A stretch of 60,379 nucleotides of DNA, taken from Dehalococcoidia bacterium (GTDB lineage: Bacteria > Chloroflexota > Dehalococcoidia > CAUJGQ01). Of this stretch, positions 1 through 60,379 are shown piece by piece; position 1 is the first letter of the stretch, and each line of letters begins with the position of its first letter. The notes below the pieces were generated by a model, which saw nothing but the letters and a program-made list of their open reading frames with translations, ran no database searches and had not been told where the DNA came from. The stretch lies in contig DATGEL010000096.1 in the NCBI GenBank assembly GCA_035310145.1, forward strand, positions 1 through 60,379, written 5' to 3'. The position numbers and the translations under genes are program-made.

Positions 1-142
1 CGCGTCGGGCCAGAGCGCAGCGTAACGGTGCTCGATGGGCGCTGGGCGCCCACGTCAGACCGAGACTTCCCATGCGGACGCGGCGTTCTTCGGATCGCCG
101 CGAAACGGCGCTGTTGAAGCAAAGCGGGGTTAGGCGCGCCGC

Positions 143-589
143 CTACTCCCCGCGCGGCTGGCCGGGCTGGCCGGGGCCGCCGCGACGGCGGCGGCGCTCG
201 GCCACGCGGATGCGCACGTCGGCGCGGCGGGCGGCGGCGAAGACGGCGGCCACGTCGATGTCCGCCTGGCGCGTCGCCATCGCCTCTTCGGCACGGCGGC
301 GGGCGGCCTCGGCGCGGGCGATGTCGATCTCGTCCGAGCGCTCGGCGCTGTCGGCCAGCACCGTGACCTTGTCGTCGCGCACTTCCAGGAAGCCGCCGGC
401 GATGGCGAGGTCGATCTCCTCGTTGCCGCGGCGGGCGCGCAGCTCGCCAGTCTCGAGGATCGTCATCAGCGGCGCGTGCCGCGGCAGAATGCCCAGCTCG
501 CCCTCGCTGCCGGGCGCGATGATGATGTCGAAGCCGTCCTCCGAGAGCACTTCGCGCTCGGCGGTGACGATATCCAGGCTCAGGGGCAT
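143..589 (-). CDS. atpC: ATP synthase epsilon subunit
   Basis: Epsilon subunit of the F1 central stalk, which couples rotation to catalysis and can inhibit ATP hydrolysis. The 148 residues have the usual N-terminal beta-sandwich (residues 1-85, with the GSEGELGILPRHAPLMT stretch typical of the family) and a charged Ala/Arg-rich C-terminal helical part (about 88-130). The last 20 residues are a basic Arg/Gly/Pro tail that is longer than usual. It is the last gene of the operon and starts 3 bases after the atpD stop, so translation is probably coupled. I see no convincing terminator in bases 1-142. Family assignment is secure from sequence and gene order. Confidence 0.96.
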   Translation of the reverse strand: MPLSLDIVTAEREVLSEDGFDIIIAPGSEGELGILPRHAPLMTILETGELRARRGNEEIDLAIAGGFLEVRDDKVTVLADSAERSDEIDIARAEAARRRAEEAMATRQADIDVAAVFAAARRADVRIRVAERRRRRGGPGQPGQPRGE

Positions 590-592
590 GGC

Positions 593-2990
<2,398 letters not shown>

Positions 2991-2997
2991 GCGTGTG

Positions 2998-3882
2998 CTA
3001 GCCCTCCAGCGCGGCCACGCCGCCGACGATGTCGAGCAGCTCTTTGGTGATCTGCTCCTGCCGCGCCTTGTTCGCGGCCAGCGTCAGCGAATCGACCATG
3101 TCGTTGGCGGCGTCGGTGGCGTTCTTCATCGCCACCATCTGCGCCGAGTAGAAGCTGGCGACGTTTTGCAGCACCGCCTCGTAGATCTGCATCTCGATGT
3201 AGCGCGGCAGGAGCTGCGCCAGCACCTCGCGCGCCGACGGCTCGTAGATGTAGTCGATCGGCCTGCCTTCGCCGGCCTCGCCGCCGTCCGGCGGCTCCAC
3301 GGGCAGCACCTGGCGCACGGTGGGCCGCTGCGTGGCCGTGTTGATGAAGTCCGGGTAGATCAGCAGCACGCGGTCGGTCTCGCCGCCAAGGAAGTCGTCG
3401 ATCACCTCGCGCACGATCGGCGAGACATCGGCCGCGCTGGGATAATCGCCCAGATCGAGGTACGCGGCCACGACGTGAAAGCCGCCGCGGACGAGGAAGT
3501 CGCGTCCCTTCTTGCCCACGGCGATGGCGCGCACCTGCGCCTCAGTCCCGGCCTCGCGGATCGTCTGCAGCACGCGGCGGTTGATATTGCCGGGCAGGCC
3601 GCCGGAGAGGCCGCGGTTGGGCGAAACGACGACCAGCGTGACGCGGTTGCCCTGCCGCTGCTCGAGCAGCGGATGCGTGGCCTCGCCTTCGCCGCCGGCA
3701 TCGACCTGCTCGGCCAGGTTTGCCAGCACGGTGCGCAGCCGCTCGGCGTACGGTTTGGCGGCGCCGGCCCGCAGCTGGGCGCGCCGCATCTTCGACGCCG
3801 CCACGAGCTGCAGCGCGTTGGTGATCTTCGCCGTGTTCTGGACCGAGCGGATGCGCCGCTTGATCTGCCGGTAGCTTGGCAT
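2998..3882 (-). CDS. atpG: ATP synthase gamma subunit
   Basis: Central rotor shaft of F1. The 294 residues begin MPSYRQIKRRIRSVQNTAKITNALQ, the conserved N-terminal helix, with AASKMRRAQ following. The conserved C-terminal helix is present near the end (MKNATDAANDMV, then NKARQEQITKELLDIVGG). Length is normal for the family. The start ATG is 81 bases from the atpA stop, and that gap is filled by a palindromic repeat. It lies between atpA and the HAD gene in the operon. Confidence 0.96.
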   Translation of the reverse strand: MPSYRQIKRRIRSVQNTAKITNALQLVAASKMRRAQLRAGAAKPYAERLRTVLANLAEQVDAGGEGEATHPLLEQRQGNRVTLVVVSPNRGLSGGLPGNINRRVLQTIREAGTEAQVRAIAVGKKGRDFLVRGGFHVVAAYLDLGDYPSAADVSPIVREVIDDFLGGETDRVLLIYPDFINTATQRPTVRQVLPVEPPDGGEAGEGRPIDYIYEPSAREVLAQLLPRYIEMQIYEAVLQNVASFYSAQMVAMKNATDAANDMVDSLTLAANKARQEQITKELLDIVGGVAALEG

Positions 3883-3911
3883 CTAGGCCTTATTCCAATC
3901 CGACTCCACAC

Positions 3912-3955
3912 CTTCCCCCTCTCCATGAAATGGAGAGGGGGCCAGGGGGTGAGGC
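3912..3955. repeat. Palindromic repeat (copy R3)
   Basis: A perfect 12-bp stem, 3915-3926 (CCCCCTCTCCAT) with 3930-3941, has loop GAA and is followed by a CCAGGGGGTGAGG flank. The same hairpin, in opposite orientation, is at 19394-19420. It occupies the atpA-atpG intercistronic gap and could affect mRNA stability or processing there. Confidence 0.8.
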
Positions 3956-3963
3956 CACGCGCC

Positions 3964-5487
<1,524 letters not shown>

Positions 5488-5638
5488 CCTCGAACCTCTT
5501 TCGCCTTCCCGCTTCCGGCAGCTTCACGAGCAGGGACACCGGCCTGAGTCCGCGTCTGCCCTCGTCCGGCCCGCGCCGGCGTGCCGCATTGCTGCCGCCA
5601 TCGTACCGAATCGCGGCGCTCTGCGCCGCTGCCGGCCG

Positions 5639-6184
5639 CTAGCGCGCCGCTTCCAGCCGCCGGCGCAGCGCCAGCAGCCGCGTGCGGGCGCTGCCGTCGA
5701 TCAGCCGGTCGCCCACGCGCGCCACCACACCGCCGATAATGCTCGGATCGACGCGCGTCTCGATCTGCACCTGCTTACCCGTCATCTGGCCGAGCCGCCG
5801 CGCGATCAGTTGCTTCTCCGCATCGCCGATCTCGACCGCCGTCACGACCTCCGCCTGCGCGACGCCGCGGTAGGCGTCCGCGAGCTCGCGGAAGAAGTCC
5901 GTCACCTGCGGCGCCAGCGGCACGCGCCGCCGCTCCACCAGCAGCCGCGCGTAGTTCAGCGCCAGCGGCGAGACGCCCGCCAGGGTGCGGCTGAGCACGT
6001 CGTCCTTCGCCTGCTGCGGCACCTTGGCGCTCTCCAGCAGGCCGAGCACTTCCGGCTCAGCGAAGACGGCGCCGACGGTCTGCAGATCGCGCGCCCAGGC
6101 GTCGATCGTGCCCTGGTCGCGGGCGATCTGAAACACCGCCTCGGCGTAGCGCTTGGCCGCGATCTCCCGTCTGCTGCCTGGCAT
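5639..6184 (-). CDS. atpH: ATP synthase delta subunit
   Basis: Peripheral stalk subunit (OSCP type) linking F1 to the b subunits, 181 residues. The N-terminal helical domain (RREIAAKRYAEAVFQIARDQG) and the conserved C-terminal segment (VDPSIIGGVVARVGDRLIDGSARTRL) match the family. It follows atpF with a gap of about 30 bases. The downstream 150 bases before atpA show no repeat or clear regulatory element. Confidence 0.94.
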   Translation of the reverse strand: MPGSRREIAAKRYAEAVFQIARDQGTIDAWARDLQTVGAVFAEPEVLGLLESAKVPQQAKDDVLSRTLAGVSPLALNYARLLVERRRVPLAPQVTDFFRELADAYRGVAQAEVVTAVEIGDAEKQLIARRLGQMTGKQVQIETRVDPSIIGGVVARVGDRLIDGSARTRLLALRRRLEAAR

Positions 6185-6214
6185 GGTCGTTCCGTCCCGC
6201 CCTGCCCGCCGGCG

Positions 6215-6733
6215 CTAGTTCTGGCTGCCGTTGCGCCCGGCCGAGGATTCGAGCACTTCATTAATCAAGCGCAGGTGCGCCTGCCGGTCGAGCGACTGGT
6301 TGATCACCTTTTCGGCCGCGAGGATGGTGAGGTCGGCGAACTCGCGGCGCAGATCGGCGCGGGCCGCCTCGCTCTCCTGGCGGATCGTGGCCTGCGCCTG
6401 CGTGACGAGCTGCTGCTGGCGCTCCTGGCCCTGGCGCGTGGCGTCGTCCTGGATGCGCTGGGCGATCTGCTGGGCGTTGGCGACGATCTCCTGCGCCTGG
6501 ATCTGCCCCTGGCGGATCTGCTCCTGCACGCGCGTCTCCGACTCGCGCGCCGATTCGGCCGCGCGGTCGGCGGCGGCCAGCGCCTCTTGAATGCGCTGGC
6601 GCCGCTCGTCCAGCATCTTCAGCACGGGGCCATAGAGAAACTGCTTGAGCAGGAACAGCAGGATGCCGAAGTTGATGATGAACGCGAGCAGCGTGCCGAT
6701 GTTCAGCCCCAGCGCGTCGAATGCCTTACTCAA
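6215..6733 (-). CDS. atpF: ATP synthase b subunit
   Basis: Membrane-anchored peripheral stalk subunit, 172 residues. One N-terminal membrane span (about residues 10-32, IGTLLAFIINFGILLFLLKQFLY) is followed by the conserved GPVLKMLDERRQRIQEAL and a long charged helix, predicted coiled coil, to about residue 160. Gene order (E-F-H) and the LDERRQRI motif make the assignment firm. Confidence 0.95.
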   Translation of the reverse strand: MSKAFDALGLNIGTLLAFIINFGILLFLLKQFLYGPVLKMLDERRQRIQEALAAADRAAESARESETRVQEQIRQGQIQAQEIVANAQQIAQRIQDDATRQGQERQQQLVTQAQATIRQESEAARADLRREFADLTILAAEKVINQSLDRQAHLRLINEVLESSAGRNGSQN

Positions 6734-6843
6734 GTCTGTTCCTCACTCCCCGATCAGCCGCGGCCGCCGCGCCGCGGTTCGTGCCGCCCGCGCCGCCGCC
6801 GGCGCGGTCGCAGACCGAAGCGGCGGCGCCGGGCAGGCGAACC

Positions 6844-7155
<312 letters not shown>

Positions 7156-7237
7156 TCACCGGGGCATCGTGCTGGCGTGGTCTGGCCCCACGCGGGCCGC
7201 GCACACCGTCGCGCGGTGCGCCTCGCGCCGGGGACAC

Positions 7238-8236
7238 TCAGTGCGCCGCCGCCTCCGCAGGCTCCCCGTGTGTTCGATGCGCCTCGTGCTCGCCCTCGTC
7301 GTGCGACTCAACGGCCATCACGGCGAAAACGAGGGTGAGCAGCGCAAAGACTGCCGCCTGAATGAAGCCCACGAACGTCTCCAGTCCGTAGAAGATGACG
7401 GGAAAGACGAACGGGGCCAGGAACGAGATGAAAGTGATCAGCACGTCGCCGGCGAAGATGTTGCCGAAGAGACGGAAGGTGAAGCTGATGATGCGGATCA
7501 GCTCGCTGAGGAACTCCAGCGCGCCGACGAAGACGTTAATCGGCGAGAACCTGGCGAAGGGCGGAAAGGCGAAGAACTTGCCGAGATAGCGGAAGCCCAG
7601 CGCCTGCAGGCCCCACAGCTCGACGAAGATCGCCGACCAGATCGCCAGCGCCAGGGGGCTGTTGGCATCGCTGTTGGGGCTGCGCAGATAGGGGCGGAAG
7701 CCGCCCAGGTTCGGGTCGTCCGCGTGTGAAGACGTCGTCTGCTCGCCCTCTTTGACCTCAGCCGCGTGCGGCACGATGACCTTGATCGGCCCGGCGTCCT
7801 TCCAGACGAAGCCGGTCTCCTGGTGGTCGCCGCGGTGCGCCACGCCGATCGAGTTGACGATCGGCAGCAGGCCGAAGTAGTTGGAGGAGACGACGAACAA
7901 AAAGATCGTGGCGACGACGACGAAGAACTTGCGCCCGTTCTCCGGCCCGGCGATCTCCTCGACCACCGAGTACATCCACTCGACCAGCGCCTCGACGAAG
8001 TTGTAGAAGCCGGAGGGCACCAGCGCCGCCCTGCGCGTGGCGAAGTACGAGGTGATCACAAGAATGGCGGTGACGATGTAGGCGGCGATCACGGTGTTGG
8101 TCACGTTGAAGGGGCCGACGGCAAAGACCGTCTCCGCCTTCAGCGAGATCTCCGGCTGCGGCCCCGCCAGCAGGAAGCCGACGACGATCGTCGCCAGCAC
8201 GAAAAGGACGATGATCCAGACCTTCGGATTGCGCAC
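7238..8236 (-). CDS. atpB: ATP synthase a subunit
   Basis: Proton-channel subunit of Fo, 332 residues with about six hydrophobic segments. The essential Arg is R255 in FRLFGNIFAGD. The conserved C-terminal helix LETFVGFIQAAVFALLTLVF follows. An acidic and His-rich tail (EGEHEAHRTHGE) ends the protein. A hydrophilic insertion at about residues 134-190 (HQETG through RSPNSD) lengthens one loop. Translation starts at GTG 8236 with GGGAG 8 bases upstream. It is the first gene of the operon; no atpI was recognised upstream. Confidence 0.95.
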   Translation of the reverse strand: MRNPKVWIIVLFVLATIVVGFLLAGPQPEISLKAETVFAVGPFNVTNTVIAAYIVTAILVITSYFATRRAALVPSGFYNFVEALVEWMYSVVEEIAGPENGRKFFVVVATIFLFVVSSNYFGLLPIVNSIGVAHRGDHQETGFVWKDAGPIKVIVPHAAEVKEGEQTTSSHADDPNLGGFRPYLRSPNSDANSPLALAIWSAIFVELWGLQALGFRYLGKFFAFPPFARFSPINVFVGALEFLSELIRIISFTFRLFGNIFAGDVLITFISFLAPFVFPVIFYGLETFVGFIQAAVFALLTLVFAVMAVESHDEGEHEAHRTHGEPAEAAAH

Positions 8237-8628
8237 CGGGTCACTCCCGCGCTGGCAGCGTCCGCCGCCCCGACACAGTTGACGCCATCCTGCGCGCTGG
8301 CGGATGGCATCATGTTGAGCGGCCGGCCACCGTTTCCCGGCCGACCCGAGGCATTGCGAAACTTATCACAGACGATCGTAGGGAGCAACCCCCGTGCAAC
8401 GCGGGCACGACAAAAACCGCCGGGGCGGTTGCTCCGGCGGCATGGTACGCAATCCGCGGACAATGCGCCAGCGCCCGTCCTGCGCGATCCGCCAGGAGCG
8501 GGGAGAGCCATGTGCGGCAGCAGGCAGGCGAAAGCGACGACGTGCAAGCCAGCCGGAGTGATGCTGAGCCGTTCGTCATCGCGCAGCGGCCGGCTGCTCC
8601 AGGTGCAGCCCTGGCCGCATGACGGGCG
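8237..8628. other. Intergenic region upstream of atpB
   Basis: These 392 bases lie between the HxlR gene and atpB, both on the minus strand. I see no convincing gene. The region holds a minus-strand terminator at 8412-8430, and the ATP synthase promoter must lie between it and atpB. A weak candidate on the minus strand is TTGCTC, 17 bases, TAAGTT (about 8347-8392), but the match is poor. Confidence 0.5.
8412..8430 (-). terminator. Rho-independent terminator downstream of the HxlR gene
   Basis: Read on the minus strand, a 6-bp GC-rich stem (AACCGC/GCGGTT, loop CCCG) is followed by a T run (plus-strand A run at 8412-8416). It lies about 200 bases after the HxlR stop and would insulate atpB from read-through. 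Confidence 0.5.
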
Positions 8629-9087
8629 CTAGCCCGCCGCCGCCAGGCCCGGTCCGGGATGCGCGTCGACCTGCTCAGCGCGCAGGATCCGCTGACAGCC
8701 GCTGCAGACGAGCTGTTGCACGACATCGCCGCCGCAGCTGTCGTGGCGGAAGACGATCGGCGGTCCATCGGGCGCCGCCCAGCGGTCTCCCCAGCCGGTC
8801 AGGGCAATGACGACGGCCGCCAGATCGCGGCCTTTCTCGGTCAGGTGGTACTCGTCGTAGGGCGAATCCTCGCCCGGGCTGCGCTCCATCACGCCGGCCT
8901 CCACCAGGCTGTCCAGCCGGGCGGAGAGGACGTTTCGGGCGAGGCCGAGGCTGCGCAGGAAGTCGGTGAAGCGCGTCAGCCCGCCAAACAGCGCGTCGCG
9001 GACGATCAGCAGGCTCCAGCGCTCGCCGACCACCTCGAGTGCCCGCGCGGCCGAGCAGTTCTGGCGTTCGTAAGTATTTCCAAGCAC
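8629..9087 (-). CDS. HxlR-family transcriptional regulator
   Basis: Winged-helix DNA-binding repressor/activator of 152 residues. The N-terminus NCSAARALEVVGERWSLLIV is the HxlR hallmark, followed by the recognition region (FTDFLRSLGLARNVLSARL) and wing (YDEYHLTEKGRDL). The C-terminal part has Cys residues in a CGG...CSGC pattern, a possible small metal ribbon seen in some family members. It is divergent from the SDR gene at 9227. The likely start is GTG 9087, only 7 bases from a TACAAT -10 element, so the mRNA may be leaderless. Confidence 0.9.
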   Translation of the reverse strand: MLGNTYERQNCSAARALEVVGERWSLLIVRDALFGGLTRFTDFLRSLGLARNVLSARLDSLVEAGVMERSPGEDSPYDEYHLTEKGRDLAAVVIALTGWGDRWAAPDGPPIVFRHDSCGGDVVQQLVCSGCQRILRAEQVDAHPGPGLAAAG

Positions 9088-9093
9088 GGACCA

Positions 9094-9099
9094 ATTGTA
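9094..9099 (-). promoter_or_regulatory. -10 element of the HxlR gene
   Basis: TACAAT read on the minus strand (plus-strand ATTGTA), 7 bases before the GTG start. No good -35 is visible at the expected distance. The position implies a transcript beginning at or near the start codon. Confidence 0.45.
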
Positions 9100-9112
9100 G
9101 CACCTTTTTTAG

Positions 9113-9141
9113 TTGCATGATGAAACCGCGTCCGCTACGGT
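9113..9141 (+). promoter_or_regulatory. Promoter of the SDR/SRPBCC operon
   Basis: TTGCAT at 9113-9118, a 17-base spacer and TACGGT at 9136-9141, placing the start of transcription within or just before the palindrome at 9149. The -35 overlaps a partial copy of the operator motif (TTGCATGATGAAA). Confidence 0.45.
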
Positions 9142-9148
9142 GGTTGTA

Positions 9149-9169
9149 GTGGTTGCATGAAGCAACCAC
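9149..9169. promoter_or_regulatory. Operator-like palindrome for the HxlR regulator
   Basis: Perfect inverted repeat GTGGTTGC-ATGAA-GCAACCAC located just downstream of the SDR promoter in the divergent intergenic region. A related imperfect dyad (AGTTGCATGATGAAAC) lies at 9111-9126 near both promoters. This geometry suits autoregulated repression by the divergent HxlR protein; binding is inferred, not shown. Confidence 0.5.
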
Positions 9170-9226
9170 ATAGCTGCGAGGGGCCCCTCACCGAGGGGCT
9201 CCTGCAAACCAGGAGGAGCCGGACCG

Positions 9227-9952
9227 ATGACAATCACAGACAGGGCCGTGCTGGTGACGGGCGCCAATCGCGGCATCGGGCAAGCGCTGGTCGAAGAAGC
9301 CTTGCGGCGCGGTGCGCGCCGGGTATACGCCGGCACGCGTCAGCCCCTGGTCCACCCGGACACACGCGTCACGCCCCTACTGCTGGACGTGACCAACGCG
9401 GCACAGATTCGGGCAGCGGTCGAGCGGGTCGACACGCTTGACCTCCTCATCAACAATGCCGGGGTGGCCCGCTTCGATGACTTGAGCGATCGGGCCGTGC
9501 TCGAACAGCACCTTGCCGTCAACCTCTTCGGCGCCTATGGCATGACCCAGGCGTGCCTGCCGCTGCTTACGCGCTCGCACGGCGCGATCGTCATCGTGCT
9601 GTCGCTGACGGCCGTCGCCCCGCTGCCGTTCGTTCCGGCCTACTCGATCTCCAAGGCGGCCGCGTTCTCGCTGTCCCAGTCGCTACGGGCCGTGTTGGCC
9701 GGGCAGGGCGTGCGGGCGCATGCCGTCCTGGCCGGCGCCGTGGATACCGAGATGTCCCGAGACTTCGCCGTCCCGAAGGCCCCCCCGGAGTCCGTCGCCC
9801 GCGCCATCCTCGACGGCGTGGCGAACGGCGAGGAGGAGATCTTCCCGGATCCCATGTCGGCGCCGCTGGCTGCGCCTTGGCGTGGCGGCGCCCTCAAGGC
9901 GCTCGAGCGTGAGTTTGCGGCTCTCGCCAATGCGACGCCCGAAGCCGCATGA
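9227..9952 (+). CDS. SDR-family oxidoreductase
   Basis: Short-chain dehydrogenase/reductase of 241 residues using NAD(P)H; substrate unknown. The Rossmann cofactor motif TGANRGIG is at 11-18, NNAG lies in the NAG motif, the catalytic Ser is in the SLTAVAP region, and Tyr/Lys are in YSISK. It is shorter than the usual 250 residues but complete. A strong AGGAGG precedes the ATG. It is the first gene of a likely two-gene operon with the SRPBCC gene, under a promoter with an operator palindrome. Confidence 0.92.
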   Translation: MTITDRAVLVTGANRGIGQALVEEALRRGARRVYAGTRQPLVHPDTRVTPLLLDVTNAAQIRAAVERVDTLDLLINNAGVARFDDLSDRAVLEQHLAVNLFGAYGMTQACLPLLTRSHGAIVIVLSLTAVAPLPFVPAYSISKAAAFSLSQSLRAVLAGQGVRAHAVLAGAVDTEMSRDFAVPKAPPESVARAILDGVANGEEEIFPDPMSAPLAAPWRGGALKALEREFAALANATPEAA

Positions 9953-9958
9953 GCAACG

Positions 9959-10005
9959 GCCGGTGCCGCCGGTCCGCCGCGGTACGGCGGACCGGCGGCA
10001 CCGGC
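9959..10005. terminator. Perfect 21-bp hairpin between the SDR and SRPBCC genes
   Basis: Stem 9959-9979 pairs perfectly with 9985-10005, loop CGGTA, with no T tract after it. It begins 6 bases past the SDR stop and ends 41 bases before the next ATG. It could lower read-through or stabilise the upstream mRNA 3' end; termination itself is uncertain without a T run. Confidence 0.5.
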
Positions 10006-10046
10006 ACACCACAACCAACCCCGCATACCGTGAACGGGAGAGCACC

Positions 10047-10520
10047 ATGAGCAGCCAAAACTTCACCACCACCTTTTCGGTGGACCAAACACCGGAAGAA
10101 GCCTTCGCCGCCATCACGAACGTTCGTGGCTGGTGGTCGGGAGAGATTGAAGGGAGTACCGACAGGCTGGGCGAGGAGTTCACCTACCGGTACGAGGATG
10201 TCCACTACACCAAACAAAAGATCACGGAACTCATCCCTGGCAAGAAGGTCGTTTGGCGGGTGTTGGACGCCTATCTCAACTTCAGCAAAGACCCGGGCGA
10301 GTGGACGGGCACGGAGATCACCTTTGACGTCTCGCGCAAGGGGAAGCGAACGGAGGTCCGCTTCACGCACCTGGGCCTGGTTCCGGAGTTTGAATGCTTC
10401 GATTCCTGTTCAAGCGCATGGGGCGTCTATATCAATGGGAGTCTCAGGCGCTTGATTACGACCGGTGAAGGGCAGCTCAACTCGAACGAAGAAGGTATGG
10501 TCTCCCAACCGGCGGTCTGA
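10047..10520 (+). CDS. SRPBCC (AHSA1-like) domain protein
   Basis: A 157-residue protein of the START/Bet v1-like fold, a hydrophobic ligand-binding domain often annotated activator of Hsp90 ATPase homologue. The N-terminus FTTTFSVDQTPEEAFAAITNVRGWWS, the EFTYRYEDVHYTKQKITEL strand region and the C-terminal helix around SLRRLITTGEG fit. GGGAG lies about 8 bases before the ATG. It probably belongs to the HxlR-controlled SDR operon. The ligand is unknown. Confidence 0.85.
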   Translation: MSSQNFTTTFSVDQTPEEAFAAITNVRGWWSGEIEGSTDRLGEEFTYRYEDVHYTKQKITELIPGKKVVWRVLDAYLNFSKDPGEWTGTEITFDVSRKGKRTEVRFTHLGLVPEFECFDSCSSAWGVYINGSLRRLITTGEGQLNSNEEGMVSQPAV

Positions 10521-10813
10521 AGTGGTTGAACACTCAGCTCCGGACTGACGCGCCGGTTAGGAGACCATCCTTAAAGGGGCCGGAACGGGCGTTTCGCCGC
10601 AGCCTCAACCGTCCAGGCGCGTGCGCCTGTTTTGCACGTGAGTTCCTACAGTGTGGTCGAAACCGGCGGTCGCCGGCGGTGTGGCAGCCGCCGGCGACCG
10701 CCCGGCGGGCTTCGGCCGATGGCCGCGACTGAACTGCGGCCCAGGGGCAGGCCGCGCGTGGCGCCGAGCGGTCGGTTGCAGCGTGGCGAGCAGGGCGAAG
10801 GTGATACCGGGCG
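10521..10813. other. Intergenic region with a 15-bp hairpin
   Basis: These 293 bases contain no credible gene. A perfect 15-bp stem (10665-10679 with 10688-10702, 8-base loop) without a T run sits about 145 bases after the SRPBCC stop and may end that transcript or the convergent BFN transcript. Confidence 0.5.
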
Positions 10814-11344
10814 CTAGCGCCGGCGCTTATCGAAGTCGTCCAGGTCGAGCCCTTCGATGAAGTCGCGGAAGGCGGACATCCGCTCCAGCTCTTCCTCTTT
10901 GACCGGCGCCGTCATCTCCAGGGCGCCCGCCGCGCTCTCGTCCTCGCTGATCTTGACGCCGGCCTTCTCCAGCACGCTCTCGTCGGCGTAGATCGGCACG
11001 CGGGCGCGCACGGCGAGGGCGATCGCGTCGCTGGGGCGCGAGTCGATCTCGACGGAGTTGCCGTTCACCTCGAGCACGATGCGGGCGTAGTAGGTGTCGC
11101 TGGAGATGTCGTTGACGACGACCGAAGACACCTGGGCGCCGAGCGAGTCGATCACTGAGCGCAGCAGGTCGTGGGTGAGCGGGCGTGGCACCTGCACGTC
11201 CTGCAGGCGGACGGCGATCGCGTCGGCCTCGGCCGGGCCGATCCAGATCGGCAGGTAGCGTTCCGCGTCCTTCTCTTTGAGGATGACGACGCGCTGGTAG
11301 TTCATCAGCGAGACGCGGATGCTCTCGATCGTCATCTCAACCAC
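10814..11344 (-). CDS. Bifunctional nuclease (BFN, DUF151) domain protein
   Basis: A 176-residue protein of the BFN/DUF151 family, for which DNase and RNase activity has been reported in some members. Family motifs include VSLMNYQRVVILKEKDAERYLPIWIG, then EADAIAVRL and the conserved IDSRPSDAIALAVRA. The C-terminal acidic tail (FIEGLDLDDFDKRRR) is typical of standalone forms. I chose GTG 11344 because GGGAGG lies 7 bases upstream; the next ATG is at 11335. It is convergent with the SRPBCC gene. Confidence 0.88.
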   Translation of the reverse strand: MVEMTIESIRVSLMNYQRVVILKEKDAERYLPIWIGPAEADAIAVRLQDVQVPRPLTHDLLRSVIDSLGAQVSSVVVNDISSDTYYARIVLEVNGNSVEIDSRPSDAIALAVRARVPIYADESVLEKAGVKISEDESAAGALEMTAPVKEEELERMSAFRDFIEGLDLDDFDKRRR

Positions 11345-11499
11345 GGCCACGCCTCCCGACTCAAATTCAGTGTAGGCACGCGCTCGAAAACGTGTCAACG
11401 AACCATCCGGCGCAACCAACGGCGGTTGCGCTGCCGCGATTACGCCCACGAGCGCCGCTGGGCACGCGTGCCGGCGGGCGGTACGGCGCGGGCCGTTGC

Positions 11500-11751
11500 T
11501 TATGTATCGGCGGCTTTGCCGCTGGCGTTAAAGGGGTCGCGCGGGTCGTAGGGGCCGCGTTCGACGAAGCTCTTCAGCCGCCGGTCCAGCGTGCTGCGAT
11601 CGAGCAGCACGCGGCGGTTGCAGGTGAGGCAGCGCAGGCCGATGTCGGCGCCGAGCCGCACCACGCGCCAGTCCGTGCCGCCGCAAGGGTGTGCCTTGCG
11701 CAGCCGCACGATGTCGTCCATGCGGTAGTCGATGATCGGTTTCTGGGCCAC
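11500..11751 (-). CDS. DUF951 family small protein
   Basis: An 83-residue protein matching DUF951: DIVRLRKAHPCGGTDWRVVRLG, then ADIGLRCLTCNRRVLLDRSTLDRR. The three Cys residues (CGG, C..C) suggest a small metal-binding fold. Function is unknown. I start it at GTG 11751, where the upstream palindromic repeat ends; ATG 11721 would give 73 residues, nearer the family's usual 60-70. The longer open frame only translates the repeat. Confidence 0.8.
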   Translation of the reverse strand: MAQKPIIDYRMDDIVRLRKAHPCGGTDWRVVRLGADIGLRCLTCNRRVLLDRSTLDRRLKSFVERGPYDPRDPFNASGKAADT

Positions 11752-11760
11752 GGGCGTTCG

Positions 11761-12085
11761 GCCCTCACCCTCACCACCGGCCCCTCTCCCTCTCCCAATC
11801 CTGGGAGAGGGAGAGGGGCGATCCGGCGTAGAGTGTTCCAGAGGGCGCCGGGTTAGCCGGCGCACCGTGCGTCGCGCCCGCGGGCGCGACGGGCGGACGC
11901 CACGCGCCCCTGACCGAAGCGTGGGAACCGTGCGCGGTGCACGGCATTCGCTCCTGCATCAGCTTGCTAACCTGGCGTCCTCCGTGCCCGCACGGTACGA
12001 TCGCCCCTCTCTCCCATACGCTCTTGAACAGCGGCGGATCTCCCTCGCTTGTGTATGGGAGAGAGGGGTACGGGGGTGTGAGGGC
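11761..12085. repeat. Inverted pair of palindromic repeats (copies R4 and R5)
   Basis: R4 (11761-11842) has a perfect 17-bp stem, 11781-11797 with 11802-11818, loop ATCC, then a flank ending GAGTGTTCCAGA that is also present in the copy at 30152. R5 (about 12000-12085), in inverse orientation, has a perfect 16-bp stem, 12004-12019 with 12053-12068, enclosing 33 bases. The interior (11843-11999) has no gene and includes the palindrome CGTCGCGCCCGCGGGCGCGACG-like arm pair near 11870. The pair fills the 346-base gap between DUF951 and the LLM gene. Confidence 0.8.
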
Positions 12086-12097
12086 CGCTCGCTCCCC

Positions 12098-13387
12098 CTA
12101 CGCCTTCGCGGCGATCTCGCGCAGGCGGCGCATGGCGAGGGCGCGGCGGCGGTTCGCCTCCGGCAGGGTCGCGACGTCGACCTCGGCCACGCTCAGGCCG
12201 TAGGCGCCGTAGGTCGGAATCTCGTCGTCCGCCAGCTCCTTCATGAACTGCTTGCGCCTGAACGCCGCCTCGATGTACGGCGCCAGCCCCGCCATCTTCG
12301 TGGCGACGCGCTCCTCTTCCTTCTCCTTGAACTCCGGCATCACCTCGGCGGCGAACAGCTCCAGCGATTCGCAGATGTGCTCGTGCTTGTTGTTGCCGCC
12401 CTGCTGGATGAAGACCGTCTGGTCGACGCCCGCATCCTGGAAGGCGCGCAGGTGCTCACGCTGCTGCGCCGGCGTGCCGATGCCGCCCGTGCCGTCGCCC
12501 AGCGCCTCCATGCCCATCTCGTCGCGCACGCGGATGTACTTCTCCCAGACGTTGGTGCGGCCCGGCGTGTGCTGACCGAAGGCGTAGTGGTGCCCCAGCG
12601 CAAACTGGAAGAAGCGGAAGCCGTCGAGTCCGCGTCGCCGCGCCTCTGCTTCGTCGGGGTGCACGGAAAAGCTCGTGACCATGGCGATGTTGGGGTTGAC
12701 GGCGTGGCCGATCGGCACGCACTCGCGCTTGAAGGTCTCGTAGTAGTCGTTCACCCAGTGCCGCGCCTCGGCCGGGTCGATGAAGGCGAAGGTGAGGGCA
12801 CCGATGCCGAGCTGCGCCGCCAGGTGGATCGTCTCGCGGTTGGAGCAGGCCACCCAGATCGGCGGGTGCGGCTTCTGCACCGGCTTCGGCACGACGTTGC
12901 GCACCGGCATGGAGAAGTACTTGCCCTGGAAGCCGGGATAGGGGTCCATCGCCAGCATGTTGGCGACCTGCTCGACCGTCTCGCGCCACATCGCCCGCCG
13001 CTCGGCGGGGTCGACGCCGTAGCCCTCAAGCTCGGCGCGCGAGGCGGACTCGCCCGTGCCGAACTCGGCGCGGCCGGCGCTGACCAGGTCGAGCGTGGCG
13101 ATGCGCTCGGCCACGCGCGCCGGCGCGTTGTAGCCGGGCGGCATCAGCACGATGCCGTGGCCGAGGCGGATCCGTTTGGTGCGCTGGCTGGCGGCGGCGA
13201 GAAAGACCTCCGGCGCCGACGAATGGCTGTACTCTTCAAGGAAGTGGTGCTCGACCTCCCAGGCGTGGTCGATGCCGAGCCTGTCCGCCAGCTCGACCTG
13301 CGAGAGGGCGTCCTGGAAGAGTTTGAGCTCGTCGCCGTCGTGCCAGGGACGGGGAAGCTGATGCTCGTAAAATATCCCGAACTTCAT
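12098..13387 (-). CDS. LLM-class flavin-dependent oxidoreductase
   Basis: Luciferase-like monooxygenase of 429 residues, TIM-barrel, using FMN or F420. Diagnostic parts include MKFGIFYEHQLPRP at the N-terminus, AWEVEHHFLEEYSHSSAPE, RIRLGHGIVLMPPGYNAPARVAER, LVSAGRAEFGTGES and the PVQKPHPPIWVACSN segment. It is longer than most members (about 330-380) because of a charged C-terminal extension after about residue 370. AAAGGAGA precedes the ATG. Substrate unknown; it appears monocistronic. Confidence 0.92.
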   Translation of the reverse strand: MKFGIFYEHQLPRPWHDGDELKLFQDALSQVELADRLGIDHAWEVEHHFLEEYSHSSAPEVFLAAASQRTKRIRLGHGIVLMPPGYNAPARVAERIATLDLVSAGRAEFGTGESASRAELEGYGVDPAERRAMWRETVEQVANMLAMDPYPGFQGKYFSMPVRNVVPKPVQKPHPPIWVACSNRETIHLAAQLGIGALTFAFIDPAEARHWVNDYYETFKRECVPIGHAVNPNIAMVTSFSVHPDEAEARRRGLDGFRFFQFALGHHYAFGQHTPGRTNVWEKYIRVRDEMGMEALGDGTGGIGTPAQQREHLRAFQDAGVDQTVFIQQGGNNKHEHICESLELFAAEVMPEFKEKEEERVATKMAGLAPYIEAAFRRKQFMKELADDEIPTYGAYGLSVAEVDVATLPEANRRRALAMRRLREIAAKA

Positions 13388-13564
13388 TCGCCGCGTTCTC
13401 CTTTACGGCCTCACTGTAGCGGCCGGGGGTGTCCGGCGCCAGAGTGCGCGGCATCGCACGTTCTGCCCGGTGAGGGCGGTGCGGCCGATCGCCCATCGCC
13501 GGAGTCTGCCGGCTGAGGCCGCGCCAAGCTAGCCGCGGGGAATCCCGCCACGGAGCATACGCGC

Positions 13565-14590
13565 ATGACACCGCAGGAAGACGCGCAGAGCCCGAGCCGT
13601 ATCGAGTACACGCCGTCCGGCGGCCTGCAGGTACCGGCGGCCACGCCCGCGCCTCAAGCGGATGGACAGCCCGGCGCGCTGCCGCTGCCTCCCGACCCGC
13701 AGGGAGAGCCTGCCGCCGCGCCGCACGAGCCGCAGGCGCCCGCCGCGGACGCAAGCGAGCGCCGCTTCCCCGGCATCGACGCGCGCAGCTTCCGCGACCG
13801 CCGCGACGCGGAGCGCATGACGCGAGTGCGTCTGCTCAAGGGGCTGGACTTCGTCTACAGCCGCTTTTTGAACCTCGGCGTGGAAGGGGCGATGGCGCAC
13901 GAGACGGCGGCGCAGGCCGTGCAGATCCACGCCGGCCAGGGTGCGGCGCTGTGGGCGCTGCTCGACCGCGCGGCGCGCGTGCTCGACGTGCGCGTGCCCG
14001 AACTGTATCTCGGCCGCTACGACAGCGGCATGCAGACGATCGGCCACGAGCGGCCCTTCATCGTCGTCAACGCCGACTACGTGGAACTGCTGGACGACGA
14101 GGAGCTGGTCTTCGCCTTCGGCCGCGAGCTGGGGCACATCCTGCTCGGCCACGTGACCTACAAGATGCTGGCCCGCTCGATCGGCGCGATCGGCGATACG
14201 GTCGGCACCTTCACGCTCAACGTCGGCTCGATGGTGACGACGGGGCTGGAGGCGCCGCTGCGCGACTGGGACCAGTTCTCCGAGTTCAGCGCCGACCGCG
14301 CCGGGCTGCTGGCCGCGGGCCGGCTGGAGGTCGCGCTCTCGGCGCTGCTGAAGCAGGCCGCGGGCGGCCAGCGCTTCATCGACGCGCTGAACGTGGCGGC
14401 GTTCGTGGAACAGGGCCGCCATGCGCTCTATGGCGAGCGGCCGGCGGGCACGCGGCTGAGCGCGATCGTGCGCAGCCTGCAGGCCGGGGCGCCGCTGCTG
14501 GCCGCGCGTGCCGCGGCGCTGAGCGAGTGGTATGCGGGCGGCGAGTTCGCCGCGATCCTGCGCGGCCAGTACGCGCGGCGCGGCGGCTGA
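13565..14590 (+). CDS. M48-like peptidase-family protein with altered zinc motif
   Basis: A 341-residue protein. A Pro/Ala-rich disordered N-terminus (about 1-65) precedes an M48-like domain. The expected HExxH is replaced by RELGH (R187-H191 in FGRELGHILLGHV), so the first zinc-binding His is missing. The third-ligand region is retained as SEFSADRAG (E240). A hydrophobic stretch lies between them (about 204-230). It may be a catalytically inactive or atypical member. The start has GGAG about 8 bases upstream. It is followed by three small membrane-associated genes on the same strand. Confidence 0.75.
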   Translation: MTPQEDAQSPSRIEYTPSGGLQVPAATPAPQADGQPGALPLPPDPQGEPAAAPHEPQAPAADASERRFPGIDARSFRDRRDAERMTRVRLLKGLDFVYSRFLNLGVEGAMAHETAAQAVQIHAGQGAALWALLDRAARVLDVRVPELYLGRYDSGMQTIGHERPFIVVNADYVELLDDEELVFAFGRELGHILLGHVTYKMLARSIGAIGDTVGTFTLNVGSMVTTGLEAPLRDWDQFSEFSADRAGLLAAGRLEVALSALLKQAAGGQRFIDALNVAAFVEQGRHALYGERPAGTRLSAIVRSLQAGAPLLAARAAALSEWYAGGEFAAILRGQYARRGG

Positions 14591-14681
14591 AAGAGGCTGC
14601 GTCGCGTCGCCGCTTCGGCGATAATGGGCGCGGCGCTGCCCCACGCGAGCGGCCGGCGCCCCTGCCCGCGGAGCGATCTCG

Positions 14682-15434
14682 GTGTTCCGATCCGCCACTG
14701 TTCGCTGCATCGCCGCGCGCCTCTTCGCCGCGCTGCTCCTTGCCTGCGCGCTGAGCGGGCTTGCGCTGCTTCGCCTGCCGCGGGGCGCACGCGCGGCATG
14801 CGGCGATGAACTGCCGCCGCTCGGCGCCGTGGCCCGCAGCGCCCCGGTCGCCGTGCTGGCCGACGTGATCCGCGAGCCGGTCAACGCGGCGGGCGGCTTC
14901 GATGCCAGCATGCGCGTGCGCGCCGTGATTAAAGGAGTGACGCCGGGACCGGTGGTGCTGCTGCGCGACCTGGGCGATCCGACGGACCAAAGCTGCGCCG
15001 ACGCCCCGGCCCTGGCGCGCGGCGGCCATTACGTACTCTTCCTTGCCGGCGACGGCCAGAGACCGAACACCGCCTGGAGCCTGGTGGGTGGCGCGGCCGG
15101 GGTCTACCAGCTCTCGGCCAGGGGCACGATCGCGCCGCCCGAGCGGGCGGGCGGCAAGCTGCAACTGCTGCCGATTCCGCCGGCCGAGCTGCTGCGCGAT
15201 GTCGGCAGCGCGGGCGCCGTGGACGCCGCGCATATTGAGGAGATCATCGCCAACAACGCGCTGGCGGAGACGCTGGACCGGCCACGGCTCGCGGCGGCGC
15301 CGGCAGCAAAGCCGTTCTGGCAGACGCTGCCGCTGCGCGAGACGGCGCTCGCGGTCGCCGCCGCGGCCGGCGTGATCGCGGCCCTCCTCTATCTGCTCTG
15401 GCGGCCGGCCGCGGCGCTCGGCGATCGGCGCTGA
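14682..15434 (+). CDS. Exported membrane-anchored protein of unknown function
   Basis: A 250-residue protein with an N-terminal signal sequence (about 10-38, hydrophobic core AARLFAALLLACALSGLALL), an extracytoplasmic domain with two Cys (in RAACGDELPP and DQSCADAP), and one C-terminal membrane span (about 218-242) with basic residues after it. I do not recognise the family. It starts at GTG 14682 with GGAG 9 bases upstream. It lies 91 bases after the M48-like gene on the same strand and may be co-transcribed with it and the next gene. Confidence 0.65.
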   Translation: MFRSATVRCIAARLFAALLLACALSGLALLRLPRGARAACGDELPPLGAVARSAPVAVLADVIREPVNAAGGFDASMRVRAVIKGVTPGPVVLLRDLGDPTDQSCADAPALARGGHYVLFLAGDGQRPNTAWSLVGGAAGVYQLSARGTIAPPERAGGKLQLLPIPPAELLRDVGSAGAVDAAHIEEIIANNALAETLDRPRLAAAPAAKPFWQTLPLRETALAVAAAAGVIAALLYLLWRPAAALGDRR

Positions 15435-15478
15435 TCGCCCGCTTGCCCGTTCCCGCGCCGCTGATGCCTACTGAGAGT

Positions 15479-16234
15479 ATGGATCCGCCCGCCCACGCCG
15501 ATGAATCAGCCGCCGGGCCGTTGCCGCCGCCGGGCGAGAAGCGCCGCATCGATCTCAACCGCCGCCGCGCGATCATCCGCGCCGAGCGCATCGACGTGCG
15601 CCCCTCGCGCGGGGCGATCGCGCCGCCGCTCGCCGGCTTTCTGCTCGGCGCCGGCTGCGTCGCCCTGATCGTCTGGGGCGTCGTCGCGGACGCGCTGCCC
15701 TACTGGCTGCTGGCGCTTCTGCTGCTGTTCGCGCTGTTCGCCGTGCCGCTGGCGGGCATTACGCTGGTGTATGCGCTGTTCGGCGCCAACGTCGTCTTCG
15801 ACAAGGCGAAGCAGTCGGGCGCCTGGCAGCAGGGTTTTCTGGGCATGGGCATCGGCACGACGGAGCTGGTGCCGTTCTGGAAGATCGCGGCGATCGAGGT
15901 CGCCGAATCGGGCGCAGGCGAGGGCACGGCCGGCCGGCGCACGGAAGAGTTCGTGCAGTGGGAGGCGGTGCTGATCAAAGCGAGCGGCAAACGGCTGCCC
16001 ATCGCCGGCATGATCGTGCCGCGCCCCTTCGCGCGCGGCGGCTTCGCGGAGGTGCGCGAGCTTGCCGCCGCCATCGCCGCGCTCAGCGGCGCGCCGCTGC
16101 GCCTCGCCGCGCCGGAGCCCCCGGAGGGCACGGACACGAACGAAGAGCCAGGGCCGCCACCAGTGCCGCGTGCGGAGGCACACCCTCCGGCCGTGCGGCT
16201 CGCCGGCCGGCGCAGGCGAGCACGCCGCCGCTAG
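15479..16234 (+). CDS. Membrane protein of unknown function
   Basis: Two adjacent hydrophobic segments (FLLGAGCVALIVWGVV and the following ALPYWLLALLLLFALFAVPLA) sit about 50-100 residues in, followed by a soluble domain and a basic C-terminal tail (LAGRRRRARRR). No family recognised; the layout resembles small two-span proteins with a PH-like domain, but that is only an impression. The start is uncertain: ATG 15479 (251 residues), ATG 15464 or TTG 15443 are possible, none with a strong ribosome binding site. Confidence 0.6.
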   Translation: MDPPAHADESAAGPLPPPGEKRRIDLNRRRAIIRAERIDVRPSRGAIAPPLAGFLLGAGCVALIVWGVVADALPYWLLALLLLFALFAVPLAGITLVYALFGANVVFDKAKQSGAWQQGFLGMGIGTTELVPFWKIAAIEVAESGAGEGTAGRRTEEFVQWEAVLIKASGKRLPIAGMIVPRPFARGGFAEVRELAAAIAALSGAPLRLAAPEPPEGTDTNEEPGPPPVPRAEAHPPAVRLAGRRRRARRR

Positions 16235-16363
16235 ACTCCTGATTGCCGTCTTGTGGCCGTGAATCGCCGCCCGCCCGGCCCGCGCACGGATCCCGCCGTT
16301 GCCGCCGCGCATGGACTGAGATCAACGGAAGTGGTATCGATACGCCAAAGGCGGTGCGGCGCC

Positions 16364-16786
16364 GTGTTCAATGGAATACGCCGGTGGTTCGCCCGGCTGC
16401 GCGGCGAGAAAGCGCAGGACGATGCCATGCTCGTGATCGGCCTGTTGCCCAACGACAGCGACGCCGATATCGCGCTCAATAACCTGGCCGAGGCCGATTT
16501 CGCGTCGCGCCAGATCTCCGTGCTTACCAGCGATCCGCTGCGCACCGCGGCCCTGACTGACACGCCCGGCGACTGGGGCCAACTGACGCCCGCCGCCGCC
16601 GTGGAACGCATGCGCACGCTCGGTGTAGCGGATGCCGACCGCCAGACAGTTACCACCGGCCTGAGCAACGGCGGCGTGCTGATCGTGATCCGCGCCGCCA
16701 ACGCCAGCACTACCGCCGCGCAGGAGATGCTGGCCGATCAGAAAGCAACGCTGGTGCGGGCCGTGAAAGAACGGCGAGGCCAATAA
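16364..16786 (+). CDS. Small protein resembling general-stress (YflT-like) domain
   Basis: A 140-residue protein. The segment MLVIGLLPNDSDADIALNNL, the QISVLTSD strand and the later GGVLIVIRA strand give an alternating beta/alpha pattern resembling the small YflT/general stress 17M type; the match is by eye and tentative. I start it at GTG 16364 (VFNGIRRWF), with AAAGG upstream at a long spacing; the frame is open further back to 16253. Its TAA stop overlaps the ATG of the next gene, so translation is probably coupled. Confidence 0.55.
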   Translation: MFNGIRRWFARLRGEKAQDDAMLVIGLLPNDSDADIALNNLAEADFASRQISVLTSDPLRTAALTDTPGDWGQLTPAAAVERMRTLGVADADRQTVTTGLSNGGVLIVIRAANASTTAAQEMLADQKATLVRAVKERRGQ

Positions 16787-17448
16787 TGTACCGCGGCACC
16801 AACAGGTACATCAACATCGCCGTGATCGTCCTGCTCGTGATCGTCATCGTGATCTTGCTCGTCAGCCGCAGCGGCGGCGGCGGTTCAAACCCGCCGTCTG
16901 CCAATACTCCGGGCGGCGGTACCTCCTCAAGCGGCTCGCCCGGCGGTTCGTCTGGAGGCTCGTCCGGCGGTTCAGCCGGCGGCTCCGGCAGCGCGCCGGG
17001 CAGCGGCGGCGCGCCGCCCCCGTTGGGTCAGCGTACAAAGACCGAGGGCTGCACGGCCAACGGCAAATTGCAGGATCGCGCCTGTACACCGGGCGCCATC
17101 ATCGCCAGCGCAACCAAGGACCAGATCTGCGTGCCCGGGTACTCCCGTGGAGTGCGCAACGTGCCGATCGAAGAGAAGGACCAGGTCTACGCCGAATATG
17201 GCATCGACCATCACTCGCCCGGTGAGTACGAGGTGGACCACCTGGTGAGCCTGGAGCTGGGCGGCTCGAACGAGATCGCCAACCTCTGGCCGGAAGCCGC
17301 CTCGCCGGAGCCGGGCTTTCACCAGAAGGACCGCTTCGAGAACTATATGCACGACCAGGTGTGCAGCGGCGCGATCAGCCTGCAAGAGGCGCAGCGGCGC
17401 ATCGCCGAGGACTGGCTGAAATACTGGCAGGAAGCCGGCCAGCCGTAG
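16786..17448 (+). CDS. Membrane-anchored HNH endonuclease-like protein
   Basis: A 220-residue protein. One N-terminal membrane span (about 9-28, INIAVIVLLVIVIVILLV) precedes a low-complexity Gly/Ser linker (about 29-75, with GGSSGGSSGGSAGG) and a C-terminal domain with the HNH core EYEVDHLVSLELGGSNEIANLWPE and a following HQKDRFENYMHDQVCSG. Four Cys in the domain suggest disulfides, consistent with a location outside the cytoplasm. The ATG overlaps the stop of the preceding gene (TAATG). A secreted nuclease for environmental DNA is one possible role; not established. Confidence 0.75.
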   Translation: MYRGTNRYINIAVIVLLVIVIVILLVSRSGGGGSNPPSANTPGGGTSSSGSPGGSSGGSSGGSAGGSGSAPGSGGAPPPLGQRTKTEGCTANGKLQDRACTPGAIIASATKDQICVPGYSRGVRNVPIEEKDQVYAEYGIDHHSPGEYEVDHLVSLELGGSNEIANLWPEAASPEPGFHQKDRFENYMHDQVCSGAISLQEAQRRIAEDWLKYWQEAGQP

Positions 17449-17706
17449 CCCGCGCCCCACCAGGCCCATAGCGCTGCGGCAGAGCCACACGCGGCGAATG
17501 TCCAACGCGCGCCGCGGCGGCGGCGGACAACCGCGCGAAGCCGGGCTCTCAGCCGTCGCGCGACGAGGAGCGCATGGACACCGCCTATCAATCGAAGGCC
17601 TGGCAGGTGCTGTTCGGCGCGGTGGCAGGCGCCGCGGCGGCGTTGCTGGGACCGCTCTTCGTCGCGCTCTCGCTCAACCCACGGCAGATCATGCCGGACC
17701 CCGCCC

Positions 17707-17760
17707 CACACCTCGTCAGGTGATGGTATCCATCGGTGGGCCGTTCGGTTGACCGGTGAC
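17707..17760 (+). repeat. Left terminal inverted repeat of the element
   Basis: 54 bases pairing with 18954-19007; mismatches at eight positions. The preceding eight bases (17699-17706) are the left copy of the CCCCGCCC target duplication. Confidence 0.88.
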
Positions 17761-17841
17761 GCGCTGAGATGTCACATGCACCAGCCGACGTCCTGTGGCT
17801 GACCTTCCTCCTGCACGGGGACCAGAGCCGGGGCGGCTACC

Positions 17842-18795
17842 TCAGCCGGTGAGCGCCTGCTTGAGCGCCGCCATGCGCAGCGTGTGCGCCGTTTGCGTGA
17901 GGCGCGCCGAGAGCGCGAATTCGAAGGCGTGGTAGGCGCCGGGGTAGACGTGCAGTTCCACCGGCACGCCCGCCTGCATCAGCCGCTGCGCGTAGGCGAT
18001 GTCCTCGTCGCGGAAGAGGTCGGCGGTGCCCACGTCGAGGTACGCGGCGGGCAGGCGGGCCAGGTCCGTGGCGCGGGCGGGGGCGGCGTAGGGCGAGACG
18101 CCCTCCGTGCCGGCCTGGTCGCCGAGCAGCGCCTGCCAGGCGTTGAGGCTGGTGGCACGGTCCCAGATGCCCACGTCGGTGATCGCATAACTGGAGGGGG
18201 TCGTGTTGCGGTCGTCGAGCATCGGATAGATGAGCATCTGGTAGCAGAGCGCCGGTCCACCGCGGTCGCGGGCCAGCAGCGCGGTCCCTGCCGCCAGCCC
18301 GCCGCCCGCGCTCCCGCCGCCGATGGCGAGCCGAGTAGCGTCAATGCCGAGCTCGCCCGCGTGCGCGGCCGTCCAGACCAGGCCCGCGTAGCAGTCTTCG
18401 ACCGGTGCCGGGTGTGGGTTCTCAGGCGCCAGCCGGTATTCTACCGACACCACCACACAGCCGATCTGCTCGACGTACTGGCTCAACCGCGCGTTGTCGG
18501 CATCCAGGTTGCCCATGATCATGCCGCCGCCATGCATAAAGTACAGGCCGGGCAGCCGGGTGCTGGTCGGGATGCCCTTCGGACGGTAGATGCGGACCTT
18601 GACCGCGGGCGCACCGGCCGGGCCGGGCACCATGCGGTCCTGCGCCGCCACGTGCTCGCTCGGCGGCAGCACCGGGAAGGCGCCGGCCAGCGCGGCACGG
18701 CTGGCCGCCAGGTCGTCAAAGTTGAGCAGGCTGAGGGCGCCGGCAATGCCCGCGCGGGCCTCGGCAAGCTCCGGGTCGATCAGCACGGACGGCAT
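17842..18795 (-). CDS. Alpha/beta-hydrolase (hormone-sensitive lipase-type esterase)
   Basis: A 317-residue serine hydrolase of the HSL/acetyl-esterase type. The oxyanion motif is HGGGMIMG, the nucleophile Ser is in GGGSAGGG, the acid is likely in DLFRDED, and the His is in GAYHAFE. It likely hydrolyses short-chain esters; substrate unknown. I start it at ATG 18795, with GGGGGTG about 7 bases upstream; the frame is open to 18876. It is the only gene in the 1301-bp element and runs opposite to the interrupted host gene. It looks intact. Confidence 0.9.
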   Translation of the reverse strand: MPSVLIDPELAEARAGIAGALSLLNFDDLAASRAALAGAFPVLPPSEHVAAQDRMVPGPAGAPAVKVRIYRPKGIPTSTRLPGLYFMHGGGMIMGNLDADNARLSQYVEQIGCVVVSVEYRLAPENPHPAPVEDCYAGLVWTAAHAGELGIDATRLAIGGGSAGGGLAAGTALLARDRGGPALCYQMLIYPMLDDRNTTPSSYAITDVGIWDRATSLNAWQALLGDQAGTEGVSPYAAPARATDLARLPAAYLDVGTADLFRDEDIAYAQRLMQAGVPVELHVYPGAYHAFEFALSARLTQTAHTLRMAALKQALTG

Positions 18796-18953
18796 CGCGT
18801 TCACCCCCGCCCCGTTTCGGCCGTAGTCTACGCCGCTGTGCAGAGCCGCGAAAGGCCGCACGGCACCGCACGGCACTGAAGTGGGGAAGCGGGGCCGTGC
18901 CGGACCCGGCTGGGTCCTGGGCTGGGGGCAAGCGCGCTCGGTGAGTACAGCCG

Positions 18954-19007
18954 GTCATCGGTCAGGCGAACGACCCACCGGCGGGTACCATCACTTGACG
19001 AGGTGTG
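18954..19007 (-). repeat. Right terminal inverted repeat of the element
   Basis: Inverted counterpart of 17707-17760. The next eight bases (19008-19015, CCCCGCCC) are the right copy of the target duplication. Confidence 0.88.
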
Positions 19008-19378
19008 CCCCGCCCACGCGGCACGGGCGCGCGAGGCGCCTGGCGGCCTGCTGATCCTCTCTGCTGGCCGTGATTGTGTTGATTCCCGGCCAGGACCGAC
19101 GGGTGCTGGGCGTCGAGCTGCTGCTCGGCGGCGTTCTGGTTGCGCTCAGCGTGCGCCTGCAAAGCCGAACCCTGGGCCGCCTGGGCGGCGGACAGCGGCT
19201 GGAGTGGGCCGCACGCATCTTGCCCTTCAACCTCGCCACGCTCGCCGTGCCGGTCGCCGGCGCGAGCCTGCTGGCGGGCCACTTCGGCGGGCTCTACTGG
19301 CTCACGCCAATCGTGCTGATCTCCCTGTTGCGCTCGGTGCTGAACGCCTGGACGCTGCTGGTTCGCGTGGCGGAGCCT

Positions 19379-19440
19379 CGCCTCACCCCCTGGCCCCCTC
19401 TCCATGAAATGGAGAGGGGGGATTCATGGAGAGGGGGAAG
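19379..19440. repeat. Palindromic repeat (copy R6)
   Basis: The perfect 12-bp stem 19394-19405 with 19409-19420 is identical to the copy at 3915-3941. It is followed by an extra partial right arm (ATGGAGAGGGGG at about 19425-19437), as if one arm was duplicated. It marks the 3' end of the split membrane-protein gene and the 3' end of the convergent GNAT gene. Confidence 0.78.
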
Positions 19441-19442
19441 CG

Positions 19443-20177
19443 CTAATGCAGGCGGTAGGCGGTGTACTGCCCGGTGGAGACGAAGCCGAGCTGGCAGGCG
19501 AGGGCGGATGACATGGGGTTCGCCGCGTCCCAGCACGGCTCCAGGCCGTTTTCGAGGCACCAGAGGATCATCGCCGCGCCGAGGATGCGCGCCAGGCCGC
19601 GGCGGCGGAAGTCCGGGTGCGTGTCGATCTCGATCTCCAGCGTGCCGCCGCCGATGGCGAAGGATGAACAACCGGCGACGAAGCGGCCCTCGTGCTGCAC
19701 GCCGAAGCCGGTGCCGCGCTCGCTGAACTCGGCGTGCGAGGCGAAGTTGTGCACCAGGTCGACTTCCAGATCCGCGAAGGCCGCGACCTGGTCGGGCTGC
19801 ACGCGCACCAGCTCGAAACCGGGCGGCAGCGCCTCCCGAAAGCGGCGCAGCGCCTGGCGGTCGAAGCGGCCGGCCTTGAACGCCTCGCGCGGATCGTCGT
19901 GCAGCTCGCCGCCGTAGTGCGCCGCCAGCAGCCTGTGCCACGCCTCGTCCGGCACGATCGCCGAGCCCGGCCCTGGTTTCAGCAGCCGCACCAGCTCTGG
20001 CGCGCCGGGCGCCGCCGCGTCGCCGCCGAAGAGGCTGAAGTCGAGCGCTAACAGGGCGGCGGCGGGCGCCTCGCGGCCGTCGGCGAAGGCGCGGCCCATG
20101 CCACCCTCGATCACGCCCGCCACGCAGCCGTGCAGATACGGATAGTTTTGGAAGAGCGGCCGCAGCGCCGCGCGCAT
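19443..20177 (-). CDS. GNAT acetyltransferase (ZmaR-like type)
   Basis: A 244-residue acetyl-CoA-dependent N-acetyltransferase. The acetyl-CoA binding region is EIEIDTHPDFRRRGLARILG, and the C-terminus ENGLEPCWDAANPMSSALACQLGF is characteristic of the GNAT_acetyltran group that includes zwittermicin-resistance proteins. The N-terminal half (1-110) is a divergent GNAT-like domain. The substrate is unknown. There is no clear ribosome binding site; TATGAT about 20 bases before the ATG could be a -10 element with a very short leader. It is convergent with the split membrane-protein gene. Confidence 0.85.
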   Translation of the reverse strand: MRAALRPLFQNYPYLHGCVAGVIEGGMGRAFADGREAPAAALLALDFSLFGGDAAAPGAPELVRLLKPGPGSAIVPDEAWHRLLAAHYGGELHDDPREAFKAGRFDRQALRRFREALPPGFELVRVQPDQVAAFADLEVDLVHNFASHAEFSERGTGFGVQHEGRFVAGCSSFAIGGGTLEIEIDTHPDFRRRGLARILGAAMILWCLENGLEPCWDAANPMSSALACQLGFVSTGQYTAYRLH

Positions 20178-20286
20178 CCGGAGCGAGTTCGATCGGCATC
20201 ATAGCGTTCTGTCGCGCGGCGGCGGGCCGGCGTTACAGTGGCGAGCGACAGTTTGCCGGCCAGAAGCTTTCGCCGCTGCTCTCGGC

Positions 20287-21927
20287 TCAGTCCAGCCGCG
20301 ACGAGTAACTGCCGAAGGGCTGCGTCTTCGCCTTCACGAACGGATCGACCACGACGTTCACCACGCTCGGCTTGCCGCTGGCGAAGCTACGCTCGATCGC
20401 GGGGCGGATCTCCTCCGGTTTCTCCACGTACTCGCCGTGGCAGCCGAACGCCTCGGCCACCTTGTCGTAGCGCGTCATCAGCAGGTCGCGGCCGGGGACT
20501 TTGCGCCCCTGGATCGCGCCGGTCCAGCCGCCGTTGTGCGAGATCACCGCGACGAAGGGCAGGTTGTGGCGCACCGCCGTGTCCAGCTCCTGCACGTTCA
20601 TGCCGAAGGAGCCGTCGCCGCACAGCGCCACGACCTGCCTGCCCGGGTTCGCCGCCTGCGCGCCCACGGCGAAGGGCAGGCAGACGCCCATGCAGCCGTT
20701 CGGCCCCGCGTTCAGCCGCGACCGCGGCACGTAGGACGGGATCGACTGCCGCGCCAGGTTGAGGATCTCGTGCCCGTCCTCGATCAGCACGCCGTCGCGC
20801 GGCAGCACGTCGCGCACCTCGCGGCAGAGGCGCAGCGGGTGGATCGGCGTCTGATCGGTGCCCATCTCCGCTTCTGAACGGTCGCGGCGGGCGGCGTCGG
20901 CCTTGCGCAGCGTCTGCACCCAGTCGCTGTCACGCCGGCTGGCGAAACCATCCAGGCCGTCCAGCAGTTGCCGCAGCACGAGCTTCGCGTCGCCGACGAT
21001 GCCGGCGTCGACGCGGCGGTTGTGCCCGACCTCGGCCGCGTCGGAGTTGATCATCACGAACTTCGCGTCGGGGGCGAAGCGCGGCGCCTGGCCGTAGCCG
21101 ATGATGAAATTCGGGCGGGTGCCCACCAGCAGCACCGCGTCGGCCTGCGAGAAGGCCGTGCTGCGGGCGCCGAGCAGGGCGAGGTCGTGGTCTTCGGCAA
21201 TCACGCCGCGCGACTGCGGCGTCGTGTAGAAGGGGATGCCGCTGCGCTCCACGAACGCGGCCAGCTCGTTCTCGGCCCCGGACCAGAGCACGCCGCTGCC
21301 CGAAAGCACGATCGGCCGCTCGGCGGCGCGCAGCACGGCCAGTGCCCGCTCGATCTGCCGCGGATCGCCGGCGGTGCGCACGTGCTGCACCGGCTCGGGG
21401 AAGGGCACGCGCTCGTGCTCGACCTTGCTGTAGAGCACGTCGCCGGGCAGGTCCAGGTAGACCGGGCCGGGCTTCTGGCCGGTGGCGTTGCGGAAGGCGG
21501 TGTTCACCAGCTCCGGCAGGCGCGCGGCGTGCAGGGCGCGCTCGGCCCAGCGCGTGACGGAGCGGAAGCACGAGACCTGGTCGAACTCCTGGAAGGCGTC
21601 CATGCCGAACTGGTTGGTGGGCGAGGCGCCGCCCAGCGCGATCACCGGCGCGGCGTCGGTGAAGGCGTTGGTGATGCCCGTGAGCAGGTTCGTCGTGGCG
21701 GGGCCGGAGGCGGCGAGGCAGACGCCCGGCCGGCCGGTGGCGCGGGCGTAGGCGTGGGCGGCCATCGCCGCGGCCTGCTCGTGGCGCACGTCGACGATAC
21801 GGATGCCGTTGGCCGCGGCGGCGCCGGCCACGTCGATGATCGGCCCGCCCATAATGAAGAAGAGCGTGTCGACGCCCTCACGCTTGAGCTGCTCGGCCAC
21901 GAGCTGCGAGCCGGTTGCCTGCGTCAT
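20287..21927 (-). CDS. Thiamine diphosphate-dependent enzyme (acetolactate synthase-like)
   Basis: A 546-residue enzyme with the three-domain layout of the ThDP decarboxylase/lyase family. The catalytic Glu is E50 in RHEQAAAMA, the central domain contains SGPATTNLLTGI, and the ThDP motif GDGSFGMN begins near 437. Close look-alikes are acetolactate synthase large subunits, oxalyl-CoA decarboxylase and 2-hydroxyacyl-CoA lyase; no ilvN is nearby, so biosynthetic acetolactate synthase is less likely. AGGAGG precedes ATG 21927. It follows the DinB-like gene by 38 bases on the same strand, so the two are probably co-transcribed. Confidence 0.88.
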   Translation of the reverse strand: MTQATGSQLVAEQLKREGVDTLFFIMGGPIIDVAGAAAANGIRIVDVRHEQAAAMAAHAYARATGRPGVCLAASGPATTNLLTGITNAFTDAAPVIALGGASPTNQFGMDAFQEFDQVSCFRSVTRWAERALHAARLPELVNTAFRNATGQKPGPVYLDLPGDVLYSKVEHERVPFPEPVQHVRTAGDPRQIERALAVLRAAERPIVLSGSGVLWSGAENELAAFVERSGIPFYTTPQSRGVIAEDHDLALLGARSTAFSQADAVLLVGTRPNFIIGYGQAPRFAPDAKFVMINSDAAEVGHNRRVDAGIVGDAKLVLRQLLDGLDGFASRRDSDWVQTLRKADAARRDRSEAEMGTDQTPIHPLRLCREVRDVLPRDGVLIEDGHEILNLARQSIPSYVPRSRLNAGPNGCMGVCLPFAVGAQAANPGRQVVALCGDGSFGMNVQELDTAVRHNLPFVAVISHNGGWTGAIQGRKVPGRDLLMTRYDKVAEAFGCHGEYVEKPEEIRPAIERSFASGKPSVVNVVVDPFVKAKTQPFGSYSSRLD

Positions 21928-21965
21928 TGCTGCCTCCTTGCGGTTCGCGCGGCGTCTGCTGCGCC

Positions 21966-22496
21966 TCAGCCGCCGCGGCCCGGCAGCACCGGCTGGTAGC
22001 CCATCTCGCCGCGCAGCTGGTTGATCTCGCCGCGGTGGCCGTTCATGTGCGTGATGAAGTGCAGCGTGATCGCCTGGCCGATCGTCTCCTTGCGCTCGCC
22101 CAGCGTCACCTCGCGGTCCAGCACGCGGTCGTCGGCGTTCGTCAAGAACTCGTCGGTGCGCTTCGCCACGGCGAGGGCGTACTGGCGCAGGGCGGCCATA
22201 TCGCCCACGTGCAGCGCCTTCGCCTCGGCGGCGGGCTGGTTGGTGCCGAAGCCCTTTTCGGGCAGGCCCGTCTTCGCCGCCCAGCCGCCGCTGGCCCACT
22301 CCTCCGGCTTCTCCTGGAAGACGCGCTGCACGAACAGGTCTTCGATCCGCGCCACGTGCCACAGCACCCAGGCGATCGAGTGGCTCTCGCCCTCCGCGCT
22401 GTGGTGCAGTTGCTCGTCGCTGAGGCCGTCCGTAGCCACGCGAAACGCCTCGTGCAGGAAGTTCATGCTCTGCAGCATGTAATCGGTAGCGCCCAT
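21966..22496 (-). CDS. DinB-superfamily protein
   Basis: A 176-residue four-helix bundle protein of the DinB/YfiT type, often metal- or thiol-linked. Candidate metal-binding His residues are in SIAWVLWHVARIEDLF and THMNGHRGEINQLRG. AAGGAGG precedes ATG 22496. It is upstream of the ThDP enzyme gene and likely in one operon. The exact activity is unknown. Confidence 0.85.
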   Translation of the reverse strand: MGATDYMLQSMNFLHEAFRVATDGLSDEQLHHSAEGESHSIAWVLWHVARIEDLFVQRVFQEKPEEWASGGWAAKTGLPEKGFGTNQPAAEAKALHVGDMAALRQYALAVAKRTDEFLTNADDRVLDREVTLGERKETIGQAITLHFITHMNGHRGEINQLRGEMGYQPVLPGRGG

Positions 22497-23284
22497 CTTG
22501 CCGCCTCCTTCTGACCGGCTGACCGGCTCGTCCGCTCGCCGGCTGTGCGTGAATCCTCCCCCATCGCCGTGCGGCGGGCCGATGCGACGCTGGAGGGGCA
22601 GGGGAGGATGTCTCCCGCCGGCATTATGGCAAGACCGCGCCTTGCCCGCCATCCCGCCTCCGGCGCCGCCGCAAGCAGCAGCGTTACCAGGCCGCCGTCC
22701 GGCCGTTCTCCCTGTGCAGCCGGTCAGCGCCGCGCGCTGCCACACTGCCGGACGGGCCAGTTGCCCGCCGATTGGCTCTGGCCGGCGGATCGCCGGCCCA
22801 GTAGGCTGCATACTATACATGCGACGCATCGGATGTATGCCGTGCAGAACGTCCCGAGTCTCGCCATGACCGACAACGAATATCTGCGGATGCGCCTCGA
22901 CGAAGGCGTTCCCGCCACGACACGCCTTGCTCTGCCGGCGCCGCTCCGCCGCGCCGCGGGCTGGCTGCGGCGGCTCGCCGGCCGCGGCCGGGCTGCGCGT
23001 CCTGTCAGCGAAGACGCGCCCACCGCCGCCGATGCAGGGGTACGCCGCGGCTTGTTGCTGCGCCGCCGCTGTCACGGATCGCCGCCGTCACGGCGCGGCG
23101 GCGGACGCTTGCCCGTGCGGCGCGGCCCGTCCTCGCGGCGAGATCCATCCGCGCCGCCAATCCGGCAGCGCGGATAGCACATGGCTGGCCCACGCTTCTT
23201 GAGAAGTTTCCCCTTCATGTGACGCGCTGCGGACCTGAGCGATACACCCGGCGGCCGGCCGCAGGTGATTCGTCACGCCGGCCT
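22497..23284. other. Long gap with an operator-like dyad
   Basis: No well-supported gene. An open frame at 22866-23177 (MTDNEYLRMRLDEGVPA start, 103 codons) has no ribosome binding site and becomes Arg-rich low-quality sequence, so I do not call it. A nested dyad is centred at 22824: core ATGCGACGCAT (22819-22829) and outer arms GCATAC/GTATGC (22808-22813, 22835-22840), overlapping a TACTAT -10-like hexamer at 22811. Confidence 0.45.
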
Positions 23285-23299
23285 TGATGTCACAGCTCC

Positions 23300-23530
23300 G
23301 CGCCCGGCGGCGCCGGCACGACCGCCGCGGCGGTGCGACGGCGGAGCGGCGCCGTCTCCACGCAGACGGTTTATACTGTGCTCCGCGCCTTCGCCGGGGC
23401 CGGGCTGGTGCGCCGGCGCGTGACCGAACCCCGCTTGCACCGCGCGAAACCACGAGTCGCGGGCATGGTGGGCAGCGTGCCGGCGACCGGCATTTGCAGG
23501 CGGTGGCCTGCCGTCTCGCGGCGCGCCGGC
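23300..23530 (+). pseudogene. Fur-family regulator remnant
   Basis: Translated from 23333, the DNA gives GAVSTQTVYTVLRAFAGAG and LVRRRV, which closely resembles the winged-helix core of Fur/PerR proteins (ST..VY..L.AL..AGLVRR). After a frame change the next codons read GDRHLQAVACRLAA, resembling the GDNHHH...C region. No start or intact frame exists, and the metal-binding C-terminal half is gone. It directly precedes the nitroreductase-like gene. Confidence 0.45.
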
Positions 23531-23565
23531 AGGGCAGCGCCGCCACGGACTCGGAGAACGATCGC

Positions 23566-24015
23566 ATGGACGAGCGCTACCAGCGGCCGGGTTGGTTCAC
23601 GACCAACGTCTTCAACCGCATCGTCGCGCTCTCCACGCGGCTGGGGCTCAGCGTTTACGGCTCGCGCGAGCTGGCGGTGCGCGGGCGCTCGAGCGGCGAA
23701 TGGCGCACCACACCGGTCAACCTGCTGACCTTCGGCGGCGAACGCTATTTGGTGGCGCCGCGCGGCGTGACGCAATGGGTGCGCAACGTCCGCGCCGGCG
23801 GCGCCGCCGAGCTGCGTCTGGGCCGGCGCCGGGAGTCGATCCACCTGGCCGAGCTGAGCGACGACGAGAAGCCGCCGGTACTGCGCGCCTATCTGCGCCG
23901 CTGGAAGATGGAGGTCGGCGCCTTCTTCCAGGGCGTGGGGCCGGACGCGCCCGATGCTGAGCTGCGCCGCATCGCTCCGGGCTATCCCGTCTTCCGCCTG
24001 CTGCGCGAAGGCTGA
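23566..24015 (+). CDS. Deazaflavin-type nitroreductase family protein
   Basis: A 149-residue protein of the split-beta-barrel DDN-like family, which binds F420 or flavin. The pattern GSRELAVRGRSSGEWRTTPV, then LLTFGGERYLVAPRG and QWVRNVRAGG, is characteristic. I start it at ATG 23566; the upstream open frame belongs to the Fur-like remnant. With the LLM enzymes it points to F420 use. Substrate unknown. Confidence 0.85.
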   Translation: MDERYQRPGWFTTNVFNRIVALSTRLGLSVYGSRELAVRGRSSGEWRTTPVNLLTFGGERYLVAPRGVTQWVRNVRAGGAAELRLGRRRESIHLAELSDDEKPPVLRAYLRRWKMEVGAFFQGVGPDAPDAELRRIAPGYPVFRLLREG

Positions 24016-24247
24016 GGCCCTTCCCGGCGCGCTCGATCCCGGCAACCGGCTCTCCGGATCCTCGTTCGTTGCCGCGCGGGACACCGGTTCTGTGCCCGGC
24101 GTCCGCTGAGCCTACTCCCCCGGTGTGGCGCGGAGCGAGCGGGCCGTGCGTATGATGCGGGAGATGCCGGGCGCCGGGCCGCCGCGCTCGGTTGCTCACG
24201 CTAGGCCGCGTCAGCCGGGCCGGCCGCGGCGGCCGGGGGAGGATGAA

Positions 24248-25228
24248 ATGGATACGGGCTCCGCACGTGACCTGCTCGAGCATCTGCCCGAGCGCGTGCG
24301 CGGCTGGCGGCCGCAACACGCGCTCGATGCGCTGCCGCAGAGCGCCGTCGAGCGGCTGCCCGCCGGCGTGCAGCAACGGCTGGGACGCAAGCGCCGCCGA
24401 CCACGCTGGCTGGTGATCGGCGTGGCCGTTGGGCTGCTGGCCGTCGCGCTCTGGCTTGGCCTGCGCGTGAAGCGCGCCCTGGCGCCGGGGATTGATGAGG
24501 ACGAGTTCGACGAGAACGAGCCGCTGGGCGAGCCGCTCAGCTATCCCGCCGCCGGCTCGGGCAGCGGCTGGCCCAACGGCGCGCGTTCACCGGAGAACAC
24601 CGAGCCGGCGGGCAACAGCGCCGGCGCGGCCACGGCGAGCGCCGCCATGCCGCGGCCGCCGAGCCCCCCACCCGCCCCGCCGCCGCTTCCCGAGAACTCG
24701 CATCGTGGCGCCGGGGCCGCGCCCGCGGGGCAAACGGGGCGCCTGGCTGCCGATCAGCCCGCGCCGCCGGCGGGGCCGACCAGCGCCGGACGGCCGCAGG
24801 ATCTGAGCGACGCCACACTGCCGTTTCCGGCGAGCCCGCCGGCGAGCGCAGCATCGCGGCCGCTGCCTCCGGACCCGAAGCAGGCGCTGGCCGGTACGGT
24901 CTGGGCCGAGAGCCGCGACGTGGCGCCGGCGCAGCCGTCCGAGCCGGCGCAGCGCCCGCCCATTCCCTTCAGCGAGAGCCAGGCCGAAACCAACGCGCGC
25001 CTGCAACTGCGCCAGGAGGAGCTGCTCGCCGCCTTCCCCGGCATGTCGCGGTCAGATATTGTCGAGTGCGACGGCGACCTGGATCGGCTTGCCGTGATCC
25101 TTTCCACCAAGCTCGGACGCCCGATCGACGAGGTGCGCAGCCGTGTGGACGCCGTCCTCGGCACCGGCGCGCCGCAGCAGCAGCAAGACACCGGCATCGA
25201 ACCGGACCTCAGCGTACGCGACGACTGA
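24248..25228 (+). CDS. Single-span membrane protein with Pro/Ala-rich linker
   Basis: A 326-residue protein. A short cytosolic N-terminus (with Arg-rich RKRRRPR) precedes one membrane span (about 55-75, WLVIGVAVGLLAVALWLGL), then a long Pro/Ala/Gly disordered region (about 95-250) and a small helical C-terminal domain (LRQEELLAAFPGMSRSDIVEC through SRVDAVLG). The end domain resembles UBA/CUE-like three-helix modules, but this is only an impression. GGGGGAGG precedes ATG 24248. No family assigned. Confidence 0.65.
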   Translation: MDTGSARDLLEHLPERVRGWRPQHALDALPQSAVERLPAGVQQRLGRKRRRPRWLVIGVAVGLLAVALWLGLRVKRALAPGIDEDEFDENEPLGEPLSYPAAGSGSGWPNGARSPENTEPAGNSAGAATASAAMPRPPSPPPAPPPLPENSHRGAGAAPAGQTGRLAADQPAPPAGPTSAGRPQDLSDATLPFPASPPASAASRPLPPDPKQALAGTVWAESRDVAPAQPSEPAQRPPIPFSESQAETNARLQLRQEELLAAFPGMSRSDIVECDGDLDRLAVILSTKLGRPIDEVRSRVDAVLGTGAPQQQQDTGIEPDLSVRDD

Positions 25229-25315
25229 GCGCCGGTCCGCATACCCAGGCGCTGCGGGAAAGCGCCCGTTCGGGCACTGCCTCTGCGCTATGCTGGGCGG
25301 CGGGGAGGCAGGCAG

Positions 25316-26170
25316 ATGGCTGAGGCAACCGAGCTTCCGGGCGCGGGCGGGCCGGGCGGCGCGGCGCCGGGGCAGCCGCGGCTGGCCGGCAAAGTCGCGA
25401 TCGTCACCGGCGCCGGTTCACGCGGGCCGGGCACGGGCAACGGCAAGGCGATGGCGCTGCTCTTCGCGCGCGAGGGCGCCCGCGTGCTGCTCGTGGACCA
25501 GCAGCGGGCGCGGGCCGAGGAGACGCTGACGGCGCTGGGCGTGCTGCTGGGGCGCGACGCGGGCGAAACCGCGGCGGTCTCTGAGGCGGACGTCACCGAC
25601 CCGGCGCAGGCCGAGGCGCTGGTGGCCGAGGCGGAGCGGCGCTTCGGCCCGCTCACCACGCTGGTCAACAACGTCGGCATCGAGAGCCGCGGCAGCATCC
25701 TCGATACCTCACCCGAGGATTGGGACCGGGTGATGACGGTGAACCTGCGCTCGATGTACGCCTGCTGCCGCGCGGCGATTCCGCGCCTGGCCGCGCACGG
25801 CGGCGGCGCCATCCTCAATATCTCTTCCGTCTCCGGCATGCGCGGCCGTGGCAACGCGCCCTACGCCGCCAGCAAGGGCGGCGTGATCGCGCTGAGCACG
25901 ACGCTGGCGATCCAGCATGCGGCGCAGGGCATCCGCGTCAACTGCATCGCGCCGGGGCCGGTCTACACGCCGATGGTGGCCGGCGGCATGGCGCCGGAGA
26001 CGCGGGCGGCGCGCCTTGCCTCGGTGCCACTGGGCGCGGTCGGTCTTGAAGGTACGGCCTGGGACATCGGCTGGGCGGCGGTCTTCCTCTGCAGCGACGA
26101 AGCGCGCTGGATCACCGGCGTGACGCTGCCCGTGGACGGCGGCAGCATCGCCGCCACGCGCAGGGCGTAG
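25316..26170 (+). CDS. SDR-family oxidoreductase
   Basis: A 284-residue short-chain dehydrogenase with a Gly/Pro-rich N-terminal extension. The cofactor-binding motif is TGAGSRGPGTGNGKA, an expanded Gly-rich loop. NNVG, the catalytic Ser in NISSVSG, and Tyr/Lys in YAASKGG follow, and the C-terminus VTLPVDGGS is typical. Complete and apparently functional; substrate unknown. It is convergent with the unknown membrane-protein gene, sharing a terminator between them. Confidence 0.92.
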   Translation: MAEATELPGAGGPGGAAPGQPRLAGKVAIVTGAGSRGPGTGNGKAMALLFAREGARVLLVDQQRARAEETLTALGVLLGRDAGETAAVSEADVTDPAQAEALVAEAERRFGPLTTLVNNVGIESRGSILDTSPEDWDRVMTVNLRSMYACCRAAIPRLAAHGGGAILNISSVSGMRGRGNAPYAASKGGVIALSTTLAIQHAAQGIRVNCIAPGPVYTPMVAGGMAPETRAARLASVPLGAVGLEGTAWDIGWAAVFLCSDEARWITGVTLPVDGGSIAATRRA

Positions 26171-26206
26171 GGTCGGGGAGCGAGGAAATAGAAACACGAG
26201 AAGAGG

Positions 26207-26252
26207 AAATGGGAACGAGTGAAGCTCCGCGGTTGGCTCCTCGTTCCTATTT
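26207..26252. terminator. Bidirectional terminator within an AT-rich inverted repeat
   Basis: A 13-bp stem (26207-26219 with 26240-26252, one G-U pair) lies between convergent genes and is followed on the plus strand by T-rich sequence (ATTTTCTATTTCC). It is part of a longer imperfect inverted repeat rich in GAGGAAA/TTTCCTC motifs spanning about 26178-26279, whose composition is far more AT-rich than its surroundings. Confidence 0.6.
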
Positions 26253-26279
26253 TCTATTTCCTGTTTCCTCGTTTCCTCG

Positions 26280-26873
26280 TCACGGCTGGCGCAGATCCAC
26301 GACCGTGAACGGCTCGTTCTCCGACTGCGCGAGGGCCAGCCAGAAGCCCTCGGGATCGGCCTCCGCGCTGACCACGGTGGCCCGCAGGGCCGGCGCGCCG
26401 CCGGTGGCGCGGTAGGCATTCGTCGCCATCAGCCCTTGCTCCAACTCTGTTACCTGCCGCGCGGAATCGACGACGAACACCGTCAGCGTGCCATTCGACG
26501 CTTGCGGGTCCATGCGCGCCAGGGCGGTGAAGAGCAGCGGCGCCGTGCTTGCGGCGCCGGCTGACGCCGCGGCCTGCGGAACGTTCGCCGGCCCGGCGCC
26601 GCCCGGCGCGTTCGCGGCCGCCGCCAGCGAACCGGCTGCCTGGCTCGCGGCCGGCACGCTCTGCTGCGCCGAAACGGCGCCGGATGGGACTGGACGCGCG
26701 CTCGTCTGATCGGCGTCGCGAGCATGCTGGCCGGCGAAGGCGTGCCAGGCGACGAGCGCGACGACGACCGCCAGGACCAGCGTGATGCACGAAGTCCAGG
26801 CCGCGTAACGGGCCGCGCGCGCCTCGTCCTCCGGCGCGATCAAGATCTCGTGCGGCGGCGCGGGGCTGACCAT
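26280..26873 (-). CDS. Single-span membrane protein of unknown function
   Basis: A 197-residue protein. One membrane span (about 27-45, CITLVLAVVVALVAWHAF) is followed by an Ala/Pro/Ser linker (about 50-110) and a C-terminal alpha/beta region (GTLTVFVVDSARQVTELEQG ... FTVVDLRQP). No family recognised. AGGAG is 8 bases before ATG 26873; the open frame further upstream is not supported. It shares its direction with the small gene at 27023 and the LuxR gene. Confidence 0.65.
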   Translation of the reverse strand: MVSPAPPHEILIAPEDEARAARYAAWTSCITLVLAVVVALVAWHAFAGQHARDADQTSARPVPSGAVSAQQSVPAASQAAGSLAAAANAPGGAGPANVPQAAASAGAASTAPLLFTALARMDPQASNGTLTVFVVDSARQVTELEQGLMATNAYRATGGAPALRATVVSAEADPEGFWLALAQSENEPFTVVDLRQP

Positions 26874-27022
26874 GGCGCACACTCCTCTTCTTAGCCAGAT
26901 GAACGTGCGGCGCATGCGCAATCGCGGGTGGGCGCGCGGGCGCAAGCCGGCCGCCGGCAGGCGCCGGACGGGTGCATTCGGCGCCACGCTGGCCGTGGTC
27001 ATCGGCGCGAAGCAGGCGGCGG

Positions 27023-27235
27023 CTACGGCCGGCTCGACGGCGCGGCGGGATGCTGCGTCCGCGCCCTGCGCTGCACGAGGCCACGCAGGAAAACGAGCAC
27101 GGTGGCGGGCAGATGATGACGCTGACGCGGCACCGCGTCAGGCTCAGAGGACTCGGGCATCGCGGCAGGGCGATAGTGCGCGGCGAACTGCTGGGCCTCG
27201 GCGTCGATCTTGAGGACGGTGGGGTGCGTGATCAT
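27023..27235 (-). CDS. Small protein of unknown function
   Basis: A 70-residue protein starting MITHPTVLKIDAEAQQFAAH, with a hydrophobic segment near HHLPATVLVFLRGLVQRR and a basic end. AAGGAG lies 7 bases before the ATG at 27235, which is the main support. No family recognised. It lies between the LuxR regulator and the membrane protein gene on the same strand. Confidence 0.5.
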   Translation of the reverse strand: MITHPTVLKIDAEAQQFAAHYRPAAMPESSEPDAVPRQRHHLPATVLVFLRGLVQRRARTQHPAAPSSRP

Positions 27236-27377
27236 CGCTGGCTCCTTCCGCGGGCGCCGGCAGCCGCGGGAATGCGCGCCGGTCCCATGCCAGCAGCATG
27301 CCCTGTGGCCCGCGGGCCGCCATCGCGGAAGCCCCACATTTTCTGCGGGTGCGCAGAATCAGGAGCGGATGTGGGAA

Positions 27378-27398
27378 ACCCCGTAGCGGCTACGGGGT
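27378..27398 (-). terminator. Hairpin terminator at the end of the LuxR gene
   Basis: A perfect 9-bp stem (27378-27386 with 27390-27398, loop CGG) overlaps the LuxR stop codon and is followed on the minus strand by a short T run (GGGGTTTCCC). Confidence 0.45.
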
Positions 27399-30023
27399 GT
27401 GCGAATCGCTGAGACCGCGGCGGTGCGCGAAGCTCGTGGCCTCGGCGCGGTTGCGGACGCCGATCTTGCCGTAGAGGTTGGTGACGTGCCGCTCAACCGT
27501 GCCCTCGGCAATGGTCAACGTCTCGGCGATTTCGCGCGTGCTGCGGCCGGCCGCGATCAGGCGCAAGACGTCGACTTCGCGGGCGCTGAGACCACTGGGA
27601 TAGGCTGGTGCGGGCGCCAGGTGGACAGCCGAATCGCGATGGAACTGGTCAGCCAGCCTCAAGGCTGCATCAGCGGCCTGATCGATGGACATCGCCGCGC
27701 CCGCGCGGTAGGCGTCTGGCTCTGCCTCAGCGAGAGCCGCCTGCATCGCTTCCATACGGCGTTCGTACAGGTGTCTGTACCAGGGCCGGCGTGCGCCCCC
27801 GGCCTGCCATACCGCAGCGGCAGCGCCGGCGAGATGGGCGGCTTCGCTCCGCCATGAGCGTTGCTCGAGAACCAGCGCCATCGCTTCCAGACAGACGGCG
27901 ACCATCTCCGTCTGCACCTCGCTCTGAGCAAGACGCAGCGCATCGGTAAGCAGCGCGAACGCCCGAGCAGGATCTCCGAGATCTAACGCGGCCATGGCGT
28001 GGGGGACATCCGGGTCCGCTTCGGCCACGGTGCCTCCTCGCCTGCGCGCCAACTCGCCGCTTTCTCGGAACAGCGCCTCCGCGCGCTCCTCGTCCCCCGC
28101 GGCAAGAACTGCCCAGCCGAGGAAGTGGGCATCGCCACCCTGGCCGAACAGATCCGTGGCCGGCCGCAGCGTCCGCGCCTCCTCGAGGAGGCGACGCGCC
28201 TCCGCGTACTCTCGCTCGCTAATCGCGATCTGACCGAGCATGAACGAGCAATTGGCGATGCCCGGCGGGTTGTGCATCTGCCGATGAAGCGCAAGTGATT
28301 GCTGGTAGAGTCGGCGAGCAGCGGCCGCATCGCCAGCGATCAGCGCACGTGATCCGAGGCTTTCAAGCGCCCTGGCGAGCATCACCGTGTCACCATGCTC
28401 CGAAGCCACAGAACAGCACTCCTCGAGCAGACGGTCGCCAGCCAGGGCATTGCCGTGGTTCTCTCCCCAGATACGCAACGCCTCCCCCAGTGTGCGCCAG
28501 TCCCCAAGCCTCCTGGACAGCGCAATGCTCTCCTCAAGAAGTCGTCCCGCGCGCCGGCGCGCGGCGGTGTCGCCCCGGTGAGCTTGATAGCCATGTGCCA
28601 ACCAACCGGCGACGAGCAGCGCACGTGCTCGATCCCTCGACGGTTCGACCGGGCCAGACAAGGGCAGAAGCCGCTCGATCCATCGCCAGCCTTCGGCGCC
28701 ATGGTCGCCGTACGGCCAGTACCAACCAAGCGCCGAGGCGAGGCGAAGTCCGTCCTCCGGCTGACCTTGCTCCAGCACCCAGGTAAGCATCGCCCGAATA
28801 TTGTTGTGTTCGGCGACGACGCGCGCCAGCCAGTCGCGAGCGCCGCGCTCGATCCGCGGAGAGGCTTCCTCTGCCAGCGCAATCAAGCAGCGCATGAGAC
28901 GACCGCACAGATCCTCTGCCTCGCCGCTCGCCGCAAGCTGCGCCAACGCGAACGCGCGCACCGTCTCCAGCATGCCGAAGCGCGGCGCACCGTCCGCGCC
29001 CGTGCGTTGCACCAACAGGCTGTGCTCTACAAGCGCCGTGAGCAGGTCGAGCGTGTCCGCGCTCAGTTCATCGTCCGGGTTGCAGACGGCTTCGGCCGCT
29101 TCCAGCGTGCAGCCGCCGGCGAAGATGGCCAGGCGACGGAAGAGCACGCGCTCCGGCTCGCTCAGGAGCGCGTGGCTCCAGGCGATCGTGTCGCGCAGGG
29201 TGCGCTGGCGGGCGGGCAGGTCGCGCAGGCCGCCGCTGAGCAGATCGAGGCGGTGCTGCAGCCGCGCCAGCAGCGCCGCCGGCGAGAGCACGCGCACGCG
29301 CGCCGCCGCCAGCTCGATCGCCAGCGGCAGGCCGTCCAGCCGCCGGCAGATCGCCGCCACCGCCGCGGCGTTCCCCACATCGAGTGCGAAGGCCGGATTC
29401 ACCGCTGCCGCCCGCGCACAGAACAGCGCCACCGCGGGCGACTCCGCCAGCGCGTCGACCGCCGTCTCCGACTCGGCGGGCAGCGCCAGCGGCGGCACGG
29501 GGACCTCGCGCTCGCCGGAAAGGCGCAGCGGCGCCCGGCTGGTGGCCAGCACCGTCAGCCGCGGACAACGCGCCAGCAGCTCGGCCACCAGCGGCGCGGC
29601 GGCGAGCAGGTGCTCGACGTTGTCCAGCACGAGCAGCAGTGGCTCTCCGCGCAGGCGCAGGACGTTCGCGATGGTCTCGGTCAGCGGCTGCCCCTGCGCC
29701 TCGCGCACGCCCAGCACCGCCGCGATCGCCGCCGGTACGAAGCCCGCATCGGCCACCGCGGCCAGCGGCACGAACCAGGCGCCGGCGGGGAAGTCCGGCA
29801 GCAGCGCCTCCGCCACGGCGAGGCCGACGCGCGTCTTGCCCGAGCCGCCCGCGCCAGTGAGCGTCAGCAGCCGCGTGTCTGGCCGGCGCAGCAGGGCGGC
29901 CGCCTGCTCTACTTCGGGGGCGCGGCCCAGCAGCGGTGTGGCCGGCGCGGGCAGGTTGTGCCGCGCCGCCGCGGCCGGCCGCAGCGGGATCGGGTCGTGG
30001 CGAAGACGCTCGGGCTTGGCCAT
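27390..30023 (-). CDS. LuxR-family regulator with ATPase and TPR domains
   Basis: An 877-residue STAND-type regulator. An N-terminal P-loop ATPase (Walker A GAGGSGKT at about 57-64, Walker B LLLVLDNVEHL, then the DGLPLAIELAAARV motif) is followed by a TPR-like helical region (about 400-760) and a C-terminal LuxR helix-turn-helix (LSAREVDVLRLIAAGRSTRE onward). The family couples ligand binding to DNA binding. I start it at ATG 30023 (MAKPERL, GGAG about 10 bases upstream); ATG 30104 would add 27 residues but lacks a ribosome binding site. Target and inducer unknown. Confidence 0.88.
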   Translation of the reverse strand: MAKPERLRHDPIPLRPAAAARHNLPAPATPLLGRAPEVEQAAALLRRPDTRLLTLTGAGGSGKTRVGLAVAEALLPDFPAGAWFVPLAAVADAGFVPAAIAAVLGVREAQGQPLTETIANVLRLRGEPLLLVLDNVEHLLAAAPLVAELLARCPRLTVLATSRAPLRLSGEREVPVPPLALPAESETAVDALAESPAVALFCARAAAVNPAFALDVGNAAAVAAICRRLDGLPLAIELAAARVRVLSPAALLARLQHRLDLLSGGLRDLPARQRTLRDTIAWSHALLSEPERVLFRRLAIFAGGCTLEAAEAVCNPDDELSADTLDLLTALVEHSLLVQRTGADGAPRFGMLETVRAFALAQLAASGEAEDLCGRLMRCLIALAEEASPRIERGARDWLARVVAEHNNIRAMLTWVLEQGQPEDGLRLASALGWYWPYGDHGAEGWRWIERLLPLSGPVEPSRDRARALLVAGWLAHGYQAHRGDTAARRRAGRLLEESIALSRRLGDWRTLGEALRIWGENHGNALAGDRLLEECCSVASEHGDTVMLARALESLGSRALIAGDAAAARRLYQQSLALHRQMHNPPGIANCSFMLGQIAISEREYAEARRLLEEARTLRPATDLFGQGGDAHFLGWAVLAAGDEERAEALFRESGELARRRGGTVAEADPDVPHAMAALDLGDPARAFALLTDALRLAQSEVQTEMVAVCLEAMALVLEQRSWRSEAAHLAGAAAAVWQAGGARRPWYRHLYERRMEAMQAALAEAEPDAYRAGAAMSIDQAADAALRLADQFHRDSAVHLAPAPAYPSGLSAREVDVLRLIAAGRSTREIAETLTIAEGTVERHVTNLYGKIGVRNRAEATSFAHRRGLSDSHTP

Positions 30024-30151
30024 CGCGCGGCGCTCCACGGGCGCTCGATGCTGCGATTCATTCTTTCCCGCAAACTCCGGGATGTCGAGATCGTCAGTCG
30101 GCATGATCAACGCGGCGGTCGGCGGTTTTGGAGCACTGGCCCGCGGGGCGA

Positions 30152-30440
30152 CCCTCATCCTCACCCCCTTCTCATTCCTCTGGTCCTTCTCCCAATACTG
30201 GAGAGAAGGAGAGGGGCGATCCCGGGTTGGAGTGTTCCAGACGACGTGAGGCTTCCAAACTGTGGTAGAGCCGGTTCGTGATTCGCCCGGCACGCCGCGG
30301 GCGCAACCGGCAGTGCGACGGCTGGTTCGACACCAATCGCACTGCCCTACACGGGCTCGCCCCTCTCCGATAGGCTGCTTAGCAGCCGCGGATTGCCAGC
30401 AGCCGTGTGGATAGGAGAGCTGGGTACGGGGAGTAAGCGC
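30152..30440. repeat. Inverted pair of palindromic repeats (copies R7 and R8)
   Basis: R7 (30152-30242) starts ACCCTCATCCTCACC, has a short stem (TCCTTCTC/GAGAAGGA) and ends with the same GAGAGGGGCGATCC...GAGTGTTCCAGA flank as R4. R8 (about 30353-30440) is inverted and more degenerate (CGCCCCTCTCC ... GGTACGGGGAG). The pair sits in the 513-base gap between the divergent LuxR and binding-protein genes; the rest of the gap shows no gene. Confidence 0.7.
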
Positions 30441-30536
30441 CCGCCGCGCCCCAGCGATAGATCGTGCTCGCAACGCACGTCCAGTAGAGTCGAAGGTCGC
30501 GGTACCCCGGCGAACCGTGCACGGCGAGGCAGACAC

Positions 30537-32276
30537 ATGTTCCAGACCCGGTCCCGGCAGCCGCGGCGCCTGGCGCGGCGCGAGGCGCTGCGCGCGGCGG
30601 CGCTGGGCGGGCTGGCGCTCAGCTTCGTACCGGCCTGCAGCGGCGGCAAGCGCGCCGGCGGCCCGGCCACGCCCACGGCGGGCCGCGGCGGCACGCCGAG
30701 CCCCACGCTGCCGCCCGGCGAAACCACGCCCGGCCGAGGCTCCGCCGCCGAGACGAATGGCCGGCCCGGCGGCACGTTGGCGCTGGCGATGCCGGGTGTG
30801 CCGGCCGGCTTCGACCCGGTGGCGCAGAATGCGGCGCTCACCCCCGCGTTCGTGGCGCTCGCCTGCAACGGCCTGCTGGCGCCGCGCAACGGCAACGCGC
30901 GCGTTCCCGATCCGGCGGACACGGCGCTCGTACCGGACCTCGCCGCCGCCATGCCGGAGCAGCCGGACGCGACGACGTACCTCTTCCACCTGCGGCCCGA
31001 GGCGCGCTGGCAGCAGACGGCGCCCGTGGGCGGCCGGCCGTTCATCGCCACGGACGTGCAGGCGCACTTCAGCCGCGCCCTGGGCGAGCGTTCGGCGCTG
31101 AAGCTGGCGCTGGCGCCGCTGGAGCGGGTGGAGGCGGTGGACGATCACACCGTGCGCTTCGTGCTGAAGGCGGCCTACGCGCCGTTCCTGGCGCTGATCG
31201 CCGGCGGCCCCGATCGCTTCATTCTGCCGCGCGAGACGGCGCAGGCCGGCACCTCGCGCACCCTGCTGATCGGCACGGGGCCCTTCCTGCTGGCACAGCA
31301 CACGCCGGGACAGCCGGACATCTTCAGCCGGAATGCGGCGTACTGGAAGCGCGATGCCCGCGGCACGGCGCTGCCCTATCTCGACGGCCTGAGCTGGCTT
31401 TCGCTGCCGGACGCCGCCGCCCGCGTGCAGGCGTTGCAGGCGCGGCAGGCGCTCGTCAGCGCCGCACTGGAGCCGGCCGCCTTCGACCAGCTCCGCGCCA
31501 GCAACGCCAACGACTTCGACTTTGAGGAGGCGCCGGGCGTCGCCGACGCGCTGTTCATGCGCGTGGACCGGCCACCGTTCAACGACAAGCGCGTGCGCCA
31601 GGCGCTCTCGCTGGCGATCGACCGTCCGGCGCTGATCCAGGCGCTGGGCAAGGGCCACGGCGTGACAGACCTGCCGATCCCTGCCCTGCTGCGCCTGCCG
31701 CCGCTGCCCGACGGGCCGGGCCAGCCTGGCCGGCTGTTCACACGCGACATCCAGGCGGCGCGGCAACTGCTGGCGGCGGCGGGCGTGCCGAGCGGCCTGC
31801 AAACGACGCTCACCTTCACACCGCAGTACGGCGCCACCTTTGTGCAGGAGGCGTCGCTGCTGCGCGGCTACCTGCACGAAATCGGCATCGAGGCGACACC
31901 GCACCAGGTCGACTACGCCGCGTATCTCAGCACGGCCTTCGTCGGCAGGTTCGAGGGGCTGGCCCTGGGCCAGCGGCAGCCGCACGCCGACGCCGACCCG
32001 TACCTGAGCGACGTCTACGTGCCCGGCGCCATCGGCTATCAGGACGGCTCGAACGACGCCGCGTTGCAGGCCCTGATCGCCAGGCAGCGGGCGGAGCTGG
32101 ATGGCGCGGCGCGGCTGGCGCTGCTGGGGCAGATCCAGGGTTACCTGGCCGACGCCGCCTACCGTGTCTATCCGCCGGCGATCGGCCACGGCTACGCGCG
32201 GGCGAAGGCTATGCGTAACTGGCGCGGCAGCGAATGGCCCGCCGCCGCGCTGGAAGCCGCCTGGCTGCAGGCATAG
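30537..32276 (+). CDS. ABC transporter solute-binding lipoprotein, family 5
   Basis: A 579-residue peptide/nickel-type binding protein. The twin-arginine-like start (RRLARREALRAAALGGLALS) ends in a lipobox with C34 (VPAC), so export and lipid anchoring are likely. A Gly/Pro-rich linker follows. Family signatures include RPPFNDKRVRQALSLAIDRP. It is a close paralogue of the next gene but is richer in Ala/Gly/Arg and poorer in Lys/Asn. GAGG precedes ATG 30537. First gene of the first transport cluster; ligand unknown. Confidence 0.9.
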   Translation: MFQTRSRQPRRLARREALRAAALGGLALSFVPACSGGKRAGGPATPTAGRGGTPSPTLPPGETTPGRGSAAETNGRPGGTLALAMPGVPAGFDPVAQNAALTPAFVALACNGLLAPRNGNARVPDPADTALVPDLAAAMPEQPDATTYLFHLRPEARWQQTAPVGGRPFIATDVQAHFSRALGERSALKLALAPLERVEAVDDHTVRFVLKAAYAPFLALIAGGPDRFILPRETAQAGTSRTLLIGTGPFLLAQHTPGQPDIFSRNAAYWKRDARGTALPYLDGLSWLSLPDAAARVQALQARQALVSAALEPAAFDQLRASNANDFDFEEAPGVADALFMRVDRPPFNDKRVRQALSLAIDRPALIQALGKGHGVTDLPIPALLRLPPLPDGPGQPGRLFTRDIQAARQLLAAAGVPSGLQTTLTFTPQYGATFVQEASLLRGYLHEIGIEATPHQVDYAAYLSTAFVGRFEGLALGQRQPHADADPYLSDVYVPGAIGYQDGSNDAALQALIARQRAELDGAARLALLGQIQGYLADAAYRVYPPAIGHGYARAKAMRNWRGSEWPAAALEAAWLQA

Positions 32277-32426
32277 GCGCCTCCGATGGGCAGGCGCCGC
32301 TGCGCCGAACGAAGCCGAACGTGCTATTGTCTTTCCGCGAGGCGCCGGGGCGCCGTGTCTGGGCGCCGCTACCAGATCGATTCCCGGCCACGCCGATGAC
32401 CCCGCCGTGCCGAAGGAGTTTGGGAC

Positions 32427-34211
32427 ATGGAGGAAGGCGGCTACTGGCAACGACTCGCCGGGCGGCGGACGTCCCGGCGTGTGGCGCTGCGGGCCGGCGC
32501 GCTGGGCGGCCTGGGGATGGCCGCGGCCTACGGGCTGGCGTGCAGCAGCAGCAACAATAACAAGGCGCCGGCGAAGACCGGCGGCGCGGCGCCGAGCGGC
32601 AACGCGCCAGCCGCGGGCACGCCTTCGGGCGCTGCGGCGCCGGCCGGCGCCTCGCCCGCGGCGGCCAACGCCGGCGAGGGCAACGGCAAGCCCGGCGGCA
32701 CGATCTCCTTCGCCTTCAACGCCAACCCGCCGAACTATGACCTCGTCCAGTTTCAGTCCTACTCGATCAGCGGCTTCATCAGCCTCGTCTACAACGGCTT
32801 GCTGACCTTCCGCAACGGCACGGCGCAGTATCCCGACTCGGTCGATAACACGGTGGTGCCCGATCTCGTCACCGCGGCGCCGGAGCAGCCGGACAACAAG
32901 ACGTACATCTTCAAGCTGCGGCCCGACGTGAAGTGGCAGAACGTCGCGCCGATGAACGGCCGCGCGCTCACGGCCGACGACATCAAGTGGTTCTACGACT
33001 ACGCCACGACCGATCCGAAGTCGCTGGACAAGGCCGACTTCAACGTGATCGACAAAATCGAGACGCCGGATCAACAGACGGTCAAGATGACGCTGAAAAA
33101 TCCGAGCGCCAACTTCCTCACGCTGATCGTCGGCGGCTTCAACCGCTACATCGAGCCCAGAGAGGTCGGCGAGGCGGGAAATCTGAAGACGACGTTGATC
33201 GGCACGGGGCCGTTCATGCTCAGCAGCCACGAGCAGAACGTGCGGGCCGTCTTCAAGAAGAACCCCGCCTACTGGAAGAAGAACTCGTTCGGCCAGCAGT
33301 TGCCCTTTGTCGACGAAGTGGACTGGCTGATCATCGTCGATACCGGCGCCCGCCTGCAGGCGGTGCAGTCGCGGCAGGCAAACATCTCCTGGATCCTGAT
33401 CGCCGATGAGTACGACCAACTCAAGAGCAGCAACGGTAGCGACTACAACTTCGACGACACACCCGGCATCTCCGACTACATCTATATGCGGCTCGACCAG
33501 CCGCCGTTCAACGACAAGCGCGTGCGCCAGGCGATGTCGATGGCGATCGACCGGCCGGCGCTGATCCAGGCGATCGGCAAAGGCAAGGGCGACTCCGACC
33601 TGCCAATCCCGACCTACTTCAAGGACTTTTCGCTTGGGCTGGACAAGCTGGGCGACCTGGCCAAGTATTACAAGCGCGACCTTCAGGCGGCAAAGCAGCT
33701 GATGGCGGCGGCTGGTCACGCCGACGGCATCAAGACCACGTTCAACTACACCGCTGTCTACGGCGCCGCCTTCGTGCAGGCGTTCCAGCTCGTGCAAAGC
33801 TACTTGAAGGAGATCGGCATCGACGCGACGGCGCGGCAGGTCGAGTACGCGCCGTATTTGACCTCGGTCTTCAAGGGTGACTTCGACGGCATCACCTACG
33901 GGCCGCGCGGCCTGTTCGACGACCCTGACCCGTTCGTCGGCTACTTCTACACGCCGGGCTCGATCTACTACCAGGACCACTCGGATGACAAAGATCTGCA
34001 GGCGATGATCGCCAAAGAGCGGCAGGAGCTGGACAAGCAGGCGCGGATCAACATCTTCTACGACATCCAGAAGTATCTCTCGGACCAGATGTACCGCGTC
34101 TACGACGTCTCGGTGGACCGCTACTGGGCGCGGGCCAAGAACGTGATGAACTACCGCGCCTCGTCCTGGTTCCCGTACTCGGAGTTCGAGACGACCTGGT
34201 TCTCCAAGTAG
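32427..34211 (+). CDS. ABC transporter solute-binding lipoprotein, family 5
   Basis: A 594-residue binding protein. A twin-arginine-type signal (RRTSRRVALRAGALGGLGMA) leads to lipobox C39 (GLAC) and an Asn/Ser/Ala/Gly linker. Signatures QPPFNDKRVRQAMSMAIDRP and LRPDVKWQNVAP match family 5. AAGGAG lies 9 bases before the ATG. The following permease pair is 51 bases downstream. It and the preceding gene arose by tandem duplication. Ligand unknown. Confidence 0.92.
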   Translation: MEEGGYWQRLAGRRTSRRVALRAGALGGLGMAAAYGLACSSSNNNKAPAKTGGAAPSGNAPAAGTPSGAAAPAGASPAAANAGEGNGKPGGTISFAFNANPPNYDLVQFQSYSISGFISLVYNGLLTFRNGTAQYPDSVDNTVVPDLVTAAPEQPDNKTYIFKLRPDVKWQNVAPMNGRALTADDIKWFYDYATTDPKSLDKADFNVIDKIETPDQQTVKMTLKNPSANFLTLIVGGFNRYIEPREVGEAGNLKTTLIGTGPFMLSSHEQNVRAVFKKNPAYWKKNSFGQQLPFVDEVDWLIIVDTGARLQAVQSRQANISWILIADEYDQLKSSNGSDYNFDDTPGISDYIYMRLDQPPFNDKRVRQAMSMAIDRPALIQAIGKGKGDSDLPIPTYFKDFSLGLDKLGDLAKYYKRDLQAAKQLMAAAGHADGIKTTFNYTAVYGAAFVQAFQLVQSYLKEIGIDATARQVEYAPYLTSVFKGDFDGITYGPRGLFDDPDPFVGYFYTPGSIYYQDHSDDKDLQAMIAKERQELDKQARINIFYDIQKYLSDQMYRVYDVSVDRYWARAKNVMNYRASSWFPYSEFETTWFSK

Positions 34212-34262
34212 AGCCTACGCCCGGCGCCGTCCGGCCGTGGGTGCGCACAGGACCGCTGCGCC

Positions 34263-35213
34263 ATGCTCGATTACATCGTCAAGCGCTTCGTCTTCACGGT
34301 CATCGGCGTGATCCTGACGACGTTCATCGTCTTCGGGCTGGTGCGCATCATCCCCGGCGACGCGGCGCAGGTCGTGCAGGGCCAGTTACAGACCTCGCCG
34401 GCGCAGCTCAAGGCGGTTCGGCATGAGCTGCGCCTGGACCGGCCCTGGTACACGGAGTATTTCCGCTGGCTGGGCCACGTCGCCACCGGGGATCTCGGCG
34501 CCTCGTTCTACTCCAAGCGGCCGGTGATGGACACGATCAAGCAGGCGCTGCCGGTCAGCGTGGAGTTGGCCGTGCTCTCGATGCTGATTGCGACGCTGAT
34601 CGCCGTGCCCTCCGGCATCGTCAGCGCGGCGCGGCAGGAGAGCTGGCTCGACTACGCTCTGCGGCTGTTCTCGGTCGCGGGGCTGGCGGTGCCAAGCTTC
34701 TTCATCGCCGAGCTGTTTATCGCGCTGCCGGCGATCTGGTTCAAATGGGCGCCGCCGGGGCGCGGCTACGTGCCGCTGCTGCGTGATCCATGGGTGAACT
34801 TCCAGCAGTTCTTCCTGCCGTCGATCGCGCTCGGCCTGGCGTTCTCGGCCAGCATGACGCGCTTCGTGCGTTCCTCGATGCTCGACGTGCTGCGCCAGGA
34901 CTACATCCGCACGGCGAAGGCGAAGGGACTGCGCGAGCTCTCGGTCGTCACGCGCCATGCGCTGCGCAATGCGCTGATCCCGGTGGTGACGCTGTTCGGC
35001 ATCCAGCTCGGCCTTATTCTCGGCGGCACGGTGATTATCGAGACGATCTTTCGCTTTCCGGGACTTGGCCAGTACACCTTCAACGCGATCTCGCAGCGCG
35101 ACTATCCGATGCTGCAGGGGATTGTGCTGGTCTTCGCCGTGGGCTTTCTGCTGATCAACCTGATCGTCGATCTCTCGTACGGCTATCTGGACCCGCGGAT
35201 CCGCTACGCCTGA
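34263..35213 (+). CDS. ABC transporter permease, DppB-like
   Basis: A 316-residue inner-membrane permease with about six spans. The N-terminus MLDYIVKRFVFTVIGVILTT is typical of DppB/OppB, and the EAA-type loop is around RTAKAKGLRELSVVTRHALR. It pairs with the DppC-like gene 48 bases downstream. No ATP-binding subunit is present in the cluster. Confidence 0.94.
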   Translation: MLDYIVKRFVFTVIGVILTTFIVFGLVRIIPGDAAQVVQGQLQTSPAQLKAVRHELRLDRPWYTEYFRWLGHVATGDLGASFYSKRPVMDTIKQALPVSVELAVLSMLIATLIAVPSGIVSAARQESWLDYALRLFSVAGLAVPSFFIAELFIALPAIWFKWAPPGRGYVPLLRDPWVNFQQFFLPSIALGLAFSASMTRFVRSSMLDVLRQDYIRTAKAKGLRELSVVTRHALRNALIPVVTLFGIQLGLILGGTVIIETIFRFPGLGQYTFNAISQRDYPMLQGIVLVFAVGFLLINLIVDLSYGYLDPRIRYA

Positions 35214-35261
35214 GCAGCGGCCGACGGCGGCGGCACCGCCGCGGAGCAACGAGGGGACAGC

Positions 35262-36191
35262 ATGGCGCGTGATCGGACCCCGGCCTCCGCGGCAGCGTTG
35301 CCGGCGTCGGCGCTGCCCGAGCTGGCGCGGCAACGCCGCGGCGGCCAGGATCTGCTGCGCCGGCTGGGCAGAACGGCGCGCGGCAAGCCGCTGGGCGCGA
35401 TCTCGGCGCTGATCGTCCTGCTGCTGGTGGTGATGGCGATCATCGGCCCGGCGATCAGTCCCTACGACCCGATCAAGCCGAACGGCCTGATCACGAGGCA
35501 GGCGCCGTCGGCGGCACATCCCTTCGGCACGGACCAGATCGGGCGCGACATTCTCAGCCGCGTGATCGCGGGGGCGCGGCCGTCGCTTGAGGTCGGGCTG
35601 CTTTCCGTCGCCTTCGGCACGCTGATCGGCGCGGCCTTCGGCGTGGTCAGCGGCTACTTCGGCGGCGTGACGGACTTTGTGATCCAGCGCGTAATGGACG
35701 CGATCCTCAGCATTCCACCCCTGATCCTGGCGATCGCGGTGGCGGCCGTGCTGGGCATTGGCCTGCGCAACGTGATTATCGCGATCGCGATCGTGATCAC
35801 GCCGGCCTCGGCGCGCATCGTGCGCAGCGCGGCGCTGACCGTGCGCGCCAACACCTACATCGAGGCCGTGCAGGCGGTCGGCGCAAGCGACCTGCGCATC
35901 ATCTGGCGCCACGTGCTGCCGAACGTGATGGCGCCGATCATCGTGATCGCCAGCATTCAGATCGGCGTGGCCATCCTGGCCGAGGCGGCGCTCAGCTTTC
36001 TGGGGCTGGGCACGCAGGCGCCGAACCCGTCCTGGGGCGCCGATCTTGCGGCAGCGCGTACGATCGTCACGATCGCCGTCTGGGTCTCGATCTTTCCCGG
36101 CCTGGCGATCAGCATCGTCGTGCTCGCCTTCAACATGCTCGGCGACGCCCTGCGCGATATCCTCGACCCGCGGCTGCGCGGCGCCTCCTGA
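35262..36191 (+). CDS. ABC transporter permease, DppC-like
   Basis: A 309-residue permease. A cytosolic N-terminus precedes the first span (GAISALIVLLLVVMAIIGPA), then HPFGTDQIGRDILSRVIAGARPSL, the DppC hallmark, and EAVQAVGASDLRIIWRHVLPN. GAGGGGAC precedes ATG 35262. It is the partner of the DppB-like protein. It is followed by a 271-base gap containing a promoter for the second permease pair. Confidence 0.94.
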   Translation: MARDRTPASAAALPASALPELARQRRGGQDLLRRLGRTARGKPLGAISALIVLLLVVMAIIGPAISPYDPIKPNGLITRQAPSAAHPFGTDQIGRDILSRVIAGARPSLEVGLLSVAFGTLIGAAFGVVSGYFGGVTDFVIQRVMDAILSIPPLILAIAVAAVLGIGLRNVIIAIAIVITPASARIVRSAALTVRANTYIEAVQAVGASDLRIIWRHVLPNVMAPIIVIASIQIGVAILAEAALSFLGLGTQAPNPSWGADLAAARTIVTIAVWVSIFPGLAISIVVLAFNMLGDALRDILDPRLRGAS

Positions 36192-36462
36192 GCACGGCGG
36201 CCGGCGGCGCTGTCTCTCCCAACGCAACTCGTTCGTAACCGCTGAAGAGCTGTGCCGCCTGCGCCTCACGGATCCTGAGCGGATGCAGGCAGAGGCAGCG
36301 ATATCTCCCGTTCTGAAAACGTTTCATTGACGGCGCGAGTTGGCCCCGGCTATGCTGGGTCATCGCTTGCTCACGGTTTGGCGGCGTTCAGCCGGACGGG
36401 TCCGGGCGGAGACGAGTCCCTGCAACAGCCCCGCCCTGCCCGGGTGAGCGGAGAGGCGCGCG
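36192..36462 (+). promoter_or_regulatory. Promoter for the second transporter unit
   Basis: TTGACG at 36327-36332, an 18-base spacer and TATGCT at 36351-36356 form a good sigma-70-type promoter about 107 bases before GTG 36463. The rest of the gap has no gene. Confidence 0.6.
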
Positions 36463-37410
36463 GTGACCCAGTACATCATCAAGCGGTTGCTGCTCGCGGT
36501 GCTCGTGCTCTGGATCGTGAGCGTGATCGTCTTCTCCGCCGTGCGCGTGATTCCCGGTGACATCTGCAAGATCGTGACGGCGGCGCCGGATGTCGATGCC
36601 AAACAGTGCGCCTCGATCAAGCACGGCCTCGGCCTGGACAAGCCGGTGGTCACGCAATACCTGAGCTACATGGGCGGCATCTTCCACGGCGACTTCGGCA
36701 CGGCGCTGATCAGCAAGCGCAAGGTCTGGCCGGAGATCCGCACCCGCATTCCGCTGACGCTGGAGCTGTCGCTGATCGCCACGATCTTTGCGATGGCGCT
36801 GGCGCTGCCGATCGGCATCATCTCTGCCGTCAAGCGCGACGGCCCCGCGGACTACGGCCTGCGGCTGCTGACGATCGGTTGGCTCAGCATTCCCGGCTTC
36901 TGGCTGGGCACGATGCTGATCATCTATCCGGCCAAGTGGTGGGGCTACAGCCCGCCGCCGGGCTACACCGACATCTGGAACGACCCGCTGAAGAACCTGC
37001 AGCAGCTATACTTACCCGCGATCGCCCTGGGCCTGGCGCTGAGCGCGAGCCTGGCCCGCATCACGCGCTCGTCGATGCTCGAGGTGCTGCGCCAGGACTA
37101 CGTGCGCACGGCGCGGGCGAAAGGGCTCGTCGGCCGCGTGGTGGTCACGCGGCACGCGCTGAAGAACGCGATGATCCCGGTGATCACGCTGTTCGCCGTG
37201 CAGTTCGGCTTTCTGCTGGGCGGCACGGTCGTGCTGGAGTCGATCTTCAGCCTGCCCGGGCTGGGCCTGCTCACGCTCTCATCGGTGCTGATCAAGGACT
37301 ACCCGGTGGTGCAGGGGCTGGTGCTGTTCTTCGCCATCGTGCTGATCCTGATCAATCTGCTCGTCGATATCAGCTACGCGTGGTTTGATCCGCGCATCAG
37401 GTACGCGTGA
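36463..37410 (+). CDS. ABC transporter permease, DppB-like
   Basis: A 315-residue permease beginning at GTG (TQYIIKRLLLAVLVLWIVS), with GGAGAGG upstream. The EAA-type loop is around RTARAKGLVGRVVVTRHALKN. A hydrophilic insertion (DICKIVTAAPDVDAKQCAS) carries two Cys in the first external loop. Its stop overlaps the start of the next gene (ATGA). Second permease pair of the region. Confidence 0.94.
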   Translation: MTQYIIKRLLLAVLVLWIVSVIVFSAVRVIPGDICKIVTAAPDVDAKQCASIKHGLGLDKPVVTQYLSYMGGIFHGDFGTALISKRKVWPEIRTRIPLTLELSLIATIFAMALALPIGIISAVKRDGPADYGLRLLTIGWLSIPGFWLGTMLIIYPAKWWGYSPPPGYTDIWNDPLKNLQQLYLPAIALGLALSASLARITRSSMLEVLRQDYVRTARAKGLVGRVVVTRHALKNAMIPVITLFAVQFGFLLGGTVVLESIFSLPGLGLLTLSSVLIKDYPVVQGLVLFFAIVLILINLLVDISYAWFDPRIRYA

Positions 37411-38312
37411 TGACGACAACGACGATCGCGCAGCCACCGATGGCGCCGTCGGCGCTGACCGAGCGCCGCAATCTCTGGCGCGGGCTGTGGCGGTTCACGG
37501 CGCGGCGGCCGGTGGGCGCCGCCGCCGGCCTGATCTGCATCCTGCTGATCTTCGTCGCCATCTTCGCCCACCAGCTCGCGCCCTCGGCGCCCGACGCGCT
37601 CTTTCCCACGGCGAAGCTGAAGCCGCCCTCGGCCGCGCATCCCTTCGGCACCGACAACCTCTTCCGCGACATGTTCAGCCGCATCCTGATCGGCAGCCAG
37701 ATCTCCCTCGGCGTGGGCTTCGCCTCGGTCTTCGTCGGCACGCTGCTCGGCACCCTCTTCGGGCTGGTCGGCGGCTACGCGCGCGGCTGGGCCGATATGG
37801 CGATCAACCGCGTGATCGATACGGTGATGGCCTTCCCGCCGCTGGTGCTGGCGATCTTTTTCCTCAGCATCTTCCACGCGACGTTCTTCACGGTCAGCAT
37901 GGCGATCGGCATCATCATCGCGCCGGTGACGGCACGCATCGTGCGCGGCGCGGTGCTGAGCGTGGTGAACCTGCAGTACATCGAGGCGGCGCGGGCGCTG
38001 GGCAGCTCGCATACGCGCCTCATGTTCCGCCACGTGCTGCCCAACGTCTCCGCGCCGATCATCGTGATCGCCAGCATTCAGATCGGCAACGCCATCCTGG
38101 CCGAAGCCGCGCTCAGCTTCCTCAGCCTGGGCATCGCCACCGATGCGCACCCAAGCTGGGGGAAGATGCTGCAGGATTCGCGCTCGGTCTGGGAACAGGC
38201 GTGGTGGACGGCGGTGATTCCGGGCGTCGCGATCAGCATCGCGGTGCTCGCCTTCAACATGTTCGGCGACGCGCTGCGCGACGCGCTCGATCCGCGGCTG
38301 CGCGGATCGTAA
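37407..38312 (+). CDS. ABC transporter permease, DppC-like
   Basis: A 301-residue permease. It contains HPFGTDNLFRDMFSRILIGS and EAARALGSSHTRLMFRHVLPN, the DppC-family signatures. The ATG overlaps the preceding stop, giving translational coupling with its DppB-like partner. It is followed 183 bases later by a third binding-protein gene on the same strand. Confidence 0.94.
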   Translation: MMTTTTIAQPPMAPSALTERRNLWRGLWRFTARRPVGAAAGLICILLIFVAIFAHQLAPSAPDALFPTAKLKPPSAAHPFGTDNLFRDMFSRILIGSQISLGVGFASVFVGTLLGTLFGLVGGYARGWADMAINRVIDTVMAFPPLVLAIFFLSIFHATFFTVSMAIGIIIAPVTARIVRGAVLSVVNLQYIEAARALGSSHTRLMFRHVLPNVSAPIIVIASIQIGNAILAEAALSFLSLGIATDAHPSWGKMLQDSRSVWEQAWWTAVIPGVAISIAVLAFNMFGDALRDALDPRLRGS

Positions 38313-38495
38313 CGAACGCGCCGGCGGCGCGGCCGGCCGCGCTGGTTTCACTACGGCCGCGGGCGGTACATTCACGGGGATTCAGCGGGCCGCACCGGTG
38401 CGACCCGCTTGCGCCAGGCGCGCGCTTTTCAAGGCAGCCCGTTGCTGCCGGCGGCGCGATCACGCACGGCGCGCGGAGGAGGAGAACCCAGACAC

Positions 38496-40256
38496 ATGGA
38501 ACCTGAACGCAACTACTGGCTGCGGGCACGGCTGAGCCGGCGCGCGGCCCTGCGCACGGGCGCGGCCGGCGCGGGCATGACCGCCCTCTTCCTGGCGGCC
38601 TGTGGCGGCAGCAACAACAACAAGGGCGGCAATGCCGGCGGGGGCAACAGCGGCTCCTCGCAGCCGCCGAAGAGCGGCACCCAGGTGACGCTGCTGCCCA
38701 CGGCCCAGGCCGGCACCGCCGTGACCAAGCAGGCGCAGCCAGGCGGCTCGCTTTCGTTCCAGATCAGCTCGCCGCCGCCCTCGCTCGACCCCTACACGCA
38801 GACCAGCTACCTCAACTCGTATATGAACGGCCTGACCTACAGCAAGCTGTACCGCTTCAAGGCCGGCACGCCCGACGTGGCGCCCACCGACATCACGATG
38901 GAGAACGACCTGGCCGTCGCCATGCCCGAAGTCGTCGATCCCATGACACTGACGGTGAAGCTGAAGCCGGGGCTGAAGTGGCAGAACGTGGCCCCGGTCA
39001 ACGGCCGCGCCCTGACCAGCGATGACATCCGCTACGCGATCGACCGCTACAAGAACTTCGATAAGTCGGTGCACAAGTCCACCTGGGCCTTCCTCGACCA
39101 CACCGAGCAGCCGGACGCCCAGACGATCACCTTCAAGCTGGCCTTCCCCTACGCCGACTTCGTGCAGATCGCCGGCGGCAACCTGGGCGCCTACATCTCG
39201 CCCAAGGAGCACGCCGAGACCGACGCCGCCGCGACGAAGATGGTGGGCAGCGGCCCCTTCATCCACAGCGAGTACCAGACCGGCGTCAGCCTCAGCTACA
39301 AGAAAAACCCCGATTACTACGACAAGCCCTATCCGTATCTGGACGACGTCAAGACCTTCATCGTCACGGACACGGCCAAGCGCGTGGCCGACTTCTCGGC
39401 CAAGTCGGTGGACCTTAGCTGGCTCTTCCTGCCGCCGGAGCGCGACCAGCTCTTGAAGCAGCGGCCCGATGCCAAGCACGACGAGCAGCAGGGCATCGGC
39501 GGCTATATCTACCTGCGCACGGACAAGCCGCCCTTCAACGACAAGCGCGTGCGGCAGGCGCTCTCGATGGCGATCGACCGCAAGGCGATCCGCGACGCGA
39601 TCACCAACGGCGAGGGCGTCGAGGACCAGGCGTTATTCGTGGGTCTCGTCGGCATCGCGCGGCAGGTAAAGGACCTGGGCGCCTCCGCCAAGTTCTGGAC
39701 GCACGATCCGCAGGCGGCGAAGCAACTCATGACCGCGGCCGGCGTCTCGAACCTGAGCTTCGACTGGAACCACGCCGACGCCTCGGTGTACACGCAGGCG
39801 TACGTCGATACCTCGTCGCTGACACAGGCGCAGTGGAAGAAGGACCTGGGCATCACCGTCAACGATAAGCAGCAGCCCTACTCGCAGTACATCAGCACGA
39901 CGTACCAGGGCAACTACGAGGGCGTGGGGCACAGCCCGCGCGCCGTGCCCTACTTCCTCGACCACCTGTACGAGCAGTTCTTCATGTCGGCCGACGGCAA
40001 GCGGGCACGCATCAACCTGAGCTACGTGAACGACCAGACGCTCAACGATCTGCTGCAAAAGCAGCGCGGCCAGTTCGACCTGAACGAGCGCAAGAAGACC
40101 TTCACGCAGATCGAAGACCTGCTGGCCGACCAGCAGTACCAGATCTACTGGAGCACGGACACGCGAACGTATTTCTGGAACCCGGACATCGAGAACTACC
40201 GCCCTACGGCCTTCTTCCCCTACACCCACCTGATGAAGACCTGGAAGGACCACTGA
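38496..40256 (+). CDS. ABC transporter solute-binding lipoprotein, family 5
   Basis: A 586-residue binding protein. The signal (RLSRRAALRTGAAGAGMTAL) ends at lipobox C36 (LAAC), followed by an Asn/Gly/Ser linker. KPPFNDKRVRQALSMAIDRK is the family signature. GGAGGAGGAG precedes ATG 38496. It is more diverged from the two upstream binding proteins than they are from each other. It presumably serves the permease pair just upstream. A strong hairpin follows its stop. Confidence 0.92.
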   Translation: MEPERNYWLRARLSRRAALRTGAAGAGMTALFLAACGGSNNNKGGNAGGGNSGSSQPPKSGTQVTLLPTAQAGTAVTKQAQPGGSLSFQISSPPPSLDPYTQTSYLNSYMNGLTYSKLYRFKAGTPDVAPTDITMENDLAVAMPEVVDPMTLTVKLKPGLKWQNVAPVNGRALTSDDIRYAIDRYKNFDKSVHKSTWAFLDHTEQPDAQTITFKLAFPYADFVQIAGGNLGAYISPKEHAETDAAATKMVGSGPFIHSEYQTGVSLSYKKNPDYYDKPYPYLDDVKTFIVTDTAKRVADFSAKSVDLSWLFLPPERDQLLKQRPDAKHDEQQGIGGYIYLRTDKPPFNDKRVRQALSMAIDRKAIRDAITNGEGVEDQALFVGLVGIARQVKDLGASAKFWTHDPQAAKQLMTAAGVSNLSFDWNHADASVYTQAYVDTSSLTQAQWKKDLGITVNDKQQPYSQYISTTYQGNYEGVGHSPRAVPYFLDHLYEQFFMSADGKRARINLSYVNDQTLNDLLQKQRGQFDLNERKKTFTQIEDLLADQQYQIYWSTDTRTYFWNPDIENYRPTAFFPYTHLMKTWKDH

Positions 40257-40284
40257 GACACGGCCGGGAGGCCGATGCACGGTA

Positions 40285-40320
40285 CGCGGGCCGGATGGGG
40301 CATGCTCCATCCGGCCCGCG
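40285..40320 (+). terminator. Hairpin after the third binding-protein gene
   Basis: A perfect 14-bp stem (40285-40298 with 40307-40320, 8-base loop) starts 28 bases after the stop codon. There is no T run, so it is a likely 3'-end hairpin rather than a classical terminator. The 280 bases from 40257 to the next promoter hold no gene. Confidence 0.5.
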
Positions 40321-40536
40321 GCTTCCCCGTAAAAGCCCGTACTGGCACACAACGCCATGCAGCAGCCGGCCGCGCTCCCCTTCCGGCCTGCTGGCAGCGC
40401 GGGGCGGCCCGCCGCGGCGTACGCATGCATGCCGGTGCGGGTCATGCTGCCTCTGCGGGTGTTCAGCAACACCGTTCCGAGGCAACCAGCCTCTCCCTGG
40501 CGGCGCCGGTGCCGAGACGCAAAACACAGCGCTTCG

Positions 40537-40565
40537 TTGACACTCAGGGTGCGGCTCCCTACGAT
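40537..40565 (+). promoter_or_regulatory. Promoter of the cbtBA operon
   Basis: TTGACA at 40537-40542, a 17-base spacer and TACGAT at 40560-40565. Transcription would start at about 40572, just before the cobalamin riboswitch. Confidence 0.7.
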
Positions 40566-40571
40566 CGACGC

Positions 40572-40690
40572 ACCCGCGGGACGGCGTGAGGAAGCCGGTG
40601 TAAGCCCGGCACGGTCGCGCCACTGTATCCGGCGAGTTGCCTGCCGCCGCCGGCGGCATCCCGGCCGGGAGTCAGACCTTCCGCCATCCC
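40572..40690 (+). ncRNA. Cobalamin riboswitch
   Basis: The leader contains the B12-box pattern: GAGGAAGCCGGTGTAAG at about 40588, then CCCGGCACGG and CGCCACTGT at about 40618, and the 3' conserved GGGAGTCAGACC (about 40667-40678). It lies between a TTGACA/TACGAT promoter and the cbtB ribosome binding site (GAGGAGG, 40718-40724). On binding cobalamin it should lower expression of cbtBA. The aptamer start seems short on the 5' side, so exact ends are uncertain. Confidence 0.82.
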
Positions 40691-40731
40691 GGGCACCCCA
40701 ATTCGGACGCGCACTCCGAGGAGGTTCGTTC

Positions 40732-40968
40732 ATGGATCAGGCGCTGCCGCTGCCCGCCCCGCCCGCAATCGAAGTCCCGGCGCTGCCGGAGATCCGCCCC
40801 ATCCCCGTCGCCGAGCTGTGGCCCTGGCTGCTGTTCGGCGGCCTGCTCATGCTCGTGCTCGTCTACTTCGTCGGCGTGGAGCAGGGGGCGCTCTCGATCT
40901 TCTCCAACTCGTATGTGCATGAATTCGTGCATGATGGCCGCCATCTCTTCGGCTTCCCCTGCCACTAG
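40732..40968 (+). CDS. cbtB: Predicted cobalt transporter subunit CbtB
   Basis: A 78-residue membrane protein. One span (about 30-48, LWPWLLFGGLLMLVLVYFVG) is followed by the CbtB signature YVHEFVHDGRHLFGFPCH, whose His residues are proposed metal ligands. GAGGAGG lies 7 bases before ATG 40732. It lies directly under a cobalamin riboswitch and upstream of cbtA; the family is predicted to import cobalt for cobalamin synthesis. Confidence 0.92.
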   Translation: MDQALPLPAPPAIEVPALPEIRPIPVAELWPWLLFGGLLMLVLVYFVGVEQGALSIFSNSYVHEFVHDGRHLFGFPCH

Positions 40969-41040
40969 CGCCACCGTGATCGCCTGCCACCAGATGTCCG
41001 TCCGCCGCGGGACAGAGGTGCGCAGGGAGGAGCGCGGCCG

Positions 41041-41832
41041 GTGACGGTGCGCTCGCTGTTGCTGCGCGGCATGCTCGCCGGGCTGCTGGCGGGTATGCTG
41101 GCGCTGGCCTTCGCCGAGGTCTTCGGCGAGCCGCAGGTCGATCGCGCGATCACCTTTGAGCAGCAGGAGGCCCGCCTCAACCACGAGGCGCTCGGGCCGC
41201 AGCTGGTGAGCCGCGACGTGCAGAAGAGCGCCGGTCTGGCCGTGGCGGTCGCGCTTTACGCCACGGCCTTCGGCGGGCTGTTCGCGCTCGCCTTCGCCGT
41301 CGCCTACGGGCGCATCGGCCGCTTCGGGCCGCGGGCCTGCGCGGCGCTGCTCGCCGGCGGCGGCTTCGTCGCCATCGTGCTGGCGCCGTTCCTGAAGTAT
41401 CCGGCCAACCCGCCGGCGATCGGCAACCCGGCCACGATCGACCGGCGTACCGCGCTCTACTTCCTGGTGCTGGGCTGCTCGCTGCTGGCCGCGATCGGCG
41501 CCGTCGTGCTGGGCCGGCGGCTGCTGCCGCGCGCCGGCGCCTGGAACGCCGCCGTGCTCGCCGCCGCGGCCTTCGTCGTGACGATCGCGATCGTGCAGCT
41601 CGCCCTGCCCACGGTCGACGAGGTGCCGCCCGGCTTCCCGGCCTCGGCGCTCTGGCGTTTCCGCCTCGCCTCGCTGGGCACCCAGCTCGTGCTCTGGACG
41701 GCGATGGGGCTGCTCTTCGGCGCCCTGACCGAGCGGAGCCTGCGGCGATCGCTCCGCGCCGGCTCCGCGTCACGGCCGGGTGTGCGGGCGTCCCCGGCCG
41801 CACCGTCGCGCACGCAACCGGCCGGGGACTAA
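41041..41832 (+). CDS. cbtA: Predicted cobalt transporter subunit CbtA
   Basis: A 263-residue membrane protein with five predicted spans. Family motifs include AEVFGEPQVDRAI, VSRDVQKSAGL and FLKYPANPPAIGNPATIDRRT. It starts at GTG 41041, with GGAGG upstream, 72 bases after cbtB. The C-terminus is a Ser/Pro/Arg tail. Its TAA overlaps the stop of the convergent FAD monooxygenase gene (CTAA). With CbtB it forms the predicted cobalt uptake system under riboswitch control. Confidence 0.92.
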   Translation: MTVRSLLLRGMLAGLLAGMLALAFAEVFGEPQVDRAITFEQQEARLNHEALGPQLVSRDVQKSAGLAVAVALYATAFGGLFALAFAVAYGRIGRFGPRACAALLAGGGFVAIVLAPFLKYPANPPAIGNPATIDRRTALYFLVLGCSLLAAIGAVVLGRRLLPRAGAWNAAVLAAAAFVVTIAIVQLALPTVDEVPPGFPASALWRFRLASLGTQLVLWTAMGLLFGALTERSLRRSLRAGSASRPGVRASPAAPSRTQPAGD

Positions 41833-43004
41833 AGCGCAGCAAGCGCCGCGGCCGCTTCGCGGGCGACGTCATAGTCGAAGATCCAGGCACGGTCGCGCGA
41901 CTGCGTGGCGAGCTGGCGATCGCGCAGCTCGTGCGCCGGCGCCGGCGCTTCGTAGCGGGCGCCGCTCTGGCGCGAGCCGAGTTGCACCCGCGCCGTGCGC
42001 TCGCGGCGCAGCGCCTCGTAGGCCAGCAGTCGGTTGGGCGCGCTCGTGCGGTCGGCGCCGTCCAGCAACACGGCGAGCGCCACGCCGTCCTCGATCGCCT
42101 GGTTGGCGCCCTGGCCGGCGTGCGGCAGCATCGGGTGGGCGGCGTCGCCGAGCAGCGCCAGCCGGCCCTTGGTCCAGCGCGGCAATGGCTCGCGGTCGTA
42201 GAGGCCCCAGCGGAAGGTCTGCTCGATGCGCGCGATGATCGCCGCGATCGGCGGATCCCAGCCGGCGAACTCCGCGGCCAGGGCGGCGGGATCGCCCGGC
42301 GCCGACCACGACTCCTTCAGGCGCTCGTCGCTGGGCACGAAGCCGACGTAGTTGACGAGCTGATGGCCGCGCACGGGGTAGGCCATGAAGTGGCGGCCCT
42401 CGCCCAGCCAGAGGCGGGCCTGTCCGGCGGGCCAGGGCACGCCGGCCGCCGGCACCACGCCGCGGTAGGCGATCGAGCCGGAGTAACGCGGCGCGGCGGG
42501 CGCCACCACGTACTGCTGCAAGACCGAGTGAATGCCGTCCGCCGCGATGACGAGGTCGGCCGTGATCCGCGCGCCGTTCTCGAAGCTGATGGCAGCCTGC
42601 TCCCCGTCCTGCGCGAAGCCGCTGCAGCGGTGGCACGTGTGCACGACGCCGTCAGGCAGATTCGCGCCCAGCAGGTCGAGCAGGTCGGCGCGGTGCATGC
42701 CGAGGTATTCGACCTGCCCGTCCGGGCCTTCCGCCAGCATCGGCGCGACGAAGCGGCCGTCGGCCTGGAGAAAGCGCGTGTCTTGCCAGCGGGCGCCGAC
42801 GCGGGCGAGCGCGTCGCCCAGCCCCAGCCCCCGTAGCTGGCGCAGGCCGTTGGGCGCCAGCGCCAGCCCCGCGCCGACCTCTGCCAGCGCCGGCGCCTGC
42901 TCGAAGACGCGCACGTCGATGCCGCGCTGGAGCAAGGCCGTGGCGGCGGCAAGACCGCCGATGCCGCCGCCCACGATCGCCACGCGCAGGGGGCTTGCGT
43001 TCAT
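41829..43004 (-). CDS. FAD-dependent aromatic monooxygenase
   Basis: A 391-residue group A flavoprotein monooxygenase, like salicylate or 3-hydroxybenzoate hydroxylases. The FAD-binding GGGIGG is at 12-17, the DG motif is IAADGIHSVLQ, and the second FAD motif is LLGDAAHPMLPHAGQGANQAIEDG. NAD(P)H plus O2 are expected co-substrates. It is separated from the upstream GNAT gene by 4 bases, so the two are probably co-transcribed. Substrate unknown. Confidence 0.9.
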   Translation of the reverse strand: MNASPLRVAIVGGGIGGLAAATALLQRGIDVRVFEQAPALAEVGAGLALAPNGLRQLRGLGLGDALARVGARWQDTRFLQADGRFVAPMLAEGPDGQVEYLGMHRADLLDLLGANLPDGVVHTCHRCSGFAQDGEQAAISFENGARITADLVIAADGIHSVLQQYVVAPAAPRYSGSIAYRGVVPAAGVPWPAGQARLWLGEGRHFMAYPVRGHQLVNYVGFVPSDERLKESWSAPGDPAALAAEFAGWDPPIAAIIARIEQTFRWGLYDREPLPRWTKGRLALLGDAAHPMLPHAGQGANQAIEDGVALAVLLDGADRTSAPNRLLAYEALRRERTARVQLGSRQSGARYEAPAPAHELRDRQLATQSRDRAWIFDYDVAREAAAALAAL

Positions 43005-43008
43005 CGCT

Positions 43009-43845
43009 CTACACCTTCTCCCCGCCCGCCTGCCCTGATTCGGCCGGAGCGCGGGCCCCGGCCGCGGATCGCTTCGGCAGCGGCTTCAGGTAGCTGCGCT
43101 TCAGGGCGAGCGGCCGCCAGCCCAGTGCGGCGTACAGCTGCTTCGGCGTGTCGGAGGCGTCGGTGGTGATCACGATCGGGCCGGCGCCGTGTTCGCGGCA
43201 GTCGCGCAGGCCGCGGGCCAGCAGCGCCGTGGCCAGGCCGCGGTGGCGAAACTCGCGCTGCACGAACAGGCTCTCGACCTGCCCCACGCCGTTCGTGCCC
43301 TCCCACGAACTCAGGTAGCCGCGCGGCATGCCGTCGATGCAGCCCAGCCAGAAACGGCGCGGCGGCGCCTTGCCCCGCATGATCGCAGCGATCGCCGCGC
43401 CGGCTTCGTCGCCCCGCTCCGCGTGCTCCTGCCAGTTCAACGCGTGCAGCGCGGCGAACGCCTGCCAGCCCGCCTCGCCGTCGATGCGGCGCACGTCGAA
43501 CGGCGGCGGCTTGGCACCAAGCTCGCCGTCCAGCACGAGCAGCAGCACCTCAGACCACGACCAGGCCGGATCGAGCCGCAGCCGCGCTTCGAACTGCGGC
43601 GGCGTGCGCGGGTCCACATCGCAGCGCAGGTGGCGGCAGTGGACGTACGCGCGCGCGGCGCGGGCCAGCAGCGCCTCGATCTGCGCGGGCGAGGCGGCGG
43701 TGATGCTATCGATCAGGTTGGCGTCACGGACGTCCGGCGCGGCGGCGTTGCGGATGAAGCGGGCGCCCTCGGCCGCGAAGAGCTCGTTGCCCAGCGCCAG
43801 GTTGTCCTGATTGGTCGAGAGGGCGGCGGCGATCAGCGCGTCCAT
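43009..43845 (-). CDS. GNAT-family acetyltransferase
   Basis: A 278-residue protein. The C-terminal GNAT domain has QVESLFVQREFRHRGLATALL (acetyl-CoA binding) and LYAALGWRP near the end. The N-terminal half is divergent. I start it at ATG 43845 (MDALIAAAL). No ribosome binding site is seen, but TATACT lies about 8 bases upstream, which suggests a leaderless mRNA. It is divergent from the gene at 43956 and upstream of the FAD monooxygenase gene. Confidence 0.8.
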   Translation of the reverse strand: MDALIAAALSTNQDNLALGNELFAAEGARFIRNAAAPDVRDANLIDSITAASPAQIEALLARAARAYVHCRHLRCDVDPRTPPQFEARLRLDPAWSWSEVLLLVLDGELGAKPPPFDVRRIDGEAGWQAFAALHALNWQEHAERGDEAGAAIAAIMRGKAPPRRFWLGCIDGMPRGYLSSWEGTNGVGQVESLFVQREFRHRGLATALLARGLRDCREHGAGPIVITTDASDTPKQLYAALGWRPLALKRSYLKPLPKRSAAGARAPAESGQAGGEKV

Positions 43846-43955
43846 GCGAGGAAGTATAGCCGCGCTGCGCCCCTTGCCGCGTCTCGCCATATAGTAGAAG
43901 GACGGCTTGCCGCCGCGGCTTCGAGCGAGCGACGGCGGGCGACGGAAGGGACGCG

Positions 43956-44444
43956 GTGTCGATGGGGGTGATCCTGGAGCAACTGTGCGCGGCGGTGCGG
44001 CGCTGGGACGCGCTGACCGGCGTGCCCGAGGGCGGTCAGAGCGAGGAGAGCGGCGCCTGGTACGTGCTCGGCTATCTGCTGGAGCGGCCGGTCTGGCGCA
44101 AGCTGGTGGAGAACGAACTGCAGGAGCTGCCCACCACGGCGGGCATGCGCCGCTGCCTCGCCGCCCTCAGCCTGCGCGGCGAGCTGGCCGAGGAGACGCT
44201 GATCCCGCAACTGGTGCGCGGCGTCGAGGCGCAGCTTGAGAGCCTTTCCGAGGACCACGCCAAGGTGCTGCGCCGGCGGCGGCGCTGGCTGGCCGACGCG
44301 CTGCGCCAGCCCGACGCCGACCCCGCCACGGAGCGCCGTATGCAGGCGCTGCTCAGCCCGGAGGTCGTGTGGGAGGAGATGCGCCAGCAGCGCCTGCGCC
44401 TCACCGCCTGGCGCGAGGCGACGGCGGGGCTGGTCTCCGTTTGA
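43956..44444 (+). CDS. Helical protein of unknown function
   Basis: A 162-residue, mostly helical, charged protein starting at GTG 43956 with GAAGGG upstream. No motif recognised. It lies 38 bases before the methyltransferase gene on the same strand, so they are likely co-transcribed. The 110-base divergent region with the GNAT gene contains TATAGT and TATACT hexamers on opposite strands. Confidence 0.6.
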   Translation: MSMGVILEQLCAAVRRWDALTGVPEGGQSEESGAWYVLGYLLERPVWRKLVENELQELPTTAGMRRCLAALSLRGELAEETLIPQLVRGVEAQLESLSEDHAKVLRRRRRWLADALRQPDADPATERRMQALLSPEVVWEEMRQQRLRLTAWREATAGLVSV

Positions 44445-44482
44445 GCGAGGAGCGCGCGGCCGCTGCCCGTTCGGGCGGCAGG

Positions 44483-45277
44483 ATGGCAGCCATGCAACCG
44501 CGGCCAACCATAACCAGCGCCTTCCACGCCGGCGCGTTTCAGTTCAGGAGCGTCGCGCAGGCGTACCGCTTCCGCCCGCCCTGGGCGGCGGAGGTCTTCT
44601 CCCGCCTGCTGGAGCTGCTCGGCGAGGAGCCGCGCCGCGTGCTCGATCTCGGCTGCGGCAGCGGCGCGATCGCCCGCGTGCTGGCGCCGCTGGTCGAGCG
44701 GGTCGATGCGGTGGACATCTCGGCGGCGATGGTGGAAGAAGGCCGCGCCCTGCCCGGTGGCGATCATCCCACACTACGCTGGATCGTCGCGCCCGCCGAG
44801 AGCGCCGCGCTGGAGCCGCCCTACGGCATGGTCACCGCGGGCGCCAGCCTGCACTGGCTGGACTGGCACGCCGTGCTGCCACGCCTGCACGACGTGCTCA
44901 CCCCGCGCGGGCGGCTGGTAATCGTCAGCGACGGCCAGGAGCCGCTGCCCTGGGAGGCGGAGCTGAGCACGCTGATCCGCGCCTACTCGACCAACCAGGA
45001 GTTCCGCCCGCTAGATATCGTCGCCGAACTGGAGCAGCGCGGCCTGTTTCGGCTTGAGGGCCGCGTACGGACGGCGCCGGTGCCCTTCGTGCAGACGATC
45101 GATGAGTACATCGCCTCCTTCCACGGGCGCTCGTCGTTCACGCCGGAGCACATGGGCGACGAGCGGGCGGCCGAGTTCGACGCGGCGCTGCACGACCTGG
45201 CCTCCCGCTACACCGAGCGCGAGGTCGTGCTGCAGGTAGTGGACGGGCTGGACTGGGGCCGGCCCCTGCGCCCCTGA
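44483..45277 (+). CDS. Class I SAM-dependent methyltransferase
   Basis: A 264-residue methyltransferase. Motif I is VLDLGCGSGAIARVL, followed by VDAVDISAAMVEEG (motif II region) and LTPRGRLVIVSDG. The N-terminus (YRFRPPWAAEVFSRLLELLG) resembles small-molecule type class I enzymes. Start is ATG 44483 or ATG 44492. Substrate unknown. It follows the unknown helical protein gene. Confidence 0.88.
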   Translation: MAAMQPRPTITSAFHAGAFQFRSVAQAYRFRPPWAAEVFSRLLELLGEEPRRVLDLGCGSGAIARVLAPLVERVDAVDISAAMVEEGRALPGGDHPTLRWIVAPAESAALEPPYGMVTAGASLHWLDWHAVLPRLHDVLTPRGRLVIVSDGQEPLPWEAELSTLIRAYSTNQEFRPLDIVAELEQRGLFRLEGRVRTAPVPFVQTIDEYIASFHGRSSFTPEHMGDERAAEFDAALHDLASRYTEREVVLQVVDGLDWGRPLRP

Positions 45278-45318
45278 CTGGCTGCCGGCGAGCGTTGCCG
45301 CCCGCCACGGCCACGCCC

Positions 45319-46662
45319 CTACGACGCGCCGGCGGGCTCCGGATCGGGCAGACGCAGCCGCTCCTGGCCGGCGTCGTACTCGAACAGCTCGCCGTAGCGG
45401 CCCCAGTCGACGGCGGTGGCAAACTGGCGCTCGGCCTCGGCCGGTGGATAGTGCTCGTCCAGCAGGTCGAGGAAGAAGCCGGCGCGCATCGTGCCGTCGC
45501 GCTTCTGCCGCAGCGTGTCGGCAATGGCGGCGACCAGTGGCGCGTGCGCTAGCACCTGTTGCCGAAACAGATCCTTGCTGCGCAGGATGTCGGCCTCGGC
45601 GAAGGCCCGGCCGTCGTCGGTCAGGGTCACGTGGCCTTCCACGGTTTTGGCGAAGCCGAGCAGCACGGCGGCGTCCAGGATCGGCAGCAGGTCGTCGACG
45701 TCGAGCCGCAGCCGCTGCGCCAGCCGGGGAATATCCACCATGCCGCCCTGATCCACGACCAGCTCCAGCAGGCCGCTGATGCCGCCCGCGCGGGCGTGGG
45801 GCAGCGGACGGAAGCGCTCGGCCTCGGCGTTGTCTTCGGCCAGCACCGGCGTCACGTCCGCCTCGGGATGGGTCATCACGGTATAGATGTGCGCCACCAG
45901 CGACTTGAAGCGCGGCTGCTCGCGGTCTCGCGGACGCACCAGATCGATCTGCACCTCGCCACGAATCCGCCCCGGATTGCTGCCGAGCACCAGCACGCGG
46001 TCGGCGAGCAGCACGGCCTCCTCGATGTTGTGCGTCACCAGCAGGATGCTCCGCGCCGGGAAGTCACCCGCCTGCCAGAGGTCGCTGATCTCGCCGCGCA
46101 GGTTCTCGGCCGTGAGCACATCGAGGGCACTGCACGGCTCGTCCATCATCAGCACCCGCGGCCGCACGACGAAGGCGCGGGCGAAGCCGACCCGCTGCTG
46201 CATGCCGCCGGAAAGCTCCTTCGGGTAGGCGCTCTCGAAGCCGTCCAGCCCCACCATGTCGATCGCCGCGAGCGCCCGCTTGCGCCGCTCCTCGCGCGGA
46301 ACGCCGCGCGCCTTGAGGCCCAGCTCGACGTTGTCCTGCACCGTCAGCCAAGGCAGCAGGGCGAAGCTCTGGAACACCATCGCCACGTCCGGGTTGGGGC
46401 CGTGCAGCGGCGCACCGCGGCTCAGCACGCGGCCGCCGCTCGCCGGAATCAGGCCGGCCATGATGCGCAGCAGCGTGCTTTTGCCGCTGCCGCTGCGGCC
46501 GAGCAGCGCCACGACCTCGCCCGGTGCGACGGCGCAGCTCACCTCGTCGAGCACGGTGAAGACGCCGCCGTGGTCCTGCGGCAGGGGAAAGGTCTTGCTC
46601 ACCCGCTCCGCCGCGATCAGCGCCGGCGCGGTTGCGGTCTGCGGTGTGGTCATCGCCGTCAT
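45319..46662 (-). CDS. ABC transporter ATPase, NitT/TauT type with AAA-associated domain
   Basis: A 447-residue ATPase. Walker A GRSGSGKST is at about 55-63, then FQSFALLPWLTVQDN (Q-loop), LSGGMQQRVGFARAF (signature) and VLMMDEPCSALD (Walker B). After about residue 260 there is an extra domain of the AAA-associated type (LVVDQGGMVDIPRLAQRLRL onward). AAGGAAG lies 6 bases before ATG 46662. The upstream gene is its permease. Families with this layout import nitrate, sulfonate or related ions; the substrate here is not known. Confidence 0.88.
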   Translation of the reverse strand: MTAMTTPQTATAPALIAAERVSKTFPLPQDHGGVFTVLDEVSCAVAPGEVVALLGRSGSGKSTLLRIMAGLIPASGGRVLSRGAPLHGPNPDVAMVFQSFALLPWLTVQDNVELGLKARGVPREERRKRALAAIDMVGLDGFESAYPKELSGGMQQRVGFARAFVVRPRVLMMDEPCSALDVLTAENLRGEISDLWQAGDFPARSILLVTHNIEEAVLLADRVLVLGSNPGRIRGEVQIDLVRPRDREQPRFKSLVAHIYTVMTHPEADVTPVLAEDNAEAERFRPLPHARAGGISGLLELVVDQGGMVDIPRLAQRLRLDVDDLLPILDAAVLLGFAKTVEGHVTLTDDGRAFAEADILRSKDLFRQQVLAHAPLVAAIADTLRQKRDGTMRAGFFLDLLDEHYPPAEAERQFATAVDWGRYGELFEYDAGQERLRLPDPEPAGAS

Positions 46663-46709
46663 TGTCTCTCTTCCTTGCATCGCAGCATTGAATCAACGCG
46701 TCATTGATG

Positions 46710-48449
46710 TCAGCTCAGCCGGTAGCGGGACTCAGCCAGCCGGTACAGGCGTCGCCAGACCAGCCGGTTCAGTCCGACGACGTAGGCGCTCATCATCGCC
46801 ACGCCGAGCACGATCTGCGGCCAGTCGCCGCGCCCGGTCGCGTCCGCGATGTAGGCGCCGAGGCCCGTCGCTGTCAGCGTCGTGTCGCCCCAGGAGACGA
46901 CCTCGGCCACGATGCTGGCGTTCCAGGCGCCGCCGGCCGCGGTGATGCCGCCCGTCACCCAGGACGGAAAGATGCCGGGAATAATCAGGTCGCGCCACAG
47001 CCGCCAGCCGCGCAGCCGCATGCTCGTCGCCATGTCGCGCAGGTCGGCGGGAATGCTCATCGCGCCGGCGATCGTGTTGAAGAGGATGTACCACTGAGCG
47101 CCGAGCGCCATCAGCAGGATGCCGCCCCAGTTGAGGCTGATGCCGGCGTGGATGAACAGCACCGCCGCCAGCGGAAAGAGAAAGTTCGCCGGGAACGAGG
47201 CCAGCAGCAGGGCCACGGGCTGCGCCAGCCGCGCCAGCCGCGGATTAAAGCCGATGGCGACGCCGACCGGCGTCCAGATCAGCGTGGCGGCCACGAGCAG
47301 GACGAGCACCCGCGCAAACGTGGCCAGGCCGAGCAGCGCCACATGCCCCACTTCGGCGACATCGACGCCATTGCTGATCGCGGCGCGCACGCCGGTCGCC
47401 GCCAGGGCAGCGATCAGCAACAGTAGCACGGCGGTGTAGAGGCCATCGATCAGGCGCTCGCGGCCGGGGTTCTCGCCGGACGCCGCGGCGGGACGCTGCA
47501 CACGGGAAAGCAGCGCGTCGAGGCGATCGCCGATCGGCGCCAGCGCCCCGCCCAGCAGCTGCGGCAGGCGGGCTGTGCGCAGCAGATCGAGCAGCCACGA
47601 GCGCGGCGCCTCGGCGGCGCTGCTGCGCTCCAGCTTGAACCTGTCCGCCCAGGCCGCGAGCGGCCGCCAGAAGAGCTGATCGACCGTCACGATCACCAGC
47701 GCCATCATGGCGAGCGCCCAGGCGAGCGCGCCCAGATCCTGCCGCTCGATCGCGATCGCGACGTAGGAGCCGATGCCCGGCAACTGGTAGTTCTTGTTAA
47801 GCACGCTGATCGCCTCGCTGGCGGCCACGAAGAACCAGCCGCCGCCGAAGCTCATCATCATGTTCCAGATCAGGTTCACCGTCGCCGCCGGCACTTCCAG
47901 GCGGGTGAAGCGCTGCCAGGCGGGGAGCCGGTAGAGCCGCGCCGCTTCGTCGAGGTCATGCGGCAGCGTGATCAGCGACTGGTAGAAGGAGAAGGTCATG
48001 TTCCAGGCCTGGCTGGTGAAGATGGCGAAAACCGACGCCAGCTCCAGCCCCAGCAGGCTGCCGGGAAAGAGGGCGATGAAGGCCGTGACCGTGATCGAGA
48101 GAAAGCCGAGCACCGGCACGGACTGGAGGATGTCCAGCAGCGGCAGCAGCACGCGCTCGGCGCGCCGACTGCGCGCCGCAGCGTAGCCGTAGAGCAGGGT
48201 GAAGCCGAGCGAGCAGCCGAGCGCCACGAACATGCGCAGCGTGGAACGCGCCGCGTAGTAGGGCAGATTCAGCGGATCGAGGCTGATCCGCGGCACGTCG
48301 TTCGGCGGTGAGAAGTGGACGAAGGCATCGGCGCCGACGCGTGCCACGAGGGCGAGCAGTACGAGCACGCCGAGGGCGACGGCGAGATCGGCCAGCGGCG
48401 CGCGGCGCCGGCGGCGCGCCTGGCGGGCGGGGAAGACACGCACCTGCAT
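46710..48449 (-). CDS. Fused double ABC permease, NitT/TauT type
   Basis: A 579-residue protein with two complete permease domains in tandem. The first (about 25-280) has an EAA-like loop at LDEAARLYRLPAWQRFTRLE; the second (about 350-575) has LRDMATSMRLRGWRLWRDLI. Each has five or six spans. This fused form replaces a permease dimer. ATG 48449 has GGAGG upstream. It is preceded by a long structured leader. No binding protein is encoded nearby. Confidence 0.85.
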   Translation of the reverse strand: MQVRVFPARQARRRRRAPLADLAVALGVLVLLALVARVGADAFVHFSPPNDVPRISLDPLNLPYYAARSTLRMFVALGCSLGFTLLYGYAAARSRRAERVLLPLLDILQSVPVLGFLSITVTAFIALFPGSLLGLELASVFAIFTSQAWNMTFSFYQSLITLPHDLDEAARLYRLPAWQRFTRLEVPAATVNLIWNMMMSFGGGWFFVAASEAISVLNKNYQLPGIGSYVAIAIERQDLGALAWALAMMALVIVTVDQLFWRPLAAWADRFKLERSSAAEAPRSWLLDLLRTARLPQLLGGALAPIGDRLDALLSRVQRPAAASGENPGRERLIDGLYTAVLLLLIAALAATGVRAAISNGVDVAEVGHVALLGLATFARVLVLLVAATLIWTPVGVAIGFNPRLARLAQPVALLLASFPANFLFPLAAVLFIHAGISLNWGGILLMALGAQWYILFNTIAGAMSIPADLRDMATSMRLRGWRLWRDLIIPGIFPSWVTGGITAAGGAWNASIVAEVVSWGDTTLTATGLGAYIADATGRGDWPQIVLGVAMMSAYVVGLNRLVWRRLYRLAESRYRLS

Positions 48450-48495
48450 GGCGCACCTCCGTTGCCGTCCTCGCGAGGCAGACGGCAAGAAACAA

Positions 48496-48514
48496 CCCCT
48501 CGTGGTCCGAGGGG
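48496..48514 (-). terminator. Hairpin just upstream of the permease start
   Basis: On the minus strand a perfect 7-bp stem (CCCCTCG/CGAGGGG, loop GACCA) is followed by TTGTTTCTT, a plausible intrinsic terminator or attenuator only 47 bases before the ATG. Confidence 0.5.
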
Positions 48515-48549
48515 CCGGTGCGCGGCGGCGCGGGGTCAAGCGCGCGGAC

Positions 48550-48621
48550 TCACGCGCCGGGGCTCCCTCGGAAAGCGATGTTCATAAGCGAGAACGAGCA
48601 GCAACTACCATCCGGGTCCAC
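48550..48621 (-). CDS. Possible 23-residue leader peptide with Cys-Cys
   Basis: A GTG-initiated frame (GTG 48621, AAGGAGG about 9 bases upstream) encodes a 23-residue peptide with GSCCSFSLMN near the middle. It lies between the leader terminator at 48659 and the hairpin at 48496. A Cys-Cys-containing leader peptide ahead of a possible sulfonate-type transporter resembles cysteine-responsive attenuators described in actinobacteria, but this example is not shown to be translated. Confidence 0.35.
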   Translation of the reverse strand: MDPDGSCCSFSLMNIAFRGSPGA

Positions 48622-48658
48622 GAGAACATCCCTCCTTCCGGTGCCGTGCGCAGCCGAG

Positions 48659-48695
48659 AAAAAAGGCCGGCCCGCAGAGACACCCGCGGCCGGTC
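48659..48695 (-). terminator. Intrinsic terminator in the transporter leader
   Basis: On the minus strand a GC-rich stem (CCGGCC.GC/GCGGGCCGG with one bulge) is followed by TTTTTT. It lies about 150 bases downstream of a TTGACA promoter (48863-48868, weak -10 GATCCT) and 210 bases upstream of the permease start, so it may be an attenuator or a stand-alone small RNA terminator. Confidence 0.55.
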
Positions 48696-48838
48696 CGGCA
48701 TCGCGTCTGCGCACAACAGCGCGCCCGATTAGGGACAAAAGAACCTGAGGCAACTAGACCCGCGGGTTTCTTGCCGGCGGCGGTCACAGTCCATGGCAGT
48801 CTTTGAGCGCCTCACAGCGGGCGCACACTTCTGCACAC

Positions 48839-48868
48839 AGGATCGCGCCGCACGGTGTCGCCTGTCAA
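48839..48868 (-). promoter_or_regulatory. Promoter for the transporter leader
   Basis: On the minus strand TTGACA (48863-48868), 18-base spacer, GATCCT (48839-48844, weak -10). It sits just after the LLM gene stop and would give a leader of about 380 bases. Confidence 0.4.
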
Positions 48869-48896
48869 CCGTTTCCCGCGGAAGCGGCCGCGCCGC

Positions 48897-49898
48897 TCAG
48901 CGGAACTGCGGGATAACCTCGCCGGCGAAGCGCTCGAGCGAGCGGCGCACGCCGGAGTCGGCCGGGTCCATGCCCACGGGCGTGCCCCAGCTGATGAAGT
49001 CCGTGACCGGCAGCGTCTCGCGCAGGGCGTGCAGCCGCTCCGCGACCTCGTTCGGCGAGCCGACGAGATAGCTCTGGTCGATCGGCGCGGCCTCGCCCGC
49101 GGGCGCCGGGAAGCTGCCGGCGCGGATCCAGGGCGCGTAGACGGCGGCGCGGTAGCGTTCGCCCTCGCGCGCCTGCAGCCAGACCGGGTCTTCGCGGCCG
49201 TCGGCGATAAAGCAGGGCTTGATCAGGCCGATGCGGTAGTCCGACGGCTTCTTGCCGAGGCGGGCCAGTTCGTCCAGCCAGGGCTCGTAGGCGAGGCGGC
49301 GGTCGTGCTGCGGCAGCAGGTGCAGGCCCAGGCGCGCGGCGCGGCGTGCCGCCGGCTCCGAGGTGGCGGCCAGCCAGAGCGGCGGGTGCGGCCGCTGCAC
49401 CGGCTTCGGCGTGACGTTCACGTGGTCCAGCTTGTAGTGGCGGCCCTCGTAGCTGAACGGCTCGTCGCCCCAGGCGCCGCGCAGCACATCGATCCCTTCT
49501 TCCGTGCGGCGCACGCGCTCGCGCCGGCTGGTGCCGAAGGCGGCGAACTCTTCGTCGCGGTAGCCCATGCCCAGACCGAGCATCAGCCGCCCGCCGGAGA
49601 GGATGTCGAGCGTCGCGGCCTCTTCGGCCAGACGCAGGGCGTTGTAGAGCGGCAGCAGGAGGATATCGGTGCTGAGCTGCATGCGCTGCGTGCGCATGGC
49701 GATCGCGGTGAGCAGTGTCAGCGGCGCGGGCGTGTAGCCGTCCTCAACCAGGTGGTGCTCGGTGATCCAGATCGAGTCGAAGCCCAGCTGCTCGGCGTAG
49801 ACGATCTGATCGAGCAGCGCGGCGAACAGCTCCGGCCAGGGGCGCTGCCAGCGGGCCGGGTTGCGGAAGTCGTAGACCAGGCCGAAACGCACCGCCAT
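48897..49898 (-). CDS. LLM-class oxidoreductase (F420- or FMN-type)
   Basis: A 333-residue luciferase-like enzyme. MAVRFGLVYDFRNPA, IWITEHHLVEDGYTPAPLT, LSTDILLLPLYNALRLAEE, LSGGRLMLGLGMGYRDEEF and TPKPVQRPHPPLWLAATSE are diagnostic. Length is standard. GGAGAGCC precedes ATG 49898. It lies directly upstream of the transporter promoter and may read through. Substrate unknown. Confidence 0.92.
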   Translation of the reverse strand: MAVRFGLVYDFRNPARWQRPWPELFAALLDQIVYAEQLGFDSIWITEHHLVEDGYTPAPLTLLTAIAMRTQRMQLSTDILLLPLYNALRLAEEAATLDILSGGRLMLGLGMGYRDEEFAAFGTSRRERVRRTEEGIDVLRGAWGDEPFSYEGRHYKLDHVNVTPKPVQRPHPPLWLAATSEPAARRAARLGLHLLPQHDRRLAYEPWLDELARLGKKPSDYRIGLIKPCFIADGREDPVWLQAREGERYRAAVYAPWIRAGSFPAPAGEAAPIDQSYLVGSPNEVAERLHALRETLPVTDFISWGTPVGMDPADSGVRRSLERFAGEVIPQFR

Positions 49899-50066
49899 GG
49901 CTCTCCTCCAGCGGCGACGGGCGGCGTCGCATGTGCGTCGTGGCGCGCACGGTGGTCAGCGCCGCCAGCGTACGCAGCACACATGGCGCCCTGCAACCGG
50001 TAAGCAGCGAGGGGTCAAGCCACCCAAAGCGGCGCCGGCACTCCAGGCGCGGCATTGTGCGCGAGC

Positions 50067-50324
50067 TCAGCCCGCCTTGCGCGCCTCGGACCACGCCTCC
50101 GGTTCGGGAATCGAATCACCCGTTTCCAGCATCGATTCGAACCAGAGAGCCATCGCGTCGCGTAGCAGTTCAAGGGCTTCCTCGGGCGTCTCGCCCGCGG
50201 TGAACCATCCGGGCAACTCAGGGGACTTCGCCAGGTATCCATCCGTCGGGTCGCCGCGGATAACCATGACATACGGCCGCTTCAACAGCTCCTGTGCTGT
50301 ACGCTTGATCTCCTCTTCAGTCAT
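50067..50324 (-). CDS. hicB: HicB-like antitoxin
   Basis: An 85-residue protein with the partially degenerate RNase H-like HicB fold: PYVMVIRGDPTDGYLAKSPEL followed by GWFTAGETPEEALELLRDAM. The C-terminal DNA-binding part is short or lacking. The ATG at 50324 overlaps the hicA end by 8 bases. It forms a type II toxin-antitoxin pair with HicA; it would neutralise the toxin and repress the operon. Confidence 0.85.
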   Translation of the reverse strand: MTEEEIKRTAQELLKRPYVMVIRGDPTDGYLAKSPELPGWFTAGETPEEALELLRDAMALWFESMLETGDSIPEPEAWSEARKAG

Positions 50325-50565
50325 CGTCGTCTTCCTCACGCGTCTCCGCGAGCGCTTCGCGTACGTAGTTCGCGAGGACATGTGGCCGGCGGTAGGGAAT
50401 CACAATACCGCGTTGCCCACGGCGGAAGATATAGTGACTCCCGCTCACTCGTTGGAGGTTGTAGCCGCACAACTCCAGGTAGCGCCGCAGTTCCTCGAAG
50501 CGCACGGCGTTCGGCCGTTGCGCCCGCCGCCGCCGCGGAGCCACATCAGCACGCCTTCTCCACAT
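50317..50565 (-). CDS. hicA: HicA-like mRNA interferase toxin
   Basis: An 82-residue protein with the HicA dsRBD-like fold. RFEELRRYLELCGYNLQRVSG is followed by GSHYIFRRG with the catalytic His, then IVIPYRRPHVLANYVREALAE. The N-terminal 20 residues (WRRRADVAPRRRRA) are extra; GTG 50502 could be the real start. Order hicA-hicB with overlap is the classic arrangement. It starts 21 bases after the pncB stop, so pncB may drive the pair. Confidence 0.85.
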   Translation of the reverse strand: MWRRRADVAPRRRRAQRPNAVRFEELRRYLELCGYNLQRVSGSHYIFRRGQRGIVIPYRRPHVLANYVREALAETREEDDDD

Positions 50566-50586
50566 CGCCCTGGAGATAGCGCCGCG

Positions 50587-52044
50587 CTACGTTTCCAGCG
50601 ATCGCGTGGCTTCTCTCGCCTGAATGGCTATGTCTTGCTCTGCCGGAGCCGCAGGAGGGTGGGCGCCGTTACCGGCCTGCTCGCCGTCGATCGCCTGGCG
50701 GCGCAGCTCCTGCAGTGCGTGGCTCATCTCCACCGGGTAGGCCGGGGCGCCGGAAAGCTGCTGAAAGATCTCGGGCAGGTCGGCCAGGCTCTCGCGGGCG
50801 TGCTCCCAGACCTCGCCGATCGGCGGCAGGCTGCCGGGCAGCACCTGCCCGCCGCGCACCACGGGGATCAGCAGGCGATGGGCGCCGGCCGGCGCCGGCT
50901 CGTTCTCCAGGGTAATGATGTCGCGCTCGTAGGCGCCGGCGCGGTAGACGCGCTTCTTGCCCGGCCAGGTGCTCTTGTCGCCGGCGATCTTCACCGCGGG
51001 CCGGCCTTCGCCGTTCTCCTCGTACCAGACCAGCTTGTAGATGCCGCCCAGGGCGCCGCCCTCGACGCCGTGCTCCAGCGAGCCGCTGGCCGCGCCCAGC
51101 GCCGTGCCCACGCCGAAGGCATCGATCGGCGCGCCCTGCTCCAAGAGCTCCGCGATCTTGTACTCGTCCATGTCGCCGGAGACGAGGATGCGCGTCTCCA
51201 TCAGGCCGCCCGCGTCCAGCACGCGGCGCACCTCCTGCGAGAGCGCCAGGAAGTCGCCCGCGTCGATGCGCACGGCCGCGAGGCTGTGCCCGAGCGTCTC
51301 CTGCGCCCAGTGCGCCACCTGCACGGCCGTGTGCACGGCGCGGCGCGGGTCGTAGGTGTCGAGCAGCAGCGTGTAGCGCGAGAAGGTCTCGGCCACGGCG
51401 CGGAACGCTTCTTCCTCGGTGTCGAAGAGCTGGACGAGGGCGTGCGGAATCGAGCCGGTGGCGGGCAGGCGAAAGCGGAAGGCGCCGGCCAGGAACGAGG
51501 TCGAGGTGCAGCCACCGATGAACGACGAGCGCGCCACCGTGAACGGCTCCAGCGCCCGGCGCAGCGCGAACTCCGCCACGCGCTTGCCGCGGGCGGCGTA
51601 GACGATGCGCGCCGCCTTCGTCGCGACTACCGTGCCGCCGTTCACCGCCTGCAGCAGGCCGCTCTCCATCAGCAGCGCCTCGACGTAGGGCGCGGTGACG
51701 CGCAGAATCGGCTCGTTGGGGAAGGCGACGGTGCCCTCGCGCATCGCCAGCACTTCGCCGCTGAAGCGCAGGTTGGCGAGGTAGGAGAGGAAAGCGGGGT
51801 CGTAGTCACGGATCTGCTCCAAATAGGCGAGGTCGTCGGCCGCGTAGCGGAAGGCCTGCAGGAACTCGAGCGCCGGCTCCAGCCCGGCGGTGAGCATGTA
51901 GGCGCCGCCGAAAGGCGCCCGCCGGCTGTAGAGGTCGAAGGTGGCCAGGCCGCGATGGCCCGTGCGCCAGGCGACGTAGGCGGCGTCGGGATGATAGAGA
52001 TCGGTGCTGAGGCCGGGATGATAGGTCAGTAGGCTGCGCACCAC
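50587..52044 (-). CDS. pncB: Nicotinate phosphoribosyltransferase
   Basis: A 485-residue NAD-salvage enzyme that makes nicotinate mononucleotide. The N-terminal substrate region (PGLSTDLYHPDAAY), the central FIGGCTSTSFLAG, and VRIDAGDFLALSQEV / RILVSGDMDEYKI match type II phosphoribosyltransferases. It starts at GTG 52044 (or GTG 52041). A run of nine C residues at 52052-52060 lies directly upstream and could be slippage-prone. Upstream, TATACT at 52078-52083 (minus) is a likely -10. Confidence 0.88.
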   Translation of the reverse strand: MVRSLLTYHPGLSTDLYHPDAAYVAWRTGHRGLATFDLYSRRAPFGGAYMLTAGLEPALEFLQAFRYAADDLAYLEQIRDYDPAFLSYLANLRFSGEVLAMREGTVAFPNEPILRVTAPYVEALLMESGLLQAVNGGTVVATKAARIVYAARGKRVAEFALRRALEPFTVARSSFIGGCTSTSFLAGAFRFRLPATGSIPHALVQLFDTEEEAFRAVAETFSRYTLLLDTYDPRRAVHTAVQVAHWAQETLGHSLAAVRIDAGDFLALSQEVRRVLDAGGLMETRILVSGDMDEYKIAELLEQGAPIDAFGVGTALGAASGSLEHGVEGGALGGIYKLVWYEENGEGRPAVKIAGDKSTWPGKKRVYRAGAYERDIITLENEPAPAGAHRLLIPVVRGGQVLPGSLPPIGEVWEHARESLADLPEIFQQLSGAPAYPVEMSHALQELRRQAIDGEQAGNGAHPPAAPAEQDIAIQAREATRSLET

Positions 52045-52343
52045 GCACTCGCCCCCCCCCGCGTGAGACTGCTGATCAGTATATCGTCCGTGCGCGCGCC
52101 CTTCGGCCGGCCGGCAGGCTGACAAGGCGCCGCGATCTGCGCCGGCTTCAACCGTCGCATAAGACTTTCGAAAGCGGAAATGACGCGGCGGCATCTTGCC
52201 GGCCAGCCGCGCTCCATGAGGCGACGACGCCTCATGGAGCCAGATAGTAAGGCCTGCTCTCACCGGCAGCAGTGACGATAAGCGGCACACCCGACAGAAT
52301 GGCGGCACTATTCGAAGCACGAAATAGATGGAGGCCAAAACCC
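52045..52343. promoter_or_regulatory. Divergent region between pncB and an SDR gene
   Basis: It contains the minus-strand TATACT -10 for pncB (52078-52083), the poly-C run, and a perfect 13-bp hairpin (52211-52223 with 52228-52240, loop ACGA) upstream of the SDR gene. No gene is seen. Confidence 0.5.
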
Positions 52344-53114
52344 ATGACACGGTTGAGCGACAAGGTCGCGATCGTCACCGGCGCGGGTGCGGGGAACGGC
52401 CGCGCGATCGCCCGCGCCTTCGCGGCGGAGGGCGCAAGCGTGGTGGTGAGCGACATCGACGAGGCCGCCGCGCGCGCGACGGCGGGGCTGATCGGCGAGC
52501 GGGCCGTGGCGCTGAGCGCGGACGTGAGCCGCGCCGAGGACTGCCGGCGGCTCGTGCAGACGGCGGTGCGGCGCTTCGGCGCGTTGCACGTGCTGGTGAA
52601 CAACGCCGGCATCTGGCGCAGCGGCACGATCGAGGAGACGAGCGAAGCGGACTGGGACGCGCTGATGGCCGTAAACGTCAAGGGCGTCTTTCTGTGCAGC
52701 AAGTTCGCGGTGCCGGCGATCGCGGCGGCGGGCGGCGGCAGCATCATCCACCTCTGCTCGCTGGCCGGCATCACGGCGACGGCCGGTGCGGTGCTGTACA
52801 CGGCGAGCAAGCATGCGGTGGCGGGCATGACGAAGGCGATGGCGCTGGACCACGCGCAGCAGGGCATCCGCGTGAACGCGCTCTGCCCCGGCCTGATCGA
52901 CACGGCGCTGGCGCAGGCGATCTACGCGATGGCGGGGCCGGGGCGCGAGGAGGAGATGAAGGGCCGCTATGCCCGCGCCACGCCGCTGGGCCGCGTGGGC
53001 CAGCCGGAGGACGTGGCGAAGGCGGCGGTGCACCTGGCGAGCGACGAGGCGGCCTGGGTGACGGGCATGCTCTACTCGGTGGACGGCGGCGTGGGCCTGG
53101 CGCCGCGGCGCTGA
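52344..53114 (+). CDS. SDR-family oxidoreductase
   Basis: A 256-residue short-chain dehydrogenase. TGAGAGNGRA is the cofactor motif, NNAG is present, the catalytic residues fall in LCSLAG and YTASKHA, and the C-terminus has YSVDGGVG. It resembles 3-oxoacyl-ACP reductase/glucose dehydrogenase-like enzymes; substrate unknown. GGAGG lies 10 bases before ATG 52344. Confidence 0.92.
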   Translation: MTRLSDKVAIVTGAGAGNGRAIARAFAAEGASVVVSDIDEAAARATAGLIGERAVALSADVSRAEDCRRLVQTAVRRFGALHVLVNNAGIWRSGTIEETSEADWDALMAVNVKGVFLCSKFAVPAIAAAGGGSIIHLCSLAGITATAGAVLYTASKHAVAGMTKAMALDHAQQGIRVNALCPGLIDTALAQAIYAMAGPGREEEMKGRYARATPLGRVGQPEDVAKAAVHLASDEAAWVTGMLYSVDGGVGLAPRR

Positions 53115-53127
53115 GTGGCAGCGGGGG

Positions 53128-53167
53128 TTGGCAGCCTCCCCGTCCATCGTATATACTCGTAGCTACG
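53128..53167 (+). promoter_or_regulatory. Promoter and operator of the AbrB/Doc pair
   Basis: TTGGCA (53128-53133), 18-base spacer, TATACT (53152-53157). It is immediately followed by the perfect palindrome CGTAGCTACG (53158-53167), a likely site for autoregulation by the antitoxin. Confidence 0.55.
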
Positions 53168-53179
53168 TGAAGGTGTGCA

Positions 53180-53473
53180 ATGAAGATCGTCAAGATTCGC
53201 CGCGTGGGCAACAGCAACGTGATCACACTGCCGCGCGAATTCGAGGAACTGGGCTTTTCGGCGGGTGACGAGGTGGTGCTGGATCGAACGGCGGATGGCG
53301 GTCTACACATTCTGCCGGCGCGTCCCGTTCAGGAGGACTTTCAGGCCCGTGCCCGGCGTGTGGTGGCGGAAAATCGGGAGGCGCTTGATCTGCTCGCGGC
53401 GTATGACCGGGGCGAACAGGTGCGGCACGATGGTTCCACCGTGACATCGGCGAAACGCAAGGCTCGATCATGA
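53180..53473 (+). CDS. AbrB/MazE-type antitoxin
   Basis: A 97-residue protein. The N-terminal swapped-hairpin domain (MKIVKIRRVGNSNVITLPRE) binds DNA; the C-terminal part (about 55-97) is the toxin-binding tail. Its stop overlaps the toxin ATG (ATGA). GAAGG lies about 7 bases before ATG 53180. Confidence 0.88.
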   Translation: MKIVKIRRVGNSNVITLPREFEELGFSAGDEVVLDRTADGGLHILPARPVQEDFQARARRVVAENREALDLLAAYDRGEQVRHDGSTVTSAKRKARS

Positions 53474-53862
53474 GCGAAGTGGTCTACCTGACCACCGAGC
53501 AAGTATTCACACTCTACAGCGCGATCTTCGAGTGTACGCAGCAGCAGGCGGCCCACCAACTCCGCAGCCGAGCCGGGCTTGAGTCCGCCCTCGCACGTGC
53601 GCAGTTCTACGGCCACTACGAGGATGCCGACCTGGCGATGCAAGCCGCGGTGCTGGCACAGGGCATCGCCGAAACACAGCCCTTCATCGAGGGAAACAAG
53701 CGCACTGCCCTCGCGTGCCTCGCGCTCTTCCTGGACCTGAACGGCTACCGGGTAACCGCCTCACAGCAGGAGCGCATGGAGTGGATGCTGAGCCTGGCCG
53801 AAGGCGCCACGGCCGCGGCGCTGGCCGAGCGCATCCGCGCCTGCCTCGCGCCCGCCCGCTGA
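53470..53862 (+). CDS. Doc/Fic-family toxin with altered catalytic motif
   Basis: A 130-residue death-on-curing family protein. The Fic/Doc loop reads QPFIEGNKRTA (Q70-A80). The catalytic His of HPFxxGNKRTA is replaced by Gln, while the phosphate-binding GNKR remains. Doc phosphorylates EF-Tu; the change may reduce or alter activity. It overlaps the antitoxin gene. Downstream lies RHS-like debris. Confidence 0.85.
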   Translation: MSEVVYLTTEQVFTLYSAIFECTQQQAAHQLRSRAGLESALARAQFYGHYEDADLAMQAAVLAQGIAETQPFIEGNKRTALACLALFLDLNGYRVTASQQERMEWMLSLAEGATAAALAERIRACLAPAR

Positions 53863-53879
53863 GCGCCCGCGACAGGCCC

Positions 53880-53960
53880 TGGCCACCTGCCGTCCAGCTC
53901 TGGCGCAGGCCGTCGCCGTTATAGACGTTTGTCTGGTTCTGGCCGGCGACCAGAACTGCT
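53880..53960 (-). pseudogene. RHS-repeat fragment
   Basis: On the minus strand a short stretch translates to QTNVYNGDGLRQSWTAGG, matching the YNGDGLR core of RHS/YD repeats. No start or repeat array surrounds it. It lies downstream of the immunity-like gene and looks like debris of a longer RHS gene. Confidence 0.5.
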
Positions 53961-54036
53961 CCGGCTTTTCCAACGCGCTGGGCCCTTTGTGAAATGACTT
54001 CGGCGCGTCGTTCGCTGCGGCTTCTGCGGCGACCGA

Positions 54037-54351
54037 TCACCCGAAGTCTTCGTTTAGAGCCAGTGCAAGAGTGGTAAGCCGGGTGGCAAATCCTTGGTCG
54101 CGAGGGTCATCACTCAGCAGGAGTTCCGGGCGCAGCTTCTCAGCGCTGCGAGCGACTGCTCGAGCCAGCCGCGTCCGCTGAACTGGATCGAAACGCCCTA
54201 AGTCCAGTGTTTGAAAAATCATCGCTCTTTGAAGGACAAAACGATCGCTTTCGTCGTCAGATTCATCCGACACGCGCGTGAGCAGCAGTTGAAACGCCCA
54301 ATTCGCGACCTTCCATGGATCTCGTTGAGGCGTCGCTATAACGCCGGCCAT
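54037..54351 (-). CDS. Candidate immunity protein
   Basis: A 104-residue, mainly helical soluble protein. Its ATG overlaps the stop of the toxin-like frame by one base (TGATG), the standard arrangement for a toxin and its immunity protein. No family is recognised. Neutralising the C-terminal toxin domain is inferred from position and size. Confidence 0.7.
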   Translation of the reverse strand: MAGVIATPQRDPWKVANWAFQLLLTRVSDESDDESDRFVLQRAMIFQTLDLGRFDPVQRTRLARAVARSAEKLRPELLLSDDPRDQGFATRLTTLALALNEDFG

Positions 54352-55415
54352 CAGAAGCCAATCCTGATGATTTTGTCCTGATCCTCTTGCGGAAGCGAGT
54401 CCACATAGTCTCGGACGGTGTCTACTTGGTCGGCTGTGAATCCTGTCAGATCTATAACGGAGAAATCGTTCTCTTTCAAGAGGCGGCTGTTGATCGAGCC
54501 CAAGAATTCCGATTCGTTCCAGTGCTTCGAGGCCTGTGGTTGACCCATCAGGTCGTAACTGCGGCCCTGATCGTCGGCCAACTCGGCGCCCTCGTGCGGG
54601 CTTTCTGTGAGGGTTCTTCCCGCCATTTGCGGAAGCGCGGCCAGCCGCTCAGCTGTTGAAATCTCGTTGGGCGTGAGACGCGTGGCGCTGCTCAGGTCGA
54701 GCGTCGCGGTTTCCGTGCCCTCTGCGCTCGTGGACCCGGGCCGCTCGACGCCGCTCTCGCCGGCTGCGGCGGCGTCCGTCTCGGCCGCGTTCGCCGCAGC
54801 GATCTGGGCCTCCGTGGGACCCTGGCCGGCCGTGTCCTCGATCGACGCGTTGCCTGGCCCGACCAGCTGCGGGCAGTCCAGGGCGTCGTTGGGATCATCA
54901 GGATCCTGGCAGCCCGAATGCCCGGACGGGTCGATGACGCTCGCCGGGTTGTTGCGGGCGTAGACGTAGGGGTGGTAGACGGTCGTGTCTGAGACGCTCC
55001 ACGCGTCGCGACTCAAGAACCGCCCGGTGGCGGGGTCATAGTACCGCGCCCGCAGCTACTGCAGGCCGTCGGGGTCGGTCTCTTGCCCGGCGAACTGCGG
55101 CTCGCTGCCCAGGCCGCCGCTCTGGCTGGTCACCGCGCCGAAGACGTCGTAGGCGTAGTTCTGCACCACCGCGCCGCTGCTGTTCACGATCGCCAGCACC
55201 GAGCCCTGGCTGTCGGTGAGGGAGAAGTACGTGCCGGCGGGCGTGATGCGTTCGACCAGGCCGGGAAGGCCGTGCGGCGGCACGGTGGGCGAGCGGTGCG
55301 GCGCGGCCGACGTCGCCGCCCCCTGATGGGCCGCGGAGACGGCCACCGCGGCGCCGTCGGGGAGGGCGGCGCCCGCGGCGAGGATCAGGACTATGCGCCG
55401 GCGGGGCAGCGGCAT
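54351..55415 (-). pseudogene. Miniature RHS toxin with an in-frame TAG
   Basis: One reading frame broken by a TAG at 55056-55058. ATG 55415 (GAGGGGG upstream) begins an N-terminal signal-like segment ([14 protein letters not shown]). RHS-end sequence follows ([29 protein letters not shown]), then [26 protein letters not shown]; Tyr is expected at the stop. After the YARNNPASVIDPSG core come an Ala/Glu-rich linker and a C-terminal domain (YDLMGQPQASKHWNESEF ... VIDLTGFT ... DKIIRIGF) resembling CdiA/RHS nuclease toxins by eye. The long repeat array of normal RHS proteins is missing. Confidence 0.75.
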
Positions 55416-55703
55416 CGCACCCCCTCGAACACTTCTCAACGCGACCGTTGCCGGGAAGCCTACCCCCGCAAAATCGTGCACGCGGCGACGGGAACGCATC
55501 AGAAAATGCAACAGAGTTGTCATGCGCGGCCGGCGGCGACGTTCTCTGAAAGCCGTTCGCTTGCCGGCTCGCGACGCGGCTCCGCGTCACGCCCGGCGGC
55601 CGAGCGGCTACTATGGACTGGACACGGCGCTCGCGCGGCACGCCAGCCCGCGGGCGGGCGCGGCGCCGGGCACACGCGATCGAGGCGGCGGCAGGAGAGT
55701 CCA
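55416..55703. other. Divergent intergenic region
   Basis: These 288 bases separate the RHS-toxin frame (minus) and the GH63-like gene (plus). TACTAT at 55609-55614 could be a -10 element for the latter, but no matching -35 is found. No gene is seen. Confidence 0.4.
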
Positions 55704-58376
<2,673 letters not shown>

Positions 58377-58431
58377 GCCGGCTGGCCTACCCGAACTTCG
58401 CCGCGGCGGCTGTCGCTGAGATTCGGGGATG

Positions 58432-58797
58432 CTACGTTTCCGGCATGGGCCGCAGCCAATCGATGTGCTGCATGCCGTTGGGATACGGCCCGGCGTAACG
58501 CGCCAGCGCCTGTGCGATGCGATCAAAGTTGGCTGCTTCCGGCGTCAGCGAGCGCGGCAGCAGGAGGATCCCCGCGTGCTGCCTGACACTGCGGGCGTAC
58601 TCATCCGCGAGACCGATGAAGTCCTCCGGATCGTTAGTGACGAGGCAACAGCCGCAGGCAGCGGCGAAGGCGAGCTGCTCCGCATCGGTTGTGCCATCGT
58701 TGCCGCACTCGTGCGAGCACAGCGCGTCGATTCCGCGTTTGCGCACGAGTGCGGCGATCTCACACGACAGGTTTTCGTCGAGGTAGTAGCTGATCAC
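58432..58797 (-). CDS. DUF5615 (PIN-like) toxin candidate
   Basis: A 121-residue PIN-like protein. The N-terminal YYLDENLSCEIAALVRKRG and later VTNDPEDFIGLADEYA carry the acidic residues (D7, E8, D55) expected for metal-dependent RNase activity. GTG 58797 overlaps the stop of the upstream DUF433 gene (GTGA). A likely toxin of a two-gene module. Confidence 0.82.
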   Translation of the reverse strand: MISYYLDENLSCEIAALVRKRGIDALCSHECGNDGTTDAEQLAFAAACGCCLVTNDPEDFIGLADEYARSVRQHAGILLLPRSLTPEAANFDRIAQALARYAGPYPNGMQHIDWLRPMPET

Positions 58798-59090
58798 CGC
58801 CGCGGCGGTGCAGTCGAGGGGTGTTCACGCCAGAGCCGGGCGAGGCGCTCCTCGCTCTGCGCGGCCGCGGCGAGCCGGCCGGCCATTTCCCGCGGATGCT
58901 CCGCGGCGAAATCCAGAGCGGAGCGCAGCTGCCGTTCGCTGAGCCAGTCGAAGGCGCCGCGCAGCCGCTCGAAGTCCTGCTCGACGTTCTGGAAGACGTG
59001 CCAGACCTCGAAGACATCGAGCCCTGTCCCGGCGATCCGCGCACGGGACGCATCGCCGCAGTCGACGGTGATCAGGCTCGCTCGGCGCAT
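58794..59090 (-). CDS. DUF433 antitoxin candidate
   Basis: A 98-residue protein with a DUF433-like helix-turn-helix pattern (AGTGLDVFEVWHVFQNVEQD through LRSALDFAAEHPREMAGRL). I start it at ATG 59090, with GGGAG about 8 bases upstream. It is coupled to the DUF5615 gene. Acting as the antitoxin is inferred from the family pairing. Confidence 0.78.
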   Translation of the reverse strand: MRRASLITVDCGDASRARIAGTGLDVFEVWHVFQNVEQDFERLRGAFDWLSERQLRSALDFAAEHPREMAGRLAAAAQSEERLARLWREHPSTAPPRR

Positions 59091-59182
59091 GGTGTTGCTC
59101 CCGGCAGGTACACTCCATCCTGTCCTCATCTTCAAGGCCGGGGAGTTCGCGGGTCAACGCGCGGCGTGCGGGCCTCGCCGCG

Positions 59183-60151
59183 TCAGGCGGGCTTCGCCGC
59201 GGCGGCTTGTTGCTGGAAGCGCGGCAACAGCTCGGCGGCGGCCAGGCGCAGCGTCTCGCGCGTTTCGTCGGCCGAGCAGGAGCGGAAGTCGAACACGGCC
59301 TCGTTCACGCCCAGCCGCTCGTAGGCTTCGAGGTCGCGGATCACCTCGGCCGGCGTGCCGACGAGCGCCTTCCACGGCTCCTCGCTGGAGCGGCGCTCGC
59401 TGGCAACGGCGCTCAGCCGCAGCCCCAGGCGCATGGAGATCGTGAAGCCATCGAGGCTGCGGCCGAGCTTCGCCGACTGATCGCGCAGCAGGGCGAGGCC
59501 GGGCGCAAGCTCATCCGGTGACAGCTTGAAGGGCTGCCAGCCGTCGCCCAGGCGTGCGGCGCGGCGGATGGCGGGCCGGCTGCTGCCGCCGATGTAGATG
59601 GGAATGCCGCCCGGCTGCGCCGGTTTCGGCATCAGGCCAAGCGGTGCGAACTGGAAGAAGCGGCCGGCGAAGCTGGCAGGCTGATCGCGCCAGAGCGTGC
59701 GCCAGACCTGGATGATCTCGTCGGTCACGGCGCCGCGCTCGGCGAAGGACGGCGCGCCCAGCGCTGCGAACTCCTCCGCCATCCAGCCCACGCCGACGCC
59801 CAGCAGCAGCCGGCCGCCCGTGAGCTGATCCAGCCCTGCCAGGTACTTCGCCGTGACGACCGGATGGCGGTACGGCGCGATCAGCACGCTGGTGCCCAGG
59901 CGGATGCGCCGCGTGCGCCCGCCCAGGTAGGCGATCAGGCCGAGCGGCTCGAAGTAGGTGTCGTCCGGGCCGGCGGCCATGCGCCCGCTGGCGTTGTATG
60001 GATAGCGAGAGCTGTATTCCACGGGCATGACCAGGTGATCGGTGATCTGCAGCGAGTCGAAGCCGAGGCCGTCGGCCAGCTCGGCGATCTCGCTGATGAA
60101 CTCCGGCGTGGCCAGCGGCCCCGAGTTTGCGGGCTGAACCCCGATGCGCAT
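59183..60151 (-). CDS. LLM-class F420-dependent oxidoreductase-like protein
   Basis: A 322-residue luciferase-like enzyme. MRIGVQPANSGPLATPEF, LQITDHLVMPVEYSSRYPY, RRIRLGTSVLIAPYRHPVV, LTGGRLLLGVGVGWMAEEF and GGSSRPAIRRAARLGDGW match the F420-dependent group. AGGAGGG precedes ATG 60151; the frame further upstream is not supported. The remaining bases to 60379 show no gene. Confidence 0.9.
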   Translation of the reverse strand: MRIGVQPANSGPLATPEFISEIAELADGLGFDSLQITDHLVMPVEYSSRYPYNASGRMAAGPDDTYFEPLGLIAYLGGRTRRIRLGTSVLIAPYRHPVVTAKYLAGLDQLTGGRLLLGVGVGWMAEEFAALGAPSFAERGAVTDEIIQVWRTLWRDQPASFAGRFFQFAPLGLMPKPAQPGGIPIYIGGSSRPAIRRAARLGDGWQPFKLSPDELAPGLALLRDQSAKLGRSLDGFTISMRLGLRLSAVASERRSSEEPWKALVGTPAEVIRDLEAYERLGVNEAVFDFRSCSADETRETLRLAAAELLPRFQQQAAAAKPA

Positions 60152-60379
60152 CGCCTGCCCTCCTCCGCGTGCTCGCGCGCACGATAGCGCGAAGCGTCGC
60201 GGATGAACAGCGGCGGCCGGCTCGCTGAACAACAGGAGCGCGCCGGCCGGGCACAGCGTGCCCGGCCCTGGACTTTGGCACATCGACCGTGCTCGCCGCG
60301 TGGTCCAGGCGAGCGGGAGCCGGGAGTGCAGGTCCGGATCAGGCTCAGGCGCGCAGGACACCGCTCGCGGCGTTGAGCA

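Follow-up and report, generated by a model that had tools for sequence, protein, structure and literature searches.

A transposase-free esterase cassette in a Dehalococcoidia genome, very probably a non-autonomous derivative of transporter IS that are distant relatives of IS481

Structure of the esterase cassette and its insertion site

The window analyzed here, a stretch of 60,379 nucleotides from a Dehalococcoidia bacterium, contains an element of 1301 bp (17707-19007; Table 1) whose only gene encodes an HSL-type esterase. The gene is, judging from its sequence, complete: the predicted protein matches Pfam Abhydrolase_3 (5.9e-60) and has the HGGG and GGSAG motifs plus the Asp and His positions of the triad, while its best NCBIfam match is the LipP1-type hormone-sensitive lipase at a score under the model's cut-off. 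Solved structures close to it are the lipases 7wol and 7b4q and the heroin esterase 1lzk, and its nearest plasmid-borne relatives, from Streptomyces and Nonomuraea, share 58-59% identity. Neither the list of open reading frames nor a transposase search of the genome revealed a transposase within the element, in agreement with the sequence-only reading, which had noted an HSL-type alpha/beta-hydrolase as the sole gene; a promoter and terminator scan across the element found none.

The gene is bracketed by terminal inverted repeats (TIRs) of 60 nt that are 83% complementary, with the outer 54 nt matching at 46/54, and the whole is flanked by an 8-bp target duplication, CCCCGCCC, that is exact on both sides; the segment, its inverted ends and its perfect duplication had thus been correctly placed by the earlier reading. 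To judge these ends against chance, every pair of inverted ends that is spaced by 300-3000 bp and flanked by an exact 8-bp duplication was scored across the whole 60-kb window, with 15 first-order Markov simulations of the window as the null. The pair of the element ranks best in the window at 46/54, compared with 28-32/54 for the best pairs of the simulations (n=15). The divergence of its TIRs, to 83%, makes an old insertion probable.

When the element and one copy of the duplication are removed in silico, MDTAYQSKAWQVLFGAVAGAAAALLGPLFVALSLNPRQIMPDP joins AHAARAREAPGGLLIL and then, past one frameshift, LAVIVLIPGQDRRVLGVELLLGG. Since the halves rejoin in this way, the element sits inside one ORF, and it reads as interrupting a single membrane-protein-like frame that has been frameshifted since. 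That is, the segment is not in an uninterrupted ancestral setting, the arrangement that would have counted against a mobile element. Searches of 245 class genomes (E<=1e-8) and of plasmids for an orthologue of the interrupted ORF, which would represent the empty site, returned none, and the two pieces matched no Pfam family. Upstream, an ORF at 16786-17448 encodes a hydrophobic N-terminus, a long Gly/Ser-rich linker in which a 24-bp unit is tandemly repeated (16931-16985) and, at the C-terminus, a stretch like an HNH-type nuclease (DHHSPGEYEVDHLVSLELGGSNEIANLWPE), with no Pfam match.

Table 1. Features of the window element and of related elements in the same genome
Feature	Location	Strand	Details
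5' part of interrupted target ORF	17574..17706	+	MDTAYQSKAWQVLFGAVAGAAAALLGPLFVALSLNPRQIMPDP...
Target duplication, left copy	17699..17706	.	CCCCGCCC, 8 bp, exact
Left TIR	17707..17766	+	60 nt; begins CACACCTCGTCAGGTGATGGTATCCATCGGTGGGCCGTTCGG
Esterase gene, HSL-type	17842..18795	-	317 aa from ATG at 18795; ORF extendable to GTG at 18876
Subterminal region	18872..18947	-	Homologous to leader upstream of C97 transposase gene
Right TIR	18948..19007	-	60 nt; transposase-proximal end by homology
Target duplication, right copy	19008..19015	.	CCCCGCCC, 8 bp, exact
3' part of interrupted target ORF	19016..19381	+	...LAVIVLIPGQDRRVLGVELLLGG...; one later frameshift
C97 element	C97:6672-9547		2876 bp; 50-nt TIR, 92%; exact 8-bp duplication CTGAGGGC
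C62 element	C62:11272-14198 (L018 773-3699)		2927 bp; duplication GTCCACAC
C42 element	C42:53744-55402 (L017 1245-2903)		1659 bp; duplication CGCTCAA(G)
C77 element	C77:28382-29380 (L019 2883-3881)		999 bp; duplication CTGCGGAG

Related elements in the same genome

The source genome (5.32 Mb in 148 contigs) holds four further elements with related ends, named here after their contigs. C97 encodes an apparently intact DDE transposase of 607 aa together with a short-chain dehydrogenase (SDR) as cargo; C62 carries genes for a peroxiredoxin-like protein and a TetR regulator beside the broken C-terminus of a transposase (a relic); C42 has an APH-type kinase gene and C77 a gene for a 138-aa protein with a signal-like hydrophobic stretch at its start, predicted to be a small secreted protein, and both are devoid of a transposase. 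The duplications at C42, C62 and C77 are perfect or near-perfect and 7-8 bp long. A further transposase C-terminal relic, 63% identical, lies at C103:5063-5539, and no ends were found around it.

Over 137 bp, made up of its right end and the 77 bp next to it, the window element is 67% identical to C97, where the matching stretch comprises the transposase-proximal end and the leader. Between its TIRs and those of C97, 31-37/50 positions agree (62-74%, vs. ~13/50 for shuffles); the inner ends of C42 match its TIRs at 30-32/37, and its first 21 bases agree with those of C77 at 20/21. Because of these end and leader matches to C97, C42 and C77, the window element is, on sequence comparison, a member of the group formed by C97, C62, C42 and C77. 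Hence, the two observations that were proposed as support for a mobile element, matching ends around a transposase (C97, with TIRs up to 74% identical and its own 8-bp duplication, CTGAGGGC) and around other genes with such duplications (C42, C62, C77), were both made. The ends most like those of the window element sit on elements that themselves have no intact transposase, and the genome assembly yielded no intact transposase between ends that come close to identity with those of the window element, the nearest being C97. Accordingly, the suggestion that a full-length relative with matching ends mobilized the cassette holds insofar as such a relative exists, but with ends only 62-74% identical C97 may not be the cognate helper. 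Likewise, the IS-like nature of the vehicle was borne out, whereas its role in spreading an esterase beyond one copy was not, as the esterase cassette is single-copy.

The ends of C42 and C62 are nested, with an outer inverted pair and a second pair ~120-220 bp inside; the inner pairs resemble the inner TIR of the window element, and complementary stretches of ~22 nt lie between the pairs. Inside C77 lies a unit of 246 bp that has inverted ends of its own (CACACCTCGCCAGGTGATGGT...); it may be a MITE that has one terminus in common with the larger element.

The transposase family and its distribution

The C97 transposase combines HTH domains with an rve-type DDE core in which the catalytic residues D310, D371 and E406 are conserved with the spacing D-D-(34)-E. 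Its nearest NCBIfam model is IS481 (8.5e-46), which it fails at 156.7 bits vs. a curated cut-off of 224. In the alignment and tree, 15 members split from three annotated IS481 transposases with support 100/100 on a long branch; all 15 aligned members have R at E+7, and transposases of the family are ~550-600 aa long. The D-D-(34)-E spacing and the R at E+7 that characterize the family are seen in the relatives, the window copy being without a transposase. No meaningful solved structure was found for the transposase by sequence.

Relatives of the transposase (43-54% identity) are present in 18 of 399 other sampled Chloroflexota genomes (19/400 including the source genome) and also on plasmids of Herpetosiphon and, from two other phyla, of Rubrobacter and Abditibacteriota, and none were found in phage records. 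Within the class sample (393 genomes, E<=1e-40) the source genome was the only positive one. Similarly, no copies of window-type ends were found elsewhere, that is, in one genome of the genus and 393 genomes of the class, the source genome excepted. The possibility of a new element family, raised at the outset, has gained from these results: related transposases and ends recur, and no description of the C97-type family was found in the open-access literature. We regard the family as undescribed only provisionally, since ISfinder and subscription papers were outside the scope of the literature search.

Cargo, ends and target duplications across the family

The cargo sample comprised 20 transposase-bearing elements with both ends mapped, from ~16 genomes. 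Cargo was present in 14/20, at element sizes of 2.6-5.0 kb, and the other six were near base size (1.93-2.22 kb). In the autonomous members one end is followed after ~80-215 bp by the start of the transposase gene, and in 13 of the 14 cargo-bearing elements the cargo is on the 3' side of that gene, the exception being locus L101. The products are diverse: besides the SDR of C97, they include an isochorismatase-type hydrolase (L101), an aldo/keto reductase (L125), serine beta-lactamase-fold hydrolases (L126, L136), a RibD-type reductase with an AraC regulator (L128), a DinB-type protein (L129), an MFS transporter with a dual-specificity phosphatase (L131), an epimerase with an MmyB-like regulator (L133), an APH kinase (L138), a DUF3237 protein next to a relic of IS630 type (L124) and, in L103, L140 and L099, proteins that fall in no named enzyme family.

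Across 20 end pairs (40 ends, with the C77 locus counted twice), the start consensus is (G/C)ANAC(C/T)TCG(C/T)CA, with A4 in 39/40 and C5 in 40/40 ends. Perfect duplications of 7-9 bp flank L132 (GGTTGCAC), L096 (CGCCGCAG), L098 (TGACAGAG), L124 (GTGAGAAA), L129 (GCAACGCCC), L133 (AGCATAC, 7-9 bp) and both of the copies on Herpetosiphon plasmids (L134, L135), while those at L126 and L140 are imperfect. One Herpetosiphon member, of 1955 bp, has near-perfect ends. The window element has both the C97-type ends and the ~8-bp duplication of the family; a duplication is absent at L103, L125, L128, L130, L136 and L138. An automatically called duplication at L138, TCGGCGAG, was discarded, as it lies inside the palindromic terminus of that element.

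An exact-pattern scan of contigs for the ends gave one match, at the edge of a Pelomonas contig: the 21-base C77-type end CACACCTCGCCAGGTGATGGT occurs exactly at L026 41-61 (Pelomonas sp. BJYL3), 40 bases from the edge, where it adjoins a permease-like gene and may be the end of an element truncated by the assembly. A degenerate end-pattern search of 20 genomes returned matches barely above a reversed-pattern control, with several true-looking ends standing solo, and established no transposase-free cassettes outside the source genome. Such solo family-type ends (GAAACCTCGCCACGGATGGTTTACAAATCC...), with a partner undetected within 6 kb, were seen at L174-L180 (G700, G710, G695), and L178 and L179 also contain fragments of the C97-type transposase.

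Origin of the cassette

We consider it very probable, from the homology of its ends and leader, that the window element is a non-autonomous derivative, of MIC type (see below), of a family of transporter IS whose relationship to IS481 is distant. Under this model, the C97-type family would be defined by a DDE transposase of ~550-600 aa, inverted ends of ~50 bp and a target duplication of ~8 bp; in autonomous members, a cargo bay would extend from the stop codon of the transposase gene to the distal end. Acting either in trans or, before its loss, in cis, the transposase would bind the two ends and join them across an 8-bp stagger to the target, here the membrane-protein-like ORF, and gap repair would give the CCCCGCCC duplication. 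We infer end binding, strand transfer and mobilization in trans by the C97-type transposase. The window copy would have become non-autonomous by losing its transposase, leaving the esterase between a retained transposase-proximal end of ~137 bp and a distal end of ~60 bp, and the esterase would presumably be expressed after a move. Cargo might be acquired through a second distal-like end downstream or through the nesting of two copies, the latter being suggested by the doubled ends seen in C42 and C62.

Alternatively, an autonomous IS carrying both transposase and esterase may have inserted at this site and lost its transposase in place later, in which case the cassette as it now stands would never have moved. 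This is a serious possibility, though one we lean against. A single internal deletion in a C97-type element with 3' cargo would give the architecture of the window element, a partly deleted transposase adjoins the cargo in C62, and the divergence of the window TIRs points the same way; yet no transposase remnant is recognizable between the esterase and the right leader, and the three cargo elements of this genome without an intact transposase (window element, C42, C77) also fit cassettes mobilized in trans. We find it improbable that the esterase was instead caught between two unrelated or nested family ends, either from two IS copies or as ends within ends, because, while C42 and C62 do show nested inverted end sets ~120-200 bp apart, the window element has just one, simple pair of ends, its duplication matches them, and no nesting was seen there. 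Finally, a host esterase gene lying by accident between inverted repeats and a G+C-rich 8-mer is a thought prompted by a region of 70% G+C and by the low-complexity word CCCCGCCC, but its probability is negligible: the 46/54 match stands against at most 32/54 in simulations, and the finding of matching ends at a transposase and at other genes refutes it.

With the window element read as a non-autonomous derivative, the larger interest lies, as far as ~16 genomes allow, in the frequent and orderly cargo of the C97-type family. Gene-carrying IS are known but are usually counted as exceptions; here 14/20 carry cargo, nearly always on the same side, and transposase-free cargo cassettes share a genome with an apparently intact transposase. 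It is conceivable, at a likelihood we would put a little short of even, that an IS481-related, Chloroflexota-centered family acts as a routine carrier of single genes, with most copies having a gene or two for detoxification-type enzymes, kinases or regulators in a fixed 3' bay and with transposase-free cassettes, the esterase element among them, moved in trans, which would amount to cassette exchange outside integrons. If a larger survey agrees, the family would represent a compact route of gene exchange in Chloroflexota, and it offers a natural system for asking how an IS captures single genes.

Comparison with known systems

The window element resembles the MICs of Bacillus and Proteeae, in which a passenger gene lies within IS-type inverted ends without a transposase, as in MIC231 (Bacillus cereus, IS231A) and the qnrD mic; MIC231 relies on the IS231 transposase, and its mobilization in trans has been reported (PMC3913671). 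The likeness consists in an esterase bracketed by 60-nt TIRs, the lack of a transposase gene, an exact target duplication (CCCCGCCC) and ends that match those of a full-length IS, C97, moderately (62-74% over 50 nt), with a homologous leader. The IS231 transposase belongs to the IS4 family. The relatives of the window element differ from MIC231 in having a DDE transposase of IS481/IS3-like type and target duplications of ~8 bp.

The C97-type elements, with additional ORFs alongside the transposase, are comparable to transporter IS (tIS), i.e., single IS with extra ORFs besides the transposase (PMC9330008, PMC7986276), examples of which in the IS1202 family are ISKpn21, ISKpn65 and ISRel10 (PMC10132070). 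However, IS1202 members are mostly 1.3-1.7 kb long, have duplications of 3-5 or >15 bp, or none, and have Q at E+7 (PMC10132070), whereas the C97-type family measures ~1.9 kb without and 2.6-5 kb with cargo, duplicates ~8 bp and has R at E+7 (15/15), and thus falls outside IS1202.

The closest likeness of the transposase is to IS481, which gives the best NCBIfam match and shares the HTH and rve domains and the D-D-(34)-E spacing. The IS481 family typically has TGT...ACA ends. Its duplications are mostly 6 bp, and TGT ends are stated for IS481EU relatives (PMC10045372). In contrast, the C97-type transposases score under the cut-off, are ~550-600 aa long compared with 363-392 aa for the three annotated IS481 proteins and form a separate clade, and their elements have (G/C)ANAC ends and ~8-bp duplications, which places the family beside IS481 rather than within it.
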